A stretch of 64,000 nucleotides of DNA from Kocuria carniphila (GTDB lineage: Bacteria > Actinomycetota > Actinomycetes > Actinomycetales > Micrococcaceae): assembly GCF_004136555.1 (NCBI RefSeq), contig NZ_NOIT01000003.1, forward strand, positions 124,001 through 188,000, read 5' to 3'. The position numbers and the translations under genes were made by a program. Below the pieces are notes generated by a model that was not told the DNA's origin, searched no databases, and worked only from the letters and a program-made list of their open reading frames with translations. Shown here one piece after another: positions 1-64,000 of this stretch; position 1 is the stretch's first letter; every line of letters begins with the position of its first letter.

Positions 1-194
1 ACTTCCACTTCTACGAGGCCAATGCGGCGCTGGACTTCGACCGCGAGGCCGCTCGCGGTTTCCACTTGGACATCCCCTCCGGCACCGCCGTGCGCTTCGA
101 ACCCGGCGACCAGAAAACCGTGCGCCTGGTGACCATGGCGGGCGCACGCGCCGTCCACGGTTTCCGCAACGCAGTCAACGGCCCCCTCGACTAG
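1..194 (+). CDS. ureB: Urease subunit beta, C-terminal fragment (runs off the window start)
   Basis: Only the last 63 codons are present; codons begin at base 3 and the stop TAG is at 192-194. The readable end includes [14 protein letters not shown] and [17 protein letters not shown], the typical C-terminal half of the urease beta chain. That chain packs against UreC in the cytoplasmic urease apoenzyme. ureC starts 12 bases downstream, as expected for a ureABC operon. The start of the gene and ureA lie outside the window. Confidence 0.95.
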
Positions 195-206
195 GCAAGG
201 ATCCCC

Positions 207-1934
207 ATGAGTTTCGAGATGTCCCGGCAGCAGTACGCCGGGTTGTACGGCCCCACCACCGGGGATGCCATCCGCCTGGCTGACACCGAGTTGTTCCTGG
301 AGATCGAGGCGGATCACACGGTCCGCGGCGACGAAACGATCTTCGGTGGCGGCAAGGTCATGCGCGAGGGTATGGGTCTGAACGGCCAGGCCACGCGCGA
401 CGGCGCTCCCGGTGATCTACCCGTGGCCGACACCGTGATCACCAACGCGATCGTGCTCGATTACACCGGTATCTACAAGGCGGACATCGGCCTGCGGGAT
501 GGCAGGATCATAGCCATCGGCAAGGCCGGGAACTCCAACATCATGGACGGGGTGGACTTCACGATCGGCCCCGCCACGGAAGCCATTTCCGGCGAGGGGA
601 AGATCCTCACCGCGGGCGGGATCGATTCGCACATCCACTTCATCAGTCCGGAGCAATTCGGCACCGCGCTGAATTCCGGGATCACCACCATGATCGGCGG
701 CGGCACAGGCCCGGCGGAAGGCACCAAGGCCACGACCGTCACACCGGGCGCGTGGCACCTGGCCAACATGCTGCGAGCAGTGGAGAACTTCCCCATGAAC
801 GTGGGCTTCCTGGGGAAGGGGCACGCGAGCGCCGTCGAACCCCTGGCCGAACAGATCGAGGCCGGGGCGATCGGACTGAAGGTGCACGAGGACTGGGGTT
901 CCACGCCGGCGGCGATCGATAACTCGCTGCGCGTGGCGGACGAATACGACGTTCAGGTGGCCATCCACACGGACACGCTCAACGAGGCCGGGTTCGTGGA
1001 GGACACCATCAATGCCATTGCCGGGCGCGTGATTCACACGTACCACACGGAGGGCGCGGGCGGCGGGCATGCCCCGGACATCATCAAGATCGCGGGCATG
1101 CCCAACGTGTTGCCGGCGTCCACCAATCCCACGCTGCCGTTCACGCGCAACACCGAGGAAGAGCACCTGGACATGCTCATGGTGTGCCACCACCTCAATC
1201 CAGATATCCCGGAGGACGTAGCTTTCGCGGATTCTCGGATCCGCCCGGAGACCATTGCCGCGGAGGACGTCCTGCAGGACATGGGCGTTTTTTCCATCAC
1301 GAGCTCTGACTCACAGGCCATGGGTCGGGTGGGCGAGGTGGTGCTACGGACGTGGCAGGTCGCGGACAAGATGAAGAAGCAGCGCGGCAAGCTCCCCGGT
1401 GACAGCGAGCGCGGGGACAACGCTCGGCTCAAGCGCTACATCGCCAAGTACACGATCAACCCGGCGCTCACCCACGGGATTTCAGGGCACGTGGGCAGCG
1501 TGGAAGTCGGCAAGCTGGCGGATCTGGTGTTGTGGGATCCCGCGTTCTTCGGGGTGAAACCAGCCCTGATTCTTAAGGGCGGGCAGATCGCCAGCTCGGT
1601 CATGGGTGATCCGAACGCCTCGATCCCCACGCCGCAGCCGCAGTTGATGCGCAACGCCTTTGGCACGTTGGGCTCGGCGGTGTATTCCTCGTCGATCACG
1701 TTCATGTCCCAGGCCGCCGTGGACGCTGGGGTGCCCGATCAGTTGGGGCTGCGAAAAATGGTGGAACCCGTGCACGGGATCCGATCCCTGCGGAAAGCGG
1801 ACCTCCCCTTCAACGGTGAAACCCCGCAGCTCGAGGTGGACCCGGAAACCTACGAGGTACGCGTGGACGGCCAGACCATCACCTGTGAGCCCTCGGACGA
1901 GTTACCCATGGCGCAGCGTTATTTCCTCTTCTAG
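207..1934 (+). CDS. ureC: Urease subunit alpha (catalytic)
   Basis: The 575-residue catalytic subunit of urease hydrolyses urea to ammonia and carbamate at a di-nickel centre. All active-site residues are readable: H142 and H144 in SHIHF, carbamylated K225 and H227 in [10 protein letters not shown]254 in [10 protein letters not shown]280 in the [11 protein letters not shown] flap, H328 in MVCHH and D368 in SSDSQ. These match the Klebsiella positions with a constant offset of 8. Length is normal for the family. The ATG lies 12 bases after ureB. The enzyme should be functional if the accessory proteins encoded next to it load nickel. Confidence 0.98.
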
Positions 1935-1995
1935 CCCCCGCTTTCCGGCTCGATTTTTCGGGCCATTCCCCGACAACTTTTGAAAGGAACCACCC

Positions 1996-2481
1996 ATGAT
2001 CGTTGAACAGGTGATCGGCAACGTGGCCGATCTGCCGCCCGCCGAACGCGAGAGTCTCCACGTAGAGAAAGTGGTCCTGCCCAGCGCCGACCTGGTCAAG
2101 CGCATCCAGCGGGTCACCACGGATCACGGCCGCACCCTTGGCTTGCGCTTGAATTCCCCGCACGGCCGGGACGGCGATCTGAAGGACGGGGACATCCTGC
2201 TCCGGGATGAATCCGGCGTGGTCGCGGTGTCCGTGGAAGCCACAGACGTGCTGGTCATCGCGCCGCGCTCCATCACCGAAATGGGCGTGACCGCGCATGC
2301 GCTGGGCAACCGCCACTTGCAGGCCCAGTTCTTCGATGCCTCCTCCGAGTACGGCGCTCAGGTCATGGTCGTCCAGTTCGATCACACCGTGGCCGACTAC
2401 CTGGACGCCCAGCAGGTCCCCTATCAGCGCCAGGACCGCGTGATGCCCGTTCCGTTCCGGCACGCCGAGCACACGCACTAG
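1996..2481 (+). CDS. ureE: Urease accessory protein UreE (nickel metallochaperone)
   Basis: This 161-residue cytoplasmic protein fits UreE, which delivers nickel to the UreDFG-apo-urease complex. The N-terminal domain includes RESLHVEKVVLPSADLVKR. The C-terminal metal-binding domain includes SITEMGVTAHALGNRH, in which the conserved His lies in the family's nickel site. The C-terminus ends FRHAEHTH, so only a short histidine cluster is present rather than the long His-rich tail of Klebsiella UreE. A good ribosome site (GAAAGGAA) precedes the ATG, and ureF follows after 8 bases. Confidence 0.93.
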   Translation: MIVEQVIGNVADLPPAERESLHVEKVVLPSADLVKRIQRVTTDHGRTLGLRLNSPHGRDGDLKDGDILLRDESGVVAVSVEATDVLVIAPRSITEMGVTAHALGNRHLQAQFFDASSEYGAQVMVVQFDHTVADYLDAQQVPYQRQDRVMPVPFRHAEHTH

Positions 2482-2489
2482 GACTTTTC

Positions 2490-3254
2490 ATGCTCAGTTC
2501 GACGACGCCGCACGAGCCCTTACTCACGCTCCTCCAGTTGTGCGATTCCGCCCTCCCCACGGGCGCGTTCGCGCACACCTTTGGCATGGAGACGTATCTG
2601 CAGCGCGGCACCGTGCACGACGAGGCCACGTTCCAGGAGTGGCTCGCGCAGTTCGTGGATCACCAGTTGGTCTACGCGGACGGGCTGGCCGTGCGATTGA
2701 CGGCGGAGGCGTGCGCTGCGCCTGGCACTGGCACTGGCACTGGCACTGGCACTGGCACTGGCACTGGCGAGGATGCTCAAAGTGGCATCGACTTTCTGAT
2801 CGAACTGGACGACCTCATGTACGCCCAGGCCCTGCCCTCACAGGTCAGGCAGGCCGGACTGACCATGGGTAAGCGGCTGCTCGACATCGGCCGGCTGTCC
2901 CTGCCCGGTCCCTGCCTGGAGAAATACGCCGCACTGGTCGACGCCGGACCATGCCACGGTCACCAGGCCATTGCATTCGGGCTGATTGGCACGGACCACG
3001 GCGTTCCCGCTACGTCACTGGTGAGCGCCTATTTGTTCTCCACGGTCACTGCATTGATGCAGAACGCAGTGCGCGGAATCCCCATCGGCCAGAACGCAGG
3101 GCAGCGGGTCCTGGGGGTCATGCGTAGTCATGTCACCCGAGCGGAGGCCCGGATTGCCCAGCTCACGCTCGACGATCTGGGGGCCGTCTCCCCCGGACTG
3201 GAGATCGCCCAGATGCAGCACGAGACCCAGCGAGCCCGCATGTTCATGAGCTGA
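2490..3254 (+). CDS. ureF: Urease accessory protein UreF
   Basis: This 254-residue protein carries the UreF signature near the N-terminus (LLQLCDSALPTGAFAHTFGMET) and the typical C-terminal all-helical region (GLEIAQMQHETQRARMFMS). UreF bridges UreD and UreG and acts as a fidelity gate during carbamylation and nickel insertion. An in-frame run of seven hexamers at 2724-2765 encodes Gly-Thr repeats around residues 79-93, in a loop between helices. The family does not normally have it. The start ATG is 8 bases after ureE and the gene lies in the same operon. Confidence 0.93.
   Translation: MLSSTTPHEPLLTLLQLCDSALPTGAFAHTFGMETYLQRGTVHDEATFQEWLAQFVDHQLVYADGLAVRLTAEACAAPGTGTGTGTGTGTGTGEDAQSGIDFLIELDDLMYAQALPSQVRQAGLTMGKRLLDIGRLSLPGPCLEKYAALVDAGPCHGHQAIAFGLIGTDHGVPATSLVSAYLFSTVTALMQNAVRGIPIGQNAGQRVLGVMRSHVTRAEARIAQLTLDDLGAVSPGLEIAQMQHETQRARMFMS
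2724..2768 (+). repeat. Hexanucleotide microsatellite (GGCACT)7 inside ureF
   Basis: Seven perfect copies of GGCACT (2724-2765) plus a partial GGC encode (Gly-Thr)7-Gly in frame. Because the unit is six bases, gain or loss of copies changes loop length by two residues without shifting the frame. It is a plausible slippage site and strain marker. Confidence 0.95.
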
Positions 3255-3311
3255 TCACCGACTCACCACCCACCCAGCACTTCGCAGACCCATCGCAAGG
3301 AGATTTTCACC

Positions 3312-3923
3312 ATGAACGCCATCAAAGTCGGCATCGGCGGACCCGTCGGAGCGGGTAAGACTCAGCTGATCGAACGCCTGACCCGTGCCCTGAGCGATGA
3401 GATGTCCTTGGCCGCGATCACCAACGACATCTACACGATCGAGGACGCCAAGATCCTCTCGCAGAACAGCGTGCTGCCCCTGGACCGCATCATCGGTCTG
3501 GAAACCGGCGGCTGCCCACACACCGCTATCCGCGAAGACACCTCCATGAACCAGGCGGCCATCGACAAGCTGGAGGCCGAGCACCCTGACCTGGACGTGA
3601 TTTTCGTGGAGTCCGGCGGCGACAACCTCTCCGCCACGTTCAGCCCCGAGCTGGTGGATTTCTCCATCTACATCATCGACGTGGCCCAGGGTGAAAAGAT
3701 CCCCCGCAAGGCCGGCCAGGGCATGATCAAGTCCGACCTGTTCATCATCAACAAGACGGACCTGGCACCCCACGTGGGCGCGGATCTGTCCGTCATGGAG
3801 TCGGATTCCAAAGACTTCCGCGGTGACAAGGCCTTCTGCTTCACCAACCTCAAGACCGACGAAGGTCTGGAGCATGTCATCCAGTGGCTGCGTCACGACG
3901 TACTCATGCTGGATTTGGCATGA
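3312..3923 (+). CDS. ureG: Urease accessory GTPase UreG
   Basis: This 203-residue SIMIBI-class GTPase hydrolyses GTP to drive nickel delivery to urease. The P-loop GPVGAGKT lies at residues 10-17. It also has the TNDIYT switch segment, the metal-binding CPH motif in [15 protein letters not shown], the Walker-B-like [13 protein letters not shown] and the base-recognition [22 protein letters not shown] upstream is a strong ribosome site. The stop codon overlaps the ureD start (ATGA), giving translational coupling. Confidence 0.97.
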
Positions 3924-4840
3924 GTTCCCCGATCCTCACGGGTGCTCTGAACGCACCGTCCACGGGCCACAACGAACCTGCGAGCCTGGCGCGAGCGGCG
4001 TCGTCGTCCGTGGAAAATGGCACCTGGCGTGGCGAACTGGACTTGACCGTGGCCCCGCGCGCCGGGCGATCCGTGGCCGTGCGGCAGTTCCACCGGGGCT
4101 CGCTGCGGGTGCTGCGGCCGCACTATCTGGACGCGTCCGGGCAGGTCACGTACGCGGTGGTCAATCCCGGCGGCGGGTACCTGGACGGCGACCGCTACCG
4201 CACGAACCTCGCGCTCGAGCCGGGCGCGGACCTGCTGCTGACCACGCAATCGGCGACCAAGGTTTATCGCTCGCCGCGCGACCACACGCTGCAGGAAACG
4301 GACGTGCGGCTCGGTGCCGACAGCCGGCTCGAATACCTGCCGGACCAGCTGATCGCCTATCGGGATGCGCGCTACGACCAGGTCACGCGCGTGGCCATGG
4401 AGCCGTCGGCGAGCCTCGTGCTCGCGGACCTGGTCACGCCCGGCTGGTCCCCCACCGGCGAACCGTTCCGCTACGACCGCGTGCGGCTGCGCACCCGCGT
4501 GAGCATGGCGGGGCGGCCCGTGGTGGTCGACAACTTGCTGCTGGAGCCCGGCGCTCACGGGCTCGACGGTCTCGGATTCTTTGAGGGCTACACGCACGTC
4601 GGCTCGCTTCTGGTGATCGATCCCCGCGCCGACGACGCCGCTCTGGCCGACGTCCGCGCCCTGCTCGCCGAGCGCTCCGGCCACGTTAGAGCCGGTGCCA
4701 CTGCAACGCCCGTGCCCGGCATGGCCGTGCGTGTCCTGGGCCGTTCCACGCCCGAGGTCTCCGAGGCCATCGAGGCCGTGGTCAATCTGCTGCGTGAGCG
4801 TTGGTTCGGGCAGGGCGCCGTCGATCTTCGCAAGTACTGA
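3920..4840 (+). CDS. ureD: Urease accessory protein UreD (UreH)
   Basis: This 306-residue UreD acts as the scaffold that binds apo-urease and recruits UreF and UreG. Readable family features include [41 protein letters not shown] and the C-terminal [20 protein letters not shown]. The ATG at 3920 overlaps the ureG stop as ATGA, which is preferred over an in-frame ATG 36 bases upstream inside ureG. Gene order ureABC-EFG-D is the usual one in Micrococcaceae-type actinobacteria. Confidence 0.93.
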
Positions 4841-4853
4841 ACAGGAGAATTCC

Positions 4854-5939
4854 GTGTCTGCACTCTCGACTCTGAACCCCGCTGTGGGCCGCCCATCGGT
4901 GGACGATTGGCCGTTCCGCACGCGTGTGCTGTGCACTCTGGGTGCCGTGGCCGTTCTGCACCTGGTCGCGCTGGGGCTGTGGGGGTTGGGAAGCCTGGGC
5001 GGCTCGGTGCCCCTGGCCATCGGCCTGGTCATCACGTGCTATCTGACCGGGGTGAAGCACAGCTACGACTGGGACCACATTGCCGCGATCGACAACTCCA
5101 CGCGGCGCTTCGTCGGTCAGGGGAAGCGCCCCGCGAGCGTGGGCCTGGCCTTCAGCATGGGACACAGTTCCGTGGTGATTCTGGCCGGAATTCTGGTGGT
5201 GCTCGGCGCGACGTTCGTGTCCTCGTTCATCTCCGAAGGGACCGCGGCGAACACGACTCTGGGGATCATTGGCGGAACGGTGTCCGGGGTGTTCCTGCTG
5301 CTGATCGGCCTGTACAACGCGGGTGCGTGCGCCCACAGTTGGAGGCTGCGGCGGCGCGTACGCGACGGCTACGCGGTGGGTGAGGAGGATCTGCACGCTC
5401 AGGGCCTGGTCTCGCGGGTGATGGCCAAACCGCTGGCCCGGGTGCAGCGGCCGCGCAACATCTTCACGCTGGGGTTCTTGTTCGGACTCGGTTTCGATAC
5501 CGCCAGCACCATTTCACTCTTAGTCCTGACAGTCTCCGCGTCCGTGGCGGGAGTGTCCGGGTGGACGCTGTTGTCGCTGCCGTTCTTCTTCGCCGCGGGC
5601 ATGTGCCTGTGCGACTCGCTCAACGGGCTGGCGGTGCTGCGCATGTACCGGTCGGCCTGGCGGGATCCAGCCCGCAAGCTGGGCTTCAACACCGCCATCA
5701 CGGGACTCTCTGCGGCCGCCGCGCTGTTCATCTCGGTCATCACACTGGGCGGGGTGCTCAACACTGCGTTCGGGCTGAGCGACCCGGTCACCTCGTGGCT
5801 CGCGGACATCGACTTGGGCGACGCCGGACTGCTGCTGGTTGCCTCGCTGCTAGCTGTTTGGGGTGGGTTCGTCCTGGTGCGGAAGGCACGGAGCGGCGCA
5901 AACTCAGATGTAGGCTCGGAGCAGCCGATTCACCCGTAG
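4854..5939 (+). CDS. NiCoT-family high-affinity nickel (cobalt) permease
   Basis: This 361-residue membrane protein of the HoxN/NixA type imports Ni2+ for the urease encoded just upstream. The signature HX4DH is present as KHSYDWDHIAAIDN (H69, D74, H75). Further family motifs are FSMGHSSVV, LGFLFGLGFDTAS and FFAAGMCLCDSLNG. About eight hydrophobic segments are visible. The GTG start at 4854 follows AGGAG with good spacing, 13 bases after ureD. Longer in-frame readings would run inside ureD and are not favoured. Cobalt cannot be excluded as a substrate, but context favours nickel. Confidence 0.93.
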   Translation: MSALSTLNPAVGRPSVDDWPFRTRVLCTLGAVAVLHLVALGLWGLGSLGGSVPLAIGLVITCYLTGVKHSYDWDHIAAIDNSTRRFVGQGKRPASVGLAFSMGHSSVVILAGILVVLGATFVSSFISEGTAANTTLGIIGGTVSGVFLLLIGLYNAGACAHSWRLRRRVRDGYAVGEEDLHAQGLVSRVMAKPLARVQRPRNIFTLGFLFGLGFDTASTISLLVLTVSASVAGVSGWTLLSLPFFFAAGMCLCDSLNGLAVLRMYRSAWRDPARKLGFNTAITGLSAAAALFISVITLGGVLNTAFGLSDPVTSWLADIDLGDAGLLLVASLLAVWGGFVLVRKARSGANSDVGSEQPIHP

Positions 5940-5949
5940 AAAGTGCCCC

Positions 5950-6699
5950 ATGCTAATCCTCACCGCCGCGCTGATCGCTGTCCTGGTGGGCAGTATCCTG
6001 CAACGGGTCTCAGGTATGGGCGTGGGGTTGGTCGTAGCTCCGGTGTTGTCCCTGCTGATGGGCCCGGCCACTGGCGTGCTGGTGACCAACGCGGCCACGG
6101 TGTGTTCGGGGTTCATGATCACGTTGTCCGTGCGGCGGATGGTCGAATGGAAGCACGCGGCCATCCTGATCGCTGCGGCCCTGCCCGGAGTCATCCTCGG
6201 GGCGCTCGTGGTCAGTTGGGTCTCTGCAGAGTGGCTTCAGATCGGAGTGGGCGCAGTGGTTCTGCTGGCCCTGGCCATCACCAAGTTCTCCCGGAGCACC
6301 GGTGACGTGCAACAGCGCAAAGCCGTGGTACCGGCCGGCCTGATCGGTGGATTCTTCAACTCTACGGCGGGCGTCGCCGCTCCGGCAATGGTCGTGTACT
6401 CACGCATCACCAATTGGGATCAGCTGCGATTCGCCGCCACCATGCAACCCGTGTTCATGTCCCTGGGCGCATTGTCCGTGGGTTCCAAACTGATCGCGGG
6501 GGTGCCGTTTGTGCTCCCGGTCCCGGTGTTTGTGGCCTTCGGCTCCCTCATTGCCACGATCTTCGTGGGCATCACCGTTGGCACGTGGCTTTCACGTCGC
6601 TTGGACAAGGCCGCGGCCTCCAAACTGGCGATGACGCTGGCGGCGGTGGGCGGCGTCGTCGTCATGGTGCGAGGCGCGTTGGCTCTGATTCTGGCGTGA
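5950..6699 (+). CDS. TauE/SafE (TSUP) family membrane permease
   Basis: This 249-residue, very hydrophobic protein has about eight predicted membrane segments and two-fold repeat character: an N-terminal half with SILQRVSGMGVGLVVAPVL and a C-terminal half with GLIGGFFNSTAGVAAPAMV. Both repeats carry the glycine and proline motifs of TSUP transporters, which export sulfite or sulfonates or import anions. It starts 10 bases after the nickel permease and is probably cotranscribed. The substrate cannot be read from the sequence; a role linked to urease or nickel is only suggested by position. Confidence 0.85.
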   Translation: MLILTAALIAVLVGSILQRVSGMGVGLVVAPVLSLLMGPATGVLVTNAATVCSGFMITLSVRRMVEWKHAAILIAAALPGVILGALVVSWVSAEWLQIGVGAVVLLALAITKFSRSTGDVQQRKAVVPAGLIGGFFNSTAGVAAPAMVVYSRITNWDQLRFAATMQPVFMSLGALSVGSKLIAGVPFVLPVPVFVAFGSLIATIFVGITVGTWLSRRLDKAAASKLAMTLAAVGGVVVMVRGALALILA

Positions 6700-6707
6700 G
6701 GATTTAG

Positions 6708-6753
6708 GGTTCCCTATTACCGAATCCGAGACGGAAATCAGTAATAGGGAACC
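6708..6753. terminator. Perfect 13-bp inverted repeat between convergent genes
   Basis: Arms GGTTCCCTATTAC (6708-6720) and GTAATAGGGAACC (6741-6753) are exact complements separated by 20 bases. The repeat sits between the TSUP stop (6699) and the stop of the minus-strand MFS gene (6767). A bidirectional terminator is the simplest reading, although the loop is long and there is no T-run. An operator-like or recombination-related role is not excluded. Confidence 0.6.
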
Positions 6754-6766
6754 ACGAATCACCCCG

Positions 6767-7975
6767 CTACCGACGGGCGGGCAACTCCCGCACCTCATGG
6801 CGCTTGCCGTACGCCATGATGCCCAGGCAGACGACGGCGATAACCGCGCCGGAGAGGAACAGCCACGGGTAGGTGGTGACCTCGGAGATCACGGCGAGGA
6901 CCATGGGCACGAAGAAACCGATGTAGGTCAGTGAGTAGAAGACGGCGGTGAGCCCGGCCAGGTCGTCCACGCGCGCGATGCGCTGAACCTCTTGCAGACC
7001 GGAGACCAGTACCAGGCCATAGCCGCAGCCCAGGATTGCCGCGGAAATCAGCACGACCGGCAGCGACAAAGTGGCCGATGCTAAGACGGCGCTGAGCATG
7101 CCGATGACCACGGCAATCATGCCGACCACGAGGGAGCGGATGGAGCCGTCTCGGTCCAGACGCTTGCCCAGCGGTTGGATGAAGAAACCGAAAGTCAGGC
7201 AGACCAAGCACAACAGGCCCGAGAACGCGATCCCGTAGTCCGGCCCGACCACCTCCGCCATGAGTGCTGGGAGGATCGCATAGCCGGAGGCCGCGCAGCC
7301 GAAGACCCATGGCGCGGACGGTGCAACCACGAACCAGAAGCGATGCTGTTTGGCCGCGGGGATCTTCAAATCGGACCACAAGGAACCGATGTGGCGACCG
7401 GTCTCACGCGTCTCCGGCGCACCGGCCACAAGGAACACCGTGGGGATGCAGATCAGAATATTGATCAGGTAAGGCAGGACCGTTTGCAGAGGAGCGAACT
7501 GGGCAAGGGTGGCGGCCACCGCGGCGCCCAGGGCAAAGCCGGCGGTCAGGGACAGGGACGCTCGGCGTGCACCGGACACCTTTTCAGGGTGAGATTCGTA
7601 CGGGCGCCCGGAGAGTTCCTTGACCCACGATGTGCCCACGGCCATTCCCAATCCGAGAGCCACGCCGGACAGAACCCGGCCGATGAACAACAGGGTGAGG
7701 CTGCCCGATCCCAGCGCCAACAGGCCGCTGCCCAGCATGGCGATGATGGGCGCGGGAATCATCAGTGCCCGGCGGCCGTGTCTGTCCGACAGCGGCCCGC
7801 CGATCAGCAGCGCCGGAACGATGCCCAGCACGTATGCCGCCAAAAGCATATCCACGGCGACCTGTTCGAAACCCTCCACATGGCGATACATGACCAGTAG
7901 CGGTGTGAATTCATTGCCACCCCAGGCGACCGCGAACAATCCGGCGGCCACCCGCTTCCAGGGTTTGATCCTCAT
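6767..7975 (-). CDS. MFS transporter
   Basis: This 402-residue membrane protein has about 12 hydrophobic segments. Major facilitator motif A lies between segments 2 and 3 (GGPLSDRHGRRALMI), with a weaker repeat after segment 8. It is a single-domain MFS permease of unknown substrate. The start ATG overlaps the stop of the upstream GntR-family regulator (ATGA at 7972-7975), so the two are coupled. The regulator probably senses the transported compound or a product of it. Divergence from the hexuronate locus makes a sugar acid possible but unproven. Confidence 0.88.
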   Translation of the reverse strand: MRIKPWKRVAAGLFAVAWGGNEFTPLLVMYRHVEGFEQVAVDMLLAAYVLGIVPALLIGGPLSDRHGRRALMIPAPIIAMLGSGLLALGSGSLTLLFIGRVLSGVALGLGMAVGTSWVKELSGRPYESHPEKVSGARRASLSLTAGFALGAAVAATLAQFAPLQTVLPYLINILICIPTVFLVAGAPETRETGRHIGSLWSDLKIPAAKQHRFWFVVAPSAPWVFGCAASGYAILPALMAEVVGPDYGIAFSGLLCLVCLTFGFFIQPLGKRLDRDGSIRSLVVGMIAVVIGMLSAVLASATLSLPVVLISAAILGCGYGLVLVSGLQEVQRIARVDDLAGLTAVFYSLTYIGFFVPMVLAVISEVTTYPWLFLSGAVIAVVCLGIMAYGKRHEVRELPARR

Positions 7976-8583
7976 TCGACGATTCCTTCGTAGACGTGGC
8001 GCAGGTGATCGGACAGCAACGCTCGCACTTGCTCCGCATCACCGTTTTCAACGGCGCGAACGATGTCACGGTGCTGATCCAGAATCTCGGAGGCTTTTTC
8101 ATCCACGGTGCGAACGGCCGTGGCGATCAGCCGCATCTGCCGGTCACGCAGCCCCGAGTAGAAGGAGCTGAGCAGTGAGTTCTCAGCGGCCTCGATGATG
8201 GCCGTATGGAAGGCGGCGTCCAGCTCAGTGAACCGCTCCGTGCCAACTGCCTGAGATTGCTGCTCGAGTAGCTCATTCAGGGTGGCGGGCAACGCAGGGT
8301 CCCGCAGCGCCGCGGCCACGCATCCGCATTCGACGACCCGGCGGGCTTCGATCACTTCGCGCGCCTCGGACGGACCCACCGGAACGACCAGGGCACCCCG
8401 CTTGGGGTAGAGCCGCATGAGGCCCTCGGCCTGCAACCGCAGGAACGCCTCGCGCACGGGAGTGCGAGAGACCCCGAGTTCCTCCGCCACCGTTCCTTCG
8501 GACAGAAGTTCGCCATCCAGTTCTCCGGACAAGATGCGCGCCTTCGCGTGCGCATACGCGCATTCCGCTGCGTTGGTTGGCAC
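7972..8583 (-). CDS. GntR-family transcriptional regulator (FadR/FCD type)
   Basis: This 203-residue regulator has an N-terminal winged helix-turn-helix (about residues 30-75, including VAEELGVSRTPVREAFLRL) and an all-helical FCD effector domain. The FCD metal/ligand-type histidines are seen in AAFHTAIIEAAEN and in the C-terminal SDHLRHVYEG. Such proteins are usually repressors responding to carboxylates or sugar acids. It is coupled to the MFS gene downstream and divergent from the LacI regulator. A TTGG-N4-CCAA site in the shared upstream region resembles UxuR/ExuR-type operators of this subfamily. Confidence 0.9.
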   Translation of the reverse strand: MPTNAAECAYAHAKARILSGELDGELLSEGTVAEELGVSRTPVREAFLRLQAEGLMRLYPKRGALVVPVGPSEAREVIEARRVVECGCVAAALRDPALPATLNELLEQQSQAVGTERFTELDAAFHTAIIEAAENSLLSSFYSGLRDRQMRLIATAVRTVDEKASEILDQHRDIVRAVENGDAEQVRALLSDHLRHVYEGIVE

Positions 8584-8638
8584 AGTTCTCCCCGGTCATC
8601 GGCGCTTAGATACAAGATGCATGCTAAGCGTGGATGGG

Positions 8639-8650
8639 TTGGATCACCAA
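8639..8650. promoter_or_regulatory. Candidate GntR/UxuR-type operator
   Basis: TTGGATCACCAA is an inverted repeat of TTGG and CCAA around four bases. It lies in the 124-bp divergent region between the GntR regulator (start 8583) and the LacI regulator (start 8708). Hexuronate repressors of the GntR/FCD family are known to bind TTGG-N4-CCAA-like sites. Match and position are seen in the sequence; binding is inferred. Confidence 0.4.
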
Positions 8651-8707
8651 TTAAATGGAGTTGTCCGGCCTTTGACACCCCCGCGGCGACTCATGACAAT
8701 CGAGAGT

Positions 8708-9745
8708 ATGAGCGCAGATCATCGGGACCCACAGGCATCTCCGATCATCGCGCCCACTATTTACGACGTCGCTCGGCACGCGGGCGTCGCACCCTCCACC
8801 GTTTCGCGCACCTTTGCACGCCCCAGCCGGGTTTCGTTCGATACCGCTCAGAAAGTTCGCGCGGCCGCCGAGGAACTGGGTTACCGCGTCAAGTCCGCCA
8901 ACCGTGCGGGACTGGACGGCGAGCGCCGCACCAAGATGATTTCGTTAATGCTCGCGGACATCTCCAACCCCGTGTTCTTCGAGCTGATTCGCGGCGCGGA
9001 GGAAGCGGCGTCGGAGGCCGGGTATCTCGTGCTGCTGAACAACACGCACGAGGACGACCGCGTGGAGCGAAACATCATCGAGCGCACTCTTCCCATGGTG
9101 GACGGTGTACTGCTGACGAGTTCTCGCATGTCCGATTCCGCGATCCGCATGATGGCCAAGCAGAAGCCCACGGTGGTGGCCAACCGGGCGGTGAACGGAG
9201 TGGCGTCCGTGGTGCCGGACAATGCCCGGGGGATGCGCCGAGCCGCCGAACATCTTGCTTCATGCGGGAGGCGGAATATTCTCTACGCCGCTGGCCCGGA
9301 GGCCTCCTGGTCGGACGGTATGCGGTGGCGGGCGCTGCGGGAATCCGCCCTGGAACTTGAGCTGAAAGTCCACCGCATGGGACCGTTCGAACCCACCTCG
9401 GCGGGTGGTCGCAGGGCGGCTCAGCATTGGCTCGACCACCGCGCACCCGCGGTCGTCCTCTACAACGACCTCATGGCCATGGGGTTCCTGCGCGAGCTGC
9501 GCCAACACAACGTGCGGATCCCGCAGGACGTGGCCGTGGTGGGTTTCGACAACGTTCAGGAATTGGACCTGATCAGCCCGTCACTCAGTTCCGTTGCCGC
9601 ACCCATGCACGCGATCGGTGCCACGGCCGTGCAGAATCTCCTGGCCATGGTTCGAGGAGCCACGCACACGGCGTCGAAACCCGTAGTGGTACCGTCCCGA
9701 CTGGTCGTCCGCGAATCCAGCGCACTGCCCCTGCTGGGCGGCTGA
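8708..9745 (+). CDS. LacI-family transcriptional regulator
   Basis: This 345-residue regulator has a LacI helix-turn-helix near the N-terminus (TIYDVARHAGVAPSTVSRTFARP) followed by a periplasmic-binding-protein-like sensor domain. That domain begins MISLMLADISNPVFFELIRG and includes the later motif VAVVGFDNVQELDLISPSLSSV. It lies directly upstream of uxaC on the same strand and is the best candidate repressor of the glucuronide genes. The ATG at 8708 follows GAGAG at short spacing; an in-frame ATG at 8693 is an alternative. Longer in-frame extensions cross into the divergent GntR gene and are not credible. Confidence 0.9.
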   Translation: MSADHRDPQASPIIAPTIYDVARHAGVAPSTVSRTFARPSRVSFDTAQKVRAAAEELGYRVKSANRAGLDGERRTKMISLMLADISNPVFFELIRGAEEAASEAGYLVLLNNTHEDDRVERNIIERTLPMVDGVLLTSSRMSDSAIRMMAKQKPTVVANRAVNGVASVVPDNARGMRRAAEHLASCGRRNILYAAGPEASWSDGMRWRALRESALELELKVHRMGPFEPTSAGGRRAAQHWLDHRAPAVVLYNDLMAMGFLRELRQHNVRIPQDVAVVGFDNVQELDLISPSLSSVAAPMHAIGATAVQNLLAMVRGATHTASKPVVVPSRLVVRESSALPLLGG

Positions 9746-9762
9746 AAAACTCAGCAACTCAC

Positions 9763-9795
9763 GGCAACCCATTGCCCGAGCCGGTTTTCGCGGCT
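9763..9795. promoter_or_regulatory. Two candidate operators upstream of uxaC
   Basis: In the 61 bases between the LacI regulator and uxaC, GGCAA/TTGCC arms flank a 4-base spacer (9763-9776). AGCCG/CGGCT arms flank a 7-base spacer (9779-9795). Either could bind the adjacent LacI-family protein. The related GGCAA element also appears near 14590, before the first GPH transporter. Evidence is symmetry and position only. Confidence 0.3.
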
Positions 9796-9806
9796 GGGAT
9801 GGGGGT

Positions 9807-11216
9807 ATGTCAACGTCGATAGCAGCCCACCCTGACCGATTGTTGCCGGCTGACCCGGGCACCCGGAGCATCGCCCGCAACCTTCTGAAGCAGGTCGAGG
9901 ACCTGCCGATCGTCTCTCCGCACGGGCACGTGGATGCCCGGATCATCGCGAACAACACCCCGTTCCCGGATCCCACGGAACTGCTCATCAGCCCGGACCA
10001 CTACGTGACCCGGTTGCTGCACGCCAACGGCGTGAACCTCTCCGACCTCAACGTGGGCAAGAGCAACGGCGCCGACCCGCGTGAGGCCTGGCGGATCTTC
10101 TGCCGCAACTGGCACCTCTACGACGGCACGGCTTCCGGCTACTGGCTGCGGTCCGAGTTCGTCAACGTGTTCGGCATCGATGACTCCAAGATCAACGAGG
10201 CCAACGCTGACGAGATCTACGACCGACTCCAGAAGATCGTGGAGCAGCCCGATTTCCGCCCGCGCGAACTGTTCGAGAAATTCAAGCTCGAGGTCATGGC
10301 CACCACGGACGACCCCCTGGACGATCTCTCCGCCCACGAGCAGATCGCGGCGGACAGTTCCTTCTCGGGTCGCGTGCTGCCCACCTTTCGCCCGGACGCC
10401 TATGTGAAGTTCCACGGCGCCGGCTTCGAGGACAAGGCGCAAAAGCTCATCGACACCGCCGGCGACGGTCTCACCGGCTACGAGGGCTACATCCGCGCCA
10501 TGGAGAACCGCCGCACGTACTTCATCGACCGCGGCGCCGTCTCTGCCGACCACGGCACGCTCAATGCCAACACCCTCAAGCTGGATCCGGCGGAAGCCGC
10601 CCGCTTGTTCGAGAAGGGCCTGCGCGGCGAAGCCACTGTCGAAGAGGCCGACGCGTTCGAGGCCCACATGACCTACCAGTTCGCGCGGATGTCCGTGGAG
10701 GACGGCCTGGTCATGACCATTCACCCGGGTGTTTACCGTAACCACTCCCCCGAAACGTTCGACAAGTTCGGTGCGGACACCGGCCACGACATCCCCTTCG
10801 CCATGGAGTACACCCGTGGTCTGCAACCGCTGCTCGGGGATTTCGGCAATCGCGAGGACTTCCACTTCGTCCTGTTCACGATCGACGAGACCGTCTACTC
10901 CCGCGAGATCGCGCCGCTGGCCGGCTTCTACCCGTCCGTGTACGTGGGCGCGCCGTGGTGGTTCATCGACGAACCGGACGCCATGTTCCGCTGGCGTTCC
11001 GCCATCACCGGCACCGCAGGGTTCTCGCGCTCGTCTGGGTTCATCGATGACACCCGCGCGTTCTGCTCCATCCCGGCCCGGCACGACGCTTCTCGCCGCA
11101 CCGAGGCCTCCTTCCTGGCCAAGTACGTGGCCGAACACCGCATCAGTGAGGATCGCGCCGCCGAAATCATCGTGGATCTCGTCGACGCCGCTCCCATAAG
11201 GGTTTTCAAGCTGTGA
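9807..11216 (+). CDS. uxaC: Glucuronate isomerase (uronate isomerase)
   Basis: This 469-residue enzyme of the amidohydrolase superfamily converts D-glucuronate to D-fructuronate (and galacturonate to tagaturonate) in the cytoplasm. Family features are the N-terminal PIVSPHGHVDARIIANN with the metal-binding HxH, HDIPFAMEYTRGLQPLL, and the APWWFIDEPDAMFRWR region near the C-terminus. Length equals the Escherichia enzyme. The ATG follows a G-rich ribosome site. It overlaps the next gene as GTGA, so isomerase and reductase are translationally coupled and act consecutively in the Ashwell pathway. Confidence 0.95.
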   Translation: MSTSIAAHPDRLLPADPGTRSIARNLLKQVEDLPIVSPHGHVDARIIANNTPFPDPTELLISPDHYVTRLLHANGVNLSDLNVGKSNGADPREAWRIFCRNWHLYDGTASGYWLRSEFVNVFGIDDSKINEANADEIYDRLQKIVEQPDFRPRELFEKFKLEVMATTDDPLDDLSAHEQIAADSSFSGRVLPTFRPDAYVKFHGAGFEDKAQKLIDTAGDGLTGYEGYIRAMENRRTYFIDRGAVSADHGTLNANTLKLDPAEAARLFEKGLRGEATVEEADAFEAHMTYQFARMSVEDGLVMTIHPGVYRNHSPETFDKFGADTGHDIPFAMEYTRGLQPLLGDFGNREDFHFVLFTIDETVYSREIAPLAGFYPSVYVGAPWWFIDEPDAMFRWRSAITGTAGFSRSSGFIDDTRAFCSIPARHDASRRTEASFLAKYVAEHRISEDRAAEIIVDLVDAAPIRVFKL

Positions 11217-12634
11217 CCACCTCAAACACCACCGAACCGCGCCCCTTCAACCGCAGCACGGTGGACGTGCCCCCGGCCCCGCAGCCGCGCCTGGTCCACA
11301 TTGGCCTGGGCGCCTTCCACCGCGCGCACCAGCTCTGGTACACCCAGCATTCCGAGGACGACGCCGCTCACCCCCAATGGGGCTACGCCTCCTTCTCGGG
11401 GCGCTCGGCAGATCTCGCTAATGCCCTGCAATCCCAGGACGGGCTCTACACGCTGGTGGAACGCGGCCCCGACAGTGACGAGTACGAGGTGATCAACGGC
11501 ATCGTCGAGGCCCACCCCGCCGAGAACGTGTCCCGGCTGTGGGAACTGCTGGCCGCGCCGAGCACCGCAGTGCTGACCATTACCGTGACCGAAGCCGCCT
11601 ACAACCTGGGCGAAGGCCTCGCCTTCGACCCCGAGCAGTCCGCTGTGGCCGCCGACCTGGAGACGCTCAAGGCTGCCATCGACGGCGCGTTCGGCCTCTC
11701 CGAGGCGGGCGTCCCGGCCACGATGGCCGGCAAGGTGGTCGTAGGACTGGCCGAGCGACGTCGTCAGGACGCCGGTGGCCTGGCCGTGGTCTCGTGCGAC
11801 AACTTGTCCGCCAACGACTTGGCCGCGCACAACGCGATCCAGGGACTGGCCGCCGCCGTTGACCCGGAGTTAGGTGCGTGGGTCGAGGAGAACGTGTCCT
11901 TCGTGGCCACCTCGATCGACCGCATCACCCCGCGTACCGAGGATTCGGTGCTGGCGGACGTGGCTCGGGAAACCGGCTACACGGACCAGGTGCCCGTGGT
12001 GACGGAACCGTTCCGCAGCTGGGTGCTGCAGGGCGAGTTCCCCGCGGGCCGCCCGGACTGGGAGAAGGCCGGGGCGGAGTTCGTGGCGGACATCGAACCC
12101 TTCGAGCGACGCAAACTGTGGCTGCTCAACGGCTCGCACTCGCTCATGGCCTACGCCGGGCAGCTGCGCGGGCACGCCACCGTGGCCGAGGCCATCGGCG
12201 ACCCCGTGTGCCGGATGTGGGTGGAGGAATTCTGGGACGAAGCAGCCCAGCACCTCACTACGCCGGGACTCGACGTCCCCGACTACCGCGACGCATTGCT
12301 GGACCGGTTCTCCAATCCGCGGATCGCGCACAACCTGGCGCAGATCGCGATGGACGGCTCCACCAAGCTGCAGATGCGCGCCGTGCCGGTGCTCAAGGCT
12401 GAACGACAGGCCGGTCGCGCCGGAACCGCCGCGGCCCGGGCCATAGCGGCATGGATCGCCTACCTCGATGGCCGCACGGAGGTGTCCGACGCGCGTTCCG
12501 AACTCGTGTTGGAGGCGAACCCGAAGCCCGTGGATGAGCGAGTTCGCGCGCTCATCGCCGTACTGGATGCGGAACTCGCGCAGCAGGAGGACGTGGTGGA
12601 TCAGATCAACGAACTCGTCGACTCACTGAAGTAA
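11213..12634 (+). CDS. uxuB: Mannitol dehydrogenase family oxidoreductase, probable D-fructuronate reductase
   Basis: This 473-residue NAD(P)-dependent polyol dehydrogenase has an N-terminal Rossmann-like fold beginning LVHIGLGAFHRAHQLWY and the catalytic-domain motif KLWLLNGSHSLMAYAG. The latter contains the conserved Lys, Asn and His of the mannitol dehydrogenase family. The GTG start overlaps the uxaC stop. Position directly after uxaC and before uidA makes reduction of D-fructuronate to D-mannonate the likely reaction. Other family members act on mannitol, tagaturonate or arabinitol, so the name rests partly on context. Confidence 0.85.
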   Translation: MTTSNTTEPRPFNRSTVDVPPAPQPRLVHIGLGAFHRAHQLWYTQHSEDDAAHPQWGYASFSGRSADLANALQSQDGLYTLVERGPDSDEYEVINGIVEAHPAENVSRLWELLAAPSTAVLTITVTEAAYNLGEGLAFDPEQSAVAADLETLKAAIDGAFGLSEAGVPATMAGKVVVGLAERRRQDAGGLAVVSCDNLSANDLAAHNAIQGLAAAVDPELGAWVEENVSFVATSIDRITPRTEDSVLADVARETGYTDQVPVVTEPFRSWVLQGEFPAGRPDWEKAGAEFVADIEPFERRKLWLLNGSHSLMAYAGQLRGHATVAEAIGDPVCRMWVEEFWDEAAQHLTTPGLDVPDYRDALLDRFSNPRIAHNLAQIAMDGSTKLQMRAVPVLKAERQAGRAGTAAARAIAAWIAYLDGRTEVSDARSELVLEANPKPVDERVRALIAVLDAELAQQEDVVDQINELVDSLK

Positions 12635-12644
12635 GCAATTCCTC

Positions 12645-12657
12645 GCCTGGACCAGGC
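12645..12657. promoter_or_regulatory. Palindrome in the uxuB-uidA gap
   Basis: GCCTGGACCAGGC is a perfect 6+1+6 inverted repeat located 19 bases before the uidA start and just before its ribosome site (AGAAAGGA). It could be an operator or a small hairpin affecting uidA translation. The only support is symmetry. Confidence 0.3.
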
Positions 12658-12675
12658 AAGAGAAAGGACGACACT

Positions 12676-14466
12676 ATGTTGCGACCGCAGAATTCCCCCA
12701 CTCGAGAAATGGTCAATTTGGACGGGACCTGGCGCCTTGCCGTGGATTGGGACCGCACGGGCTTGACCGACAACTGGCAGAACCGCCCCCTCAGTGGCCG
12801 GCTGGAGGCCCCGGTACCCGGGTCCATCAATGATTTATTCCATGACGAGCGAATCCGTGATCACGTGGGCTTCTACTGGTACCAACGTGAAGTGCGGGTG
12901 CCTCGGGGCTGGGACGGAGAGCGAATTTTCATTCGTTTGGAATCAGCTACCCACGAGGGCTTGGTTTTCGTGAACGGCACCAAGGTGGCAGAGCACTCGG
13001 GCGGTTACATGCCGTTCGAAGCTGACATTACGGATTATGTGACCGCGGGCGAGACCTTCCGTCTAACTGTGGCGGTGAACAATGAATTGACCAACTCGTC
13101 CATCCCCCCGGGAGAAATTATTGAGTTGGACGATGGCCGACGTCAGCAGGAGTACAAGCACGATTTCTACAACTACGCAGGACTTCATCGCTCCGTGTGG
13201 TTGTACTCGGTCCCCGGGGTTCGGGTTGACGATGTCACGGTCACCACGGATTACCAAGGCAACACCGGGCACGTGGATTACTCTGTCGTGGTCGCGGGCA
13301 CTTCAGATGCCGATGTGCGGGTCAAGATCGTGGACGAAGCAGGTACCCAGGTTGCCGAAGCCACCGGGGATTCCGGCTCTGTGGACATTCCTGACGTGAC
13401 TCTGTGGCGGCCGGGCGCGGGCTACTTGTACGAGCTGGTCGTCGAGGTTTCACAGAACGGTGAGCTCAAAGACTCGTTCACCCAAAGATTCGGCGTGCGA
13501 ACGATTGCTGTGGAGGGAAAGCAATTTCTCATCAACGGTGAACCGTTCTATTTCACCGGTTTCGGTATGCACGAGGACCACGAGACTCTTGGTAAGGGCC
13601 ATTCCGATGCCCACATGACTCAGGACTTTCAGCTGCTCGAATGGATCAATGCCAACTCGTTGCGCACCTCCCACTATCCCTACAGTGAAGACATCATGGA
13701 TTACTGCGACCGACACGGCGTAGTAGTGATTGATGAGACTGCCGCTGTGGGCCTGAACTGGGCCATCGCCGGAGGCATCATGGGCGGAACAGCGGGTGGC
13801 ACCTACGAAAAGGGCCACATCGATGATTCCACCCAAGCCACTCACAAGGAGGCAATCCGGGAACTTGTCGACCGGGACAAGAACCGGCCTTCTGTCGTGC
13901 TGTGGTCCATTGCTAACGAGCCCGACACGGCTGTCGATGGCGCTCGACCCTACTTCGAGCCGCTGGTAGAGCTGACCCGCGCCTTGGACCCGTCACGCCC
14001 TGTGGGGTTCGTGAACGTGATGATGGCACCCGCCGATCAGTGCACGATCTCCGATCTCTTCGACGTGCTGATGCTCAACCGCTATTACGGGTGGTACTTC
14101 CAGACAGGCGACCTACAAAGTGCCGAAAAGTCATTGGAGCAAGAGCTGCGACTTTGGGACGAAAAATTCGGCAAGCCGACCATCATGACCGAATATGGTG
14201 CCGATACTGTCGCAGGCATGCACTCGATTTATAGCCAGCCCTTCACCGAGGACTACCAGGTTGCATTCCTGGATATGTACCACCGTGTTTTCGACCGAGT
14301 GGAATGCATGATCGGTGAGCACGTGTGGAATTTCGCGGACTTCCAGACGAAGTACGGCTACGCCCGTGTGGACGGCAACAAAAAGGGCGCTTTCACTCGT
14401 GATCGTCGCCCCAAGGCTGGCGCCAGGGCCCTCAGGCAGCGTTGGGCGGATAAGCTCGGGCGCTGA
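12676..14466 (+). CDS. uidA: Beta-glucuronidase (GH2)
   Basis: This 596-residue GH2 enzyme hydrolyses beta-glucuronides to release glucuronate for uxaC. It reads closely along Escherichia GusA from MLRPQNSPTRE through the sandwich domain (GYMPFEADIT) to the TIM barrel. The acid/base is E415 in IANEPDT, the nucleophile is E506 in MTEYGADT, and the carboxylate-recognising N568-x-K570 lies in GNKKGAFTRDRRPK. No signal peptide is seen, so it acts inside the cell after glucuronide uptake. Base composition is clearly lower in GC than the neighbours (28 of 60 bases at 13501-13560), suggesting acquisition. It is followed by a terminator-like hairpin. Confidence 0.97.
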   Translation: MLRPQNSPTREMVNLDGTWRLAVDWDRTGLTDNWQNRPLSGRLEAPVPGSINDLFHDERIRDHVGFYWYQREVRVPRGWDGERIFIRLESATHEGLVFVNGTKVAEHSGGYMPFEADITDYVTAGETFRLTVAVNNELTNSSIPPGEIIELDDGRRQQEYKHDFYNYAGLHRSVWLYSVPGVRVDDVTVTTDYQGNTGHVDYSVVVAGTSDADVRVKIVDEAGTQVAEATGDSGSVDIPDVTLWRPGAGYLYELVVEVSQNGELKDSFTQRFGVRTIAVEGKQFLINGEPFYFTGFGMHEDHETLGKGHSDAHMTQDFQLLEWINANSLRTSHYPYSEDIMDYCDRHGVVVIDETAAVGLNWAIAGGIMGGTAGGTYEKGHIDDSTQATHKEAIRELVDRDKNRPSVVLWSIANEPDTAVDGARPYFEPLVELTRALDPSRPVGFVNVMMAPADQCTISDLFDVLMLNRYYGWYFQTGDLQSAEKSLEQELRLWDEKFGKPTIMTEYGADTVAGMHSIYSQPFTEDYQVAFLDMYHRVFDRVECMIGEHVWNFADFQTKYGYARVDGNKKGAFTRDRRPKAGARALRQRWADKLGR

Positions 14467-14475
14467 CTTAGCGAC

Positions 14476-14530
14476 CACCCCGTGGAGTGGGACCCCGTTG
14501 GGAATCCCGCGGCACGGGGTGTTTTGTGTC
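14476..14530 (+). terminator. Probable terminator after uidA
   Basis: CACCCCGT (14476-14483) pairs with ACGGGGTG (14514-14521), with further pairing possible inside, and is followed by TTTTGTGTCCTTTT. It separates uidA from the GPH transporter gene. Confidence 0.6.
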
Positions 14531-14575
14531 CTTTTCGCCCTAGTCATTGGGATAACAAGCCGAGTCCGGTGGCCC

Positions 14576-14596
14576 CGTTGGCAATACATGGCAACG
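14576..14596. promoter_or_regulatory. Candidate LacI-type operator before the first GPH transporter
   Basis: Arms CGTTG (14576-14580) and CAACG (14592-14596) enclose GCAATACATGG, with additional CA/TG symmetry inside (7 of 10 paired positions). It lies between the uidA terminator and the transporter start and shares GGCAA with the element before uxaC. A site for the local LacI repressor is inferred. Confidence 0.35.
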
Positions 14597-14705
14597 AGGC
14601 GAATGTCAGGGGGGATCCAAGGAAACTCATGAGCACTTGGCAATGACGCCAGTCACAGTCTTTGAAAATCGTTGGCTGTGGCATGACCCGTCGGAGGATT
14701 ACCCC

Positions 14706-16139
14706 ATGAGCTCGTCAGATACTCTCACGAACGCGACTGCCGTTCGTGGAGCTAAGCGCTTGTCGCTCAAGCAATATTTCGGTTATGGATCCGGAGACAT
14801 GGCCAACAACATGGCCTTCTCCTTGGCCATTACATTTTTACCGCTTTATTACACTGATGTTGCCCTCATCAGCCCAGGAACCGTCGCCACGATATTCCTG
14901 GTGATGCGATTCATCGATGCCTTTACGGATGTCCTTGTCGGGTCGTTCGTCGATCGGGCGAATACAAGGTGGGGCAAATTCCGTCCCTATATCTTGTTCG
15001 GCAGCGTTCCCCTGGTACTCAGTGTGATTCTGGCCTTCTCAATCCCTGGATCACTGCACGGCACCACTGGTGCAATCATTTGGGCTTGCGTCACATACTT
15101 CCTCATGGGCTCCATCGCGTACACCGCCGTGAACATCCCCTACGGCTCGTTGGCGGCCGCTATGACCGACAACAGCGAGGAACGCTCCAAGCTGGCCGTG
15201 TTCCGCACCGTGGGTTCTGCGCTCATGCAAATCACTACGGCTTTGGCTATCAGCCCAGCCTTGCAGGCCAACCGCGGAGATCCCGAGGCTCTGCAGTCCT
15301 CGCTGACGACCACTTTGGTCATACTGGGAATCGTTGCGATCCTGCTTTATCTCTTCTTGTTCGTCACCGCTAGGGAAAACGTTGAACGCAAGATCCCGCG
15401 CGTTGGTTTGAAAGACAGCCTCCGCACACTGGCGGCAAATCGGGCCTTGCAAGCACTAGCCATTATCTCCGTCATCTATCTCGCGGGCGTCTTCAGCTTG
15501 TCGGGAATGATGGCCTACTACGCTCGCGACGTCCTGGGTGACGCCCGATATTTGGCCATTTTCGGCCCCCTGCTCTTCGGTATGATCCTGGTCTTCGGCT
15601 GGGCCATCCCAACCCTTGCTCGAAGGATCGGCAAACCGCGTTTGTTCCAGCTCGCCGCTCTCCTCGGAACCATCGGTGGTGTCATGATCTGGCTGGTCCC
15701 CGGCCAGTCAATCGTGTTGGTTGTTATTGCGTTCGTTCTCGTTGGGACAAGTAGCGGGTTCGTGAACACTCTGATGTGGAACATGGAAGCCGATGCCGTG
15801 GAATTCGGCGAATGGAAGACCGGTTTCCGTTCGGAAGGCACCACGTATGCCGTCTTTTCATTCGTGCGCAAAATGGCTCAGGCGCTGGGTGGTTCCCTGG
15901 GACTCTGGATTATCGGATGGTTCGGCTACCAAGGCGGTGCAACCATGCAGTCTGAGTCCGCGCTCCAGGGGATTCGATTGTCCATGGGTCTTTTGCCTGC
16001 AGCATGTTTCCTGGTCGCAGCCGTTCTAGTGCAGTTCTACCCCCTGACAGATTCGCGCCACAAGCAAATCCTCACTGACTTGCGTTCTCGTAAGGAGACA
16101 GGAATCCTCCCGCAGACGCCTGAAGCCAGAACGGACTGA
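14706..16139 (+). CDS. GPH-family glycoside/glucuronide:cation symporter
   Basis: This 477-residue membrane protein has 12 expected segments and belongs to the glycoside-pentoside-hexuronide family, which includes UidB and MelB. Key family motifs are GYGSGDMANNMAF at the N-terminus, DRANTRWGKFRPYILFG in the loop after helices 2 and 3, VNIPYGSL, and MEADAVEFGEWKTGFRSEG near helix 10. It probably imports glucuronides for the beta-glucuronidase. GGAGG at 14693-14697 fixes the ATG at 14706. It is paralogous to the broken gene that follows and could compensate for its loss. GC is low (27 of 60 bases at 14821-14880). Confidence 0.9.
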   Translation: MSSSDTLTNATAVRGAKRLSLKQYFGYGSGDMANNMAFSLAITFLPLYYTDVALISPGTVATIFLVMRFIDAFTDVLVGSFVDRANTRWGKFRPYILFGSVPLVLSVILAFSIPGSLHGTTGAIIWACVTYFLMGSIAYTAVNIPYGSLAAAMTDNSEERSKLAVFRTVGSALMQITTALAISPALQANRGDPEALQSSLTTTLVILGIVAILLYLFLFVTARENVERKIPRVGLKDSLRTLAANRALQALAIISVIYLAGVFSLSGMMAYYARDVLGDARYLAIFGPLLFGMILVFGWAIPTLARRIGKPRLFQLAALLGTIGGVMIWLVPGQSIVLVVIAFVLVGTSSGFVNTLMWNMEADAVEFGEWKTGFRSEGTTYAVFSFVRKMAQALGGSLGLWIIGWFGYQGGATMQSESALQGIRLSMGLLPAACFLVAAVLVQFYPLTDSRHKQILTDLRSRKETGILPQTPEARTD

Positions 16140-16195
16140 GGTAGCCCAGCTAGTCGTCCCTGACATCATCTCTTCCGGTTCAAAGTCGCGTTGCG

Positions 16196-16227
16196 AGTGC
16201 CCCTGGTCATCGACCGGGGGCACTTTC
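16196..16227 (+). terminator. Terminator after the first GPH transporter
   Basis: AGTGCCCCTGGT (16196-16207) pairs with ACCGGGGGCACT (16213-16224), 12 pairs with one G-T, around a CATCG loop, and is followed by TTCG. It ends the uxaC-to-transporter transcript or the transporter's own message. Confidence 0.7.
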
Positions 16228-17330
16228 GCTGGCGGCAATTCCTGGAAACCACAAGCCTCAGATTTCATGCAGAGAGACACTCGTAGTCATAGGAAGGTAT
16301 ATCCCGCAGAACCACTTTTCCGACCATCGTGTACCGACATCACGAATCGGCACTGGGCAAAGGAGCCTAAATTGTCGACCCAACCTCACTCCTCTCCACA
16401 CACCGTCCGCCCTGGCACCAACGAGGCAATGAAGCCTCTCCCCTGGCGAGCTGTCTTCGGCTACGGCGCTGGCGACGCAGCCAACAACGTGGCCTTCATG
16501 ACCACCACTATGTTCTTGCTGGTCTACTACACCGACGTAGCAGGCATTTCAGCCGCGGCCGCGGGCACTCTTCTCGGCCTCGTCCGCATCTTCGACGCTT
16601 TCGCGGATGTCTTCGCGGGCCGCGTTGTCGACGGAGCAAAAGTCACCCGCTGGGGCAAGTTCCGCCCCTTCATACTTTTCGGCTCCATCCCCCTGCTGAT
16701 CCTGGCATTCCTGAACTTCCATGTCCCTCAGATCGGTGAGAGCGGGATGCTGATCTACGCATACCTGGCCTACGCGGCTATGGGACTGGCGTATTCCTTG
16801 GTGAACATCCCCTACGGCTCCATGGCTGGTGCCATGACACAACGTGACGGCGACCGCGCCAAGCTAGCATCCGCCCGTGTCGTGGGCGCCACTCTGGTGT
16901 CAGCGGCCCTGGGTGCCTTGGTCTCCCCCATGATTGTGCCTGGTCCGGGTCTGCAGAATATCTTCACGCGCGTACTGCTCATCCTCATTGTGATCGGTTT
17001 TGTGCTGTACATGTTCTGCTTCTTCAGCACCAAGGAACGTGTGCACAGGCCAGTAGCTCGCGTGTCCTTGAGGGACAGCATGAAGTCTGTGTCGAGCAAC
17101 AAGCCTCTCCTGCTCCTCATGGCCAGCTCGGTGTTCTTCCTGAGCGCCTACCTTTGCCTGAACACCGTACAGATCTACTACGTGCGCGACGTCCTCGAAC
17201 AGCCCACTTTGTTCCCCCTGATCGCGGGCGGACAGATGATTCTCACGCTGATCATGGTCGTTGCCATGCCCAAGCTCGTAACAGCATTCGGCAAGAAAAA
17301 GCTCTACATCGTCTTCAGCGCACTGGTAGT

Positions 17331-17336
17331 CCTAGG
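17331..17336. repeat. Target-site duplication, left copy (CCTAGG)
   Basis: This 6-bp direct repeat has its partner at 18454-18459 and flanks the IS481-family element. The minus-strand TAG inside it is used as the transposase stop codon. Confidence 0.93.
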
Positions 17337-18342
17337 TGTAAGAGGGCATGACGTTATTGGCAGGGGCCGGGACGCGTGAGGCCGGGGGATGATCGCCACA
17401 GGCGGTATGGGGCCGATGGTAATTGAAGTGGTTCACCCACACCCCGATCGCGTCCCGGCGGGCCTGCTCGCTGGAATAGGGGCGGGCGTAGAGGACCTCG
17501 TCGGCCAGCAGGCGGTTGTACCGCTCCACCTTCCCGTTGTGCCGCGGCGTGTAGGGCTTGATGCGCTGGTGGCGGCCGGCGAGGGCTTCCACGCAGCGGG
17601 TGAAGTCGCGGGCCCGGTAGTTGGCGCCGTTGTCGGTCACGACCCGGTGCAGCCGCCTGATGCCATGGGCGGCGAAGAAGGCCCTCGCCCGGCAGAAGAA
17701 CCCGATCGTGGTCACCGCCTTCTCGTCGTCGAGGGCTTCGGTGTAGGCCAGCCGCGAGAAGCCGTCCACGGCGGAGTGCAGGTAGGTGTAGCCGACCTTC
17801 GCTCCGGGCCCGCGCTTGGCCGCCTTCGCGGCGGTGGATCCGCGGCCGTGGGCCCGCCAACCGCCGCCGTCGGGGATCTTGCCGACCTTCTTCACATCCA
17901 GGTGGACCATGTGCCCGGGCCAGGCGGCGCGGATGCGTCCCGGGGCCCTGCGGGAGTTCTCGCCTGCGGGGGTGAGGTCGCGCAGCCGGGAGATCCCGAG
18001 TCGGTGCAGCCAACGGCCCACGGTACGCAGACTGATCGCCACGGCGCGGTCGGCCAGGTGACGGTGGATGCGCCGCGCCGACCATTTGCGGCCCCGGCGG
18101 AGCGTCTCGATAAGGTCGACGACCGCCGCCGGGGTGCGGGTGCTGCTGTGCCGCGGGGTCGAGGGCCGGTCGGTGAGCCCGGCTTCGCCGGACTCGAGGT
18201 AGCGGGCCACCCAGGTCGCCACCGTGGGCCGGCTGACGCGGAACTCGGCGGCCACGTGGGCCTTGGGGATCCCGTCGTCGAGGTGGCGCAACACCATGCG
18301 CAGCCGGCCGGTCGGGGTCAGGGGTGCATTAACGTGGGTCAT
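17332..18342 (-). CDS. IS481-family DDE transposase
   Basis: This 336-residue transposase has an N-terminal helix-turn-helix (residues about 10-60, with HVAAEFRVSRPTVATWVARY) and an integrase-core domain. DDE-type acidic residues are visible in HLDVKKVG, VVTDNGANYRAR and RHNGKVERYNR. The ATG at 18342 begins MTHVNAPLTPTG, typical of the family; an in-frame ATG at 18411 is less likely. The last codons run past the element: the final Thr codon and the TAG stop come from the CCTAGG target duplication, so this element depends on its CTAG target for a stop. Confidence 0.93.
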   Translation of the reverse strand: MTHVNAPLTPTGRLRMVLRHLDDGIPKAHVAAEFRVSRPTVATWVARYLESGEAGLTDRPSTPRHSSTRTPAAVVDLIETLRRGRKWSARRIHRHLADRAVAISLRTVGRWLHRLGISRLRDLTPAGENSRRAPGRIRAAWPGHMVHLDVKKVGKIPDGGGWRAHGRGSTAAKAAKRGPGAKVGYTYLHSAVDGFSRLAYTEALDDEKAVTTIGFFCRARAFFAAHGIRRLHRVVTDNGANYRARDFTRCVEALAGRHQRIKPYTPRHNGKVERYNRLLADEVLYARPYSSEQARRDAIGVWVNHFNYHRPHTACGDHPPASRVPAPANNVMPSYT

Positions 18343-18453
18343 GAACGGGCTCTCTCGTGCGGGCGGACGGTGTAGGAACTTCCATCCTGTGACGAGGAGC
18401 CCGTTCCTCATCTCATCGACGCACCCGCGCCAAGAACCTCATGACCCACAACA
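17337..18453 (-). mobile_element. IS481-family insertion sequence, 1,117 bp
   Basis: The element has TGT...ACA termini, imperfect terminal inverted repeats that match at 17 of 24 positions (17337-17360 and 18430-18453), one DDE transposase gene on the minus strand and a 6-bp target duplication CCTAGG (17331-17336 and 18454-18459). NCTAGN is the known target preference of IS481-type elements. It interrupts uidB. The clean duplication shows a simple, probably recent, transposition. Confidence 0.95.
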
Positions 18454-18459
18454 CCTAGG
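18454..18459. repeat. Target-site duplication, right copy (CCTAGG)
   Basis: This is the partner of the repeat at 17331-17336. Deleting one copy together with the element restores the uidB reading frame across the junction. Confidence 0.93.
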
Positions 18460-18993
18460 CGATGTCATCGTCTCCAGTATTCCCCGCGAGATGGTCTGGC
18501 TGGGATTCGTAGGACTGATGATCGCGCTACTCGGTGTGCTGGGCAACAACGTTGTGGTCTTTGCACTCGAAGCCGACACCGTCGAGTACGGCGAGTGGAA
18601 GACCGGTGTTCGTTCCGAAGGTTCCATTTACGCTGTCGTCTCGTTCACACGTAAGTGCGGCCAGGCAATCGGTGGCGCTCTCGCAGGCTGGGCCCTTTCC
18701 ATTGGCGGTTATGTCTCCGGAGCGACAGACCAAACGGCCGAAGCCATTGGCGGGATCCAGTTCGCCGCCGGCTACGTCCCCGCAATTCTGGCTCTCATCG
18801 CCACCGCCATCATGATCAAGTACCGCTGACCGAAAAAGCTCACACGGGCATCATGGAACAGATCAAGATTCGCCAAGAAACAGGCATGCTGCCGCAGGTG
18901 GATCCCTTCGAGGAAACCAAGAAGAAGTAATCAGTTCCCGCCGCGCTGCCGCGGCGACAACACACATTGACGAATCCACGAGAGGATAAATCC

Positions 18994-20223
18994 ATGAAGA
19001 TCACCTCGGCCAAGGTCATCGTGACCAGCCCCACCCGCAACTTCGTGACGCTGAAGATCACCACCGACGAGGGCGTCACCGGCATCGGTGACGCCACCCT
19101 GAACGGCCGCGAGCTGTCTGTCGCCACGTACCTGTCCGACCACATCGTGCCGCTACTGATCGACCGTCACCCCGCGAACATCGAGGACACCTGGCAGTTC
19201 CTCTACCGCTCCGGCTACTGGCGCCGCGGCCCCGTGACCATGGCCGCGATCGCCGCGGTGGACATGGCCCTGTGGGACATCAAGGGCAAGGTGGCCGGCA
19301 TGCCGGTGTACCAGCTGCTCGGTGGCGCCTCCCGCCGCGGGCTGTCCACGTACGGCCACGCCTCCGGGCGGGACACCGAGGAGATCTTCGACTCGATCCG
19401 CTCCGAGCAGGAGCACGGCTACACCGCGATCCGCGTGCAGTCCTCGGTCCCGGGGATCACCGCGCTGTACGGCGTGGCCGCCCAGCCGCAGGCCTCCGGC
19501 GAGCGCTCCGACTACCAGCCGGCACAGCGTGCCGCGCTGCCCGCGGAGGAGAACTGGGACACCCGCGCGTACCTGCGCCACATTCCGTCCGTCTTCGAGG
19601 CCGTGCGCAACGAGTTCGGCCCGGAGCTGCCCCTGTTGCACGACGGCCACCACCGCATGACTCCCATCCAGGCCGCCAAGCTCGGCAAGTCGCTCGAGCC
19701 CTACGACCTGTTCTGGCTCGAGGACTGCACCCCGGCGGAGAACCAGGAGGCCCTGCGGCTGGTGCGTCAGCACACCACGCAGCCGCTCGCCATCGGCAAG
19801 GTCTTCAACACGATCTGGGACATCAAGGACCTGATCTCCGAACAGCTGATCGACTACGTGCGCTGCGCGTCCACGCACTTCGGCGGGATCTCCCCGCTGA
19901 AGAAGGTCATGGACTACGCCGCGATGTACCAGGTCAAGTCCGGCTTCCACGGCTCCACGGACGTCTCCCCCGTGGGCTTCGCGGCGCAGCTGCACGTGGG
20001 CATGGCCATCCACAACTTCGGCCTGCAGGAGTACATGCCTCACTCGGAGAAGACCAACCAGGTCTTCCATCAGCACATGACGTTCGAGAACGGTCTGCTG
20101 CACCCCTCCGACACCCCGGGCCTGGGCGTGGAGATCTACGAGGATGAGGCGGAGAAGTACGAGTACACCACCGCGCACCTGCCCTACAACCGCCTCACCG
20201 ACGGCACGGTGCACGACCGGTGA
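18994..20223 (+). CDS. Mannonate dehydratase-like (ManD/RspA) enolase-superfamily protein with an altered metal ligand
   Basis: This 409-residue protein follows ManD throughout: SAKVIVTSPTRNFVTLK, the RSGYWRRGPVTM loop, DGHHRM, WLEDCTPAENQ and QEYMPHSE. ManD converts D-mannonate to 2-keto-3-deoxygluconate in the hexuronate pathway. The expected magnesium ligands are Asp, Glu and Glu spaced by 26. Here D217 and E243 are present, but position 269, where the family has Glu in GEVFN, is Lys (GKVFN, codon AAG). H219 and the rest are intact. Activity is therefore doubtful, or the fold serves another reaction. The ATG at 18994 follows GAGAGGA. The stop overlaps the gluconokinase start. Confidence 0.85.
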   Translation: MKITSAKVIVTSPTRNFVTLKITTDEGVTGIGDATLNGRELSVATYLSDHIVPLLIDRHPANIEDTWQFLYRSGYWRRGPVTMAAIAAVDMALWDIKGKVAGMPVYQLLGGASRRGLSTYGHASGRDTEEIFDSIRSEQEHGYTAIRVQSSVPGITALYGVAAQPQASGERSDYQPAQRAALPAEENWDTRAYLRHIPSVFEAVRNEFGPELPLLHDGHHRMTPIQAAKLGKSLEPYDLFWLEDCTPAENQEALRLVRQHTTQPLAIGKVFNTIWDIKDLISEQLIDYVRCASTHFGGISPLKKVMDYAAMYQVKSGFHGSTDVSPVGFAAQLHVGMAIHNFGLQEYMPHSEKTNQVFHQHMTFENGLLHPSDTPGLGVEIYEDEAEKYEYTTAHLPYNRLTDGTVHDR

Positions 20224-20759
20224 GCGGGGTGAGCACGGACATCGCACCGCTCGTGGTGGTCATGGGCGTCTCGGGGTCGGGCAAGACCACGATCGGCACG
20301 CTCGTGGCCCACGAGCTGGGTGTGGACTTCGTCGACGGGGACAGCCTGCACCCCATCGAGAACGTCCAGAAAATGGCCTCGGGCACGCCGCTCGACGACG
20401 ACGACCGCTGGCCCTGGCTCGAGATCGTGGGCCGCACACTGCACGAGCGGGGTGAACAGCACGAGGGCATGGTGATCGCGTGCTCCGCGCTCAAGCGCAA
20501 GTACCGGGAACGGATCCGCTCGCAAGCGCCGTCGGCGTTGTTCCTGCACCTGGACGGGTCCGTGGCGGTGCTGACCCGGCGGATCGAGGGCCGCAGCGGG
20601 CACTTCATGCCGGCCACGCTGTTGCAGTCCCAGCTGGACACCCTCGAGCCGCTCGCGCAGGAGGAGGGCGGCTACAAGCTCGACATCGATCAGTCCGTGC
20701 CGGACATGGTGAACGAGGCAGTGACCAAGCTGCGGGCCATCGCGGCGGCGAACTCGTAG
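20220..20759 (+). CDS. gntK: Gluconokinase (GntK type)
   Basis: This 179-residue P-loop kinase phosphorylates D-gluconate to 6-phosphogluconate. Features are GVSGSGKTT at about residues 16-24, DGDSLHPIENVQKMASGTPLDD (the GntK substrate loop), IACSALKRKYRE, and GRSGHFMPATLLQSQLDTLEP in the lid region. The GTG start overlaps the ManD-like stop (GTGA), so the pair is coupled. A kinase for 2-keto-3-deoxygluconate, the normal next step, is not in the window. The pairing leaves open that the adjacent dehydratase-like protein acts around gluconate rather than mannonate. Confidence 0.92.
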   Translation: MSGVSTDIAPLVVVMGVSGSGKTTIGTLVAHELGVDFVDGDSLHPIENVQKMASGTPLDDDDRWPWLEIVGRTLHERGEQHEGMVIACSALKRKYRERIRSQAPSALFLHLDGSVAVLTRRIEGRSGHFMPATLLQSQLDTLEPLAQEEGGYKLDIDQSVPDMVNEAVTKLRAIAAANS

Positions 20760-20783
20760 TCCACGCCTTCGCGGTAAGCATCC

Positions 20784-20830
20784 GAAGCGTCCCAGGGTGC
20801 TCGACAGGGCACCCCGGGACGCTTCTTCGA
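20784..20830 (+). terminator. Strong terminator after gntK
   Basis: GAAGCGTCCCAGGGTGC (20784-20800) pairs with GCACCCCGGGACGCTTC (20809-20825) with one mismatch, around an 8-base loop, and is followed by TTCG. It closes the hexuronate operon and lies before the convergent rlmC gene. Confidence 0.85.
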
Positions 20831-20926
20831 TGCGCGTGCCCGTCCGCGACCCGGGACGACGGCGCCGGGCCCGGCGCCGTCGTCAGCCTCGTCGGGTCGC
20901 CGGCATCGAACCGGTAGTCCCGCCCC

Positions 20927-22066
20927 TCACCCTCTGCGCAGCAGGACCGCGACCTCGTAGTGTCCGGTGTGGGGGAACATGTCCAGCAGTCGTGCTTCCA
21001 CGGGCCGCAAGGACGGCATCCGGCCCAGGTCCCGCGCGAGCGTCGTGGCGTTGCACGACGAGTACACGACATGATCCACCGATGAGTTCTCGAGCCACGC
21101 ACACAGGGACGCTTCCAGCCCGCGGCGGGGCGGGTTGACGATCGCGAGCTCCGGGGTGCCGGGCAGATCCGCGGGGGTCGCGGCGGCGTCGTCGGCGAGG
21201 AAACGCACGGAGCCCGGACCCTCATCCGGTAGCCCCATGGCGCGGGCGGTGTCCCGGGCGGAGGCCACGGCCTCGGCGGAGATCTCGGTGCCCACGACCT
21301 CGCGCGTGGGAGCAGCGACATGCAGCGCGAAACCCCCGACCCCGCAGTACAGGTCCCACACGCTCGCCGGGTCCACCGCGTCCACCCAGTCCGCGACCTG
21401 GCGGTACAGCTGCTCCGTGACCCGTGTGTTCGTCTGGAAGAACGAGCGCGGCCGGACTCGCAGGTCGATGCCGTTGACCGGCATGATCAGCTCGCCCTGC
21501 CGCGAGAGCAGGATCTCCTCGGCGCCCTCGATCACGGCCTTGTGCTCGGGCTGGATGTTCACGGAGAGCACGTCCGCGTGCGGCACGAGCTCGCGCAGCA
21601 GATCCGTGTTGTCCCGGATCTTGGCCAGCTGCCCGGTGCTGCGCAGCACGAACCGGATCATGAGCCGCCCGTCCGGGTTCCCCGTGACGATCAGGTGTTT
21701 GAGCTCGCCGCGCCGCTTGGCCACGTCGTACGGCAACAGCCGCACCCGCGCGATGAACTCGGCGAGCGCGTGGATCGCGCGCGTCAAGGGTTCGGGGTAG
21801 AGCGGGCAGTCGCGCAGGTCGATCCCGCGGCCCCCGCGGTCCAGGATGCCTAGGGTCGGTGCGCCGACCTTCCCGGCCACGACCATCTTGGCCTTGTTGC
21901 GGAACCCCGCCTCCACGGACGCAACCGGCTCGAGCCACCGCGGCTCACCGTGTGAGTCCACGAGGTCGCGCACGAGCTGTTGTTTGCGAGCGAGCTGCCG
22001 CGCGTAGGGTACCTCGATCACCGTGCAGGATCGGCACAGGTCCCGGTCGTAATATCCGCATTCCAC
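20927..22066 (-). CDS. rlmC: 23S rRNA (uracil-5)-methyltransferase RlmC
   Basis: This 379-residue SAM-dependent enzyme methylates a 23S rRNA uridine (U747 in E. coli). The N-terminal iron-sulfur cysteines are readable in ECGYYDRDLCRSC and in RDCPLYP. The central part has FRNKAKMVV, and the methyltransferase domain has RSFFQTN, WDLYCGVGGFALH and VNPPRRG. The catalytic Cys motif is YSSCNATTLARDL, and the protein ends near DMFPHTGHYE. The GTG at 22066 (V-E-C-G-Y-Y) matches the family start. Upstream in-frame extension is Arg-rich and unlike RlmC. Confidence 0.93.
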   Translation of the reverse strand: MECGYYDRDLCRSCTVIEVPYARQLARKQQLVRDLVDSHGEPRWLEPVASVEAGFRNKAKMVVAGKVGAPTLGILDRGGRGIDLRDCPLYPEPLTRAIHALAEFIARVRLLPYDVAKRRGELKHLIVTGNPDGRLMIRFVLRSTGQLAKIRDNTDLLRELVPHADVLSVNIQPEHKAVIEGAEEILLSRQGELIMPVNGIDLRVRPRSFFQTNTRVTEQLYRQVADWVDAVDPASVWDLYCGVGGFALHVAAPTREVVGTEISAEAVASARDTARAMGLPDEGPGSVRFLADDAAATPADLPGTPELAIVNPPRRGLEASLCAWLENSSVDHVVYSSCNATTLARDLGRMPSLRPVEARLLDMFPHTGHYEVAVLLRRG

Positions 22067-22190
22067 CCGCTCGATTCTACGACGACGCCGCACGCGCCCC
22101 TTCCCCGCTCGGGCCGCCCGCACGCTGGTAATCCCGGCGGTATCGTGACAGCGTGGCACGGACACCGCCCCTTCCGCCCGAGGACCTGCC

Positions 22191-23144
22191 ATGAGCACCC
22201 CACACCCCTCCCCCGCCGCGATGCGCGGCCGCAAGGACCCCGCACTGGGCGTCCGCCCGGTGGACTACACCTCGTGGCGCCCTTCCGAGCGGCAAGGGGA
22301 CGCGGACGCCGTCGGCGATGACTCCGAACCTCGGGCCGGAGCAGCGCCGGACGGGACGCCTCGGTCAGGTCCCGGGCCCCGAACAGTTCCCGGCGCGGAC
22401 GGCACCCGTGCTGTTCCTGCCGCGGGCGGGGCACCCAAACCGGGCCCCGGGCCGCGCACGGTCCCCGCCGGGGAACCCACCACACCCATCGCGTCCGAAG
22501 CACCACGCGAGCTCACGGTGGACCCGCAGCTCGCGGAGTTCGTTCGCCTGTTGCGCGCGGGCATCACCCCCGACACCACTGCCCCCGAGCGTGCGTTCTA
22601 CACCGTGGACTCCGATCTGTCGGGGGCCCCGGCGCTCGAGGTACCCGCGGACGGCGTCGTCGTACAGGGCGTGTGGGACGTGAGCGAGAGCGCGCTGCAA
22701 GCCGTCGTGGCGGACCCCGAGGACACCTGGACCGCGGACCTCGGGCGCACCGACTACTACGTGCGCGGCCGGCTGTGCGTGCAGGTGACCCGGGCGGAGC
22801 ACCGCGTGGTGGGGATCTACCGCAGCGGGTGGGCGATCGCCCGGCGCCCGGACGAGACCTGGGCGGACACCCCCGACTCCCTCGAGCACACCGGCGCGAA
22901 ACCCGGGGGCAGCGGCACCCGCTATCCCACCAACCGCAGGGAACTGCTCGAACGGTTGCGCGGGGCGGGCTTCGAGGTCACCACGTCCGGGCCCACCCAC
23001 GGGAAGATCACCCACCCGGACGTCCCCGGTAGGTTCCTGCCGTTCTCCTCGACGCCGTCCTCGCAGCGCTATGGCCGCCACGTGACCACCGCGGTGAAGC
23101 GGGTCTTCGGGATCGACCTGCGGGACCCCGCGAAAACCCGGTAA
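22191..23144 (+). CDS. Uncharacterised protein with a HicA-like C-terminal domain
   Basis: I do not recognise this 317-residue protein as a whole. Residues about 30-100 are a Pro/Gly/Ala-rich linker containing two near-copies of a GPGPRTVPG-type segment. The middle (about 105-245) reads as a compact domain with ERAFYTVDSDLSG and WTADLGRTDYYVRGRLCVQV. The C-terminus, from about 245 (RYPTNRRELLERLRGAGFEV, then THGKITHPD), resembles the small double-stranded-RNA-binding fold of HicA toxins, where a His in that turn is catalytic. No antitoxin gene is adjacent. GAGG precedes the ATG. It is divergent from rlmC. Confidence 0.6.
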   Translation: MSTPHPSPAAMRGRKDPALGVRPVDYTSWRPSERQGDADAVGDDSEPRAGAAPDGTPRSGPGPRTVPGADGTRAVPAAGGAPKPGPGPRTVPAGEPTTPIASEAPRELTVDPQLAEFVRLLRAGITPDTTAPERAFYTVDSDLSGAPALEVPADGVVVQGVWDVSESALQAVVADPEDTWTADLGRTDYYVRGRLCVQVTRAEHRVVGIYRSGWAIARRPDETWADTPDSLEHTGAKPGGSGTRYPTNRRELLERLRGAGFEVTTSGPTHGKITHPDVPGRFLPFSSTPSSQRYGRHVTTAVKRVFGIDLRDPAKTR

Positions 23145-23175
23145 CTGCCCTAAGTACCCCCTAAAGGGAGGGCAG
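23145..23175 (+). terminator. Possible terminator hairpin
   Basis: CTGCCCT (23145-23151) pairs with AGGGCAG (23169-23175), with CCCC/GGGA pairing possible inside. It starts immediately after the stop of the preceding gene. The remaining 180 bases up to 23359 show no gene; a clear ribosome site GGGGGAT precedes the next start. Confidence 0.4.
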
Positions 23176-23359
23176 GCATTTCCCCTCGGGAACCCCGGAA
23201 TCACGTGCCAAAGGCGTATGCTTTTGCACAGTTCACTCCGCCCGTCCCGGGGAAAATGGTTAGTCTGGGCAAAAGTTCGTCAGGGGGCAAGCGCGCCGAG
23301 GTTCTTGGGGAAGAACCGGACGCCCGCGGCGGAGACACGTATTACTTGGGGGATCATTC

Positions 23360-25111
23360 ATGCTCACGTACTCGCAGCTGCGCCGTTCCAGGCCCGGCCA
23401 CCGCTCACGCGTTCGCGAGGAGGACTCCGTACGCCACGGGTGGGTGCCTGCCGGGAACCGGTGGATCGCGGTGGACGTGCACGAACCCACGGCCACCGAG
23501 CGCGGCGAGACCGTCATCATCGTGGGGTCCCCGGGACGCGATCGCGTGACCCTGACCCGCAGCATGATCCACACGGCCCGGGCGCTGGCCGCTCACGGGT
23601 GGCGTGTGGTGCGCCTCGACTGGTCCGGGACCGGTCAGAGCCCCACCGCCGAGGAAGCCGTGGACGCCGGACTGTGGGTCGACGACCTGACCACCGTCCG
23701 CGATTGGGCGAGCTCCCACGGCCCCGTCCACGGGGTGGGCTTCAGCCTGGGCGGCACCGTGCTCGCCGCCACCGAGGATCATGGCTGGGCCTCCCGGCTG
23801 GTGCTGGCCCCCGTGTCCGGTAAGCAGTGGGTGCGCCACCAGAGCGCGCTGCGCCGCATGGGCGGGCCCGACCTACCGCCCCGCGTGAGCGAGGGCACGG
23901 AACTGATGAACCTGCAGCTGTCCTCGCACGGCGCGGCCGCGCTCAAGGCGCTTCCCGAGCCCGCGGACGGTCCCGATCGTCGGATCCGCATCCTGTCCGA
24001 CGAAGAAGCAGGCGCACTCCCGATCAACGTGCACCCCCGCGCGGCTGCCGTCCCCGCCCGTCTGATCGCCACCGTGCGCACCGCGCTGGACGCCGCCCCG
24101 GCCGGGACGACGCCGGATGACACCGCTCGTCCCGGCGGGGACGGCCTGGTCCCCGAGCAAGAGATCACCGTGGACGTGGCCGGGACATCCGTGGTGCTGC
24201 GGCGCTCGACCAGCGGGGCCGCCCGACGCCCGGCCATCATCACCGAGCCGGTGACCCGCGACCACGACGCCCCCGGGCTGGCGTTCATCTCCCCGGGTTC
24301 GGAGGTCATGGAGGCCTCCGGCGGTCTGTGGCTGCGCACCGCGCTGCTCGCGTCCGCGCGCGGCGCCGTGTGCTTGCTTGCCGAACGCTCCGACACCGGC
24401 GAGCTCGTGCGCTCGGACATCACGCAGGACTCCAACCCGTACGCGCACCACACGCTCACCGAGTCCCGGGAACTCGTGATGCACCTGAGCGAACTCACGG
24501 ACGGTCCGCTCCTGGGGGCGGGCATCTGTCTGGGCGCGTGGGGCCTGGTGGCCTCGGCCCACGAACTGCCCGCAACCGTGAGCGAACGACTCACGCTTAT
24601 GGTCATCAACAACGTCGCGTGGCAGCGGGCACCGTGGCGCTACTGGCGCCAGGGCCTGCGCGGCGGCCCCCTGGCCCCTACCCTGCCCGGGCAGGATGAG
24701 GCGGCGGCAGCGCCGTCGTCCGCTCCCGCCGCCGACGACGCACCCGCCGGCTCCCGCTGGGATGCCGTCCTGGCCGGGCTCAACGCCTACGTGGGGACGA
24801 CGGCGCGCACCGTGGTACGCGGCACCCGTCACCGCGCCCGCAACGCGTCACCTCGGGTCAATGCGCTCGCGGCCGGGGTGGGGGTCATCGACGTCCCGCA
24901 GCCCACGCTGCGCCGGCTCGCCAAGATCCCCGGACTCACGGTGGACGCGGTCTTCGGACCCGCCGATGCCAAGCACTGCGGGGTCACACCCCAGCGCCTG
25001 GGCCCGCGCAGCACGCTCACCGTCCTGGACCCGTTGGACCACTCGCTGTTCGCCACGGAATCGTGCCGCCGGATGGTGGATTACGTCCTGGCGTACGTGC
25101 CCGAGGTGTGA
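23360..25111 (+). CDS. Tandem alpha/beta hydrolase (Ser elbow plus Cys elbow)
   Basis: This 583-residue protein is built from two alpha/beta-hydrolase halves. The first (about residues 30-250) has WRVVRLDWSGTGQS and the nucleophile elbow GVGFSLGG with S129. The second (about 275-583) has GAGICLGAW with C390 in the nucleophile place, and a C-terminal LDPLDHSLF that can supply the catalytic His. It is a paralogue of the 557-residue protein that heads the divergent carrier-protein operon at 33209-34882, and converges on that operon's end. Cys elbows occur in some thioesterase- and acyltransferase-type hydrolases. A role in off-loading or transferring a carrier-bound acyl group is inferred. Confidence 0.75.
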   Translation: MLTYSQLRRSRPGHRSRVREEDSVRHGWVPAGNRWIAVDVHEPTATERGETVIIVGSPGRDRVTLTRSMIHTARALAAHGWRVVRLDWSGTGQSPTAEEAVDAGLWVDDLTTVRDWASSHGPVHGVGFSLGGTVLAATEDHGWASRLVLAPVSGKQWVRHQSALRRMGGPDLPPRVSEGTELMNLQLSSHGAAALKALPEPADGPDRRIRILSDEEAGALPINVHPRAAAVPARLIATVRTALDAAPAGTTPDDTARPGGDGLVPEQEITVDVAGTSVVLRRSTSGAARRPAIITEPVTRDHDAPGLAFISPGSEVMEASGGLWLRTALLASARGAVCLLAERSDTGELVRSDITQDSNPYAHHTLTESRELVMHLSELTDGPLLGAGICLGAWGLVASAHELPATVSERLTLMVINNVAWQRAPWRYWRQGLRGGPLAPTLPGQDEAAAAPSSAPAADDAPAGSRWDAVLAGLNAYVGTTARTVVRGTRHRARNASPRVNALAAGVGVIDVPQPTLRRLAKIPGLTVDAVFGPADAKHCGVTPQRLGPRSTLTVLDPLDHSLFATESCRRMVDYVLAYVPEV

Positions 25112-25165
25112 ACCGCGGCGCGTACGGGACAGCGGGCCGATGACAGCCGCCGGCAAATGACTCAG

Positions 25166-25205
25166 GAGCCCCGCACGGGTGGCGTTACCAGCACGTGCGG
25201 GGCTC
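25166..25205. terminator. Bidirectional terminator between convergent units
   Basis: GAGCCCCGCAC (25166-25176) pairs perfectly with GTGCGGGGCTC (25195-25205). It lies between the stop of the plus-strand hydrolase (25111) and the end of the minus-strand operon (25274), and is followed by TCTCGTC. Confidence 0.8.
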
Positions 25206-25273
25206 TCTCGTCGATACGGCTCATGGGGCCGTCATGAGGTGACGCTTCACCCGGCCCGTTGAGAGATCGTCGG

Positions 25274-28048
25274 CTACTCGGACTCGGCGCCCACCGGTAC
25301 CGATGGGACGCCCAGCGCCCGCACCCGCGCGGCCGCACGGCCCTCGTCGGCGAGGGCTCCGCTGACCGGAACGTGCACCGTCTCACCCGGGAGTACATGG
25401 ACGTAGCCGTCCTCGGCCACGGCCCCGCGGGGCAGGTCCAGGGCCACGAATCGCGCAAGTCCGAACGCCGTCACGGCCACCGACCACTCCCCCTGTTCCG
25501 TCCTGACCCAGTGAGCGTCGAGTCCCGGATCGGGTGCATCGTTGCGTCGCGGTCCGCCGGTCAGGTGGACGTCCCGGGCGAGCACGCGACCGGAGGGGTT
25601 CACGAGCTGGGCGGACACGGCGTCGTACTCCCGCTCGCCGAAACCGTACGCGTGGTCGAGGTCCCGGAACGTACCGTCCGCGAGGTCCGCGCGGATCACG
25701 GTCTCGCCGCGCGCGGGCACCGTGACCGGGATGTCGAGGGGTTGCTGGCAGCCGCCGTGCACCGTGGCCACGGTCAGTCGCAGTGTGGCCGTGAGCGGGG
25801 TCGGGCCGTCGTTCCAGACATGGACGGGTAGTCCGTCGCCGCCGGCGGGGAGGAAGGACACGGCCACGGGCGCGCACGCCCGGCGCATCCCGTACCACGC
25901 GGCGGTGGGCCGCCCGGAAGCATCCAGGACACCCCACCCGGGCCCCGCGGCCATGGACAGCGCCGAGAGCACGAGCGCTCCCCGGCACGGCGACTCCTCG
26001 CTACGCCACTGGGCGAAAGTCCGCTGGAACACGTGGGCGAGCGCGGCGCGCTCGTACTCGAGGCGCTCGACGTGACCCGTCCCTGCGCCGTCGGACGCGG
26101 GCTGCCCCGGGGTCGCCAGACCGGCGTCCGGATCGCTGTCCCGGTCCAGGAACAGTCGGTGGACATAGATCGCGGTGGTGTCCTCGAAGGTCCATTCCGC
26201 CCCCGGATCGTGGGCCACACCGGCGCGCCACGCGTCCGCGGAATCCCCATCGTCCAGCGGACCGTCCGTCCCGAATTGCTCCCGCACCGCGGCGGGTTCC
26301 GGCGGCACCGCGAAGGCCAGCGCCTCCGCAGCGAACCGCACCCCGCGGGTCACCGCGTCCTCGAGCGGTCGCCCGTAGGCCCCCACCCCGAAGTAGTGGG
26401 ACACGCCATCGGCCGCGTCCGTGGGAGCGACGGTCGGCACCGACGACGACGCCCGCTCCCCCGAGGCCTCGCCCGTCTCGTACGCGTGCTGCGCGGCGTC
26501 CAGGTCCGCGTCCGAGCACGGAGAGGACGGGACGACCACCACGTCCGCATCGGCCTCCCCGACCGCGCGGGGAACGTCCCGCAGGACCACGTCCGTGCGC
26601 CACTGCTCGGCGGGCCGGCCCGCGAGCACGGGGGCCTGGATGACCTCGGTGCCCCCGGAGATCACGACCGTGGACGGATGAGAGGCCAACCGTGAGGCGA
26701 GGTATCGGACCTCGTGGCGCAGCCCGGCGCGCCACTCGGGATCGTCCGGCGGGTCCTGAGGCCCCAGGGCCACGTCTTGCCAGACCATGAGACCCAGCTC
26801 GTCGCACGCGCGGTGGAAGTCCTCGGTCTCGTAGCACGCCGTTCCCGGGACGCGGATCATGGTGCTGCCGCCCGCGTGCAGGCGTTCCAGCACGTCGCGG
26901 GTGCGCTGCGGGTCCGCGGCCACCTCGAAGGGGTCCGCACCGGCCCACACGGCACCCCTCGCGAACACGGGGACGTCATTGATCCGCAGGGCCAAACCGC
27001 GATGGTCCCGGTCCCGCGGTTCGGCACACACCGACCGGAACCCCACGGCGTACGTGCATTCCCCCTGCCCGGTGCGCACCCGCACCCGGTACAGCGGTTG
27101 CTCGCCCATCCCGTGCGGCCACCACAGCGCGGGGTCGGGCACGGCCACGTCCACGGTGAACGTTTCGCGCGATGTGGCATCGGACGCGGTCACGACGCAC
27201 TCGGCGGTCACCGGCTGCGCGTCCACCTCATAGGGAGGCTCCACGGTGATGTGTACGGTTTCACGCGCATGTTCCACCGCAGCGCCGCGGGCCACCAAAA
27301 CATCCGGGTCCGCTGAGCATCCGACGCACGCCAGCTCCGCGGCCGCGCCCGCGCTCCCGGCCGTGTCCGCGTAAAGATCCGGGGTCGTACCCGTGGTCGG
27401 GCCGAGTTCCACGGTCACGACGCCGCTACCGTCCTCCCCGACCCGCGTGCGCACCGCGCGCGGTACGAGTCCGAGCGAGGGGTGGGGAGTGTCGTCGTCG
27501 GCGGAAGAAGGAAGTGGGACAGCGCGCAGGCCGCCCCACGGACCCAGGACGGGCAGCGCACCGGGCCAGTCGATCGAGCCGATCAGCGGGGTGCGGCGCC
27601 ACCGCAGGGAGCGGTCGGACACGAGCGGCGACAACCAGCGGGCGCGCGGCTTGCGCGGCACGCTCACAGACGCCAGGGGCAGGACCCGCAGGGCGATCTC
27701 ACACGGCCCGGACGGCAGCTCCACGATCACGTCCCACGGTGCGAAGGCACTGTGGGACTCGTGCACGACCCGGTCCGCGACCAGCAGCTGCGCCACGGTG
27801 GCCACGCCCGTGGACATGAACCGGTGCTGACCACCGGCGGTGGTGACCCGGGTGCGGTACTCCCACACGGTGTCGGGACCGTCAGTGGCCAGCACGGTGG
27901 CCACGCGGTCCTCCCCGAGGGCGTCCCGCAGGGCACCGGACACCGTCCCCGGGACCCGCGCGGGAATCCCACGAGCGAGGGCATCGCCCGGGTCCTGCGA
28001 CGGGTCGAGGCGCCGGAGCGTCCACGCGGCGTCGCGCACCCCGGTCAC
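25274..28048 (-). CDS. GH2-like (beta-mannosidase-type) protein, last gene of the carrier-protein operon
   Basis: This 924-residue protein has GH2 architecture: an N-terminal sugar-binding-like sandwich (ARVPGTVSGAL, FAPWDVIVELP), immunoglobulin-like domains and a barrel region (RLHAGGSTMIRVPGTACYE, GLMVWQDVALG). The acid/base region reads VVISGGTEVIQ with E468, where active mannosidases usually have Asn-Glu. RFAAEALAF with E575 aligns with the nucleophile region. The motif is therefore diverged, and hydrolysis is uncertain; glycan binding or transfer is possible. No signal peptide is seen. The GTG start overlaps the DUF1839 stop (GTGA), tying it to the aminoacyl-carrier genes. Confidence 0.75.
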   Translation of the reverse strand: MTGVRDAAWTLRRLDPSQDPGDALARGIPARVPGTVSGALRDALGEDRVATVLATDGPDTVWEYRTRVTTAGGQHRFMSTGVATVAQLLVADRVVHESHSAFAPWDVIVELPSGPCEIALRVLPLASVSVPRKPRARWLSPLVSDRSLRWRRTPLIGSIDWPGALPVLGPWGGLRAVPLPSSADDDTPHPSLGLVPRAVRTRVGEDGSGVVTVELGPTTGTTPDLYADTAGSAGAAAELACVGCSADPDVLVARGAAVEHARETVHITVEPPYEVDAQPVTAECVVTASDATSRETFTVDVAVPDPALWWPHGMGEQPLYRVRVRTGQGECTYAVGFRSVCAEPRDRDHRGLALRINDVPVFARGAVWAGADPFEVAADPQRTRDVLERLHAGGSTMIRVPGTACYETEDFHRACDELGLMVWQDVALGPQDPPDDPEWRAGLRHEVRYLASRLASHPSTVVISGGTEVIQAPVLAGRPAEQWRTDVVLRDVPRAVGEADADVVVVPSSPCSDADLDAAQHAYETGEASGERASSSVPTVAPTDAADGVSHYFGVGAYGRPLEDAVTRGVRFAAEALAFAVPPEPAAVREQFGTDGPLDDGDSADAWRAGVAHDPGAEWTFEDTTAIYVHRLFLDRDSDPDAGLATPGQPASDGAGTGHVERLEYERAALAHVFQRTFAQWRSEESPCRGALVLSALSMAAGPGWGVLDASGRPTAAWYGMRRACAPVAVSFLPAGGDGLPVHVWNDGPTPLTATLRLTVATVHGGCQQPLDIPVTVPARGETVIRADLADGTFRDLDHAYGFGEREYDAVSAQLVNPSGRVLARDVHLTGGPRRNDAPDPGLDAHWVRTEQGEWSVAVTAFGLARFVALDLPRGAVAEDGYVHVLPGETVHVPVSGALADEGRAAARVRALGVPSVPVGAESE

Positions 28049-29154
28049 TCCCCCAGGCCCAGGGCCTCACGCACCGCGCGCATGCCCGCGGTGTGCCCGG
28101 CCACGAACGCCTCCGCGGACGACTCGATGCGCGGTGTCCTGCCCGAGGCCGCCCGGGCGAGCTTGAACTGCAGGGCCTTGGCGGCGCCGGCGGCGGCGTC
28201 GAACTGCTCGGCGGCCTCGATCAGCTGCTCCGCGTCCAAGTCGCTCGGCCACTCCTGCGCACCGCGGGACAGGTACCGGCACGCGTGGGCGGCGAGCCCG
28301 GACGTGAGACCGGCCTGGCGCGTCGTCGCGAACGAGTACTGGTGGAAGTACTCCATACCCCGCTCGGCGAGCACCGGGACGTGCTCCCGGATCGCGGCCA
28401 CGAGCCGGTCGGCCGCCGGATCGGGGTGCGCGGTATTGCCCGTCCCGGCGTCCGGGGCGCGGCGCACGTGCCCCCGCGCGGTCTCGACGGCGCGCTGCCA
28501 CAGCGCCTCGGGCGCCAGGGACCGGATGCCGTCCAGGCGCACGAGTTCCACGTACGGGTACGGGACCCACCCGGAACCCACACCCGTGCCCAGCGCGTTG
28601 TCGAGGTCCTCCCCGTGCAGCACGTGGACACCGTCGTTGTGCAGGTAGACGAGTTCCCCCGCGACCGGATCCAGGCGCAACGGCACGATGGACGTCTTGG
28701 TATGGGCCCGCCCGTAGGACACGCCCTCGGTGTCCGGGAGGTGGTAGGCGTCCACCTCCACGATCAGGGCGTCCCCGCGGGACATCACCAGCTGCACGTG
28801 TTCGGCCAGGGGCCGCCACGTGTCATACTCCCCTACCGTGAGGCCGTAGAGCGTCTCGAGGTCCTCCTGCCGGGGCTTGAGGAACTCCCACTGGTCCCCC
28901 AGGAAGTCCGCGCTGAACGCGGCCCCGAGCATGGGCAGCGGGTCCAACCCGAGGGTCGCGGTGAGACCGATCCACACGTCCATGTAGCAGTTCGTGGGTG
29001 ACCACGGTTCCGCCGGGTCGTGCAGGACGGAGCGCGGTGCGTTCGCCACGGTGAGCGACTCGCACCCGCGCACGGCCAGGACCTCGTGGCCGAAGGGCTC
29101 CCGCACGGACGCGGTACCCGCCGACCCACCGTGGTTCACGGTCACGGCGGTCAT
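28045..29154 (-). CDS. DUF1839 family protein
   Basis: This 369-residue protein has features I associate with DUF1839: PTNCYMDVWIGLTATLGLDP, FLGDQWEFLKPRQEDLETLYG, WRPLAEHVQL, VEVDAYHLPDTEGVSYG, HTKTSIVPLRLD and LHNDGVHVLHGED. No function is established for the family as far as I know. It is reported or annotated next to amino acid:[carrier protein] ligases. The conserved acidic and His residues (VDAYHLPDT, HTKTS) suggest an enzyme acting after amino-acid loading. The fold resembles neither a known NRPS condensation domain nor a thioesterase by eye. ATGA overlaps with both neighbours make it part of the coupled operon. Confidence 0.8.
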   Translation of the reverse strand: MTAVTVNHGGSAGTASVREPFGHEVLAVRGCESLTVANAPRSVLHDPAEPWSPTNCYMDVWIGLTATLGLDPLPMLGAAFSADFLGDQWEFLKPRQEDLETLYGLTVGEYDTWRPLAEHVQLVMSRGDALIVEVDAYHLPDTEGVSYGRAHTKTSIVPLRLDPVAGELVYLHNDGVHVLHGEDLDNALGTGVGSGWVPYPYVELVRLDGIRSLAPEALWQRAVETARGHVRRAPDAGTGNTAHPDPAADRLVAAIREHVPVLAERGMEYFHQYSFATTRQAGLTSGLAAHACRYLSRGAQEWPSDLDAEQLIEAAEQFDAAAGAAKALQFKLARAASGRTPRIESSAEAFVAGHTAGMRAVREALGLGE

Positions 29155-30092
29155 GGCAACCCCAGTTCCTGACGCACGGTCGCGGGCCACGCGGCGGTGT
29201 CGAAACCGTGGCGCATGGCCAGGGCCAGGGCCACCCGCTCCAGACCGAAGCCGAAGCACGCGGAGTGGGCCACGGCACCGTCGGCGGTGTGCATGCTGAA
29301 AGCCTCGCCGAAGTGGTCCTCGTGCAGGTTCGCCGAGGCGATCGCCGTGGGGTGGCCCGGGTAGACCTCCGTGAGGATCTCGAACTTCAGCTGCGCCTCA
29401 CGCTGACCCGCGCTGAGCAACTTGCCCGCGCGGCCGAAGAACGGGTCGTTGGCGGTGTCCGCCTGGACCTCGAGCCCCAGGGAGCTCAGCAGGTTGGTCC
29501 CCGCCTCGAGCCACTTCTCGCGGTGCTCCCGGGCCTCCTGCGGCGTGCCCAGGCAGACCGCCTCGAACATCCGGAAGGTCACGAAACGCATGGGGTCCGG
29601 GCTGGGCTCGTGGCGGTAACACTCGCCCACGAGCTCGAACACCGAGCCGTCCACCTGCGAGCCCTCAAGGTACGCGTACAAGGGGTGGCACACCGCGGGG
29701 ACCAGCGCGTGGCCGGCCGGGGTGAGCTGGGCGGACCAGTCACCGTGCTCCTCGTACGTGGCGAGCAGCTTACGGTGGGCCTTGTTGTCGCCCTCGAACG
29801 CGGAGATGGTCCCGAGTAGTTGCGGGAAGGACGCGACGTAGTCGGTGCGCTCGAGCAACCGGGTCCCGTTGACCGGTGGGAAGCGCAACCGGCGCGTGCC
29901 GGCGTCCGGGGACAGCCGCGCCGCGACCTTGCGGGCCGCCGCGGCGATGCCCTGCACGACGTCCTCGGCCTGCGGACCGAGCCCAATCACGCCGTTCCCG
30001 AGGGTGGGCAGGAACCAGCCGTGGGCCTCGAGGCCCTCGCGGAAGGTGTCCTGCAGCTGGGAGAGGTCCTGTGTGGTGTCCGTGGCGCTCAT
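29151..30092 (-). CDS. Amino acid:[carrier protein] ligase (stand-alone SerRS-like class II synthetase core)
   Basis: This 313-residue protein has the class II aminoacyl-tRNA-synthetase catalytic core only, without the N-terminal tRNA-binding coiled coil of SerRS. Motif 2 is seen as GECYRHEPSPDPMRFVTF with R160, and motif 3 as GFGLERVALAL with R286. C135 (VPAVCHPLY), E177 (FRMFEAV) and C279 (HSACFGF) match the Cys-Glu-Cys zinc site of the methanogen-type SerRS fold and its carrier-protein-loading relatives. Proteobacterial homologues use ATP to attach Gly or Ala to a carrier-protein phosphopantetheine. The ACP two genes upstream is the expected partner. It starts in an ATGA overlap with the preceding dehydrogenase gene. 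Confidence 0.88.
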   Translation of the reverse strand: MSATDTTQDLSQLQDTFREGLEAHGWFLPTLGNGVIGLGPQAEDVVQGIAAAARKVAARLSPDAGTRRLRFPPVNGTRLLERTDYVASFPQLLGTISAFEGDNKAHRKLLATYEEHGDWSAQLTPAGHALVPAVCHPLYAYLEGSQVDGSVFELVGECYRHEPSPDPMRFVTFRMFEAVCLGTPQEAREHREKWLEAGTNLLSSLGLEVQADTANDPFFGRAGKLLSAGQREAQLKFEILTEVYPGHPTAIASANLHEDHFGEAFSMHTADGAVAHSACFGFGLERVALALAMRHGFDTAAWPATVRQELGLP

Positions 30093-31294
30093 CGTTGCCC
30101 CCTGGAAACGAGTTGGAGTGTGGCGGTGTGGAGCAGGATGCGGTCGTTGTTGACCATGACCGAGGGCCCGATGCTGTCCCGGTACAACCGGGCCAGGCTC
30201 ACGGGCGAACGATTGGCGAAAGCGGTGATGCCCACGATCACCATGGCGTCCCCCACGATCCGGCGCACTGCTTCCGCGCCCGAGACCTTGAGGGTGTTCA
30301 TGGCGATCGCGAACTGCATGGACTCGGTCACGGCCGGATCGTCCCACGCGGCCTCGTAGCGGGCCACGCTCGCACGCACCACGTCCGTCATGGACTGCAG
30401 CTGCACCTCGAGTTCCGCGAGTCGCAGCGCGGACGGCGGTGTGGTCCCCGGGGTCTTACGCGCGGCCTTCTGCACCACGGACCGGGCGGTGAGCCCGGCC
30501 TGGGTAGCCATGCCCAACCACGCGGAGGCCCACAGGCAGTGGGCCGCCGGGAGCATGGTCTGCGCGGAGATCGTCTCGAACAGCACCGTGAACATGGCGT
30601 CCGCGGGCGTGGTGGCGTCCAGCTCGAAGGACTCGGAGCACGTGCCCCGCATCCCCAGGGCGTCCCAGCCACGCTGGCGGTCCAGCTGCAGGTTCTCGGC
30701 CTCGACCACCAACAGCACCTGGTCGCTCGACGCCGCGTCCTCGCTGCGCCGCGCGGTTACCAGGATCGCGTCCGCGTACGCACCGTAGGAGATCACGGGG
30801 CAGCTCTTGTGCAGGGCCACCCGGCCGTCCTCGATCGGGCGCACGGCGCACGTGGAATTGCGGGTGTCCCCGCCGATCTGGGCCTCGGTCGTGGCGGAGG
30901 CCAACAACAGCCCCTCGGCGGCCACACGGCGGGTGTAGTCCCGCAGGAAGTCGGTGTCCGCGTGGCGGGTGAGGCACAGCACCTGGGAGTGGTGCATGGC
31001 CAGGATCATGGCCGTGGAGGTGCACTCCCGACCCACGCGCTCGAGCATCCGGCACAGCTCGGTGATGCTGTAGCCCAGCCCGCCGTCCGCCTCCGGGATC
31101 GGCGCGGCCAACAGGCCCTGGGCGCGGGCCTCCTCGATGGCCTCCCGCGGGAACCGGGACTCCGAGTCCACCGCGTCCGCGAACTCGCGCGCCACGGCGG
31201 CCACGGCCTCCGCGCGCGCGGCGACCCGCTCGGCCCGGTCGGTGTCCTCGGCACCTCGCTGCGGGGTGTCGGTCAATACTGCATGATCAGTCAT
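30089..31294 (-). CDS. Acyl-CoA dehydrogenase family flavoprotein
   Basis: This 401-residue protein has the acyl-CoA-dehydrogenase layout: an N-terminal helical domain (PREAIEEARAQGLLAAPIPEADGGLG, LERVGRECTSTAMILAMHHS), a middle beta domain (LLLASATTEAQIGGD, VISYGAYADAILVTARR) and a C-terminal four-helix FAD domain (AVRRIVGDAMVIVGI, DSIGPSVMVNNDRI). In this operon its likely substrate is an aminoacyl or acyl group on the adjacent carrier protein rather than acyl-CoA, as with pathway-specific dehydrogenases that oxidise carrier-bound amino acids. That is inference. It overlaps the carrier gene by 8 bases and the ligase gene by 4. Confidence 0.88.
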   Translation of the reverse strand: MTDHAVLTDTPQRGAEDTDRAERVAARAEAVAAVAREFADAVDSESRFPREAIEEARAQGLLAAPIPEADGGLGYSITELCRMLERVGRECTSTAMILAMHHSQVLCLTRHADTDFLRDYTRRVAAEGLLLASATTEAQIGGDTRNSTCAVRPIEDGRVALHKSCPVISYGAYADAILVTARRSEDAASSDQVLLVVEAENLQLDRQRGWDALGMRGTCSESFELDATTPADAMFTVLFETISAQTMLPAAHCLWASAWLGMATQAGLTARSVVQKAARKTPGTTPPSALRLAELEVQLQSMTDVVRASVARYEAAWDDPAVTESMQFAIAMNTLKVSGAEAVRRIVGDAMVIVGITAFANRSPVSLARLYRDSIGPSVMVNNDRILLHTATLQLVSRGQR

Positions 31295-31541
31295 TGTTGA
31301 TCGCCTCCACGGCCTCGGTGATGGAGTTGATGGACGTGAACGTGGCCTTGGTCAGGCGCTCCTCGGGAAACTCGATGTCGAACTCGTCCTCCAGGCCCAG
31401 CATCACGTTCACGGACGCGTGGGAGGTCATGCCTGCGCGGTACAGGTCCGCATCCGCGGCGATCGTCCCGGCGTCCTCGGACAGCTTCCCGTGCTGGCCC
31501 AGCACGGAGCGGACGGTGGTCTCGATGGCGGTGGAATCCAT
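31287..31541 (-). CDS. Acyl/peptidyl carrier protein
   Basis: This 84-residue acidic helical carrier has the phosphopantetheine attachment Ser at position 40 in AGMTSHASVNVML, followed by GLEDEFDIEFPEE, the usual helix-II recognition segment. The TSHAS context, in place of DSL, resembles carriers served by SerRS-like amino acid:[carrier protein] ligases. It is expected to be converted to holo form by the AcpS-type transferase encoded just upstream, and loaded by the ligase two genes downstream. GAAAGAGG at correct spacing fixes the ATG at 31541. A gap of 82 bases separates it from the transferase gene. Confidence 0.93.
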   Translation of the reverse strand: MDSTAIETTVRSVLGQHGKLSEDAGTIAADADLYRAGMTSHASVNVMLGLEDEFDIEFPEERLTKATFTSINSITEAVEAINND

Positions 31542-31623
31542 GGGGTGAACCTCTTTCGGTTGATGTGGTGGTTTTCGATGTCCGCGCCCCGGGTACCGGT
31601 CGGCGCGGTGGTCTGGCCTCCGG

Positions 31624-32079
31624 TCAGGGCTGGGGTGAGCGGATGGCCAGGGCCACGGCCATCGCGAAGCCTCCGTCGTGGGACGTGCTCACGCTCCACG
31701 CCCCGAGTCCGGCGCCGCGGGCCAGGCGGGCGGCCGTGCCCCGCAGTTCCACGCGAGGGGCACCGTGGGCGTCCGAGCGGATCATGATCTGGGGCCAGGC
31801 CACGGCGTCGTCGGCGCTCGGGCGCAAGACCTTCAGCACGGCCTCCTTGGCCGCGAAGCGCCCCGCCACGGACTCCGCCGCGAGCGGGCGTCCGTCCGGA
31901 CGCGTGAGGTCGGCGATCTCCTCGGGCGCGAACAGTGCCCGCAGGTACCGCTGCCCGCGCTGCGCGAGCGCTTCGGCCACGGGCGCGACCTCCTGCAGGT
32001 CGCAGCCCACGCGGGGTACGCCCACGACACCGTCCCCGGCCTCGGTCCCGCGTGTCACGGCCACGGGCGCGCTCGTCAT
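31624..32079 (-). CDS. AcpS-type 4'-phosphopantetheinyl transferase
   Basis: This 151-residue protein carries the two holo-ACP synthase signatures: VGCDLQEV (D27, Mg-binding) and GRFAAKEAVLKVL (K78-E79). A C-terminal WSVSTSHDGGFAMAVAL lies where the family has VSISHD. It transfers phosphopantetheine from CoA to a carrier-protein serine, and the dedicated target is probably the ACP of this operon. The ATG at 32079 overlaps the esterase stop (ATGA). The housekeeping AcpS would be expected elsewhere in the genome. Confidence 0.88.
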   Translation of the reverse strand: MTSAPVAVTRGTEAGDGVVGVPRVGCDLQEVAPVAEALAQRGQRYLRALFAPEEIADLTRPDGRPLAAESVAGRFAAKEAVLKVLRPSADDAVAWPQIMIRSDAHGAPRVELRGTAARLARGAGLGAWSVSTSHDGGFAMAVALAIRSPQP

Positions 32080-33221
32080 GACGAACTCCGTGAGGTCACG
32101 TCCTCGAATGCCGAGGGCACCGACGGCTGGGGCGAGGTGCGCTTCACGCCCACCCGATCGGCCCAGCGCCCGAGGGCGACCGTGGCCGCGGGGGTCCAGC
32201 ACGGGAACTCGTGGCCGCCGTTGCACTGGCCCGCCTGGCCGTACTCGGTGTACTGGTAATCCACTCCCTGTGACTCGAGCTCGCGCGCCATGGTCACCGT
32301 GGTGTCCTTCAGAGCGGGTTCGATGTCCCCCTCCTGGCCGTTGCCCCGACCGGCGAAGAGTTGCACGTGGACATTCTTGAGCTCCCCGCTCCGGACCGCG
32401 GGATCGTTCGCACGCCACTGTTCCTCGGTCGTGACCGAGCCGTTGCCGAACACCGAATCGGTGCGGCCCGTGGCCTCCTGGGATCCCGTGGCGATCGTCT
32501 GCTTGGCCTCATCCGAGGACAGGTCCAGCAACCCGGACAGGCTCACGGCCTCCCCGAAGAGATCGGGACGTTGCTCGGCGTAGCGCATGGCGCCGTACCC
32601 GCCCATCGAGTTGCCGATGATCACGCGGTGCTCGCGGTCCGCCCTGGTGGACAGGTGCTGATCCACCCACGGGACCACCTGGTCCAGGTGGAATGTCTCC
32701 CAGTTCTGCGTGAGTTCCTCCTGGGACGCCCAGTCCGAGTACCAGCCCACCTTGCCCCCGCTCACGATGACAGTGATCACGGGCAGACCCTGAGTGAGCT
32801 GCTCGGCCTGACCCGCCTCGTACCACTGCAGGGCAGGGGACTCCGTGGCACCGCTGCCCGGGAGGAGATACACCACCGGGTACTTCTTCGCGGGGTCGTA
32901 GTCCTTCGGGGTGATCACCACCACCGAGTTGCGCCCGCCCGGGGCCTCGGCAGAGACCTGGTCCGTGCTCACCGCGAGTTCCGCGGCCCGCTCCGAGAGC
33001 CCCCGCGCACCCGTCACGGTGATCCCGTGGGACGGTTGCGTGAGTTGCTGCGGGTCCGCGAAACCCACCTGGGACAGCGCGGCGTCGTCGAAACCCAGGC
33101 TCTCACCGGAGGAGGACGGCGCGTGGTCGCCGGACCCGCCGGCCGCGCAGCCGCTCAGCAGCACGGCCGTGAGGGCGCACCCGGCGAGCGCGCGGGCGCT
33201 GCGTGTTCTCAGACGGCGCAC
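32076..33221 (-). CDS. Secreted lipoprotein esterase (esterase D-type alpha/beta hydrolase)
   Basis: This 381-residue protein has an N-terminal RRLRTRSARALAGC signal and the lipobox LLSGC, predicting a lipid-anchored extracytoplasmic enzyme. The mature part has YPVVYLLPGSGATES, the nucleophile elbow GNSMGGYGAM, and the C-terminal GGHEFPCW that supplies the catalytic His, as in the esterase D / mycolyltransferase-like family. The GTG at 33221 follows GAGGAGG and overlaps the preceding hydrolase gene by 13 bases. Surface location suggests that the operon's product, or its transfer, acts outside the membrane. Confidence 0.85.
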   Translation of the reverse strand: MRRLRTRSARALAGCALTAVLLSGCAAGGSGDHAPSSSGESLGFDDAALSQVGFADPQQLTQPSHGITVTGARGLSERAAELAVSTDQVSAEAPGGRNSVVVITPKDYDPAKKYPVVYLLPGSGATESPALQWYEAGQAEQLTQGLPVITVIVSGGKVGWYSDWASQEELTQNWETFHLDQVVPWVDQHLSTRADREHRVIIGNSMGGYGAMRYAEQRPDLFGEAVSLSGLLDLSSDEAKQTIATGSQEATGRTDSVFGNGSVTTEEQWRANDPAVRSGELKNVHVQLFAGRGNGQEGDIEPALKDTTVTMARELESQGVDYQYTEYGQAGQCNGGHEFPCWTPAATVALGRWADRVGVKRTSPQPSVPSAFEDVTSRSSS

Positions 33222-34882
33222 GGGACGACCTCCTCGGCGGGTGAGGGGCTCAGGCCCAGGGCGGCGTCCACGATCTCGAGGGCCGTGAGGCGTGAGGCGT
33301 GGGCCTGGAGGGAGTGGTCCAGGGCGGGCACGTGGGCCACCCTGATCCGGCGGCCCTGGCGCTGCAACCGGGCCAGACCCTCCTCCCCGCGTTCCTGCTG
33401 GAAGAGCAGACCGTCCTCCGGCCCGAAGTAGAACGTGACCTCGGCGCCCCGGGACGCGTACTCCATGACCACCTCGGGAACGTTGGGGATGTTGCGCCGG
33501 CCCAGCGCGAGCCACGCGATGTACGGCATGCGGCGGCGCACCCGGTCCTTGGCGCGCGTGCGCCAGCTCGTGGTGACCTCCACGTCGCTCATGGTGCGCA
33601 GCTGTTCCAGCACGGCGTCCACGTCCCAGTTGCGATAGAGCTTGTCGTAGTAGCTCTCCGCCGCGCGCCACGCCACGTTGTTGAGCACCACGCGGGTGGT
33701 CATGGCGCTCGTGGGCGGGGCCATGGCGACCAGCCAGCCGCCCACGCACAGCCCCACCCCGGTGACTTTCTCCCCGGTGCGCTCGGCCAGCCACGCGGCA
33801 CCCAGGTCCAGGTCCGCCACGCCCTGCCCCGTGTAAGGGTTGATGTCCTTGACCTCGTCCAGGCCAGCGGCGTCACCGCAGTGGTGACGCTCGATGCGCA
33901 GCGCGGGGACACCGCGCGCGGCGAGTCGGCGTGCCTGCACGGTCCACAGTCCCGTGGGCCCGTCCTTGGGGTCCGCGGACGGCGGTGCGAGCACCACCGC
34001 GCCGGCCCCGGTGCCGTCGCGGCCCACGGGGTGGGTGTAGGAGGCCGGCAAGTGGTCCGGGCCCAGCTCCAGCAGGTCCTCCTGGACCTCCGCGCCGAAC
34101 TCCGCCACATGGAAGCACGCGGTCGTCGTGGGACGCCAGCCGCTCACGTCCACCCAGTCCTCCCTGTGGGACGTGGTGGGGACGGAATCGTCCAGTCGAC
34201 CCACGAGGGCGGCGATCGCCTCCGGACTCGCCTTCGCGTAGATCGCGGCCACGCCGTATAACTTCTTGGCGATGCGCCGGTCCTCCTCGCGCACCGTGAT
34301 CAGACCCGGGGTCTTGATCTTGCGGGGATCCGGTAGGGCGCGGATGGCCGCGGCTTCGGCGTCGGTGAAGTGTGCGCCGCCGATCTCCACGCCGTCGGGG
34401 ACCTCAGGCGGCAGGATCAACCCGCTCGTGCGCCGCAGGCCCGTGTACTGGCGCATGTAGACGGCGCCCGAGACCGGTTCCCACAGCACGCGCCGATCGA
34501 ACGGCAGGGGTGAGGTCGCGAGCACACCCGCACCGATGCGCAGCCCGATCCCGTGCACGGGCAGATCAGGTCCTACGAGCTCCCGCGCGGCACTGTGGGC
34601 CACCGCGAGGTCCTCGTGCCACACCTCGAGCGGGTTGCTCAGGACCGGACGCGCACCGGATTCGGAGGTCCCGCTCCACGCCAGGCGGATCACGAGCCAC
34701 CCGGATTCCGCGGCGCGCGCGGCCACGAGGCGCATGCTGCGGTGACTCACGACCTCCTCGCGCGCCAAGGCCGGCGCCACGATCACGGCGCCGCGCACAC
34801 GATCGTCCGCGGGGCCGTGGACCCACGCGTGGATGGTGTGGTCGTGGTCCGTCAAGAAAGTTGCCTGCCCGGCAATACGCAT
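33209..34882 (-). CDS. Tandem alpha/beta hydrolase with Arg and Cys elbows, first gene of the carrier-protein operon
   Basis: This 557-residue protein has two alpha/beta-hydrolase halves, paralogous to the 583-residue protein at 23360-25111. In the first half the elbow reads GIGLRIGAG, with R115 where Ser should be, so it is probably non-catalytic. In the second half, GVGLCVGGW has C379 as potential nucleophile, and VPALDHSLQ near the C-terminus has the His. The ATG at 34882 follows GGGGGAGA. The esterase, transferase, carrier, dehydrogenase, ligase, DUF1839 and GH2 genes follow on the same strand, mostly by overlapping codons. A Cys thioesterase or acyltransferase acting on the carrier-bound amino acid is a reasonable guess. 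Confidence 0.75.
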   Translation of the reverse strand: MRIAGQATFLTDHDHTIHAWVHGPADDRVRGAVIVAPALAREEVVSHRSMRLVAARAAESGWLVIRLAWSGTSESGARPVLSNPLEVWHEDLAVAHSAARELVGPDLPVHGIGLRIGAGVLATSPLPFDRRVLWEPVSGAVYMRQYTGLRRTSGLILPPEVPDGVEIGGAHFTDAEAAAIRALPDPRKIKTPGLITVREEDRRIAKKLYGVAAIYAKASPEAIAALVGRLDDSVPTTSHREDWVDVSGWRPTTTACFHVAEFGAEVQEDLLELGPDHLPASYTHPVGRDGTGAGAVVLAPPSADPKDGPTGLWTVQARRLAARGVPALRIERHHCGDAAGLDEVKDINPYTGQGVADLDLGAAWLAERTGEKVTGVGLCVGGWLVAMAPPTSAMTTRVVLNNVAWRAAESYYDKLYRNWDVDAVLEQLRTMSDVEVTTSWRTRAKDRVRRRMPYIAWLALGRRNIPNVPEVVMEYASRGAEVTFYFGPEDGLLFQQERGEEGLARLQRQGRRIRVAHVPALDHSLQAHASRLTALEIVDAALGLSPSPAEEVVPCAV

Positions 34883-35405
34883 GAAATCTCCCCCAGTTCT
34901 GCTCCGGTGCGCCTCAGCCGCGCCCCTTCGCACGTCCCCCGTGGCGATGGGTGCCCTCTCTAAGACCGGGCCCCACCCCGAAGTGCGGATCGATGCCCCG
35001 AACTCCGCGTCGCTTCGGCGTTCCCCCGCGGGAGTCGTGCATGTTTGCACTCATAAAGCATAGCCAGGGAGACACCGGTCGTGACCGAGATTACCGTCCC
35101 CTAATGTGTGGTTTTACATCAAGATCACTGTTTTTCGCGCTCCCACCTGAGGCGATACCGACGTGTACCTATATGAGCCCACACAGAATTGTCACCACTG
35201 TGGTGTTAGGTACTTGTGCACACGATTATGATGGCAAACGTCGGGACACGCGGGATTCGTGTTTCGGCGACATTCACCGCTCCCGGTGGGACAGCCATGA
35301 GGCATCGCTGCACCACGTGGCGCGGAGGCGGACTGGGGAAGTCCGCCCATTCGGGAAAAGCGGCAGCGGCTGAGCTGCTCCGCTTTTCATGGGGGAGGAG
35401 ATAGC
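34883..35405. other. Divergent 523-bp control region between the carrier-protein operon and the polysaccharide operon
   Basis: No gene is seen. The left part is AT-richer than its surroundings (35060-35260). CACCAC-T-GTGGTG (35193-35205) is a perfect 6+1+6 palindrome nested between GTACCT (35165-35170) and AGGTAC (35208-35213), a plausible shared operator. The right end carries two consecutive hairpins listed separately. Promoters in both directions are expected here, but no convincing -35/-10 pair could be assigned. Confidence 0.6.
35327..35388 (+). promoter_or_regulatory. Two-hairpin leader before the first glycosyltransferase
   Basis: Hairpin 1 pairs GGCGGACT (35327-35334) with AGTCCGCC (35340-35347). 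Hairpin 2 pairs GAAAAGCGG-CAGC (35355-35367) with GCTG-CTCCGCTTTTC (35374-35388), with a small bulge. The second ends 12 bases before the ribosome site GGGGGAGGAG of the GTG start at 35406. Attenuation or translational control of the polysaccharide operon is possible. Confidence 0.45.
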
Positions 35406-36665
35406 GTGGCAGCACGCGTCCTGATCATCGGACTCAACTATTCACCGGAACACACGGGCATCGCGCCGTACACCGCCGGCATGGCTCGCGCGCTGCGCGA
35501 GGAGGGATGGGACGCCCGGGTCATCACGGGTCTCCCGCACTACCCGCAGTGGCGCATCCACGAAGGGTATTCGCACCGCCGCGCCGCGCACGAGGAGATC
35601 GACGGCGTGCCCGTCCTGCGCGTGCCGCACCCCGTTCCCCACGACGCCGGACAGCTGCGCCGGCTGGGGATGGAGATCGTCTTCGGTCTGCGTGCCGCGA
35701 CCGCCGCGTGGGGCGATCCCGACGCCGTCGTGGTCGTGAGCCCCGCCCTGTTCTCGTCGGCGATCGTGCGGGTGCGCGCCGCGCTGAGCCGCACGCCGGT
35801 GATCGCGTGGGTGCAGGACATCTACACCGCCGGGCTCACCGAGACTGGCGCGGCGAGCGGACCCGTGGCGCGCGTCATGCGCGGTATCGAGAGCACCTTC
35901 CTGCGCTCGTGCCAGGGGGTGGTCGTGATCCACGACCGCTTCTCGGACTACCTGCGCCGCGAGATGGCCGTGCCCGCGCGCCGGATCAGCACCGTGCGCA
36001 ACTGGACCCACATCTCCCAGACCCCCTCGGTGGACACCGACGAACTACGGCGTCGTTTCGGGTGGGGCGCGGGCGACGTCGTCGTCCTGCACACGGGCAA
36101 CATGGGTGCCAAACAGGACCTCGCGAACGTCGCCGCGGCCGCGGACGTTGCCGAGCGCACGGGAGCGCCGCTGCGGTTTGTGCTCGTGGGCGGCGGGCAC
36201 CAGCGCCCGCAGCTCGAGGAGCTGGCCCGACGCACGCCGCGCTTCGAGGTCCTGCCCGGGGTCGACGACGAGACCTACGCCGGACTGCTGCGCGCCGCGG
36301 ACGTCCTGCTGGTCAACGAACGACCGGGGCTCAAGGAGATGTGCGTCCCGAGCAAGCTCACGAGCTACTTCACCGCTGGCCGTCCCGTGCTCGCGGCCGT
36401 CGAGGCCGAGAGCCCGTCCGCCGCCGAGCTCGACGCCGCGGACGCGGGCATCCGTGTGGCGCCCGGGGATCCCGAGGCACTCGTGGCGGGCGCCCTGCAA
36501 CTGCACGAGGAGTGGATCGCGACCGGCGGCGCCACGCACCGCGGCGGACGCCGCTACGTGCGCGACGTGCTCAGCGCCGGCGCCGCGGTCCGCGCCTTCA
36601 GCACCGCGCTGCGCGCACTGCTACCCACCGAGACCACCGCACCTGCGGCGGCACTGCATTCCTGA
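35406..36665 (+). CDS. Glycosyltransferase family 4 (WcaI-like)
   Basis: This 419-residue GT-B glycosyltransferase has the WcaI-type start ARVLIIGLNYSPEHTGIAPYT, PHYPQWRIHEGY, WVQDIYTAGLTETG, the acceptor-to-donor linker VLHTGNMGAKQDL, and the donor-binding VNERPGLKEMCVPSKLTSYF. WcaI-like enzymes add a sugar (fucose in colanic acid) to a growing polysaccharide repeat unit at the cytoplasmic membrane face. It is followed by gmd and fcl, which make GDP-L-fucose, so a fucosyltransferase role fits. The GTG start has a strong GGGGGAGGAG site. Confidence 0.88.
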   Translation: MAARVLIIGLNYSPEHTGIAPYTAGMARALREEGWDARVITGLPHYPQWRIHEGYSHRRAAHEEIDGVPVLRVPHPVPHDAGQLRRLGMEIVFGLRAATAAWGDPDAVVVVSPALFSSAIVRVRAALSRTPVIAWVQDIYTAGLTETGAASGPVARVMRGIESTFLRSCQGVVVIHDRFSDYLRREMAVPARRISTVRNWTHISQTPSVDTDELRRRFGWGAGDVVVLHTGNMGAKQDLANVAAAADVAERTGAPLRFVLVGGGHQRPQLEELARRTPRFEVLPGVDDETYAGLLRAADVLLVNERPGLKEMCVPSKLTSYFTAGRPVLAAVEAESPSAAELDAADAGIRVAPGDPEALVAGALQLHEEWIATGGATHRGGRRYVRDVLSAGAAVRAFSTALRALLPTETTAPAAALHS

Positions 36666-36716
36666 TCGGCCGGGACACCCGTCCCGACGTACCACGTCAC
36701 ACAGGGGAGACCACTC

Positions 36717-37757
36717 ATGACCAAGAAAGCACTCATCACCGGCATCACCGGGCAGGACGGTTCCTACCTCGCGGAGCTGTTGCTCGCCAAGGGCTACGAG
36801 GTCCACGGCCTGATCCGCCGCGCGTCCACGTTCAACACGTCCCGCATCGACCACCTGTACCAGGACCCGCACGACCCGCAGGCGCGGCTGTTCCTGCACT
36901 ACGGCGATCTTTCCGACGCCGCCCGTCTGGTCACGCTGCTGGGCGAGATAGACCCGGACGAGGTCTACAACCTCGCGGCCCAGTCGCACGTGCGCGTGTC
37001 CTTCGACGAGCCCGAGCACACGGGTGACACCACGGGCCTCGGCACCGTGCGTCTGCTCGAGGCCGTGCGCCGCGCCGGGGTGAAGTGCCGCTTCTACCAG
37101 GCCTCCACGTCCGAGCTGTTCGGGGCCACTCCCCCGCCGCAGAACGAGGACACCCCGTTCTACCCGCGCTCCCCGTACGGCGCGGCCAAGATCTACTCCT
37201 ACTGGATCACCAAGAACTACCGCGAGGCGTACGACATGTTCGCCGTGAACGGGATCCTCTTCAACCACGAGTCCCCGCGCCGCGGCGAGACGTTCGTGAC
37301 CCGCAAGATCACGCGTGCCGTGGCCGCGATCGCGGCGGGCAAGCAGGACCTGCTCTACATGGGCAACCTGGACGCCGTGCGCGACTGGGGCTACGCGGCG
37401 GAGTACGTGGAGGGCATGTGGCGCATGCTCCAGGTGGACGAACCGGAGGACTTCGTGCTGGCCACGGGCCGCCCGTCCACGGTGCGCGAGTTCCTGGAGA
37501 CCGCGTTCGAGCACGCCGGGCTGGACTGGGAGAAGCACGTCCGCTTCGACGACCGTTACCTGCGCCCCACCGAGGTGGACGCGCTCATCGGTGACCCGTC
37601 CAAGGCCGAGCAGAAGCTCGGGTGGAAGGCCACGGTGCACGCCCCGGAGCTCGCGCGGATCATGGTGGACGCGGACCGCGCTGCCCTGGAGTGCGCCGGT
37701 TCCCCGTGGATCGACACCGTGTCCGAGCGCATCTGGACGCCGGAGCACGCGGCGTGA
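36717..37757 (+). CDS. gmd: GDP-mannose 4,6-dehydratase
   Basis: This 346-residue short-chain dehydrogenase/reductase converts GDP-D-mannose to GDP-4-keto-6-deoxymannose, the first step to GDP-L-fucose. Features are the NADP-binding [12 protein letters not shown] at residues 7-18, [25 protein letters not shown], the Ser-Glu pair in ASTSELFG, the catalytic YxxxK in [11 protein letters not shown], and [18 protein letters not shown]. Length is normal. The stop overlaps the GTG of the next gene (GTGA). Confidence 0.96.
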
Positions 37758-38818
37758 GCGCGGACGTGGCGAACCGCCGGGACACCGCTGCCGGCCAGGA
37801 GCACTGGCCGCACACGGTGAGCGACCCGGCCGATGCCCGCACGACCGACGACGTCGCCTACACCCCCGGCGCGCTGGACCGCTCCGCGCCGTTCTACGTG
37901 GCCGGTCACCGCGGTCTCGTGGGTTCCGCCATCTGGCGTCACCTCCAGGACGAGGGTTTCGAGAACCTGATCGGTGCGAGCTCCCGTGAGCTGGACCTGC
38001 GGGACCGTGCGGCCGTGGAGGCGTTCATAGCCGAGCACAGGCCGCGCTACCTCGTGCTCGCGGCGGCCAAGGTGGGCGGGATCGGCGCGAACAATTCCCA
38101 GCCCGTGGACTTCCTGTCCGACAACCTGCGGATCCAGCTCAACATCCTGGACGCCGCACGCACCGCGGGCGTGGAACGCGTGCTGTTCCTGGGCTCCTCC
38201 TGCATCTACCCCAAACTCGCGGAACAACCGCTGCGCGAGGACTCGCTGCTCACGGGGTACCTGGAGCCCACCAACGACGCCTACGCGATCGCCAAGATCG
38301 CCGGCATCCTGCACGTGCAGTCGATGCGACGCCAGTACGGGCTGCCGTGGATCTCCGCGATGCCCACCAACCTCTACGGCCCCGGGGACAACTTCTCCCC
38401 GTCCGGCTCCCACGTGCTGCCCGCCATGATCCGCCGCTACGACGAGGCCGTGCGTGCCGGTGACACCGAGATCACCAACTGGGGTTCGGGTTCACCGCGG
38501 CGCGAGTTCCTGCACGTGTCGGACCTGGCCACGGCGTGCCTGTACCTCATGGAGCATTACGACGGGCCCCAGCAGGTCAACGTGGGCACCGGCGAGGACG
38601 TGACCATCAAGGAACTCGCCGGCCTCGTGGCCTCGGCCACCGGGTACGAGGGCACCACCTCGTGGGACACCTCCAAGCCGGACGGGACGCCCCGCAAGCT
38701 TATGGACGTCTCCCTGTTGCGCTCGCTGGGCTGGTCCGCCTCGATCGACCTGCCCACCGGGCTCGACGACGCCGTGGCCTGGTACCGCGCGAATCGCGAG
38801 CAGGCGCGGGGCGCCTGA
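37754..38818 (+). CDS. fcl: GDP-L-fucose synthase (epimerase/reductase)
   Basis: This 354-residue enzyme finishes GDP-L-fucose synthesis. NADP-binding [17 protein letters not shown] lies near residues 47-63, with [12 protein letters not shown], the catalytic [15 protein letters not shown] (YxxxK) and [11 protein letters not shown] after it. The GTG at 37754 overlaps the gmd stop. The first 45 or so residues are an extension not found in Escherichia WcaG, so an internal start is conceivable. Coupling with gmd indicates that the exopolysaccharide contains L-fucose or a derivative. Confidence 0.94.
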
Positions 38819-38820
38819 GC

Positions 38821-38940
38821 GACGGGATGCCCCACTTGATGCGGGGACACTCCGTGTGATGAAGGGACACTCCGTGTCATGGGCGAACTCTCCGCATGAT
38901 GCCGTGACGACCCGCGCGATGCGGGTCGTCTCCGCTGCCC
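38821..38940. repeat. Degenerate 20-bp tandem repeat array
   Basis: Six consecutive 20-base units, most ending in GAT or CAT. The second and third are nearly identical and share GGGACACTCCGTGT, as in GCGGGGACACTCCGTGTGAT and GAAGGGACACTCCGTGTCAT. The others are more diverged. The array lies between fcl and a dead alcohol dehydrogenase gene, has no coding potential, and ends in a hairpin. It may mark a past recombination point. Confidence 0.6.
38906..38930 (+). terminator. Hairpin after fcl
   Basis: GACGACCCG (38906-38914) pairs perfectly with CGGGTCGTC (38922-38930) around a 7-base loop. No T-run follows, so termination is probable but not certain. Confidence 0.55.
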
Positions 38941-39024
38941 CGCGGGGATGGCCGCCGCGTGCCGACCGCAAATAGCAGGGGAGCCCGGCGTTCAGAGCCG
39001 AGCGCCCTGCTCGAGAAGGCAACC

Positions 39025-39726
39025 ATGGACATCCACGCCTACGTGGTCGATCACGTCGATGCACCGTTCCGGTGGGAAGAACTCACCGTGGACGAGTCCG
39101 TTCCCCTGGAACTCGCGGGCCCCCTCGCGTGCGGTATCACCACCGGGGCGGGAGCCGTGCTCAACACCGCGAATCCCGGCCCGGGTGAATCCGTGGTGGT
39201 CTACGGTGTGGGCGCCGTGGGGCTCGGGGCCATCATGGCTGCCCGCAATTCGGCCGCGGCCACGATCATCGCGGTGGACCTGCATGACTCCCGCCTGGAG
39301 CTCGCCCAGCGCTACGGGGCCACGCACGTGATCAATTCCGGGTAGGAGGACTCGCTGGAACGGATCCGGGAGATTACCGGAGGGGCAGCGGACTACGCCA
39401 TCGAATGCACCGGTGTGATCGCCGTGCTCGAGGAGGCCATCGAGGCGATCGGCATGCTCGGCACGTGCCTCCTGATCGGCGGCGCACCCACGGACGCCCG
39501 GTTCTCCGCGGACCACATGCGCACGCTGTTCGGCAAGCGGATCGTGGGCGCCCTGGGCGGTTCACGGACCTCCCAGGAGATGATCTCCGCGCTGCTCGCC
39601 CTGTGGAAGGTCGGGCGGTTCCCCTTCGACGAGCTCGTGCGGACCTACCCCATGGCCGAGATCGAACAGGCCATCCGGGACACTCGCTCCGGGGAGGTCA
39701 TCAAGGCGGTGCTCACGCTCGAGTGA
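39025..39726 (+). pseudogene. Zinc-type alcohol dehydrogenase remnant
   Basis: The protein begins MDIHAYVVDHVDAPFRWEE, like the N-terminus of aryl-alcohol-type dehydrogenases, then jumps to PLELAGPLACGITTGAGAVLN. The catalytic zinc-binding GroES-like part (about 120 residues) is missing. The NAD fold is present (VVYGVGAVGLGAIMAA). An in-frame TAG at 39343-39345 after HVINSG interrupts it. Reading on in the same frame gives EDSLERIREITGGAADYAIE and the normal C-terminus to 39726. An internal deletion plus a nonsense codon make it non-functional. Confidence 0.88.
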
Positions 39727-40063
39727 GCTCCGCCCGCCGCGTCGTGGGGCGCCACGCGTCCACGCCCACGACCAGGCCGAGGATCGCGATCACCAGCAGC
39801 AGCGAGGCCGTCACGTCCGTGAGCCAGTGGTACCCCAGGTAGAGCCGACTGAACGCGACCACCCCGATCAGCACCACCCCCGCCGCGGCCACCCACCATC
39901 GGGTGATCGGGGAGCGGGAGGGGCGCAGCGTCGTCGTACCCGTTGCGGCCTCAAAGGACGACGCCGCCGCGGGACCCGCCGCCGGTGACCGCGGGCTCGT
40001 CGAGGCGCCCGCGCAGGAAGGTGGACCGTCCGGTCGCCGGGGTCGAGGTGGTCGTGGCGTCAT
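39713..40063 (-). pseudogene. PAP2-family phosphatase, C-terminal remnant
   Basis: Only the last part of a membrane PAP2 phosphatase is recognisable: FSRLYLGYHWLTDV, which holds the third catalytic motif (SR...H...D), with hydrophobic segments on both sides. The first two PAP2 motifs and the earlier membrane segments are absent. The 60 residues before are Pro/Ala/Ser-rich with no homology visible. It overlaps the end of the dead alcohol dehydrogenase by 14 bases and lies after the Wzx gene on the same strand. Probably a truncated, non-functional gene. Confidence 0.7.
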
Positions 40064-40101
40064 GCTGCGCCCGCAAACCGGGAACGAGCTGTGCGTTGGC
40101 C

Positions 40102-41361
40102 CTACGCCACCAGGAGCCAGCAGCCCGCCAGCCCGATGGTCGAGAGAACCGCAGCCACCAGGAACGACCGCCACGGCGCACTGCGTCCCACCAGGACGTA
40201 TGCGACGAGGACCACGGCGAACTCACGGATGACCAGCAGCGTGGCCGCGAGGTGCAGGTCGAACGACGCGACCCATGCGATCAGCGCACCGAAGACCACG
40301 CCGATCACCGGACCCACGAACGTCTTCCAGGCCGCACCGGTGCGCACGAGCAGCACGGAGGCCGCCCAGGACAGCACTACGGGGAAGGACACCATGGCGA
40401 TGAACGGCACCATGGACATCGCGGGTTTCCAGTCGCCACCCAGCAGGGGCGTGAGGACCACGCTCGCCGTAAGGGCGATCAGCACGCACGCGAACGCGAG
40501 TATGAGCGCGCGCAGCAACAAATGGTCACTCGCGCTCCGGATCTCCTCCGGGGTCTCCTTGTCCGCGATCCCCACGCGCACCACGTTCGCGGTGGACGCG
40601 GCCAGGGCGTCCCCCGGGGCGCGGCCCACGGCGCTGCCCGCGGTGTAGGTACCGAGGACGGCGGTGCCGGCGAACACGGCCATGAACAGTCGCTCGGCCT
40701 GGCCCTGGAACCAGGACACCAGCGCGTAGCCGGACATCGTGCCCATGTCGGAGAGGATCGAACGCTCGCCCGGCGTGGAGTGCGGCAGGGGCCGGGTGTT
40801 ACGGCGCGCACGGCGCCAGCACAGCAGGGCGAACATGCCCTCCGTGACGGCCAGCTGCAGGGCCGGGCCCAGCAGCGAGTGGGTCAGCACCAGGATGGTC
40901 CCGCCCACGAGCAGACCCACGAGGGAGGCCCGCAACTGCATCCGGGCCAGGGTCCCCCACTGGTTGGTGGCCTGCAGCGTGCCCACGTACAGCAGACCCA
41001 GGGCCCCGAAACCGGGCGCGAGCGCCACGGGCAGCACCTGGAAGAACTCGCCCCAGTTCTCGAGCGTCCCGTTGTGCAGAAGGAACAGCATGAGCCCGGT
41101 AAGGATCACGAAGGCCAGGACGGGCATGATCACCCGGTAGCGGTTCATGATCTTCATGCCCCCGGGTTCGGTCAGCACGCGGATCACCGCGAACCGGGCC
41201 CCGGAGTCGATCGTGACCTGGATGGCCGTGTAGAGCAGGGTCACCACGTTGTAGATACCCACGTAGTGCGGGGACGTGAACGCGGCGAGCGTGAGGATCA
41301 CGATCGCGGAGGACATCCGCGGGATCGCGCGCTCGATGAGCGACTTGATCTGGTTCAGCAT
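40102..41361 (-). CDS. Wzx-type polysaccharide flippase
   Basis: This 419-residue integral membrane protein of the MATE/MOP polysaccharide-transport type has about 12 hydrophobic segments and few charged loops. The N-terminus is MLNQIKSLIERAIPRMSSAI, with VSWFQGQAERLFMAVFAG in the middle, a region where flippases have a conserved charged helix. It would move undecaprenyl-linked repeat units across the membrane. It overlaps the preceding glycosyltransferase by 7 bases and belongs with the Wzy- and Wzz-like genes further upstream on the same strand. Confidence 0.82.
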   Translation of the reverse strand: MLNQIKSLIERAIPRMSSAIVILTLAAFTSPHYVGIYNVVTLLYTAIQVTIDSGARFAVIRVLTEPGGMKIMNRYRVIMPVLAFVILTGLMLFLLHNGTLENWGEFFQVLPVALAPGFGALGLLYVGTLQATNQWGTLARMQLRASLVGLLVGGTILVLTHSLLGPALQLAVTEGMFALLCWRRARRNTRPLPHSTPGERSILSDMGTMSGYALVSWFQGQAERLFMAVFAGTAVLGTYTAGSAVGRAPGDALAASTANVVRVGIADKETPEEIRSASDHLLLRALILAFACVLIALTASVVLTPLLGGDWKPAMSMVPFIAMVSFPVVLSWAASVLLVRTGAAWKTFVGPVIGVVFGALIAWVASFDLHLAATLLVIREFAVVLVAYVLVGRSAPWRSFLVAAVLSTIGLAGCWLLVA

Positions 41362-42209
41362 ACCGGCGCCGGGATGAGGGTGGCGGCTCTCGCCAACTGA
41401 CGCCGCGCGTAGTGCCGCGTTCCGGGGCGCACCCCGGCCACGATGGCCTCGAGCTGTCCCCGCGTGCCCCGGATGGATCCGGGGACCCCGCCGTTGGCCT
41501 CGAGCCACGGCCGCCCGGACGCGTGGGCCCACGCGGTCCACGCGCGCCGGATCTCGGGGTCGGAGACGATGCGCTCCAGGTAGGTGTCCGAACTCGACAG
41601 CTGGCTCTCACTCAACCGGTAGGCCACCACGGGGGTGGCCAGTTTCACGATCCGGGCCCCGGCGCGCAGGGCGTCGAGCCACAGGACGTAGTCCTCCGCG
41701 GTGTTGGGCCGCGCGTAGGCGTCCGCGGCCACGAGCGCCTCCCGGGTGGCGAGCATGCTCGAGTGGAACAGGGGGTTGACGAACGGCAGCAGCAGTCCGA
41801 TCTCGCGGGTCGTGAGACTGCCCGGGTACCCGGGGCGCGGGAGCATCCCCCGCCCGAAGCGGATCCCCGTGCCGCACACGATGTCCGCGTGGCGCACGGC
41901 CCGGAAGCCCACCCGGAAACGCCACGGCAGGGAGATGTCGTCCGAGTCCATGCGGGCCACGAGCTCGCTGTCCGTGGACTCCAGGGCCCGACGCATGCAC
42001 GCCACGGTCCCCCGGTTGACGGCATCGGTCCGGACGACGACGCGGCGGTCCGTCACCCGGCGGGCCGCACGTTCGGTCTCGGCGTCCGGGCCGTCCACGG
42101 ACACCACCAACTCCGCGTCCCGCGGCATGGCCCGCAGCGTGGAACGCATGGCGCTCTCCACGGTGGCGCCCGCCCGATAGGCGGGCATGATGACAGTAAG
42201 CCTGGGCAT
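41355..42209 (-). CDS. Glycosyltransferase family 2
   Basis: This 284-residue GT-A enzyme begins LTVIMPAYRAGATVESAM and contains the nucleotide-sugar/metal DxD region ARMDSDDISLPWRF and a later AEDYVLWLDAL with the probable catalytic base. Donor and linkage cannot be read. It sits in the Wzx/Wzy gene group, so it likely adds one residue of the exopolysaccharide repeat unit at the inner membrane face. The ATG at 42209 is well placed, 68 bases after the polymerase gene. Confidence 0.88.
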   Translation of the reverse strand: MPRLTVIMPAYRAGATVESAMRSTLRAMPRDAELVVSVDGPDAETERAARRVTDRRVVVRTDAVNRGTVACMRRALESTDSELVARMDSDDISLPWRFRVGFRAVRHADIVCGTGIRFGRGMLPRPGYPGSLTTREIGLLLPFVNPLFHSSMLATREALVAADAYARPNTAEDYVLWLDALRAGARIVKLATPVVAYRLSESQLSSSDTYLERIVSDPEIRRAWTAWAHASGRPWLEANGGVPGSIRGTRGQLEAIVAGVRPGTRHYARRQLARAATLIPAPVC

Positions 42210-42277
42210 GGTGGTCCTCTCCCCGTTGATGAAGCCCCGCGAACGCGAAGGTCGCCCCCCACACCCGTTGAGCTGAT

Positions 42278-43699
42278 TTATTTGTGAACTGCCGGTGTCC
42301 GCGGTGAAAGCTCCGTGGCCGGTGAAGATCTTATTCCCGCGGGCGGTGATTTCGTATCACCACGGCCGAAGATGCGTTCAACGATCCACAACCCCCACAG
42401 GGGCAGGATCGACAACGTCAAGAACACCTCGAGGGACTCCAGCTGCCCCACGATGCCCTGGAAGACGAGCGTGGATCCTACGGTGGCCAACAACAACCGA
42501 TTGGTTTCACTCCGGCTGCGACTGTAGGCATCGGAGACCATGGCAGACACCAGCCCCAACACGAAGTAGCCGACGATCGCACCGAGCAGGCCGAAATTCA
42601 GGATCATTTCTGCGCTGAGCCCCGGAACCACGTAAATCTGGTCTTCCCCACCCAACAAGTCGTATCCCGAGACCTGCACCATGGACCGGAAAGGATTCTC
42701 CGCCGGGATACCCGCGAAATGCAGAAGCGCAAGCGGGACGTTGAGCAGGGCGCTCAACAGGGTCTCACCGTGGAGCGCCCCGTGGAACTGGACGTGGTTC
42801 TCGGCCCAGGCGGCCATGGAGAACCGCCCCCATTGCCAATCCACGAACGACCACGGGTCCGTGGTGGCACCTACGCGCCGGGCCGTGGTCGCGATGATGA
42901 ACCCCACGAACACGGTCACGCCCACCACGATCAGCGGCCACCGCAGGATGTTGATCCGGGGCAGCATCAGAGCCAGCAGGGGAAATGCCACGTAGGCGAT
43001 CTCGGAACGCCCACCGTTCCACGTGGCGCTGACGCCCAATGCGGCCAACCCGGCCACCAGGATGATGGTGTTCCACACCGCTGGGCCGGGCACACGCTTC
43101 CGGCTCGCGAGCGCCAAGACCAGGATCGTAATGCCCCACGGCAGCCAACCCGCCAGGAATGCGTAGCGGGCATTGCCGCCGTCCACGGAAATGATCCGCC
43201 CGCCGGTCTGGTCGGTCGTGGCGCCCATCACTCGCACGAGTCCCACGGCGCCCGCTGCTACGAGTATGAGAGCCAGGCCCCCCATGCTGACCCGGTGATG
43301 GGATACGAAGGAATACAACTGTTCGGGTACCAGGGGGCGCCGGGGAACCTGTCGGGGCCCACGGTGTGCGGTCAGGATCCGCGGCCGCGGGATCGTCAGC
43401 CCCGCCCAGAGGGCACACATGCCCAAGAAGGTCGCCCAGGCGGCCGTGGTCAAGCCGGATGTAGCACCTGCGGGAGTACCGGACATGGCCTCGTAGAATC
43501 CGCGGTCCCTGGACCACCCCAATACATGGGCGAATCCGGACAGGACGTTGGCCACGAGGAAGTTGATCACGAGCCACATCCGCAGGTTCAGCCCGTCCAC
43601 CCGGTCCCTGGTCCAGATGTGGATGAGCGCGAGCGCACCCACGGCGGTCGTGGCCCCCAGGAGGAACACGGCCCAGCCGAAAGGAGTCATCGTGTTCAT
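42278..43699 (-). CDS. Wzy-like polysaccharide polymerase (O-antigen polymerase-type membrane protein)
   Basis: This 473-residue protein has about 10-12 hydrophobic segments and one larger non-cytoplasmic loop around residues 270-350, which contains RRVGATTDPWSF and NPFRSMVQVSGYDLL. This topology and position, between a Wzz-like gene and GT/flippase genes, fit the polymerase that joins repeat units outside the membrane. Sequence conservation in Wzy proteins is low, so the call rests on topology and neighbours. The start may be at 43699 or three codons later (MTPFGWAVF). Confidence 0.7.
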   Translation of the reverse strand: MNTMTPFGWAVFLLGATTAVGALALIHIWTRDRVDGLNLRMWLVINFLVANVLSGFAHVLGWSRDRGFYEAMSGTPAGATSGLTTAAWATFLGMCALWAGLTIPRPRILTAHRGPRQVPRRPLVPEQLYSFVSHHRVSMGGLALILVAAGAVGLVRVMGATTDQTGGRIISVDGGNARYAFLAGWLPWGITILVLALASRKRVPGPAVWNTIILVAGLAALGVSATWNGGRSEIAYVAFPLLALMLPRINILRWPLIVVGVTVFVGFIIATTARRVGATTDPWSFVDWQWGRFSMAAWAENHVQFHGALHGETLLSALLNVPLALLHFAGIPAENPFRSMVQVSGYDLLGGEDQIYVVPGLSAEMILNFGLLGAIVGYFVLGLVSAMVSDAYSRSRSETNRLLLATVGSTLVFQGIVGQLESLEVFLTLSILPLWGLWIVERIFGRGDTKSPPAGIRSSPATELSPRTPAVHK

Positions 43700-43707
43700 C
43701 GTGGGCT

Positions 43708-45054
43708 TCAGAGAACGCCGGAGTGTGCGCGCGAAAGGCGCACCTGGTTGGCCACCAATGCCACGGGCGTTTCGCGGAATCCCTGAACCGAGAACTGCAG
43801 CTGATCGGTCGAGGTCTTCCCGGGCACCGTGACCAGCAGGACCTCATCCGCCAGTTCGCCCAGCACCGCCGCGTCCACGGAGTCCTGCAACGGGGAACAA
43901 TCGAGGACGACCACGTCGAATTCCGAACGCAACTCACCCACCAACGCAGCCATCGGTTCCGAGCACACCAGGTCACTCGGGCGCGGCGTCGGCGTACCCG
44001 CGGGTAGGAAGGTCAGCCCCATCTCGAGGCGAACAGTGCTCTGGTCTGCCCCGGCCCGACGTTCCACGAGATCCGAGACACCGAGGTGATTGTGCTGGGC
44101 CAGCAAAACAGTTGCCCCGCGGTCGGAGAGGTTGGCATCCACGAGAGCCACGCGGCTGCCCAGACCGGCAAAGCTACGCGCGAGTTCCACGGCGACCGTG
44201 GTGGCACCGTCGCCCGAACGCTGACCGGTCACCACCAGTACCGCGCAGCCGGCCACATGGGGCAGGACCTCGGCATGACCCTGTTGGATGCGCGAGCGCA
44301 GCGAAGTGACGTGAGGTGACACCTCCCGCGCCGGCGCGGATTCGCCACCCGCGGGAAAGAAGCTGCGCGCGTCAGTCCTGTGCTTCAGTCGCGGAACGGA
44401 CGCGACCAGCGACGCACCCGGCACACGACGCAGCTCCGTCGTGGTCCGCGGCCGCCGAACCAGACTCTCCAACACGAAGGCGAGGATCACGCCCAACAGC
44501 GCGCCGCCGACCACACCGAACAACGGATAGAGCCACGACGGCAGGCCACTGGTTTCATCCGGGAGCTGCGCCCGGCTGAGAACCGTGGCCTGAACGGCGC
44601 CTCCCCGGTTGGCGACCTCGGGGGACAGTGACCCGACCCCTCTGGTCAATTGATCCGCGACCCCGTTGGCAACCGTCTGGGCCTCCTGAGGTGAGTCCGC
44701 GGTGGCATCGACCTGGATGATGGAGGTGGCCGTCGGATTGGTGACGTCCAACATGTCCTGCAATTGCGCGACCGTCTTATCCACACCCGTGTCCTCGACG
44801 ACGGGTTTGAGGATGTAGGGGGACGTCGCCACGGTCGCGTACGACTTCAGCTCTCGCGAAAGGTACGTAGCTGCCTGGTTCAACTCCGTGGCGGAGTCAC
44901 TCGCGGGAATGGAGACGTAGAGGGATGACGTGGCCTTGTACGTGTCCGGAGACACCAAGGCGTAGATCCCCCCGGCCAACAAGCCCACCACGGTCAGTGT
45001 GATGACGGTTTTCCACCATTTCTTCAAAATATCGACGTAATCATGCAGCGTCAT
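43708..45054 (-). CDS. Wzz-type chain-length regulator fused to a degenerate BY-kinase-like ATPase domain
   Basis: This 448-residue protein has an N-terminal Wzz domain (MTLHDYVDILKKWWKTV, transmembrane helix about 17-35), an extracytoplasmic part, a second helix about 178-198, then a cytoplasmic P-loop-like domain. The Walker A segment reads GQRSGDGATT, so the essential Lys of the usual GKS/GKT is Ala. Walker A' reads VALVDANLSDRG and Walker B VVVLDCSPL. The C-terminus has no tyrosine cluster. It likely controls polymer length without tyrosine-kinase activity. It is upstream of, and probably cotranscribed with, the wzy-like gene. Confidence 0.85.
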   Translation of the reverse strand: MTLHDYVDILKKWWKTVITLTVVGLLAGGIYALVSPDTYKATSSLYVSIPASDSATELNQAATYLSRELKSYATVATSPYILKPVVEDTGVDKTVAQLQDMLDVTNPTATSIIQVDATADSPQEAQTVANGVADQLTRGVGSLSPEVANRGGAVQATVLSRAQLPDETSGLPSWLYPLFGVVGGALLGVILAFVLESLVRRPRTTTELRRVPGASLVASVPRLKHRTDARSFFPAGGESAPAREVSPHVTSLRSRIQQGHAEVLPHVAGCAVLVVTGQRSGDGATTVAVELARSFAGLGSRVALVDANLSDRGATVLLAQHNHLGVSDLVERRAGADQSTVRLEMGLTFLPAGTPTPRPSDLVCSEPMAALVGELRSEFDVVVLDCSPLQDSVDAAVLGELADEVLLVTVPGKTSTDQLQFSVQGFRETPVALVANQVRLSRAHSGVL

Positions 45055-45618
45055 GTGCCCTCCCAGCCCCTGATCACAATGAAAGACGGTTCGTCTCGGA
45101 CGCTGCCCAGCCCCCGAGCACGTCCCACCAGTCTCTTCATCGCTCCCCTGTAATGGGCCTCAGTCTAACGCGCGAAATCATGTCGATGAACACGCAGGTA
45201 GTTTCTCTGGAATTATTTTGTACCCAAATTGGGGGATAAACCTTCATCGGCAGATCTCGACAGCAATTGGAACCCGCAGGAAATGAGGGCTGCAAAACTG
45301 TTCGCAGAAGCAGAAACATTCCCACGACAAGTACGTTGCCCTCAGCAACGAGACAGTGCGCGACCTGCGCCGTTGCGGAAAGTCTTCCCGTACGCATGCG
45401 GGCAAGGACCCCGCCCCAGGCGCCCGTCGGCGTCGAGGAGATATCGAGGACGAAGCGACGGCATTACCCCCGGTGTCTCCACTTATGGGGTCAGAAGCAG
45501 GCGGATCGACGAGCGCAGTGTGCCAAGCTTGGATCCCGTAGCCGCGCGCCCGCGGGGAGAGCGGACCGGTTGCGCGCAGCGCGCAGCCCTATTTGCGGCT
45601 CGACGACAGGGGGAGACC
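45055..45618. other. Divergent 564-bp intergenic region between the wzz-like gene and the acetyltransferase gene
   Basis: No convincing gene is seen; open frames here lack ribosome sites and family features. The left part is AT-rich (45170-45240). CCCAA-A-TTGGG (45223-45233) is a perfect 11-base palindrome, and CGTTGC/GCAACG (45334-45350) can form a hairpin. GGGGGAGA precedes the ATG at 45619, the same type of ribosome site as at 34882. Promoters for both polysaccharide transcripts probably lie here. Confidence 0.55.
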
Positions 45619-46155
45619 ATGACACACACGACGAGACGCCTGGCCACCTTCACCGGCCGCGGCTACGACAAGGGCCGGGGAACGCTGCAGTGCGCCGCGT
45701 GGGCCCTCGTGGCGGAACCGCTGCAACGGTCCGTCCTGTGCCCGCCGAGCGTACGCACCCGGATCCTGCGGGCCTTCGGCGCGCAGATCGGGGAGGGCAC
45801 ACTGATCCGCCACGACGTGCGGATCCACTGGCCGTGGAAACTGACCGTGGGCGAGAACTCGTGGATCGGCGTGGGCGCATGGTTGCTCAATCTGGAGCCC
45901 ATTACGATCGGCTCGGACGTGTGCGTGTCGCAGGGCGCCATGCTGTGCACGGGCAGCCACCGCGCGGACGACCCGGCCTTCGAGTTCGACAACGCACCCA
46001 TCACCGTGGCCGACGGCGCATGGATCGCCCTGCGAGCCACCGTCCTGCGCGGCGTCACGGTGGGCGAGGGCGCCGTCGTGGGAGCCACCGCGCTCGTCAC
46101 GCGGGACGTCCCGGCCGGGGCGCGCGTGCTCGCCCCCGTGGCCACGAAGGCGTGA
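45619..46155 (+). CDS. WcaF-like O-acetyltransferase (hexapeptide-repeat)
   Basis: This 178-residue protein has left-handed beta-helix hexapeptide repeats, for example IGEGTLIRHDVRIH, VGENSWIGVGAWL and ITIGSDVCVSQGAMLCTGSH with the catalytic-type His, then VTVGEGAVVGATALVTRDV. It resembles the colanic-acid acetyltransferases of the WcaF/maltose-acetyltransferase group, which move an acetyl group from acetyl-CoA to a sugar of the repeat unit. The first 60 residues match the longer WcaF N-terminus. The start at 45619 follows GGGGGAGA. It is coupled to the next glycosyltransferase by GTGA. Confidence 0.88.
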   Translation: MTHTTRRLATFTGRGYDKGRGTLQCAAWALVAEPLQRSVLCPPSVRTRILRAFGAQIGEGTLIRHDVRIHWPWKLTVGENSWIGVGAWLLNLEPITIGSDVCVSQGAMLCTGSHRADDPAFEFDNAPITVADGAWIALRATVLRGVTVGEGAVVGATALVTRDVPAGARVLAPVATKA

Positions 46156-47276
46156 GCGGCATGCGGATCCTGCAGGTCGTCGCCCTGGTCTCGGGCACCA
46201 ACGCGTACGGCGGGCCCACCACGGTGGCCCTCAACCAGTGCCGCGCGCTCGCCGACGCCGGACACGACGTGATCCTCGCCGCGACCGGCTCCGATCTGGG
46301 CGCGGCCCTGCCCACTGAACGCGACGGCGTGCGCACGCAGCTCTTCCGTCCCGTCCAGGCCCTGCCGGGTGCGGGTTTCGCAGGTCTCACATCGCCGGCC
46401 ATGCTGTCGTGGCTGCGCCGGGTCGCGCCGACCGCGGACGTGGTGCACGTGCACACGGCGCGTGACCTGCTGACCCTGCCGGCCGCGTGGCTCGCGGAGC
46501 GCGCGGGCACCCGAACCGTCCTGCAGACCCACGGGATGATCGACCCGTCCGAGAATCCCCTCGTGGGGCCCCTGGACGCCCTGCTGACCCGGCGGGTGCT
46601 GCGGGACGCGCACCGGGTCTGCTATCTCACCCCTCAGGAGGAACAGGACCTCACCGAGGTCGCCCGCGGGCCCGTGAACCTCATGGAACTGCACAATGGG
46701 ATGCCCGCATCCTCGCGCCCCCGCGTGCCGCGGGAAGACGACGAGTGTCGCGTGCTGTTCCTCGCGCGTCTGCAGGATCGCAAGCGTCCGCTCGCGTTCG
46801 TGGCCGCCGCGCGATCCCTGGCCGAGCGGTTCCCGCGCGCCACGTTCACGCTCGTGGGCCCGGATGAGGGCCAGGGGGACGCGGTGCGCGCGGCGATCGC
46901 GGCCGCGGGCCTCGGCGAGCGCCTCACGTGGGCCGGCCCGGTGGACTCCTCGGGCGCGGCGCGGTGGATGGCGGAATCGGACGTGTACGTCCTACCCTCC
47001 GTCCACGAGCCGTACCCCATGTCGGTTCTCGAGGCCATGTCCGCGGGACTGCCCGTGGTCGTGACGGACACGTGCGGGCTCGCGCCCACGGTCGCGCGAA
47101 CGGGGTCCGGCGCGGTCGTGGACGACACCCAGCCATCCCTCGAAGATGCCCTCGCGCAGCTGATCGCTGATCCCAAGCGGCGACGGCGAGCGGGTCGGGC
47201 GGCCGCGGACACGATCGCGCGCGAGTACGGGATGCGCGCCGTCGTCGAGAAGCTGCTGGGCGCGTACCGGGACTGA
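46152..47276 (+). CDS. Glycosyltransferase family 4
   Basis: This 374-residue GT-B enzyme has an N-terminal acceptor domain (RILQVVALVSGTNAYGGPTT, VVHVHTARDLLTL, VLQTHGMIDPSENPL) and a donor domain (CRVLFLARLQDRKRPLAFV, SDVYVLPSVHEPYPMSVLEA, with the EPYPxxxLEA nucleotide-sugar motif). The GTG at 46152 overlaps the acetyltransferase stop; an ATG three codons later is equally possible. It probably adds a sugar to the exopolysaccharide repeat unit. A terminator follows, ending the polysaccharide locus. Confidence 0.9.
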   Translation: MSGMRILQVVALVSGTNAYGGPTTVALNQCRALADAGHDVILAATGSDLGAALPTERDGVRTQLFRPVQALPGAGFAGLTSPAMLSWLRRVAPTADVVHVHTARDLLTLPAAWLAERAGTRTVLQTHGMIDPSENPLVGPLDALLTRRVLRDAHRVCYLTPQEEQDLTEVARGPVNLMELHNGMPASSRPRVPREDDECRVLFLARLQDRKRPLAFVAAARSLAERFPRATFTLVGPDEGQGDAVRAAIAAAGLGERLTWAGPVDSSGAARWMAESDVYVLPSVHEPYPMSVLEAMSAGLPVVVTDTCGLAPTVARTGSGAVVDDTQPSLEDALAQLIADPKRRRRAGRAAADTIAREYGMRAVVEKLLGAYRD

Positions 47277-47308
47277 GCGGACGGCGCGGTCCCGGAGGAC
47301 GACGCCGC

Positions 47309-47350
47309 CGGGTCACCCCGCGCGCGAGCGCCGCGCTCGGGGGTGACCCG
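47309..47350 (+). terminator. Terminator after the last polysaccharide gene
   Basis: CGGGTCACCCC (47309-47319) pairs perfectly with GGGGTGACCCG (47340-47350). The loop between them is GC-rich and can extend the stem. Confidence 0.8.
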
Positions 47351-47403
47351 GAATGCTACGTCGTGAAACGGGGCGCCCGCGCCCCACCCCATAGGATGGA
47401 CGG

Positions 47404-48600
47404 GTGAAGGCCTTACTGCTTGAGAACATCCATACCGACGCCGTTGACCTCCTGCGCAGCCGCGGAGTGGAGGTCGAGACCCGCAAGGGTGCACTGGACC
47501 CCGCCGAACTGAAAGAAGCGCTGCACGGCGTGGACCTGTTGGGGATCCGATCGAAGACCCAGGTCACGCGCGAGGTGCTGGAAGCGCACCCGCAGCTGCA
47601 GACCATTGGTGCGTTCTGCATCGGCACCAACCAGATCGACCTGACCGCCGCCACGGACACCGCCACCGTGGTGTTCAACGCTCCGTACTCCAACACCCGA
47701 TCCGTGGTGGAGCTGGCGATGGGCGAGATCATCGTCATGGCACGCCACCTCACCGACAAGAACAAGGCCATGCACGAGGGCGTGTGGGACAAGTCCGCCA
47801 AGGGCTCCCACGAGGTGCGCGGCCGCACGCTGGGCATCGTGGGCTACGGCAACATCGGCAAGCAGCTGTCCGTGCTGGCGGAGGCGTTCGGCATGAAGGT
47901 GTACTACTTCGACACCGTGGACCGCCTGGCCATGGGTAACGCCACCAAGTGCGACTCACTGGACGAGCTGCTGCAGTCGGTCGAGACCGTGACCCTGCAT
48001 GTGGACGGCCGCCCCAACAACGCCAATATGTTCGGCCGCGAGCAGTTCCGCAAGATGCGCCCGCGCTCACTGTTCCTGAACCTGTCCCGCGGTCACGTGG
48101 TTGACCACGAGGCGCTGCGCGAGGCCCTGGTCTCCGGCCACGTGGCGGGTGCCGCGGTGGACGTGTTCCCCACCGAGCCCAAGGTCGCCGGCGATCCGTT
48201 CACCTCGCCGCTGCAGGGGCTGCCCAACGTGATCCTCACCCCGCACGTGGGCGGCTCCACTGCGGAGGCACAGGAGAACATCGGACAGTTCGTGGCCGGC
48301 AAGCTGGTCGACTACAGCCGCTACGGTTCCACGAGCCTGTCCGTGAACTTCCCGGAGGTTCAGCTGGATCCGGAGATCGTCGGCACCCGTCTGCTGCACA
48401 TCCACAGCAACCTGCCCGGCGTGCTGGCTCGCGTGAACTCGGTGCTGGGCGAGCACGGCATCAACGTGGACCGGCAGCAGCTGGTCACCAAGGGCCAGAC
48501 CGGCTACCTGGTCACCGATTGCGGCAACGGCGTGACCCCGGAGGTCGTGGCAGCCATCGAGGCACTGCCCGAAACCATTCGGGTGGCCACCGTCAGCTAG
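47404..48600 (+). CDS. serA: D-3-phosphoglycerate dehydrogenase
   Basis: This 398-residue NAD-dependent enzyme makes 3-phosphohydroxypyruvate, the first step of serine synthesis. The substrate domain has LGIRSKTQVTREVLEAH, the nucleotide domain has GIVGYGNIGKQL, and the catalytic Arg, Glu and His lie in NLSRGHVVD, DVFPTEP and LTPHVGGST. A C-terminal ACT domain (about 325-398, NLPGVLARVNSVLGEHGIN) indicates serine feedback control. The length matches the Escherichia-type, not the longer mycobacterial-type, enzyme. The GTG start is accepted because the N-terminus aligns. Confidence 0.94.
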   Translation: MKALLLENIHTDAVDLLRSRGVEVETRKGALDPAELKEALHGVDLLGIRSKTQVTREVLEAHPQLQTIGAFCIGTNQIDLTAATDTATVVFNAPYSNTRSVVELAMGEIIVMARHLTDKNKAMHEGVWDKSAKGSHEVRGRTLGIVGYGNIGKQLSVLAEAFGMKVYYFDTVDRLAMGNATKCDSLDELLQSVETVTLHVDGRPNNANMFGREQFRKMRPRSLFLNLSRGHVVDHEALREALVSGHVAGAAVDVFPTEPKVAGDPFTSPLQGLPNVILTPHVGGSTAEAQENIGQFVAGKLVDYSRYGSTSLSVNFPEVQLDPEIVGTRLLHIHSNLPGVLARVNSVLGEHGINVDRQQLVTKGQTGYLVTDCGNGVTPEVVAAIEALPETIRVATVS

Positions 48601-48655
48601 CGCCACTCCCCCGCTGGCACGTCTTCAAACGCGACCGACCCGGCGAGAATCCGAA

Positions 48656-48693
48656 CCAATGGCCCGCCCCCATTCACCGGGGCGGGCCATTGG
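48656..48693. terminator. Strong terminator after serA
   Basis: CCAATGGCCCGCCCC (48656-48670) pairs perfectly over 15 bases with GGGGCGGGCCATTGG (48679-48693) around an 8-base loop. Confidence 0.88.
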
Positions 48694-48793
48694 CGCTCGT
48701 GACCCGCCGCGCGTCAAGGTTACGGGCGAAATACTCAGTAACTTCATAGAATAAATACCACGTAATCCCCATCACAATGACGTGGAGATCCCC

Positions 48794-50482
48794 ATGAGCC
48801 ACCCAGCGGTGCCCGGCGCGCACCTCAAGAACCTTGATCCAGATCCGCACCGCGGTGAAGAGGTCAACTTCCAATCCCCCGGCGAACGTGCAGAGGCCGA
48901 GGACCCCAAAACCCACCGCATCAAGTGGCTCGGCCTGATCGCAGGTCTTGCGCTGGCACTCCTCGTGTATTTCTTGATGCCCGGCGACGTAGCCCAGGGC
49001 GCCCGCCTCACCGCGGCCACGGCCGTTCTCATGGGTGCATGGTGGATGACCGAAGCCCTCCCGCTCCCGGCCACCGCCCTGGTTCCGCTGGTGGTCTTCC
49101 CGGTCCTCGGTGACGACGTCAAGTTCGACGACGTGGGAGCTTCCTACGGCAACAACGTGATCTTCCTGTTCATGGGCGGCTTCCTGTTGGCCCTGGCCAT
49201 GCAGCGCTGGAACCTGCACCGCCGCATCGCCCTGCTGACCGTCAAGGTCATCGGCACCAAGCCCACCCAGATGGTTGCGGGCTTCATGGTCGCGACCGGC
49301 TTCCTCTCCATGTGGGTCTCCAACACCGCAACCGCCGTGATGATGCTCCCGATCGGCGTGTCCGTGCTGCTGTTGGTCACCAAGATCGGCGACGGAACCG
49401 ACACCGGTGCCGACGCCACACCTGAGGGCGCCGCATCCGACGCTCGCCAGGCAACCGACGACGCCGCTCCGGCCACCTCCCAGGCCGGCCCCGACACCGA
49501 AGTTGACCCCGAGGACAGCTCGGTGAAGCAGGAGATCATCAAGTCCAACTTCGGTACGGCGTTGATGTTGGGGATCGCGTATGCCGCCTCGATCGGTTCG
49601 CTGGGCACCATCATCGGCACCCCGCCGAACACCCTGATGGCCGGTTACCTGTCCGACACCCATGACATCCAGATCGGCTTCGGCCAGTGGATGCTGGTGG
49701 GAGTCCCGCTGGCGGTCGTGATGCTGGCGATCTGCTGGTTCTTGCTCACCAAGGTGTTGTTCAAGCCCGAAATCACCGAAATCCCGGGCGGCAAGGAACT
49801 CATCCAGGACGAACTTCACAAACTCGGCCCCATGTCCTCCGGTGAGAAGCGTGTGCTGGCCATCTTCATCCTGGCTGCCGTCTCTTGGGTGTTCATTCCG
49901 ATGATTTTCGACACCCCGCCGATCTCCGACGCGGGAATCGCCATGACCATTGGTTTGCTGCTGTTCTTCTGCCCCGCCGGTGCCGCCCGCGGCGTGCGCC
50001 TGCTGGACTGGGATTCTGCCGTCAAGCTGCCCTGGGGTGTTCTGTTGCTGTTCGGCGGCGGTTTGGCGCTGTCCTCGCAGTTCTCGGGTTCCGGCCTGAC
50101 CGAGTGGATCGGCGAGCAGGCCCAGGGTCTGGGTGGCGTTCCCATGATCCTGATGGTGTTGGTCTTCGCGGCCGGCATCCTGTTCCTGACCGAGTTGACC
50201 TCCAACACCGCAACCGCCGCCACGTTCTTACCGGTTGCCGGCGGCGTGGCCATGGGCCTGGGAATCGACCCGATGCTGCTGGCCATCCCCGTGGCACTGG
50301 CCGCGACCTGCGCGTTCATGCTCCCGGTGGCCACCCCACCCAACGCGATTGCGTTCGGCTCCGGGTACGTGACCATCTCGCAGATGATCCGCGGTGGCAT
50401 CTGGCTCAACGTGTTCGCCATGGTCGTGATCACCATCGCCACCATGACACTTGCGGTCTGGGTCTTCGGCCTCACGTACTAG
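48794..50482 (+). CDS. DASS (SLC13) family sodium:dicarboxylate symporter
   Basis: This 562-residue transporter has two inverted repeats. Each carries the Ser-Asn-Thr sodium/substrate motif, as WVSNTATAVMMLPI and LTSNTATAATFLPV. Each also has the partner loop, as IIGTPPNTLMAGY and VATPPNAIAFGSG. Members import succinate, malate, fumarate or related anions with Na+. Unusual is an acidic, Ala/Thr-rich hydrophilic insert at about residues 202-245 between the two halves of the first repeat. The ATG at 48794 follows GGAGA; an in-frame GTG 12 bases upstream is weaker. Confidence 0.92.
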   Translation: MSHPAVPGAHLKNLDPDPHRGEEVNFQSPGERAEAEDPKTHRIKWLGLIAGLALALLVYFLMPGDVAQGARLTAATAVLMGAWWMTEALPLPATALVPLVVFPVLGDDVKFDDVGASYGNNVIFLFMGGFLLALAMQRWNLHRRIALLTVKVIGTKPTQMVAGFMVATGFLSMWVSNTATAVMMLPIGVSVLLLVTKIGDGTDTGADATPEGAASDARQATDDAAPATSQAGPDTEVDPEDSSVKQEIIKSNFGTALMLGIAYAASIGSLGTIIGTPPNTLMAGYLSDTHDIQIGFGQWMLVGVPLAVVMLAICWFLLTKVLFKPEITEIPGGKELIQDELHKLGPMSSGEKRVLAIFILAAVSWVFIPMIFDTPPISDAGIAMTIGLLLFFCPAGAARGVRLLDWDSAVKLPWGVLLLFGGGLALSSQFSGSGLTEWIGEQAQGLGGVPMILMVLVFAAGILFLTELTSNTATAATFLPVAGGVAMGLGIDPMLLAIPVALAATCAFMLPVATPPNAIAFGSGYVTISQMIRGGIWLNVFAMVVITIATMTLAVWVFGLTY

Positions 50483-50517
50483 TGTTCACTCGTTCATGAC
50501 CCCGACGAGGGACAGAA

Positions 50518-50561
50518 CATACTGAGGGCCCGGAACCGTGCGGTTCCGGGCCCTCAGTATG
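50518..50561. terminator. Bidirectional terminator between the transporter and dps
   Basis: A perfect 20-base stem, 50518-50537 with 50542-50561, closes on a GTGC loop and is followed by GTGTTTGG. It serves both convergent genes. Confidence 0.92.
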
Positions 50562-50575
50562 TGTTTGGAAGGAGG

Positions 50576-51235
50576 TTACTTCTTCTTGTCGGCCTTCTTG
50601 TCCGACTTCTCCGCCTTCGCGGACTTGCTGGACTTGGTCGACTTAGTGGACTTGGTCGACTTTCCCGACTTGTCCGTGGCCACCGAATTGGCGGCACCCT
50701 TCTCAGTGCTGGCATTGGAGTTCTCCAGCTGCCCGGACACGGACTCGATGTGCGAGCGCATGAACCACTGGAACAGCTCGAGTCCCTTGACCTGACCGAT
50801 CAGCATGTCCTCGGTGATCGGATCGACCTTGCCGGCCTTCTCGATGGCCTTGCGGTGGTCCTTGATCACACCGGAGTAGACCAGATCCAGAGCGGCCAGG
50901 TGCTCCACACCGGTGGCGCGCATCACGTCGTAGTCGTCCCACTTGCGGGACGCGACGATGGCTCCGGGCAGACCGTTGGGCGACACGCCCATGGTGGCCA
51001 TGCGCTCGGCAACCTCGTCCACGAAACCGCGAACGGTCTCGATCTGCGGGTCCAGCATCTCGTGCACGGAGATGAAGTTGGGGCCTACTACGTTCCAGTG
51101 CGCGTGCTTGAGCGTCAGCTGCAGGTCGTTCAGGGCGTTCAGGCGCTGCTGCAGCGTGTCAGCCAGAGCGTGACCCTCGGTGGTCGTGAGACCCGGAACG
51201 GTGTAGCTGGCGTTCTTGGTGGACTTCTTAGCCAT
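50576..51235 (-). CDS. dps: Dps-type ferritin with a Lys-rich C-terminal tail
   Basis: This 219-residue protein is expected to oxidise and store iron and protect DNA in starved or stressed cells. The four-helix Dps core has the intersubunit ferroxidase residues in LKHAHWNVVGPNF and VHEMLDPQIE. About residues 165-219 form a tail of repeated Lys-Ser-Thr units rich in lysine (KSTKSTKSTKSSKSAKAEKS), resembling the C-terminal DNA-binding tails of mycobacterial Dps. AAGGAGG fixes the ATG at 51235 rather than one six codons upstream. The KST part is a direct DNA repeat. Confidence 0.93.
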   Translation of the reverse strand: MAKKSTKNASYTVPGLTTTEGHALADTLQQRLNALNDLQLTLKHAHWNVVGPNFISVHEMLDPQIETVRGFVDEVAERMATMGVSPNGLPGAIVASRKWDDYDVMRATGVEHLAALDLVYSGVIKDHRKAIEKAGKVDPITEDMLIGQVKGLELFQWFMRSHIESVSGQLENSNASTEKGAANSVATDKSGKSTKSTKSTKSSKSAKAEKSDKKADKKK

Positions 51236-51423
51236 GTGAACCTCCTTGTGCACCCGGCGTACTGAAAACTCGCCGCTGTCATGGTGCGGTTTATTTTGAT
51301 GTATTCATAATAACAACTTCCGAAACGCTCCACCAGGCAGGACGGTTCGCCCGCGGAGTAATTAGTGACGCGGGTCACCGATCACCTAGTCTGGGAACAA
51401 GTACCTGAGACTTGGAGTATCGG

Positions 51424-53484
51424 ATGACCGCGCGCTACCAGCACTTACTGTCCCCCCTCACCGTGGGTTCCACAACCCTCCCCCACCGCGTGATCATGGG
51501 GTCCATGCACACCGGCTTGGAAGAGAAGGAGGGCGGTGAGCATGAACTCGCAGCCTTCTACGTCGAGCGCGTTCGCGGCGGCGCTGGCCTCATCGTCACA
51601 GGTGGCATTTCCCCCAACGCCGAGGGGGCCACACGGAAGAACGGCGCCCACCTCAGCTCCCAGGACCAGTTGCCCCGCCATCAGGTCGTCACCGAAGCCG
51701 TCCACGACGCCGGTGGCTTCATCGCCCTGCAGCTCATGCACTCCGGTCGCTACGGCATGCACAAGCACGCGGTCGCGCCCTCACCCATTCGCGCCCCGAT
51801 CAACAAGGTGACGCCGCGAGAACTGTCCGACAGCGACGTCGAACGCACCATCGAGGATTTCGCTCACGCCGCGCAGCTGGCCCAGCGGGCCGGCTACGAC
51901 GGCGCGGAGATCATGGGCTCCGAGGGCTACTTGATCAACGAGTTCCTGGTCGAGCACACGAATCAGCGCACCGATCGCTGGGGCGGCTCGCCGCAGGCCC
52001 GGCGCCGCTTCGCCACAGAGATCGTCCGACGCGTCCGCGAGCGCACGGGCCCGGATTTCCTGGTGATGTACCGTCTCTCCGCCCTGGATCTGGTGCCGGA
52101 CGCCCAGGAGTTCGAGGATGTCCTGGCCCTGGGCCGCGAAGTGGAAGAGGCCGGCGCCTCCATCATCAACACAGGCATCGGCTGGCACGAGGCTCGCATC
52201 CCCACCATCGCCACCAGCGTGCCCGGCGCGGGATTCACGTGGGTCAGCCGCGCGCTGCGCGAGAACCTGAGCATTCCGATCTCCACGGTCAACCGCATCA
52301 ACACTCCCGAGCTCGCCGAGGAGGTCCTGGCGCGCGGCGAAGCGGACCTCGTGTGCATGGCCCGCCCGTTCCTGGCCGACGCCGCATTCGTCGCCAAGGC
52401 ACGCGAGGCTCAGCCGGACCGGATCAACACGTGTATTGCGTGCAACCAGGCGTGCCTGGACCACACGTTCACGGGTCAGCGCATGTCCTGCCTGGTCAAT
52501 CCGCAGGCGATGCGGGAAACGGACCTGATTCTCGGCCCCACCCGCACGGCCGAACAGATTGCCGTGGTGGGTGCGGGACCCGCTGGGCTGGCGTTCGCGG
52601 AAGCAGCGGCGGAACGCGGTCACCGCGTCACGTTGTTCGAGGAGCAGCCCGAACTCGGTGGCCAGTTCCAGCTGGCCCGTCGAATTCCCGGCAAGGAGGA
52701 CTACGCGCACACGATCCGCTACTTCTCCACTCGGTTGAAGGAGCTGGGAGTCACGGTGCGCACCGGCCACCGTGCCGCCCAGGAGGATCTGGCCTTCGCG
52801 GACCGGGTGGTCATCGCGGCCGGTGTGGACCCCCGTCAACCCGGAATCCCCGGGGTCACCGGGCCCACGGTGCTCGGCTACAAAGAGGTCTTGGAGGGCG
52901 CCCCGGTCGGTCAGCGGGTCGCAGTGATCGGCGCGGGCGGCATCGGGTACGACGTCGCGCACTTCCTCACGCACAATCCCTCCGCGGACTTCTATGCCGA
53001 ATGGGGCATTGACCGCTCGCTGGAAGCACGCGGCGGGCTACTCGCACCCGCACCCGAGCCCCCGTTGCGTCAGGTCACCGTCCTTCAGCGGAGCACCACC
53101 AAACCCGGCTCACGCCTGGGCCCCACCACGGGCTGGATCCACCGCTTGGAACTACGCATGGCCAACGTGGTGTTCATCACCGGAGTGGAATATCAGGACA
53201 TCACGGACCGCGGCGTCCGCATCTCCGTGGCCGCGCCGGGACCGGCCGGAGGTGTCATCGAGGAGGGCGGCGGCGTCGCCCTCGAGAACCCGCGCACGGA
53301 AACCCTGGTCGAGGTGGACACCGTGGTGCTGTGCGCGGGCCAGGAATCCCGCAACGAGCTGGCTCGGGAACTGGCCGGGGACTCGCGGCCCGTCCACGTG
53401 ATCGGCGGCGCGGATGTGGCCGCGGAACTGGATGCCAAACGGGCCATCAAACAGGCTGTGGAATTGGCAGCGGCCCTGCCCTGA
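51424..53484 (+). CDS. FadH-like NADPH-dependent 2,4-dienoyl-CoA reductase (Old Yellow Enzyme fusion)
   Basis: This 686-residue iron-sulfur flavoenzyme has an N-terminal FMN TIM barrel (PHRVIMGSMHTGLEE, LMHSGRYG, and GSEGYLINEFL before QRTDRWGG). A 4Fe-4S cysteine set follows as CIACNQACLDHTF and SCLVNP, then a C-terminal FAD/NADPH domain (IAVVGAGPAGLAFAEAA, VAVIGAGGIGYDVAHFL). Escherichia FadH reduces 2,4-dienoyl-CoA during degradation of unsaturated fatty acids. Related enzymes act on other enones, so substrate is probable, not proven. The ATG at 51424 follows GGAG. The gene stands alone. Confidence 0.92.
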   Translation: MTARYQHLLSPLTVGSTTLPHRVIMGSMHTGLEEKEGGEHELAAFYVERVRGGAGLIVTGGISPNAEGATRKNGAHLSSQDQLPRHQVVTEAVHDAGGFIALQLMHSGRYGMHKHAVAPSPIRAPINKVTPRELSDSDVERTIEDFAHAAQLAQRAGYDGAEIMGSEGYLINEFLVEHTNQRTDRWGGSPQARRRFATEIVRRVRERTGPDFLVMYRLSALDLVPDAQEFEDVLALGREVEEAGASIINTGIGWHEARIPTIATSVPGAGFTWVSRALRENLSIPISTVNRINTPELAEEVLARGEADLVCMARPFLADAAFVAKAREAQPDRINTCIACNQACLDHTFTGQRMSCLVNPQAMRETDLILGPTRTAEQIAVVGAGPAGLAFAEAAAERGHRVTLFEEQPELGGQFQLARRIPGKEDYAHTIRYFSTRLKELGVTVRTGHRAAQEDLAFADRVVIAAGVDPRQPGIPGVTGPTVLGYKEVLEGAPVGQRVAVIGAGGIGYDVAHFLTHNPSADFYAEWGIDRSLEARGGLLAPAPEPPLRQVTVLQRSTTKPGSRLGPTTGWIHRLELRMANVVFITGVEYQDITDRGVRISVAAPGPAGGVIEEGGGVALENPRTETLVEVDTVVLCAGQESRNELARELAGDSRPVHVIGGADVAAELDAKRAIKQAVELAAALP

Positions 53485-53548
53485 GCACCCACCGAAAGGT
53501 AGTGCAGGGCAGAGCCGCTGTTCACGAACGCAAGACCCGAGCTGCGGG

Positions 53549-54205
53549 TCAGTTGTCGGCGCGTACCGAGCCCTCGGTCGCATCCACGTAGTACGTGGCA
53601 TCGCGATCGTCGATGTCCAGCTCAACTTCCCAGTTGAGGGTGCCGTTGTCCTCGTCCAGGGAGGCGTCGTCGAACAGCACGGTGCCGTCCTGTGACGAGG
53701 CCTCTTCGAAGACGCGCTTGATGGCCTCGTCGATGGAGATGGAGGCCTGACCCAATTCGTCCAGGTCATCCTGGTCCGCGTTGCCGTCCTCCCGCTCGTT
53801 GGTGATGTTCTGGCCCGCACCATCCACGGTGACATCGTGCTTGGTGTCGTTCTGGATGACCTCGACCTCAAAGACGTTGTTCCGACGGTCGTAGTCGATG
53901 TCCGCCACGTCGCCGCCCTCGTACTTGGCAAGAACGGTCTCCACCGCTGCCAGCGACGCAGCCTCGCCGCCGTCCTCGTCACTCGCCGACGCGGAGCCCG
54001 AGGCGTCCTCGCTGGGGTCGGAGGCCTGGCCGTCGCTGGGATCATCGGTGATCTCGGCGGTGGACTCGTTTTCGGGCACGGCCGCGGTAGTCTCCGCGGG
54101 GGCTTCCGCGGCGGGTTCGTCGTTGTTGGCTCCGCAGCCGGTGAGCAGGAGCGCACCGATCACGGCGGAGGAGCTCAGGGTCAGAATTTTCTCAGTGTGC
54201 TTCAT
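53549..54205 (-). CDS. PepSY-type lipoprotein
   Basis: This 218-residue protein has a signal peptide with lipobox LLTGC around residues 20-24, an acidic low-complexity linker (about 25-85, rich in Glu, Ala, Ser and Asp) and two PepSY-like units: SLAAVETVLAKYEGGDVADI to TVDGAGQNI, then ISIDEAIKRVFEEAS to YYVDATEGSVRADN. PepSY lipoproteins are anchored outside the membrane, and some inhibit proteases; the role here is unknown. It ends 64 bases after the fadH stop (convergent) and is divergent from fhaA. Confidence 0.85.
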   Translation of the reverse strand: MKHTEKILTLSSSAVIGALLLTGCGANNDEPAAEAPAETTAAVPENESTAEITDDPSDGQASDPSEDASGSASASDEDGGEAASLAAVETVLAKYEGGDVADIDYDRRNNVFEVEVIQNDTKHDVTVDGAGQNITNEREDGNADQDDLDELGQASISIDEAIKRVFEEASSQDGTVLFDDASLDEDNGTLNWEVELDIDDRDATYYVDATEGSVRADN

Positions 54206-54415
54206 ACGTCAATTATCCCGCTTACCCGCGAGTTTTAGGGGATTACCTCGGACTCTTCGCTCGCAATGAAAACTGCCGACGGGCACCCCCCTGACTTTCA
54301 CCGGCTACTCAGCCAGGGTGTCTACTATTCTGGGGACTACTCACCGTCACACGCCCACCTCCCCCGGTCGGCGCGCACACGAGACCGCCACGGGTTGGCG
54401 TGGAAGGAGGCGGCA

Positions 54416-55237
54416 GTGGGTTTTTGGACCGGTTTGGAAAGCGGTATCGAAAAGGCCGTACGCACCGCTTTCACCGCGGGTTCCCGCAAACGAGTTGAAG
54501 CCGTGGAGATCGCCAGCGCCCTGCGCCGTGAACTCGATCAGGAATCGTTCACGATCTCCGCCGGGCGCACCATGGCGCCCAACGTCTTCACTGTCCAGTT
54601 CTCGGACGACGATTTCCCCCGCGCCCAGGAATGGGGCACGCAACTGGCCGAAGAACTGTGCGACGTGATCATCCGGCACGCGCGGTCCCAGGCCTACACG
54701 CTGCAGGGTGCCGTTCGGGTCAGCTTCATCCGCAACCCGGATCTCGAGGCCGGGGAGTTCCAGATCGTCTCGTCCTCCGAACGCACCGACGTTGGCACCG
54801 TGTCCTCGGGGAGTTCCTCCGGAGCGGCGTCGGCCTCGGTACGCGCCCCGGAACCACCACCCGCCCCGCGTCAGGAAACACGCCCGGCCCCGTTCGACGC
54901 CGCTCCCGGCCCAGGCCACGAGCCGCACCAATCCGTCGAGTACGTCCCGGTCATCGAAGTCAGCGGTGAACGTTTCTCCCTGAACGCCCCCGCCGTGAGC
55001 GTAGGCCGTTCCACCGAGGCGGACATCACCGTGGAGGACACCGGCGTTTCCCGAAAGCACCTGGAAATCCGGCGGCAGGGCCAGCACTACATTGCTGTGG
55101 ATCTGGGCTCCACCAATGGTTCCTACGTTGACGGTGAACGCGTGCAGGGTCGTGCCGAGCTGGTCAACGGATCCGTGATTACCATGGGGCGAACCCGTTT
55201 GGTGTTCCGGTTGCTACTCCCCAAGGAAGGGCGCTGA
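54416..55237 (+). CDS. fhaA: FHA-domain protein FhaA (DUF3662)
   Basis: This 273-residue protein starts GFWTGLESGIEKAVRTAF and has the DUF3662 domain to about residue 125, a Pro/Ala-rich linker to 180, and an FHA domain at the C-terminus. The FHA phosphothreonine-binding residues are readable in VSVGRSTEADI, DTGVSRKHLEIRR and LGSTNGSYVDGERV. In actinobacteria FhaA binds phosphorylated partners of PknA/PknB, including MviN/MurJ, to restrain cell-wall synthesis. AAGGAGG at 54404-54410 fixes the GTG start. It is first in the cell-growth operon. Confidence 0.92.
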   Translation: MGFWTGLESGIEKAVRTAFTAGSRKRVEAVEIASALRRELDQESFTISAGRTMAPNVFTVQFSDDDFPRAQEWGTQLAEELCDVIIRHARSQAYTLQGAVRVSFIRNPDLEAGEFQIVSSSERTDVGTVSSGSSSGAASASVRAPEPPPAPRQETRPAPFDAAPGPGHEPHQSVEYVPVIEVSGERFSLNAPAVSVGRSTEADITVEDTGVSRKHLEIRRQGQHYIAVDLGSTNGSYVDGERVQGRAELVNGSVITMGRTRLVFRLLLPKEGR

Positions 55238-55238
55238 C

Positions 55239-55757
55239 GTGTCTGAGCTGACCATCACGCTGTTGCGCTTCGGTTTCTTGGCGTTGCTGTGGATCTTCAT
55301 TTTCGCCGTCATTGCCTCGCAGGCGCGCGACCTCGCGGTGGGCAACAAGGCCCGGGCCGCTGTGCAGAACGCGCGGAACAAGCGCACATCCGCACGCAAG
55401 GAACGTCCCGCCAAGCAACCCGCCGCCAATGGATCCGGTCCCACCACCACGGGTGGCACACGGCACCGCCCCCGAAACCTCATGATCATCGAAGGGCCCC
55501 TGTCCGGCAGCAGTTTCCAGCTCGGTTCCGCGCCCGTCCTGCTCGGTCGCTCCAACGAAGCCACGGTTCCGCTCGAGGACGACTACGCCTCCGGCCGCCA
55601 CGCCCGACTGTTCCCCCAAGGTTCACGCTGGTTCCTCGAGGACCTGGGCTCCACCAACGGCACATTCGTGCAGGGTCAGAAACTCTCCCGCGCGGCGGCT
55701 GTCGAACCCGGCATGCAGTTTCGGGTGGGGCGAACCGTCATGGAACTGAGGCCCTAA
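55239..55757 (+). CDS. fhaB: FHA-domain protein FhaB (FipA partner type)
   Basis: This 172-residue protein has one N-terminal membrane helix (about 7-27, LRFGFLALLWIFIFAVIA) followed by a basic linker and a C-terminal FHA domain (PVLLGRSNEATVPL, YASGRHARLFPQG, LGSTNGTFVQGQKL). It is known as FhaB/FipA in mycobacteria, where it links Ser/Thr phosphorylation to divisome assembly. The GTG start is one base after the fhaA stop, and the stop is three bases before pstP. Confidence 0.92.
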   Translation: MSELTITLLRFGFLALLWIFIFAVIASQARDLAVGNKARAAVQNARNKRTSARKERPAKQPAANGSGPTTTGGTRHRPRNLMIIEGPLSGSSFQLGSAPVLLGRSNEATVPLEDDYASGRHARLFPQGSRWFLEDLGSTNGTFVQGQKLSRAAAVEPGMQFRVGRTVMELRP

Positions 55758-55760
55758 CTC

Positions 55761-57305
55761 ATGCCCATTGCTTTCCGCTTTGCCGCACGCTCGGACGTCG
55801 GCCGGGTCCGCTCCAAGAACGACGACTCCGCGTACGCGGGTCGCTACTTGGCCGTGGTCGCCGATGGCATGGGCGGCCACGTGGGTGGCGACGTCGCTTC
55901 GGCATCGGCCGTCATCGACCTCACCCACCTGGATCACCCGGGTCACGAAGGTGAAGCCGAAACGATCTTGGCGGACGAGATCCAGAACGCCAACCAGAAC
56001 CTGGCCAAGCTGGTCCAGACCAACCCCCGTCTGGGTGGCATGGGCACCACGGTGACTTCGCTGCTCATCGACGGCGACTCGATTTCCGTGGCCCACATCG
56101 GTGATTCACGTGCGTACCGCTGGTCCGAGGATGAAGGCTTCAGCCAGGTCACCACGGACCACACGTTTGTGCAGCGACTCATCGACGAAGGCCGGTTGCG
56201 GCCCGAGGAGGCAGAAAGCCACCCGCACAAGAACGTGCTCATGCGCGTGCTCGGCGACGTGGACGCCTCCCCCGAACTCGAAGTACAAACCATTGCCCCC
56301 AAGGTGGGTGAACGCTGGCTGTTGTGCTCGGACGGCCTCAACGCGGTGGTCAACGCGCAGACCATCGAATCGATCATGCGCTCGACCGGAGACCTCAACC
56401 AGATCGTGAACTCCCTGGTGGAACTCACCCTGGACCGCGGAGCCCCGGACAACGTGACCGTGGTGGTCGCCGAGGTCCAGGAAATCCCCCAGGGCAGCGA
56501 ACCCGCCCCCACCACGGGTGAAACCGTGGGTGCAATACCGGACGAGAGCCGCACCTCGGACGAACAGCTCGCGGACGAAGAGCTCTGGAACTCGAGCCTG
56601 GACTCCCCCGTGGCCGGTGCCGGCTACACGGACAATCACCGCACACCGGCGGAAGCCGAAGAATCCTCGGCCGCCGCGTTGCGTCGGGACCTCTCAGAAC
56701 GCCCCCACCTGCTGGTGGGCGCCGCGGCAAACGCCACCCAGACGGGTCGCATCCCCACCGTGACCGATTCCGTGGCCCAACGCCGCGCCACCCTGCTGCG
56801 CACCTCCACCCTGGACATCCCGTCAGACCCGGACGAGGTCAGGAACGCCCTGTTCGGCGAGGGCCGGCAGCGAAAGGGCGGCAAGCGGCGTCGTGCGCTG
56901 GTCATCGGTCTGTTGGGCCTCGCGGCGCTCGCGCTACTGCTGGGCGGCTGGGCCGCCAAGTCCTGGACCTCTTCGCAGTACTACGTGGGCGAGAACGACG
57001 GGAAGGTGGCCATTTACAACGGTGTGTCCCAGAGCCTGGGCCCCATCAGCCTGAGCGAGTTGAACAGCACCACCACCATTGAGGTGGACAGTCTGCCCAA
57101 TTACGTACAGGAACGCGTGCGCGGAACCATTCCCGCGGGAAGCCACCAAGAGGCCGAACGCATCGTGACCGAGCTGGCGAGCTCCGGGGACGGCGAACCC
57201 AGCCCGCAGCCCACGGGCCAGGTCAGGGTCATCACGCCCACGCCGGAGGATTCTCGCTCCCCCTCCGCCACTCCGGAGAACAGCAATGGGGGTGATGGCT
57301 CGTGA
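55761..57305 (+). CDS. pstP: PP2C-family Ser/Thr protein phosphatase
   Basis: This 514-residue membrane phosphatase reverses PknA/PknB phosphorylation. The PP2C domain (1-240) has KNDDSAYAG, VADGMGGHVGGDVAS, HIGDSRAYRW and APDNVTVVVAEV, holding the Asp metal ligands. A long acidic juxtamembrane linker leads to a helix at about 377-398 (ALVIGLLGLAALALLLGGWAA) and a short extracytoplasmic tail ending in a Pro/Ser-rich stretch. The stop overlaps the rodA GTG (GTGA). Confidence 0.95.
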   Translation: MPIAFRFAARSDVGRVRSKNDDSAYAGRYLAVVADGMGGHVGGDVASASAVIDLTHLDHPGHEGEAETILADEIQNANQNLAKLVQTNPRLGGMGTTVTSLLIDGDSISVAHIGDSRAYRWSEDEGFSQVTTDHTFVQRLIDEGRLRPEEAESHPHKNVLMRVLGDVDASPELEVQTIAPKVGERWLLCSDGLNAVVNAQTIESIMRSTGDLNQIVNSLVELTLDRGAPDNVTVVVAEVQEIPQGSEPAPTTGETVGAIPDESRTSDEQLADEELWNSSLDSPVAGAGYTDNHRTPAEAEESSAAALRRDLSERPHLLVGAAANATQTGRIPTVTDSVAQRRATLLRTSTLDIPSDPDEVRNALFGEGRQRKGGKRRRALVIGLLGLAALALLLGGWAAKSWTSSQYYVGENDGKVAIYNGVSQSLGPISLSELNSTTTIEVDSLPNYVQERVRGTIPAGSHQEAERIVTELASSGDGEPSPQPTGQVRVITPTPEDSRSPSATPENSNGGDGS

Positions 57306-58906
57306 GCAATGCCGTGACAAGCGCTCCCCCGAACGCTCCTGACGAGCAGGTCACGCCCAAACCCCGGCGGATCACGGAGCTGTTCCTGCTGCTGATCGCC
57401 TTGGCCATTGGAATCGGCGCCAACATCCTGGTGGATCCTGATCAGCTGACCGAGGACCCGGGGCGCATCATCACGAGCGGTGCGGTACTGGCCGGCGGCG
57501 GCTTATTGATCCACGTGGTGTTGTGGATCCGCGCCCGCTACGCGGATCCCTACCTGCTGCCCATTGCCGTGACCCTCAACGGTCTCGGCCTGGCCATGAT
57601 CCACCGCATCGATCTCTCCACGGGACAGACCGCCTCCGACACCCAAGTGGTCTGGACCGGGTTGGCCATGGTGGTCGCGTGCGTCGTGCTCTGGTTGCTC
57701 AAGGACCACCGCCTGCTCCGCAAGATCACCTACATTTCTCTTCTGTTGTCCGCGTTGCTCCTGCTCTTGCCGATGGTGCCCGGCCTGGGTGTGGAGATCA
57801 ACGGCGCACGGCTGTGGATCTCCGTGGCCGGACGGACGTTCCAGCCCGGTGAGATCGCCAAGATCACCCTGGCCATTTTCTTCGCCGGATACCTGTCCAC
57901 CAACCGCGACCTGATCATGCTGGCCGGCCGCAAGATCGGCCCGGTACGGCTGCCGCGTTTCAAGGACATTGCTCCGATGTTCGCCGCATGGCTGATCGCC
58001 ATCGGTGTGCTCGTGCTGCAGCGTGACCTGGGCACCGCGATCCTCTTCTTCGGCCTGTTCCTGGTCATGATCTACCTGGCCACCGGCCGCATGGGATGGA
58101 TCGTCCTGGGCGTGACGCTCATGCTGGTGGGCGGCTTCGTGGCGAGCCGCATCTTCTCCCACGTGAGCCTGCGTCTGGATTCCTGGCTCAACGCCTTTGA
58201 ACCCGAGGTCTACAACCGCTCTCCAGGTGGCTCCGGTCAGATCGTCCAGGGACTGTTCGGGCTGGCCTCCGGTGGGTTGTTCGGTCAGGGGCTGGGCCAG
58301 GGCCGCCCGGATCTGGTCTCCTATGCCAATTCGGACATGATCATCACCGCGTTCGGTGAGGAGCTCGGCCTGATCGGTCTGGGCGCCATTCTGTGCATGT
58401 TCCTGCTGTTCGCAACCCGCGGCCTGCGCGCCGCCCTGGGTACCCGTGATCACTTCGGCAAGCTGCTGGCCGCGGGACTCTCCGCGCTCATGATCATCCA
58501 GTTGCTCGTGGTCATCGGCGGTGTGACCCGGTTGCTGCCGCTGACGGGTTTGACCACGCCATTCATGTCCGCCGGTGGTTCCTCCTTGCTGTCTAACTGG
58601 ATCATCACCGCGGTCCTCCTGGCCATCTCGCACACGGCTCGTCGACCGGTCCTGACCGGCCCGGCCACCGACGAGGACTACGCGGAACTCCAAGCTCATG
58701 TGAAGGCCACGCGTGATGACCAGGAGCGGGAGGGTGAGCTCGATGACTCCGAGCCCACCACCGAGTTGTCCTCCTCGGTCGCCGGTACGGGTGGACCCCA
58801 CGACGACGCAGGCACGGCCACCGAAGTCATCTCCCGGATCCGAGGGCGTTCCGGTTCGAAATCTTCAGATCAATCGGGCTCGACCCCGGAAGGAGGAACA
58901 CAATGA
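57302..58906 (+). CDS. rodA: RodA/FtsW-family SEDS peptidoglycan glycosyltransferase
   Basis: This 534-residue protein with about 10-12 membrane helices polymerises lipid II during cell growth together with the class B PBP encoded next. Family motifs are NGARLWISVAG, FQPGEIAKITLAIF, LQRDLGTAILFFG, YNRSPGGSGQIVQGLFGLASGG with the catalytic-site region, and TPFMSAGGSSLLSNW. A C-terminal cytoplasmic tail of about 70 residues is acidic and Ser/Thr-rich and could be phosphorylated by PknB. GTGA and ATGA overlaps link it to its neighbours. Confidence 0.93.
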   Translation: MSNAVTSAPPNAPDEQVTPKPRRITELFLLLIALAIGIGANILVDPDQLTEDPGRIITSGAVLAGGGLLIHVVLWIRARYADPYLLPIAVTLNGLGLAMIHRIDLSTGQTASDTQVVWTGLAMVVACVVLWLLKDHRLLRKITYISLLLSALLLLLPMVPGLGVEINGARLWISVAGRTFQPGEIAKITLAIFFAGYLSTNRDLIMLAGRKIGPVRLPRFKDIAPMFAAWLIAIGVLVLQRDLGTAILFFGLFLVMIYLATGRMGWIVLGVTLMLVGGFVASRIFSHVSLRLDSWLNAFEPEVYNRSPGGSGQIVQGLFGLASGGLFGQGLGQGRPDLVSYANSDMIITAFGEELGLIGLGAILCMFLLFATRGLRAALGTRDHFGKLLAAGLSALMIIQLLVVIGGVTRLLPLTGLTTPFMSAGGSSLLSNWIITAVLLAISHTARRPVLTGPATDEDYAELQAHVKATRDDQEREGELDDSEPTTELSSSVAGTGGPHDDAGTATEVISRIRGRSGSKSSDQSGSTPEGGTQ

Positions 58907-60348
58907 ACACGTCCATTCGTCGACTGTGGTTCGCGTCCGTGGCCATTGTGATGGTCCTTCTCCTGGCGCTGACCTACGTGCAGTTCTTCGCCGCCAAGTC
59001 ACTCGAGGCCAATCCCTGGAACAACCGGGCCCTGTACGAGCAGTTCGGCTCGGATCGCGGGTCCATCCTGGTGGGTGGCGAGGAGATCGCGAAGTCCGTT
59101 CCGTCCCAGGACGATTTCGAGCACCAACGCGTGTACGAATCCTCTCCGCTGTACGCACACCTGACCGGGTACTTCTCGCTGGTCTACGGCGCCACCGGGC
59201 TGGAAGCGACCATGGGTGAGCAACTGTCCGGAGCCTCGGACGAGCAGTTCTACAACCGTGTGGTGTCCCTGTTCTCGGGTAATCAGCCCACCGGTGCTTC
59301 CGTGGAACTCACGCTGGACCCCGAACTGCAACGCACCGCGCACGATCTGCTGGAGGGCCACAAGGGATCAATCGTGGCGGTGAATCCGCAGACCGGCGAG
59401 ATCCTGGCCATGGCCTCCAGCCCCGGTTACGATGCAAACCGCTTGGCGTCCCACAACGCGGACGAAGTGGTCTCCGCCGCCGACGAGCTCAACAGCGACC
59501 CGGACAAGCCCTTGGAGAACCGCGCCATCGCCGGCGACCTCTACGCACCGGGGTCCACGTTCAAGATCATCGACACCGTGGCGGCCCTGGAGTCCGGTCA
59601 GTACGACACCGATTCCACGCTGCCCAACCCGGCGGAACTTCCGCTACCGGGTACCACGGTCAACCTGCCCAACTACCGTCAGGGTGGCTGCGCGGCCCGC
59701 ACCGAGGTGAACCTGGAGTTCGCCCTGGAGCAGTCCTGCAACACGCCGTTCGCGTCGATCGCCATGGACCTCGGTCAGGACGCCATCAGCAAGACCGCGG
59801 AGAACTTCGGCTACGGACAGGACCTGTCCATTCCGCTGCAGGTGACTCCCTCACTGTTCCCGGAGGACATGAATGACTCCCAGCTCGCTCTGTCCTCGAT
59901 CGGCCAGTACGACGTCCGCACCACTCCCCTGCAGGTGGCCATGATGTCCGCCGCGATCGCCAACGACGGTGTGATGATGAAACCTCAGCTGGTGAAAACC
60001 GTGCGCTCTTCCGATTTGTCCGTGATCCAGGACTTCGAGGCCGAGCAGCTGCGCCGTTCCACGGATCCGGAGACCGCCCAAACCGTCAAGGACCTCATGG
60101 TGCAGGTCGTCAGTGACGGTATCGCCGGCGGCGCTGCCGTTCCCGGTGTGGAAGTAGGCGGCAAAACGGGTACCGCAGAGCTGGGAACCGAAGCAGGATT
60201 GAACGACTCGTGGTTCACTGGTTTTGCGCCCGCAAACGACCCCCAGATTGCGGTGGCAGTGGTTATCGAAGACGTAGACGTAACCACCGGTGCACAGTTG
60301 ACCAGTCCGAGCGCTAAGCAACTCTTTGAGGCGGTGTTGAACCAGTGA
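58903..60348 (+). CDS. pbpA: Class B penicillin-binding protein PbpA
   Basis: This 481-residue transpeptidase cross-links peptidoglycan outside the membrane. It has one N-terminal helix (about 7-26) and a PBP dimerisation-type region with [19 protein letters not shown]. The transpeptidase motifs are S218-TF-K221 in [10 protein letters not shown]278-C-N280 in LEQSCNTPF and K421-T-G in GGKTGTAEL. Its gene overlaps rodA (ATGA) and pknA (GTGA), matching the SEDS-PBP pair arrangement in actinobacteria. Confidence 0.95.
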
Positions 60349-62141
60349 GACCATCGTCGAACACCATTTTGGGCGGGCGCTACGCACTCACAGAACGTAT
60401 CGCCATAGGCGGCATGGGAGAGGTCTGGAAAGCAAAGGACCAGGTCCTGGGCCGCATCGTGGCCGTCAAGATCTTGAAGGACGAATACAACGGCGACCCG
60501 ACCTTCTTGCAGCGATTCCGTGCCGAGGCTCGGCACACCGCGCTGCTCAACCACCCCGGCGTGGCCAATGTCTTCGACTACGGCGAGGACGAAGGCTCCG
60601 CGTTCCTGGTCATGGAGCTGGTTCCGGGTGATCCGCTGTCCAACGTGATCGATCGCAAGAAGTCGCTCGAGCCGGACACCGTTCTGAACTACATCGGGCA
60701 GACTGCCCGCGCCTTGGCCGCTGCTCATGCGCAGGGTCTGGTACACCGCGATGTGAAGCCGGGCAACCTGATCATCACCCCGGACAACCGGGTCAAGGTG
60801 ACGGACTTCGGCATCGCCCGCTTGGCGGATCAGGTGCCGCTCACTGCCACCGGTCAGGTCATGGGCACCGCCCAGTACCTGGCGCCGGAACAGGCCACGG
60901 GCCAGACCGCCACGGGCTCCTCCGATATCTATTCGCTGGGCATCATCGGCTACGAACTGCTGGCTGGGAAGCGACCGTTCACCGGTGAATCCCAGATCGC
61001 CATAGCCCTGGCCCAGGTCAACGATCCGCCACCGCCGCTTCCGGACAGCATTCCGGAACCGGTTCGCGCGCTGATCATGTCCATGCTCGCCAAGGATCCG
61101 CAGGACCGCCCGGAGAACGCCGGCAAGCTGGCCAACGCCGTGGATGCACTCCGACGCAACGACGTGAAGTCCGCCGTGGCCATGGTTCCCGGGATGGCTC
61201 AGTTCCTCCCCGACCACCCCGAGGACGACCAACCCACCGAGGCGATCTCCCCGGTCAAGGATGATCGCACCCGGCCCATGCCGCGTTCCACGGGTTCGGC
61301 AGCCGTACCGGCGGTCGTCGGTTCCGCAGCCGCCGCCAATAGACCGGATCCCAAGTACAGTGCCCACCCCTCCACCGCACAGTTCGACGCCGTGGAGCAC
61401 TCCGACTCCACGGGCAAGGGTGGCTCCGAATCGGCTGGTCGGCGTAAGTCTCCGTGGCCCTGGGCGCTGCCCCTGGTGTTGCTCTTGCTGGGCGGCGTGA
61501 TCTTCGGACTGTGGGCTCTGGGCAACCGAGACGATGGCGATTCCACTCCGCAGGGCACCGTGACGTCTTCCACCGCGAGCCCCTCCGCGGAGATGGTCAC
61601 GCTTCCGGCGAGCATCGTGGGCCAGAACGGTGACGAGATAGCCAATGACATCGCCCAGCTCGGTGTGAACGTGGACAAGCGGCTGCAGCAGGGAAGTGGT
61701 AACCCCGATGGCACCGTGATCTCCTCGGACCCTGAAGCGGGCACCGAGGTCGCCGTGGGTTCCACCGTGATCCTCTACGTCGCGTGGTCTCCCGAGGCCG
61801 GCAACAATGGCGGCGGCCAGCAGGATTCGGAGGCTCCCGCGCAGGATGCCCCGGCCACACAGAACCCCGCGCCGGAGCAGACGCAGGCACCGCAGCCCGC
61901 CGAGCCCGCCCAGGCTCCCGACGACGCCCCGGCCGCCACCCAGAACCCCGGGGCCCGCGATGATTCCGCGGCCACCCCGGCGGCAGAAGCCGCCGCCGAT
62001 CCCGACGCCGCGGCGTCGTCACCCGCGGACGGTCAGCTGCAGAGCGTGGCCGAGGCTCCGCGCTCGGATGCTGCCCAGGGCCAGCAGAGCGTGAGCGGCG
62101 CCGAGCAGGGTTCCGGTGCCGGCACCGGAACCGAGGGGTGA
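60345..62141 (+). CDS. pknA: Ser/Thr protein kinase PknA with a PASTA-like domain and a long Ala/Pro/Gln tail
   Basis: This 598-residue membrane kinase has a Hanks-type domain (1-270): glycine loop [15 protein letters not shown]-binding K42, catalytic HRDVKPGNL and DFGIARL. One membrane helix lies at about 368-386 ([22 protein letters not shown]). Outside there is one PASTA-like unit (about 420-485, [20 protein letters not shown]), then a 110-residue low-complexity tail of Ala, Pro, Gln and Asp. Classical PknA lacks PASTA units, so the extension is notable. It phosphorylates growth and division proteins. GTG start overlaps pbpA. Confidence 0.92.
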
Positions 62142-62147
62142 CCCAGC

Positions 62148-64000
62148 ATGCCGATGCCCGCAATGCCAGACCTGATCAACGACCGGTACAAGGTCGGTGA
62201 GGTCATCGGTCGCGGTGGCATGGCCACTGTGCACGTGGGTGAGGACACCCGTCTGGGGCGTCGCGTAGCCATCAAGGTATTGCGACCCGAACTCGCCGCG
62301 GACGATACGTTCCACGAGAGGTTCCAGCGCGAGGCACAAGCAGTGGCCTCCCTGAACCACCACACGATCGTCTCGATTTACGACACCGGCGAGATCAAGC
62401 CGCAGGGCCCGGACGGCGTGACCCGACCGTACATCGTGATGGAGTACGTCCCCGGGCAGACCCTGCGGGAACTGATCCACGGTAAGGGCATCGACCCCGA
62501 GCAGGCCATCGAGTACATGTTCGGCATTCTGGATGCCCTCTCCTTCAGCCACCGCGCGGGCATCGTGCACCGCGATATCAAGCCGGCCAACGTGAAGGTC
62601 ACCCCGGACGGCGGGGTCAAGGTCATGGACTTCGGCATCGCGCGCGCCGTGGAGGACACCCAGGCCGCGCTCACGCAGTCCCAAGCGGTCCTGGGCACCG
62701 CGCAGTACCTGTCCCCCGAGCAGGCCCGCGGTGCCTCGGTGGACCCGCGCTCGGACCTGTATTCCGCGGCGTGCGTGCTGTTCGAGATGCTCACCGGCCG
62801 CGCACCGTTCGTGGGCGAGTCCTCGGTCGCGATCGCAGCGCAGCACGTGCGGGACGCACCGCCCGCGCCGTCGGCGTTGAACCCCCAGCTGCCCAAGTCC
62901 GTGGACCGGTTCATGGAACGGGCGCTGGCCAAGGACCGGGACCATCGCTTTTCCGACGCCGCTCAGATGCGTCGCGCGTTGCGTACAGTTCTCGTGGAGT
63001 TGCCGGATGATCTCGAGGCCACTCAGGCGATGGATCCGACGCAGACCGCGGACACCAACACCAAGACACTTCCTGCGGTGGGTGCCGGAGCCGCCGCCGG
63101 CGCCGTAGTCGCAGCCGGACGCAGTGAGACCGCCGAGCAACCGGTCGACGCGAATGATGACCCCCTGCACTACGAACTCGATCCGGATGAGGACACCGAG
63201 GACGTGCGACCGGGTGCCGCGGCTGCCGCACCTGCCAAGCGGGACAAGCAGAAGGGCGGAAACGGTTGGATCCTCCCCGCGGTGCTGATCGTCCTGCTCA
63301 TCACGGGGCTCGGAATCGGCGGTGTCCTGGGCGTGCAGTGGTGGCAGAACCAGCAGGTGGAGCAGCCGTCCATGGTTTCCGTTCCGCAGGTCGTGGGAAT
63401 GGACCGCACCACAGCGGAGAACACGCTGCGTGACGCCCAGCTCGAGCCCACCTTCAGCACCGAGAACAGCGATTCCGTGCCGGAGAAGCACGTCATCACC
63501 ATGGATCCTTCCGCGGGCGATCAGGTGGCGGTGGGTTCCAGCGTGGCTGTGACCGTCTCGGACGGGCCCGGCACCGTGGACGTCCCCAATGACCTGGTCG
63601 GTCAGACCCTGGACAACGCCCGCAATGCCCTGCGTGAAGCGGGCCTGAGCGTGGGCATGGTCAGCACGGCCAACAGCGCAACCGTTCCCGAGAACGTGGT
63701 GATGTCCACCGATCCAGCTGGCGGCACCTCGCTCGACAAGGACAGCCCCGTGCAGTTGCAGGTCTCCAGCGGTCGGGTGACCGTGCCGGACGTCGTGGGC
63801 ATGTCCCGCGCCGAAGCCGAGAGCGCCCTACGCGCGGACAACGTTCGGTTGAACTTCAACATCGCAGTCCGGGATTCCCGGGATGAGGCCACGGACACCG
63901 TGCTCGAACAGTCCGCCCCGGCCGGTTCTTCGGTGGCCCAGGGGTCCACGGTCACACTCACCATTGCGCGTCAGGTCACGCCGTCACCCACGGCCACACC
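62148..64000 (+). CDS. pknB: Ser/Thr protein kinase PknB, 3' end outside the window
   Basis: 617 codons are present and the frame is open to the window edge. The kinase domain (about 13-275) has VIGRGGMATVHVG, K43, HRDIKPANVKV and DFGIARAV with a Thr-rich activation segment. A juxtamembrane linker follows, then a helix at about 372-394 and three PASTA units so far (VPQVVGMDRTTAENTL, VPNDLVGQTLDNARNAL, VPDVVGMSRAEAESAL). PASTA units sense muropeptides or lipid II. Several ATGs cluster at the start; the first, at 62148, follows GAGGGG. Confidence 0.95.
   Translation, partial: MPMPAMPDLINDRYKVGEVIGRGGMATVHVGEDTRLGRRVAIKVLRPELAADDTFHERFQREAQAVASLNHHTIVSIYDTGEIKPQGPDGVTRPYIVMEYVPGQTLRELIHGKGIDPEQAIEYMFGILDALSFSHRAGIVHRDIKPANVKVTPDGGVKVMDFGIARAVEDTQAALTQSQAVLGTAQYLSPEQARGASVDPRSDLYSAACVLFEMLTGRAPFVGESSVAIAAQHVRDAPPAPSALNPQLPKSVDRFMERALAKDRDHRFSDAAQMRRALRTVLVELPDDLEATQAMDPTQTADTNTKTLPAVGAGAAAGAVVAAGRSETAEQPVDANDDPLHYELDPDEDTEDVRPGAAAAAPAKRDKQKGGNGWILPAVLIVLLITGLGIGGVLGVQWWQNQQVEQPSMVSVPQVVGMDRTTAENTLRDAQLEPTFSTENSDSVPEKHVITMDPSAGDQVAVGSSVAVTVSDGPGTVDVPNDLVGQTLDNARNALREAGLSVGMVSTANSATVPENVVMSTDPAGGTSLDKDSPVQLQVSSGRVTVPDVVGMSRAEAESALRADNVRLNFNIAVRDSRDEATDTVLEQSAPAGSSVAQGSTVTLTIARQVTPSPTAT

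Follow-up and report, generated by a model that had tools for sequence, protein, structure and literature searches.

The window, a 64,000-nucleotide stretch of Kocuria carniphila DNA, contains an insertion sequence body of 1117 bp with TGT...ACA ends on the minus strand (17337-18453), flanked on both sides by the sequence CCTAGG (17331-17336 and 18454-18459). The element interrupts a putative sugar-transporter gene of the MFS_2 type, read on the plus strand. The 5' part of this gene is at 16267-17336 (with the start of the mechanically called open reading frame; Pfam MFS_2, 4.3e-60 for 16267-17331), and its 3' part, defined by translation of the joined flanks, extends from 18460 to the end of the open reading frame at 18829. 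Removal of the element and one CCTAGG from the sequence joins the flanks into a single frame of 479 amino acids. Aligned at 467 positions, its product shares 38.8% identity with the transporter encoded just upstream. The split gene sits between this intact paralogue (14637-16139) and an MR_MLE gene of the enolase superfamily (18967-20223); next in order comes a small kinase gene (20220-20759). Taking the predicted functions together, the segment 14637-20759 is probably a cluster for the use of sugar acids in which one transporter has been lost. An Rfam scan of positions 16000-20500 gave no match.

The transposase gene (17332-18342, minus strand) codes for 336 amino acids from MTHVNAP, a start inferred by alignment; the mechanically called open reading frame starts at 18411 on the same strand and also reaches 17332. 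One terminal inverted repeat lies upstream of the gene (18428-18453, minus strand), whereas the other (17337-17362, minus strand) also encodes the C-terminus of the transposase (NNVMPSY and the first base of a Thr codon). Read inwards, the element ends are TGTTGTGGGTCATGAGG... and TGTAAGAGGGCATGACG..., with agreement at 18 of 26 positions. There is no in-frame stop before the end of the element. The final codons on the minus strand are CCC TCT TAC ACC TAG, and in the hybrid Thr codon ACC the A is the element base 17337 and the two C's are the target bases 17336-17335. The TAG stop (17334-17332) is made of target bases and lies inside the CCTAGG copy that adjoins the C-terminal end of the transposase frame, the other copy (18454-18459) being on the N-terminal side. 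The initial annotation had described a CCTAGG duplication fitting the NCTAGN preference of the IS481 family, a Thr codon with two target bases and a TAG stop within CCTAGG; these assignments proved exact in their coordinates, with the codons ACC TAG at 17337-17332.

Membership in the IS481 family was supported by the score of the transposase against the NCBIfam IS481 model (NF033577; 302.5 bits, cut-off 224), and Pfam matches were obtained to rve and rve_3 (integrase core) and to LZ_Tnp_IS481 (leucine zipper). Residues D149, D237 and E273, which do not vary among 14 aligned relatives, presumably represent the catalytic DDE residues as in other members of the family. D237 and E273 are separated by 35 residues, a typical spacing between the second D and the E in the IS481 family. 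The inverted-repeat ends TGT...ACA and the 6-bp NCTAGN duplication are likewise features of the family (6-bp group), and by its sequence features the element is a structurally complete IS481-family insertion sequence. The nearest named relatives belong to Kocuria and Micrococcus: those in two Kocuria genomes showed best-segment identities of 86-90%, and one on a Micrococcus plasmid reached up to 75.1%. Copies with 92% identity were found in another genome of the window's genus. The closest relative in the same genome (C43) has 78% DNA identity; it contains one in-frame TGA in one alignment and none in a shorter matched stretch, and its ends were not callable. Another relative in this genome (L007, contig C45) is 2441 bp long, is flanked by GCTAGG duplications and carries a gene for a MerR-type regulator; this gene lies upstream of the transposase gene, in the alignment of which one in-frame TAG appears.

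It has already been published that elements of the IS481 family borrow their stop codon from the target (PMC2516522, PMC6794481). In PMC6794481 (2019) the TAG of the flanking duplication is described as the stop codon of the ISRe46 transposase. ISRe46, which belongs to the IS481-family transposon TnRErm46 of Rhodococcus equi, resembles the window element in its NCTAGN duplication, and its inverted repeat TGTTGCGGGTCATGACGTTG agrees with that of the window element at 17 of 20 positions counted by eye. TnRErm46 is, according to the same text, a 6.9-kb transposon with passenger genes, whereas the window element consists of the transposase alone; copies on R. equi (Prescottella equi) plasmids have 61.2% protein identity to the window transposase. 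In PMC2516522 (2008), the stop codons of ISLxc2 and ISLxx4, two IS481-family elements of Leifsonia xyli, are placed within the host insertion site NCTAGN, and the authors remark that this translational end may impose structural limits, as in other family members. The two elements share the stop in NCTAGN with the window element but have different inverted repeats, and ISLxc2, unlike the window element, also has a premature in-frame stop. One of the two references cited there for earlier cases is the 1998 paper on Tn5564. A copy of the IS481-family element Tn5564/IS5564 in our survey (L424) has CCTAGA duplications and a TAG at offset +2 from the element end, as in the window element, but carries cmx upstream. 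IS870 of Agrobacterium belongs to the IS5 family and thus to another transposase family than the window element. Judged by the title of its 1993 description, a CTAG target is required to generate the stop codon of the large open reading frame of IS870, so that, by this title, the borrowed stop is published for that element as well. No family-wide count and no comparison with internal-stop relatives was found in the part of the literature that the search covered.

Loci of relatives were collected from genome contigs (80 loci kept of 341), viral contigs, further genomes and plasmids. The loci fetched are part of the matches listed, and the genome searches drew samples of larger groups. The sample, built on relatives of the window protein, is mostly from Actinomycetota and includes several copies from single genomes; IS481 groups with other duplication lengths, which are mentioned in PMC10045372, lie outside it. 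The calling of ends relied on inverted repeats and duplications and took no account of CTAG. A looser procedure gave several false ends and was replaced by this stricter one. Of the 355 transposase hits in the first set, 296 had callable ends and 59 did not; removal of repeats left 282 elements, and dropping five calls with weak ends and no YTAR flank (three extended, one without a stop in the contig and one internal) left 277. The second set (L362-L428, 67 loci) yielded 31 elements with callable ends, of which 30 were kept and one (L386; weak ends, no YTAR flank) was dropped by hand. Merging of the sets and renewed removal of repeats gave 300 non-redundant elements. Hits not reaching query residue 300 were left out. 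Stop classes were judged at the C-terminal end only, and frames broken upstream may be included; an unbroken frame of at least 270 amino acids from near the aligned start was present in 268 of the 286 elements with target-supplied or internal stops. When ends were called by inverted repeats only, the same ends were obtained in 290 of the 291 elements passing (nine of the 300 were too weak for the test), with 209 exact duplications and the same four core sequences, whereas with shuffled pairing of left and right flanks the number of exact matches among the 291 averaged 21.6 and never exceeded 35.

The stop codon was supplied by the target in 244 of the 300 relatives, lay inside the element in 42 and was reached only in an extended frame in 14. 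All 244 target-supplied stops were in the same phase, at offset +2 (234 TAG, 9 TAA and 1 TGA), and the junction described for the window element is thus shared by most of the other copies inspected. This result bears on the notion of a coincidence at a single locus, where the gene would have been deprived of its stop by drift and would find another in its insertion site by chance. If the enzyme brings TAG to every site, such a loss would go unnoticed, but the offset +2 is common to the 244 relatives, of which the 228 that were clustered form 80 clusters at 75% identity. The survey counters an accident at one locus rather than drift in a distant ancestor, and we regard such a coincidence as having a negligible chance of being the explanation.

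Exact 6-bp duplications were found in 213 of the 300 elements, with the core CTAG in 199, TTAG or CTAA in 13 and GTAG in one; TTAG and CTAA cores also yield a stop codon, TAG or TAA. In 855,017 flanking positions the frequency of CTAG is 7.27 per 10,000, and its presence in 199 of the 213 exact duplications therefore goes beyond chance. Exact-duplication copies with a target-supplied stop (n = 186) had CTAG in 173, TTAG in 8 and CTAA in 5 cases, those with an internal stop (n = 27) CTAG in 26 and GTAG in one; at 75% identity these copies represent 70 and 17 clusters, respectively. An exact duplication was lacking in 58 target-stop copies, 56 of which had YTAR at the right end; the exceptions were L338 (GTAG at the right end, giving TAG, and CTAG at the left end) and L355 (CTGA, giving TGA). 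The 13 off-consensus sites (8 TTAG, 5 CTAA) showed no orientation bias (p = 0.58); as a stop results in either orientation, this test does not tell selection from preference. The outer N bases differ between copies and agree left and right within one copy, which supports a duplication of 6 bp and not of 4 bp. Because the last codon is A-N-Y, the terminal amino acid is determined by the first outer base: 79 of the 186 copies have C at this position, 61 have G, 28 have T and 18 have A, and the protein ends with Thr, Ser, Ile or Asn. On Pseudomonadota plasmids a target-supplied stop with an exact duplication was seen in 9 of 11 fetched loci (L415, L417-L423 and L427), including elements annotated ISBcen26 and ISRel2; in the remaining two the ends were not callable (L416, Rhizobium phaseoli) or an internal stop was present without an exact duplication (L428, Microvirga).

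A length of 1.9-2.7 kb, sufficient to accommodate an additional gene ahead of the transposase gene, was observed in 29 of the 213 exact-duplication relatives (among them L007, L035, L072, L097, L105, L158, L270, L313, L344, L348 and L424). A Pfam family was assigned to the extra open reading frame in 16 of 20 scanned: six MFS and one EamA transporter, six regulators (MerR, WYL, AraC and MarR types), two NAD-binding proteins and one hydrolase.

That all 186 exact-duplication copies with a target-supplied stop lie in stop-giving YTAR sites could also reflect survivorship, insertion being less specific than it appears and only those copies that landed on stop-forming sites staying active and being seen. 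The internal-stop relatives share the preference, however (CTAG in 26 of 27 as against 173 of 186; Fisher p = 1.0, with only 27 countable), and GTAG, which would give TAG and is with 22.8 per 10,000 flanking positions about three times as common as CTAG, is the core in none of the 186. Selective survival of this kind is thus a very unlikely source of the pattern. Because internal-stop relatives keep CTAG, the preference appears to be independent of the need for a stop. The dependence between target choice and translation end would therefore run one way: target choice makes a private stop dispensable, and there is no sign in the sequences compared that the need for a stop sets target choice. 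The initial annotation had called the two linked and had named copies ending translation inside the element as evidence to the contrary. The link holds in this one direction; copies of that kind make up 42 of the 300 and still target CTAG, while the 244 with target-supplied stops conform to the proposal.

It had further been suggested to test whether copies in non-CTAG sites carry extended transposases. Insertions outside YTAR with an extended transposase were sought among the 213 exact-duplication copies and none was found. None of the 14 extended copies has an exact duplication, whereas 186 of the 244 copies with a target-supplied stop have one (Fisher p = 6.4e-9). This difference would be expected if off-site copies made a long inactive transposase and the borrowed stop were a selected safety device for site fidelity; the position of the next in-frame stop in the window copy, 144 codons past the TAG, also fits. 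But YTAR is kept on the other side in 13 of the 14, and the extended copies therefore look like correct insertions damaged later and not like wrong-site insertions; no rejected wrong-site insertion was found in the survey of 300. In four of them (L057, L145, L206 and L275), in which the first in-frame stop lies 14-305 bases past the element end, the right junction looks to have undergone a one-base shift or mutation, and these are natural examples of losing the borrowed stop. A further extended copy (L287), flanked by CTAG at either end but with a difference in the last base, probably lost a stop of its own, since it is similar in its inverted repeat to the internal-stop element L286.

The distribution of the two states on trees also speaks against a selected safety device. 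On an unrooted tree of 102 representatives, built without the columns of the C-terminal tail, the state changes at least four times (the starred branches force at least three changes), and the borrowed-stop arrangement can therefore be gained or given up. An unrooted FastTree tree of 203 rows in which the tail columns were kept showed three changes. A single group (support 89, not starred) contains 17 of the 22 internal-stop representatives; outside it are L124, L366 with L367, and L142 with L150. In 34 of the 42 internal-stop elements the stop is at an offset divisible by three. A frame in this phase would not be closed by a CTAG site, and this suggests that internal stops arose via indels or truncation rather than by point mutation to a stop. 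We consider a proofreading role of the borrowed stop improbable, if less so than the two preceding alternatives.

The reading that we prefer, with a probability of roughly 0.93, is that the transposase gene has no stop of its own and that integration into YTAR sites, mostly CTAG, closes its frame in a fixed phase with TAG or TAA. The transposase would integrate into palindromic YTAR sites with a 6-bp stagger, as the duplications indicate, and the frame meets the element end in the phase ACA|N-Y-TAR. Whichever way a YTAR site is oriented, it then ends the frame with TAG or TAA, after a single hybrid codon (A-N-Y) beyond the element. Beyond the observed anatomy, fixed phase and site preference, we infer that this preference is a property of the enzyme, of which the element takes advantage by doing without a stop inside its own sequence. 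A wider reading is possible and is offered tentatively, as we think it somewhat doubtful: the target-supplied stop may be the predominant arrangement, and an old one, within the CTAG branch of the IS481 family in Actinomycetota and Pseudomonadota. YTAR would guarantee TAG or TAA in either orientation, and the arrangement might serve as a position check, a transposase of normal length being made only if the right junction is intact.

What the survey contributes beyond the published cases is a measure of how common the arrangement is, the YTAR rule, and evidence that the stop codon depends on target choice but target choice does not depend on the stop codon. For annotators it means that the transposase gene of such elements should be expected to end outside the element; in our sample, a frame that ran further went with a damaged or missing duplication and not with insertion at a wrong site. 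The IS481 elements thus provide a case of a coding sequence completed by the insertion site, for which scattered published examples have been turned into numbers.
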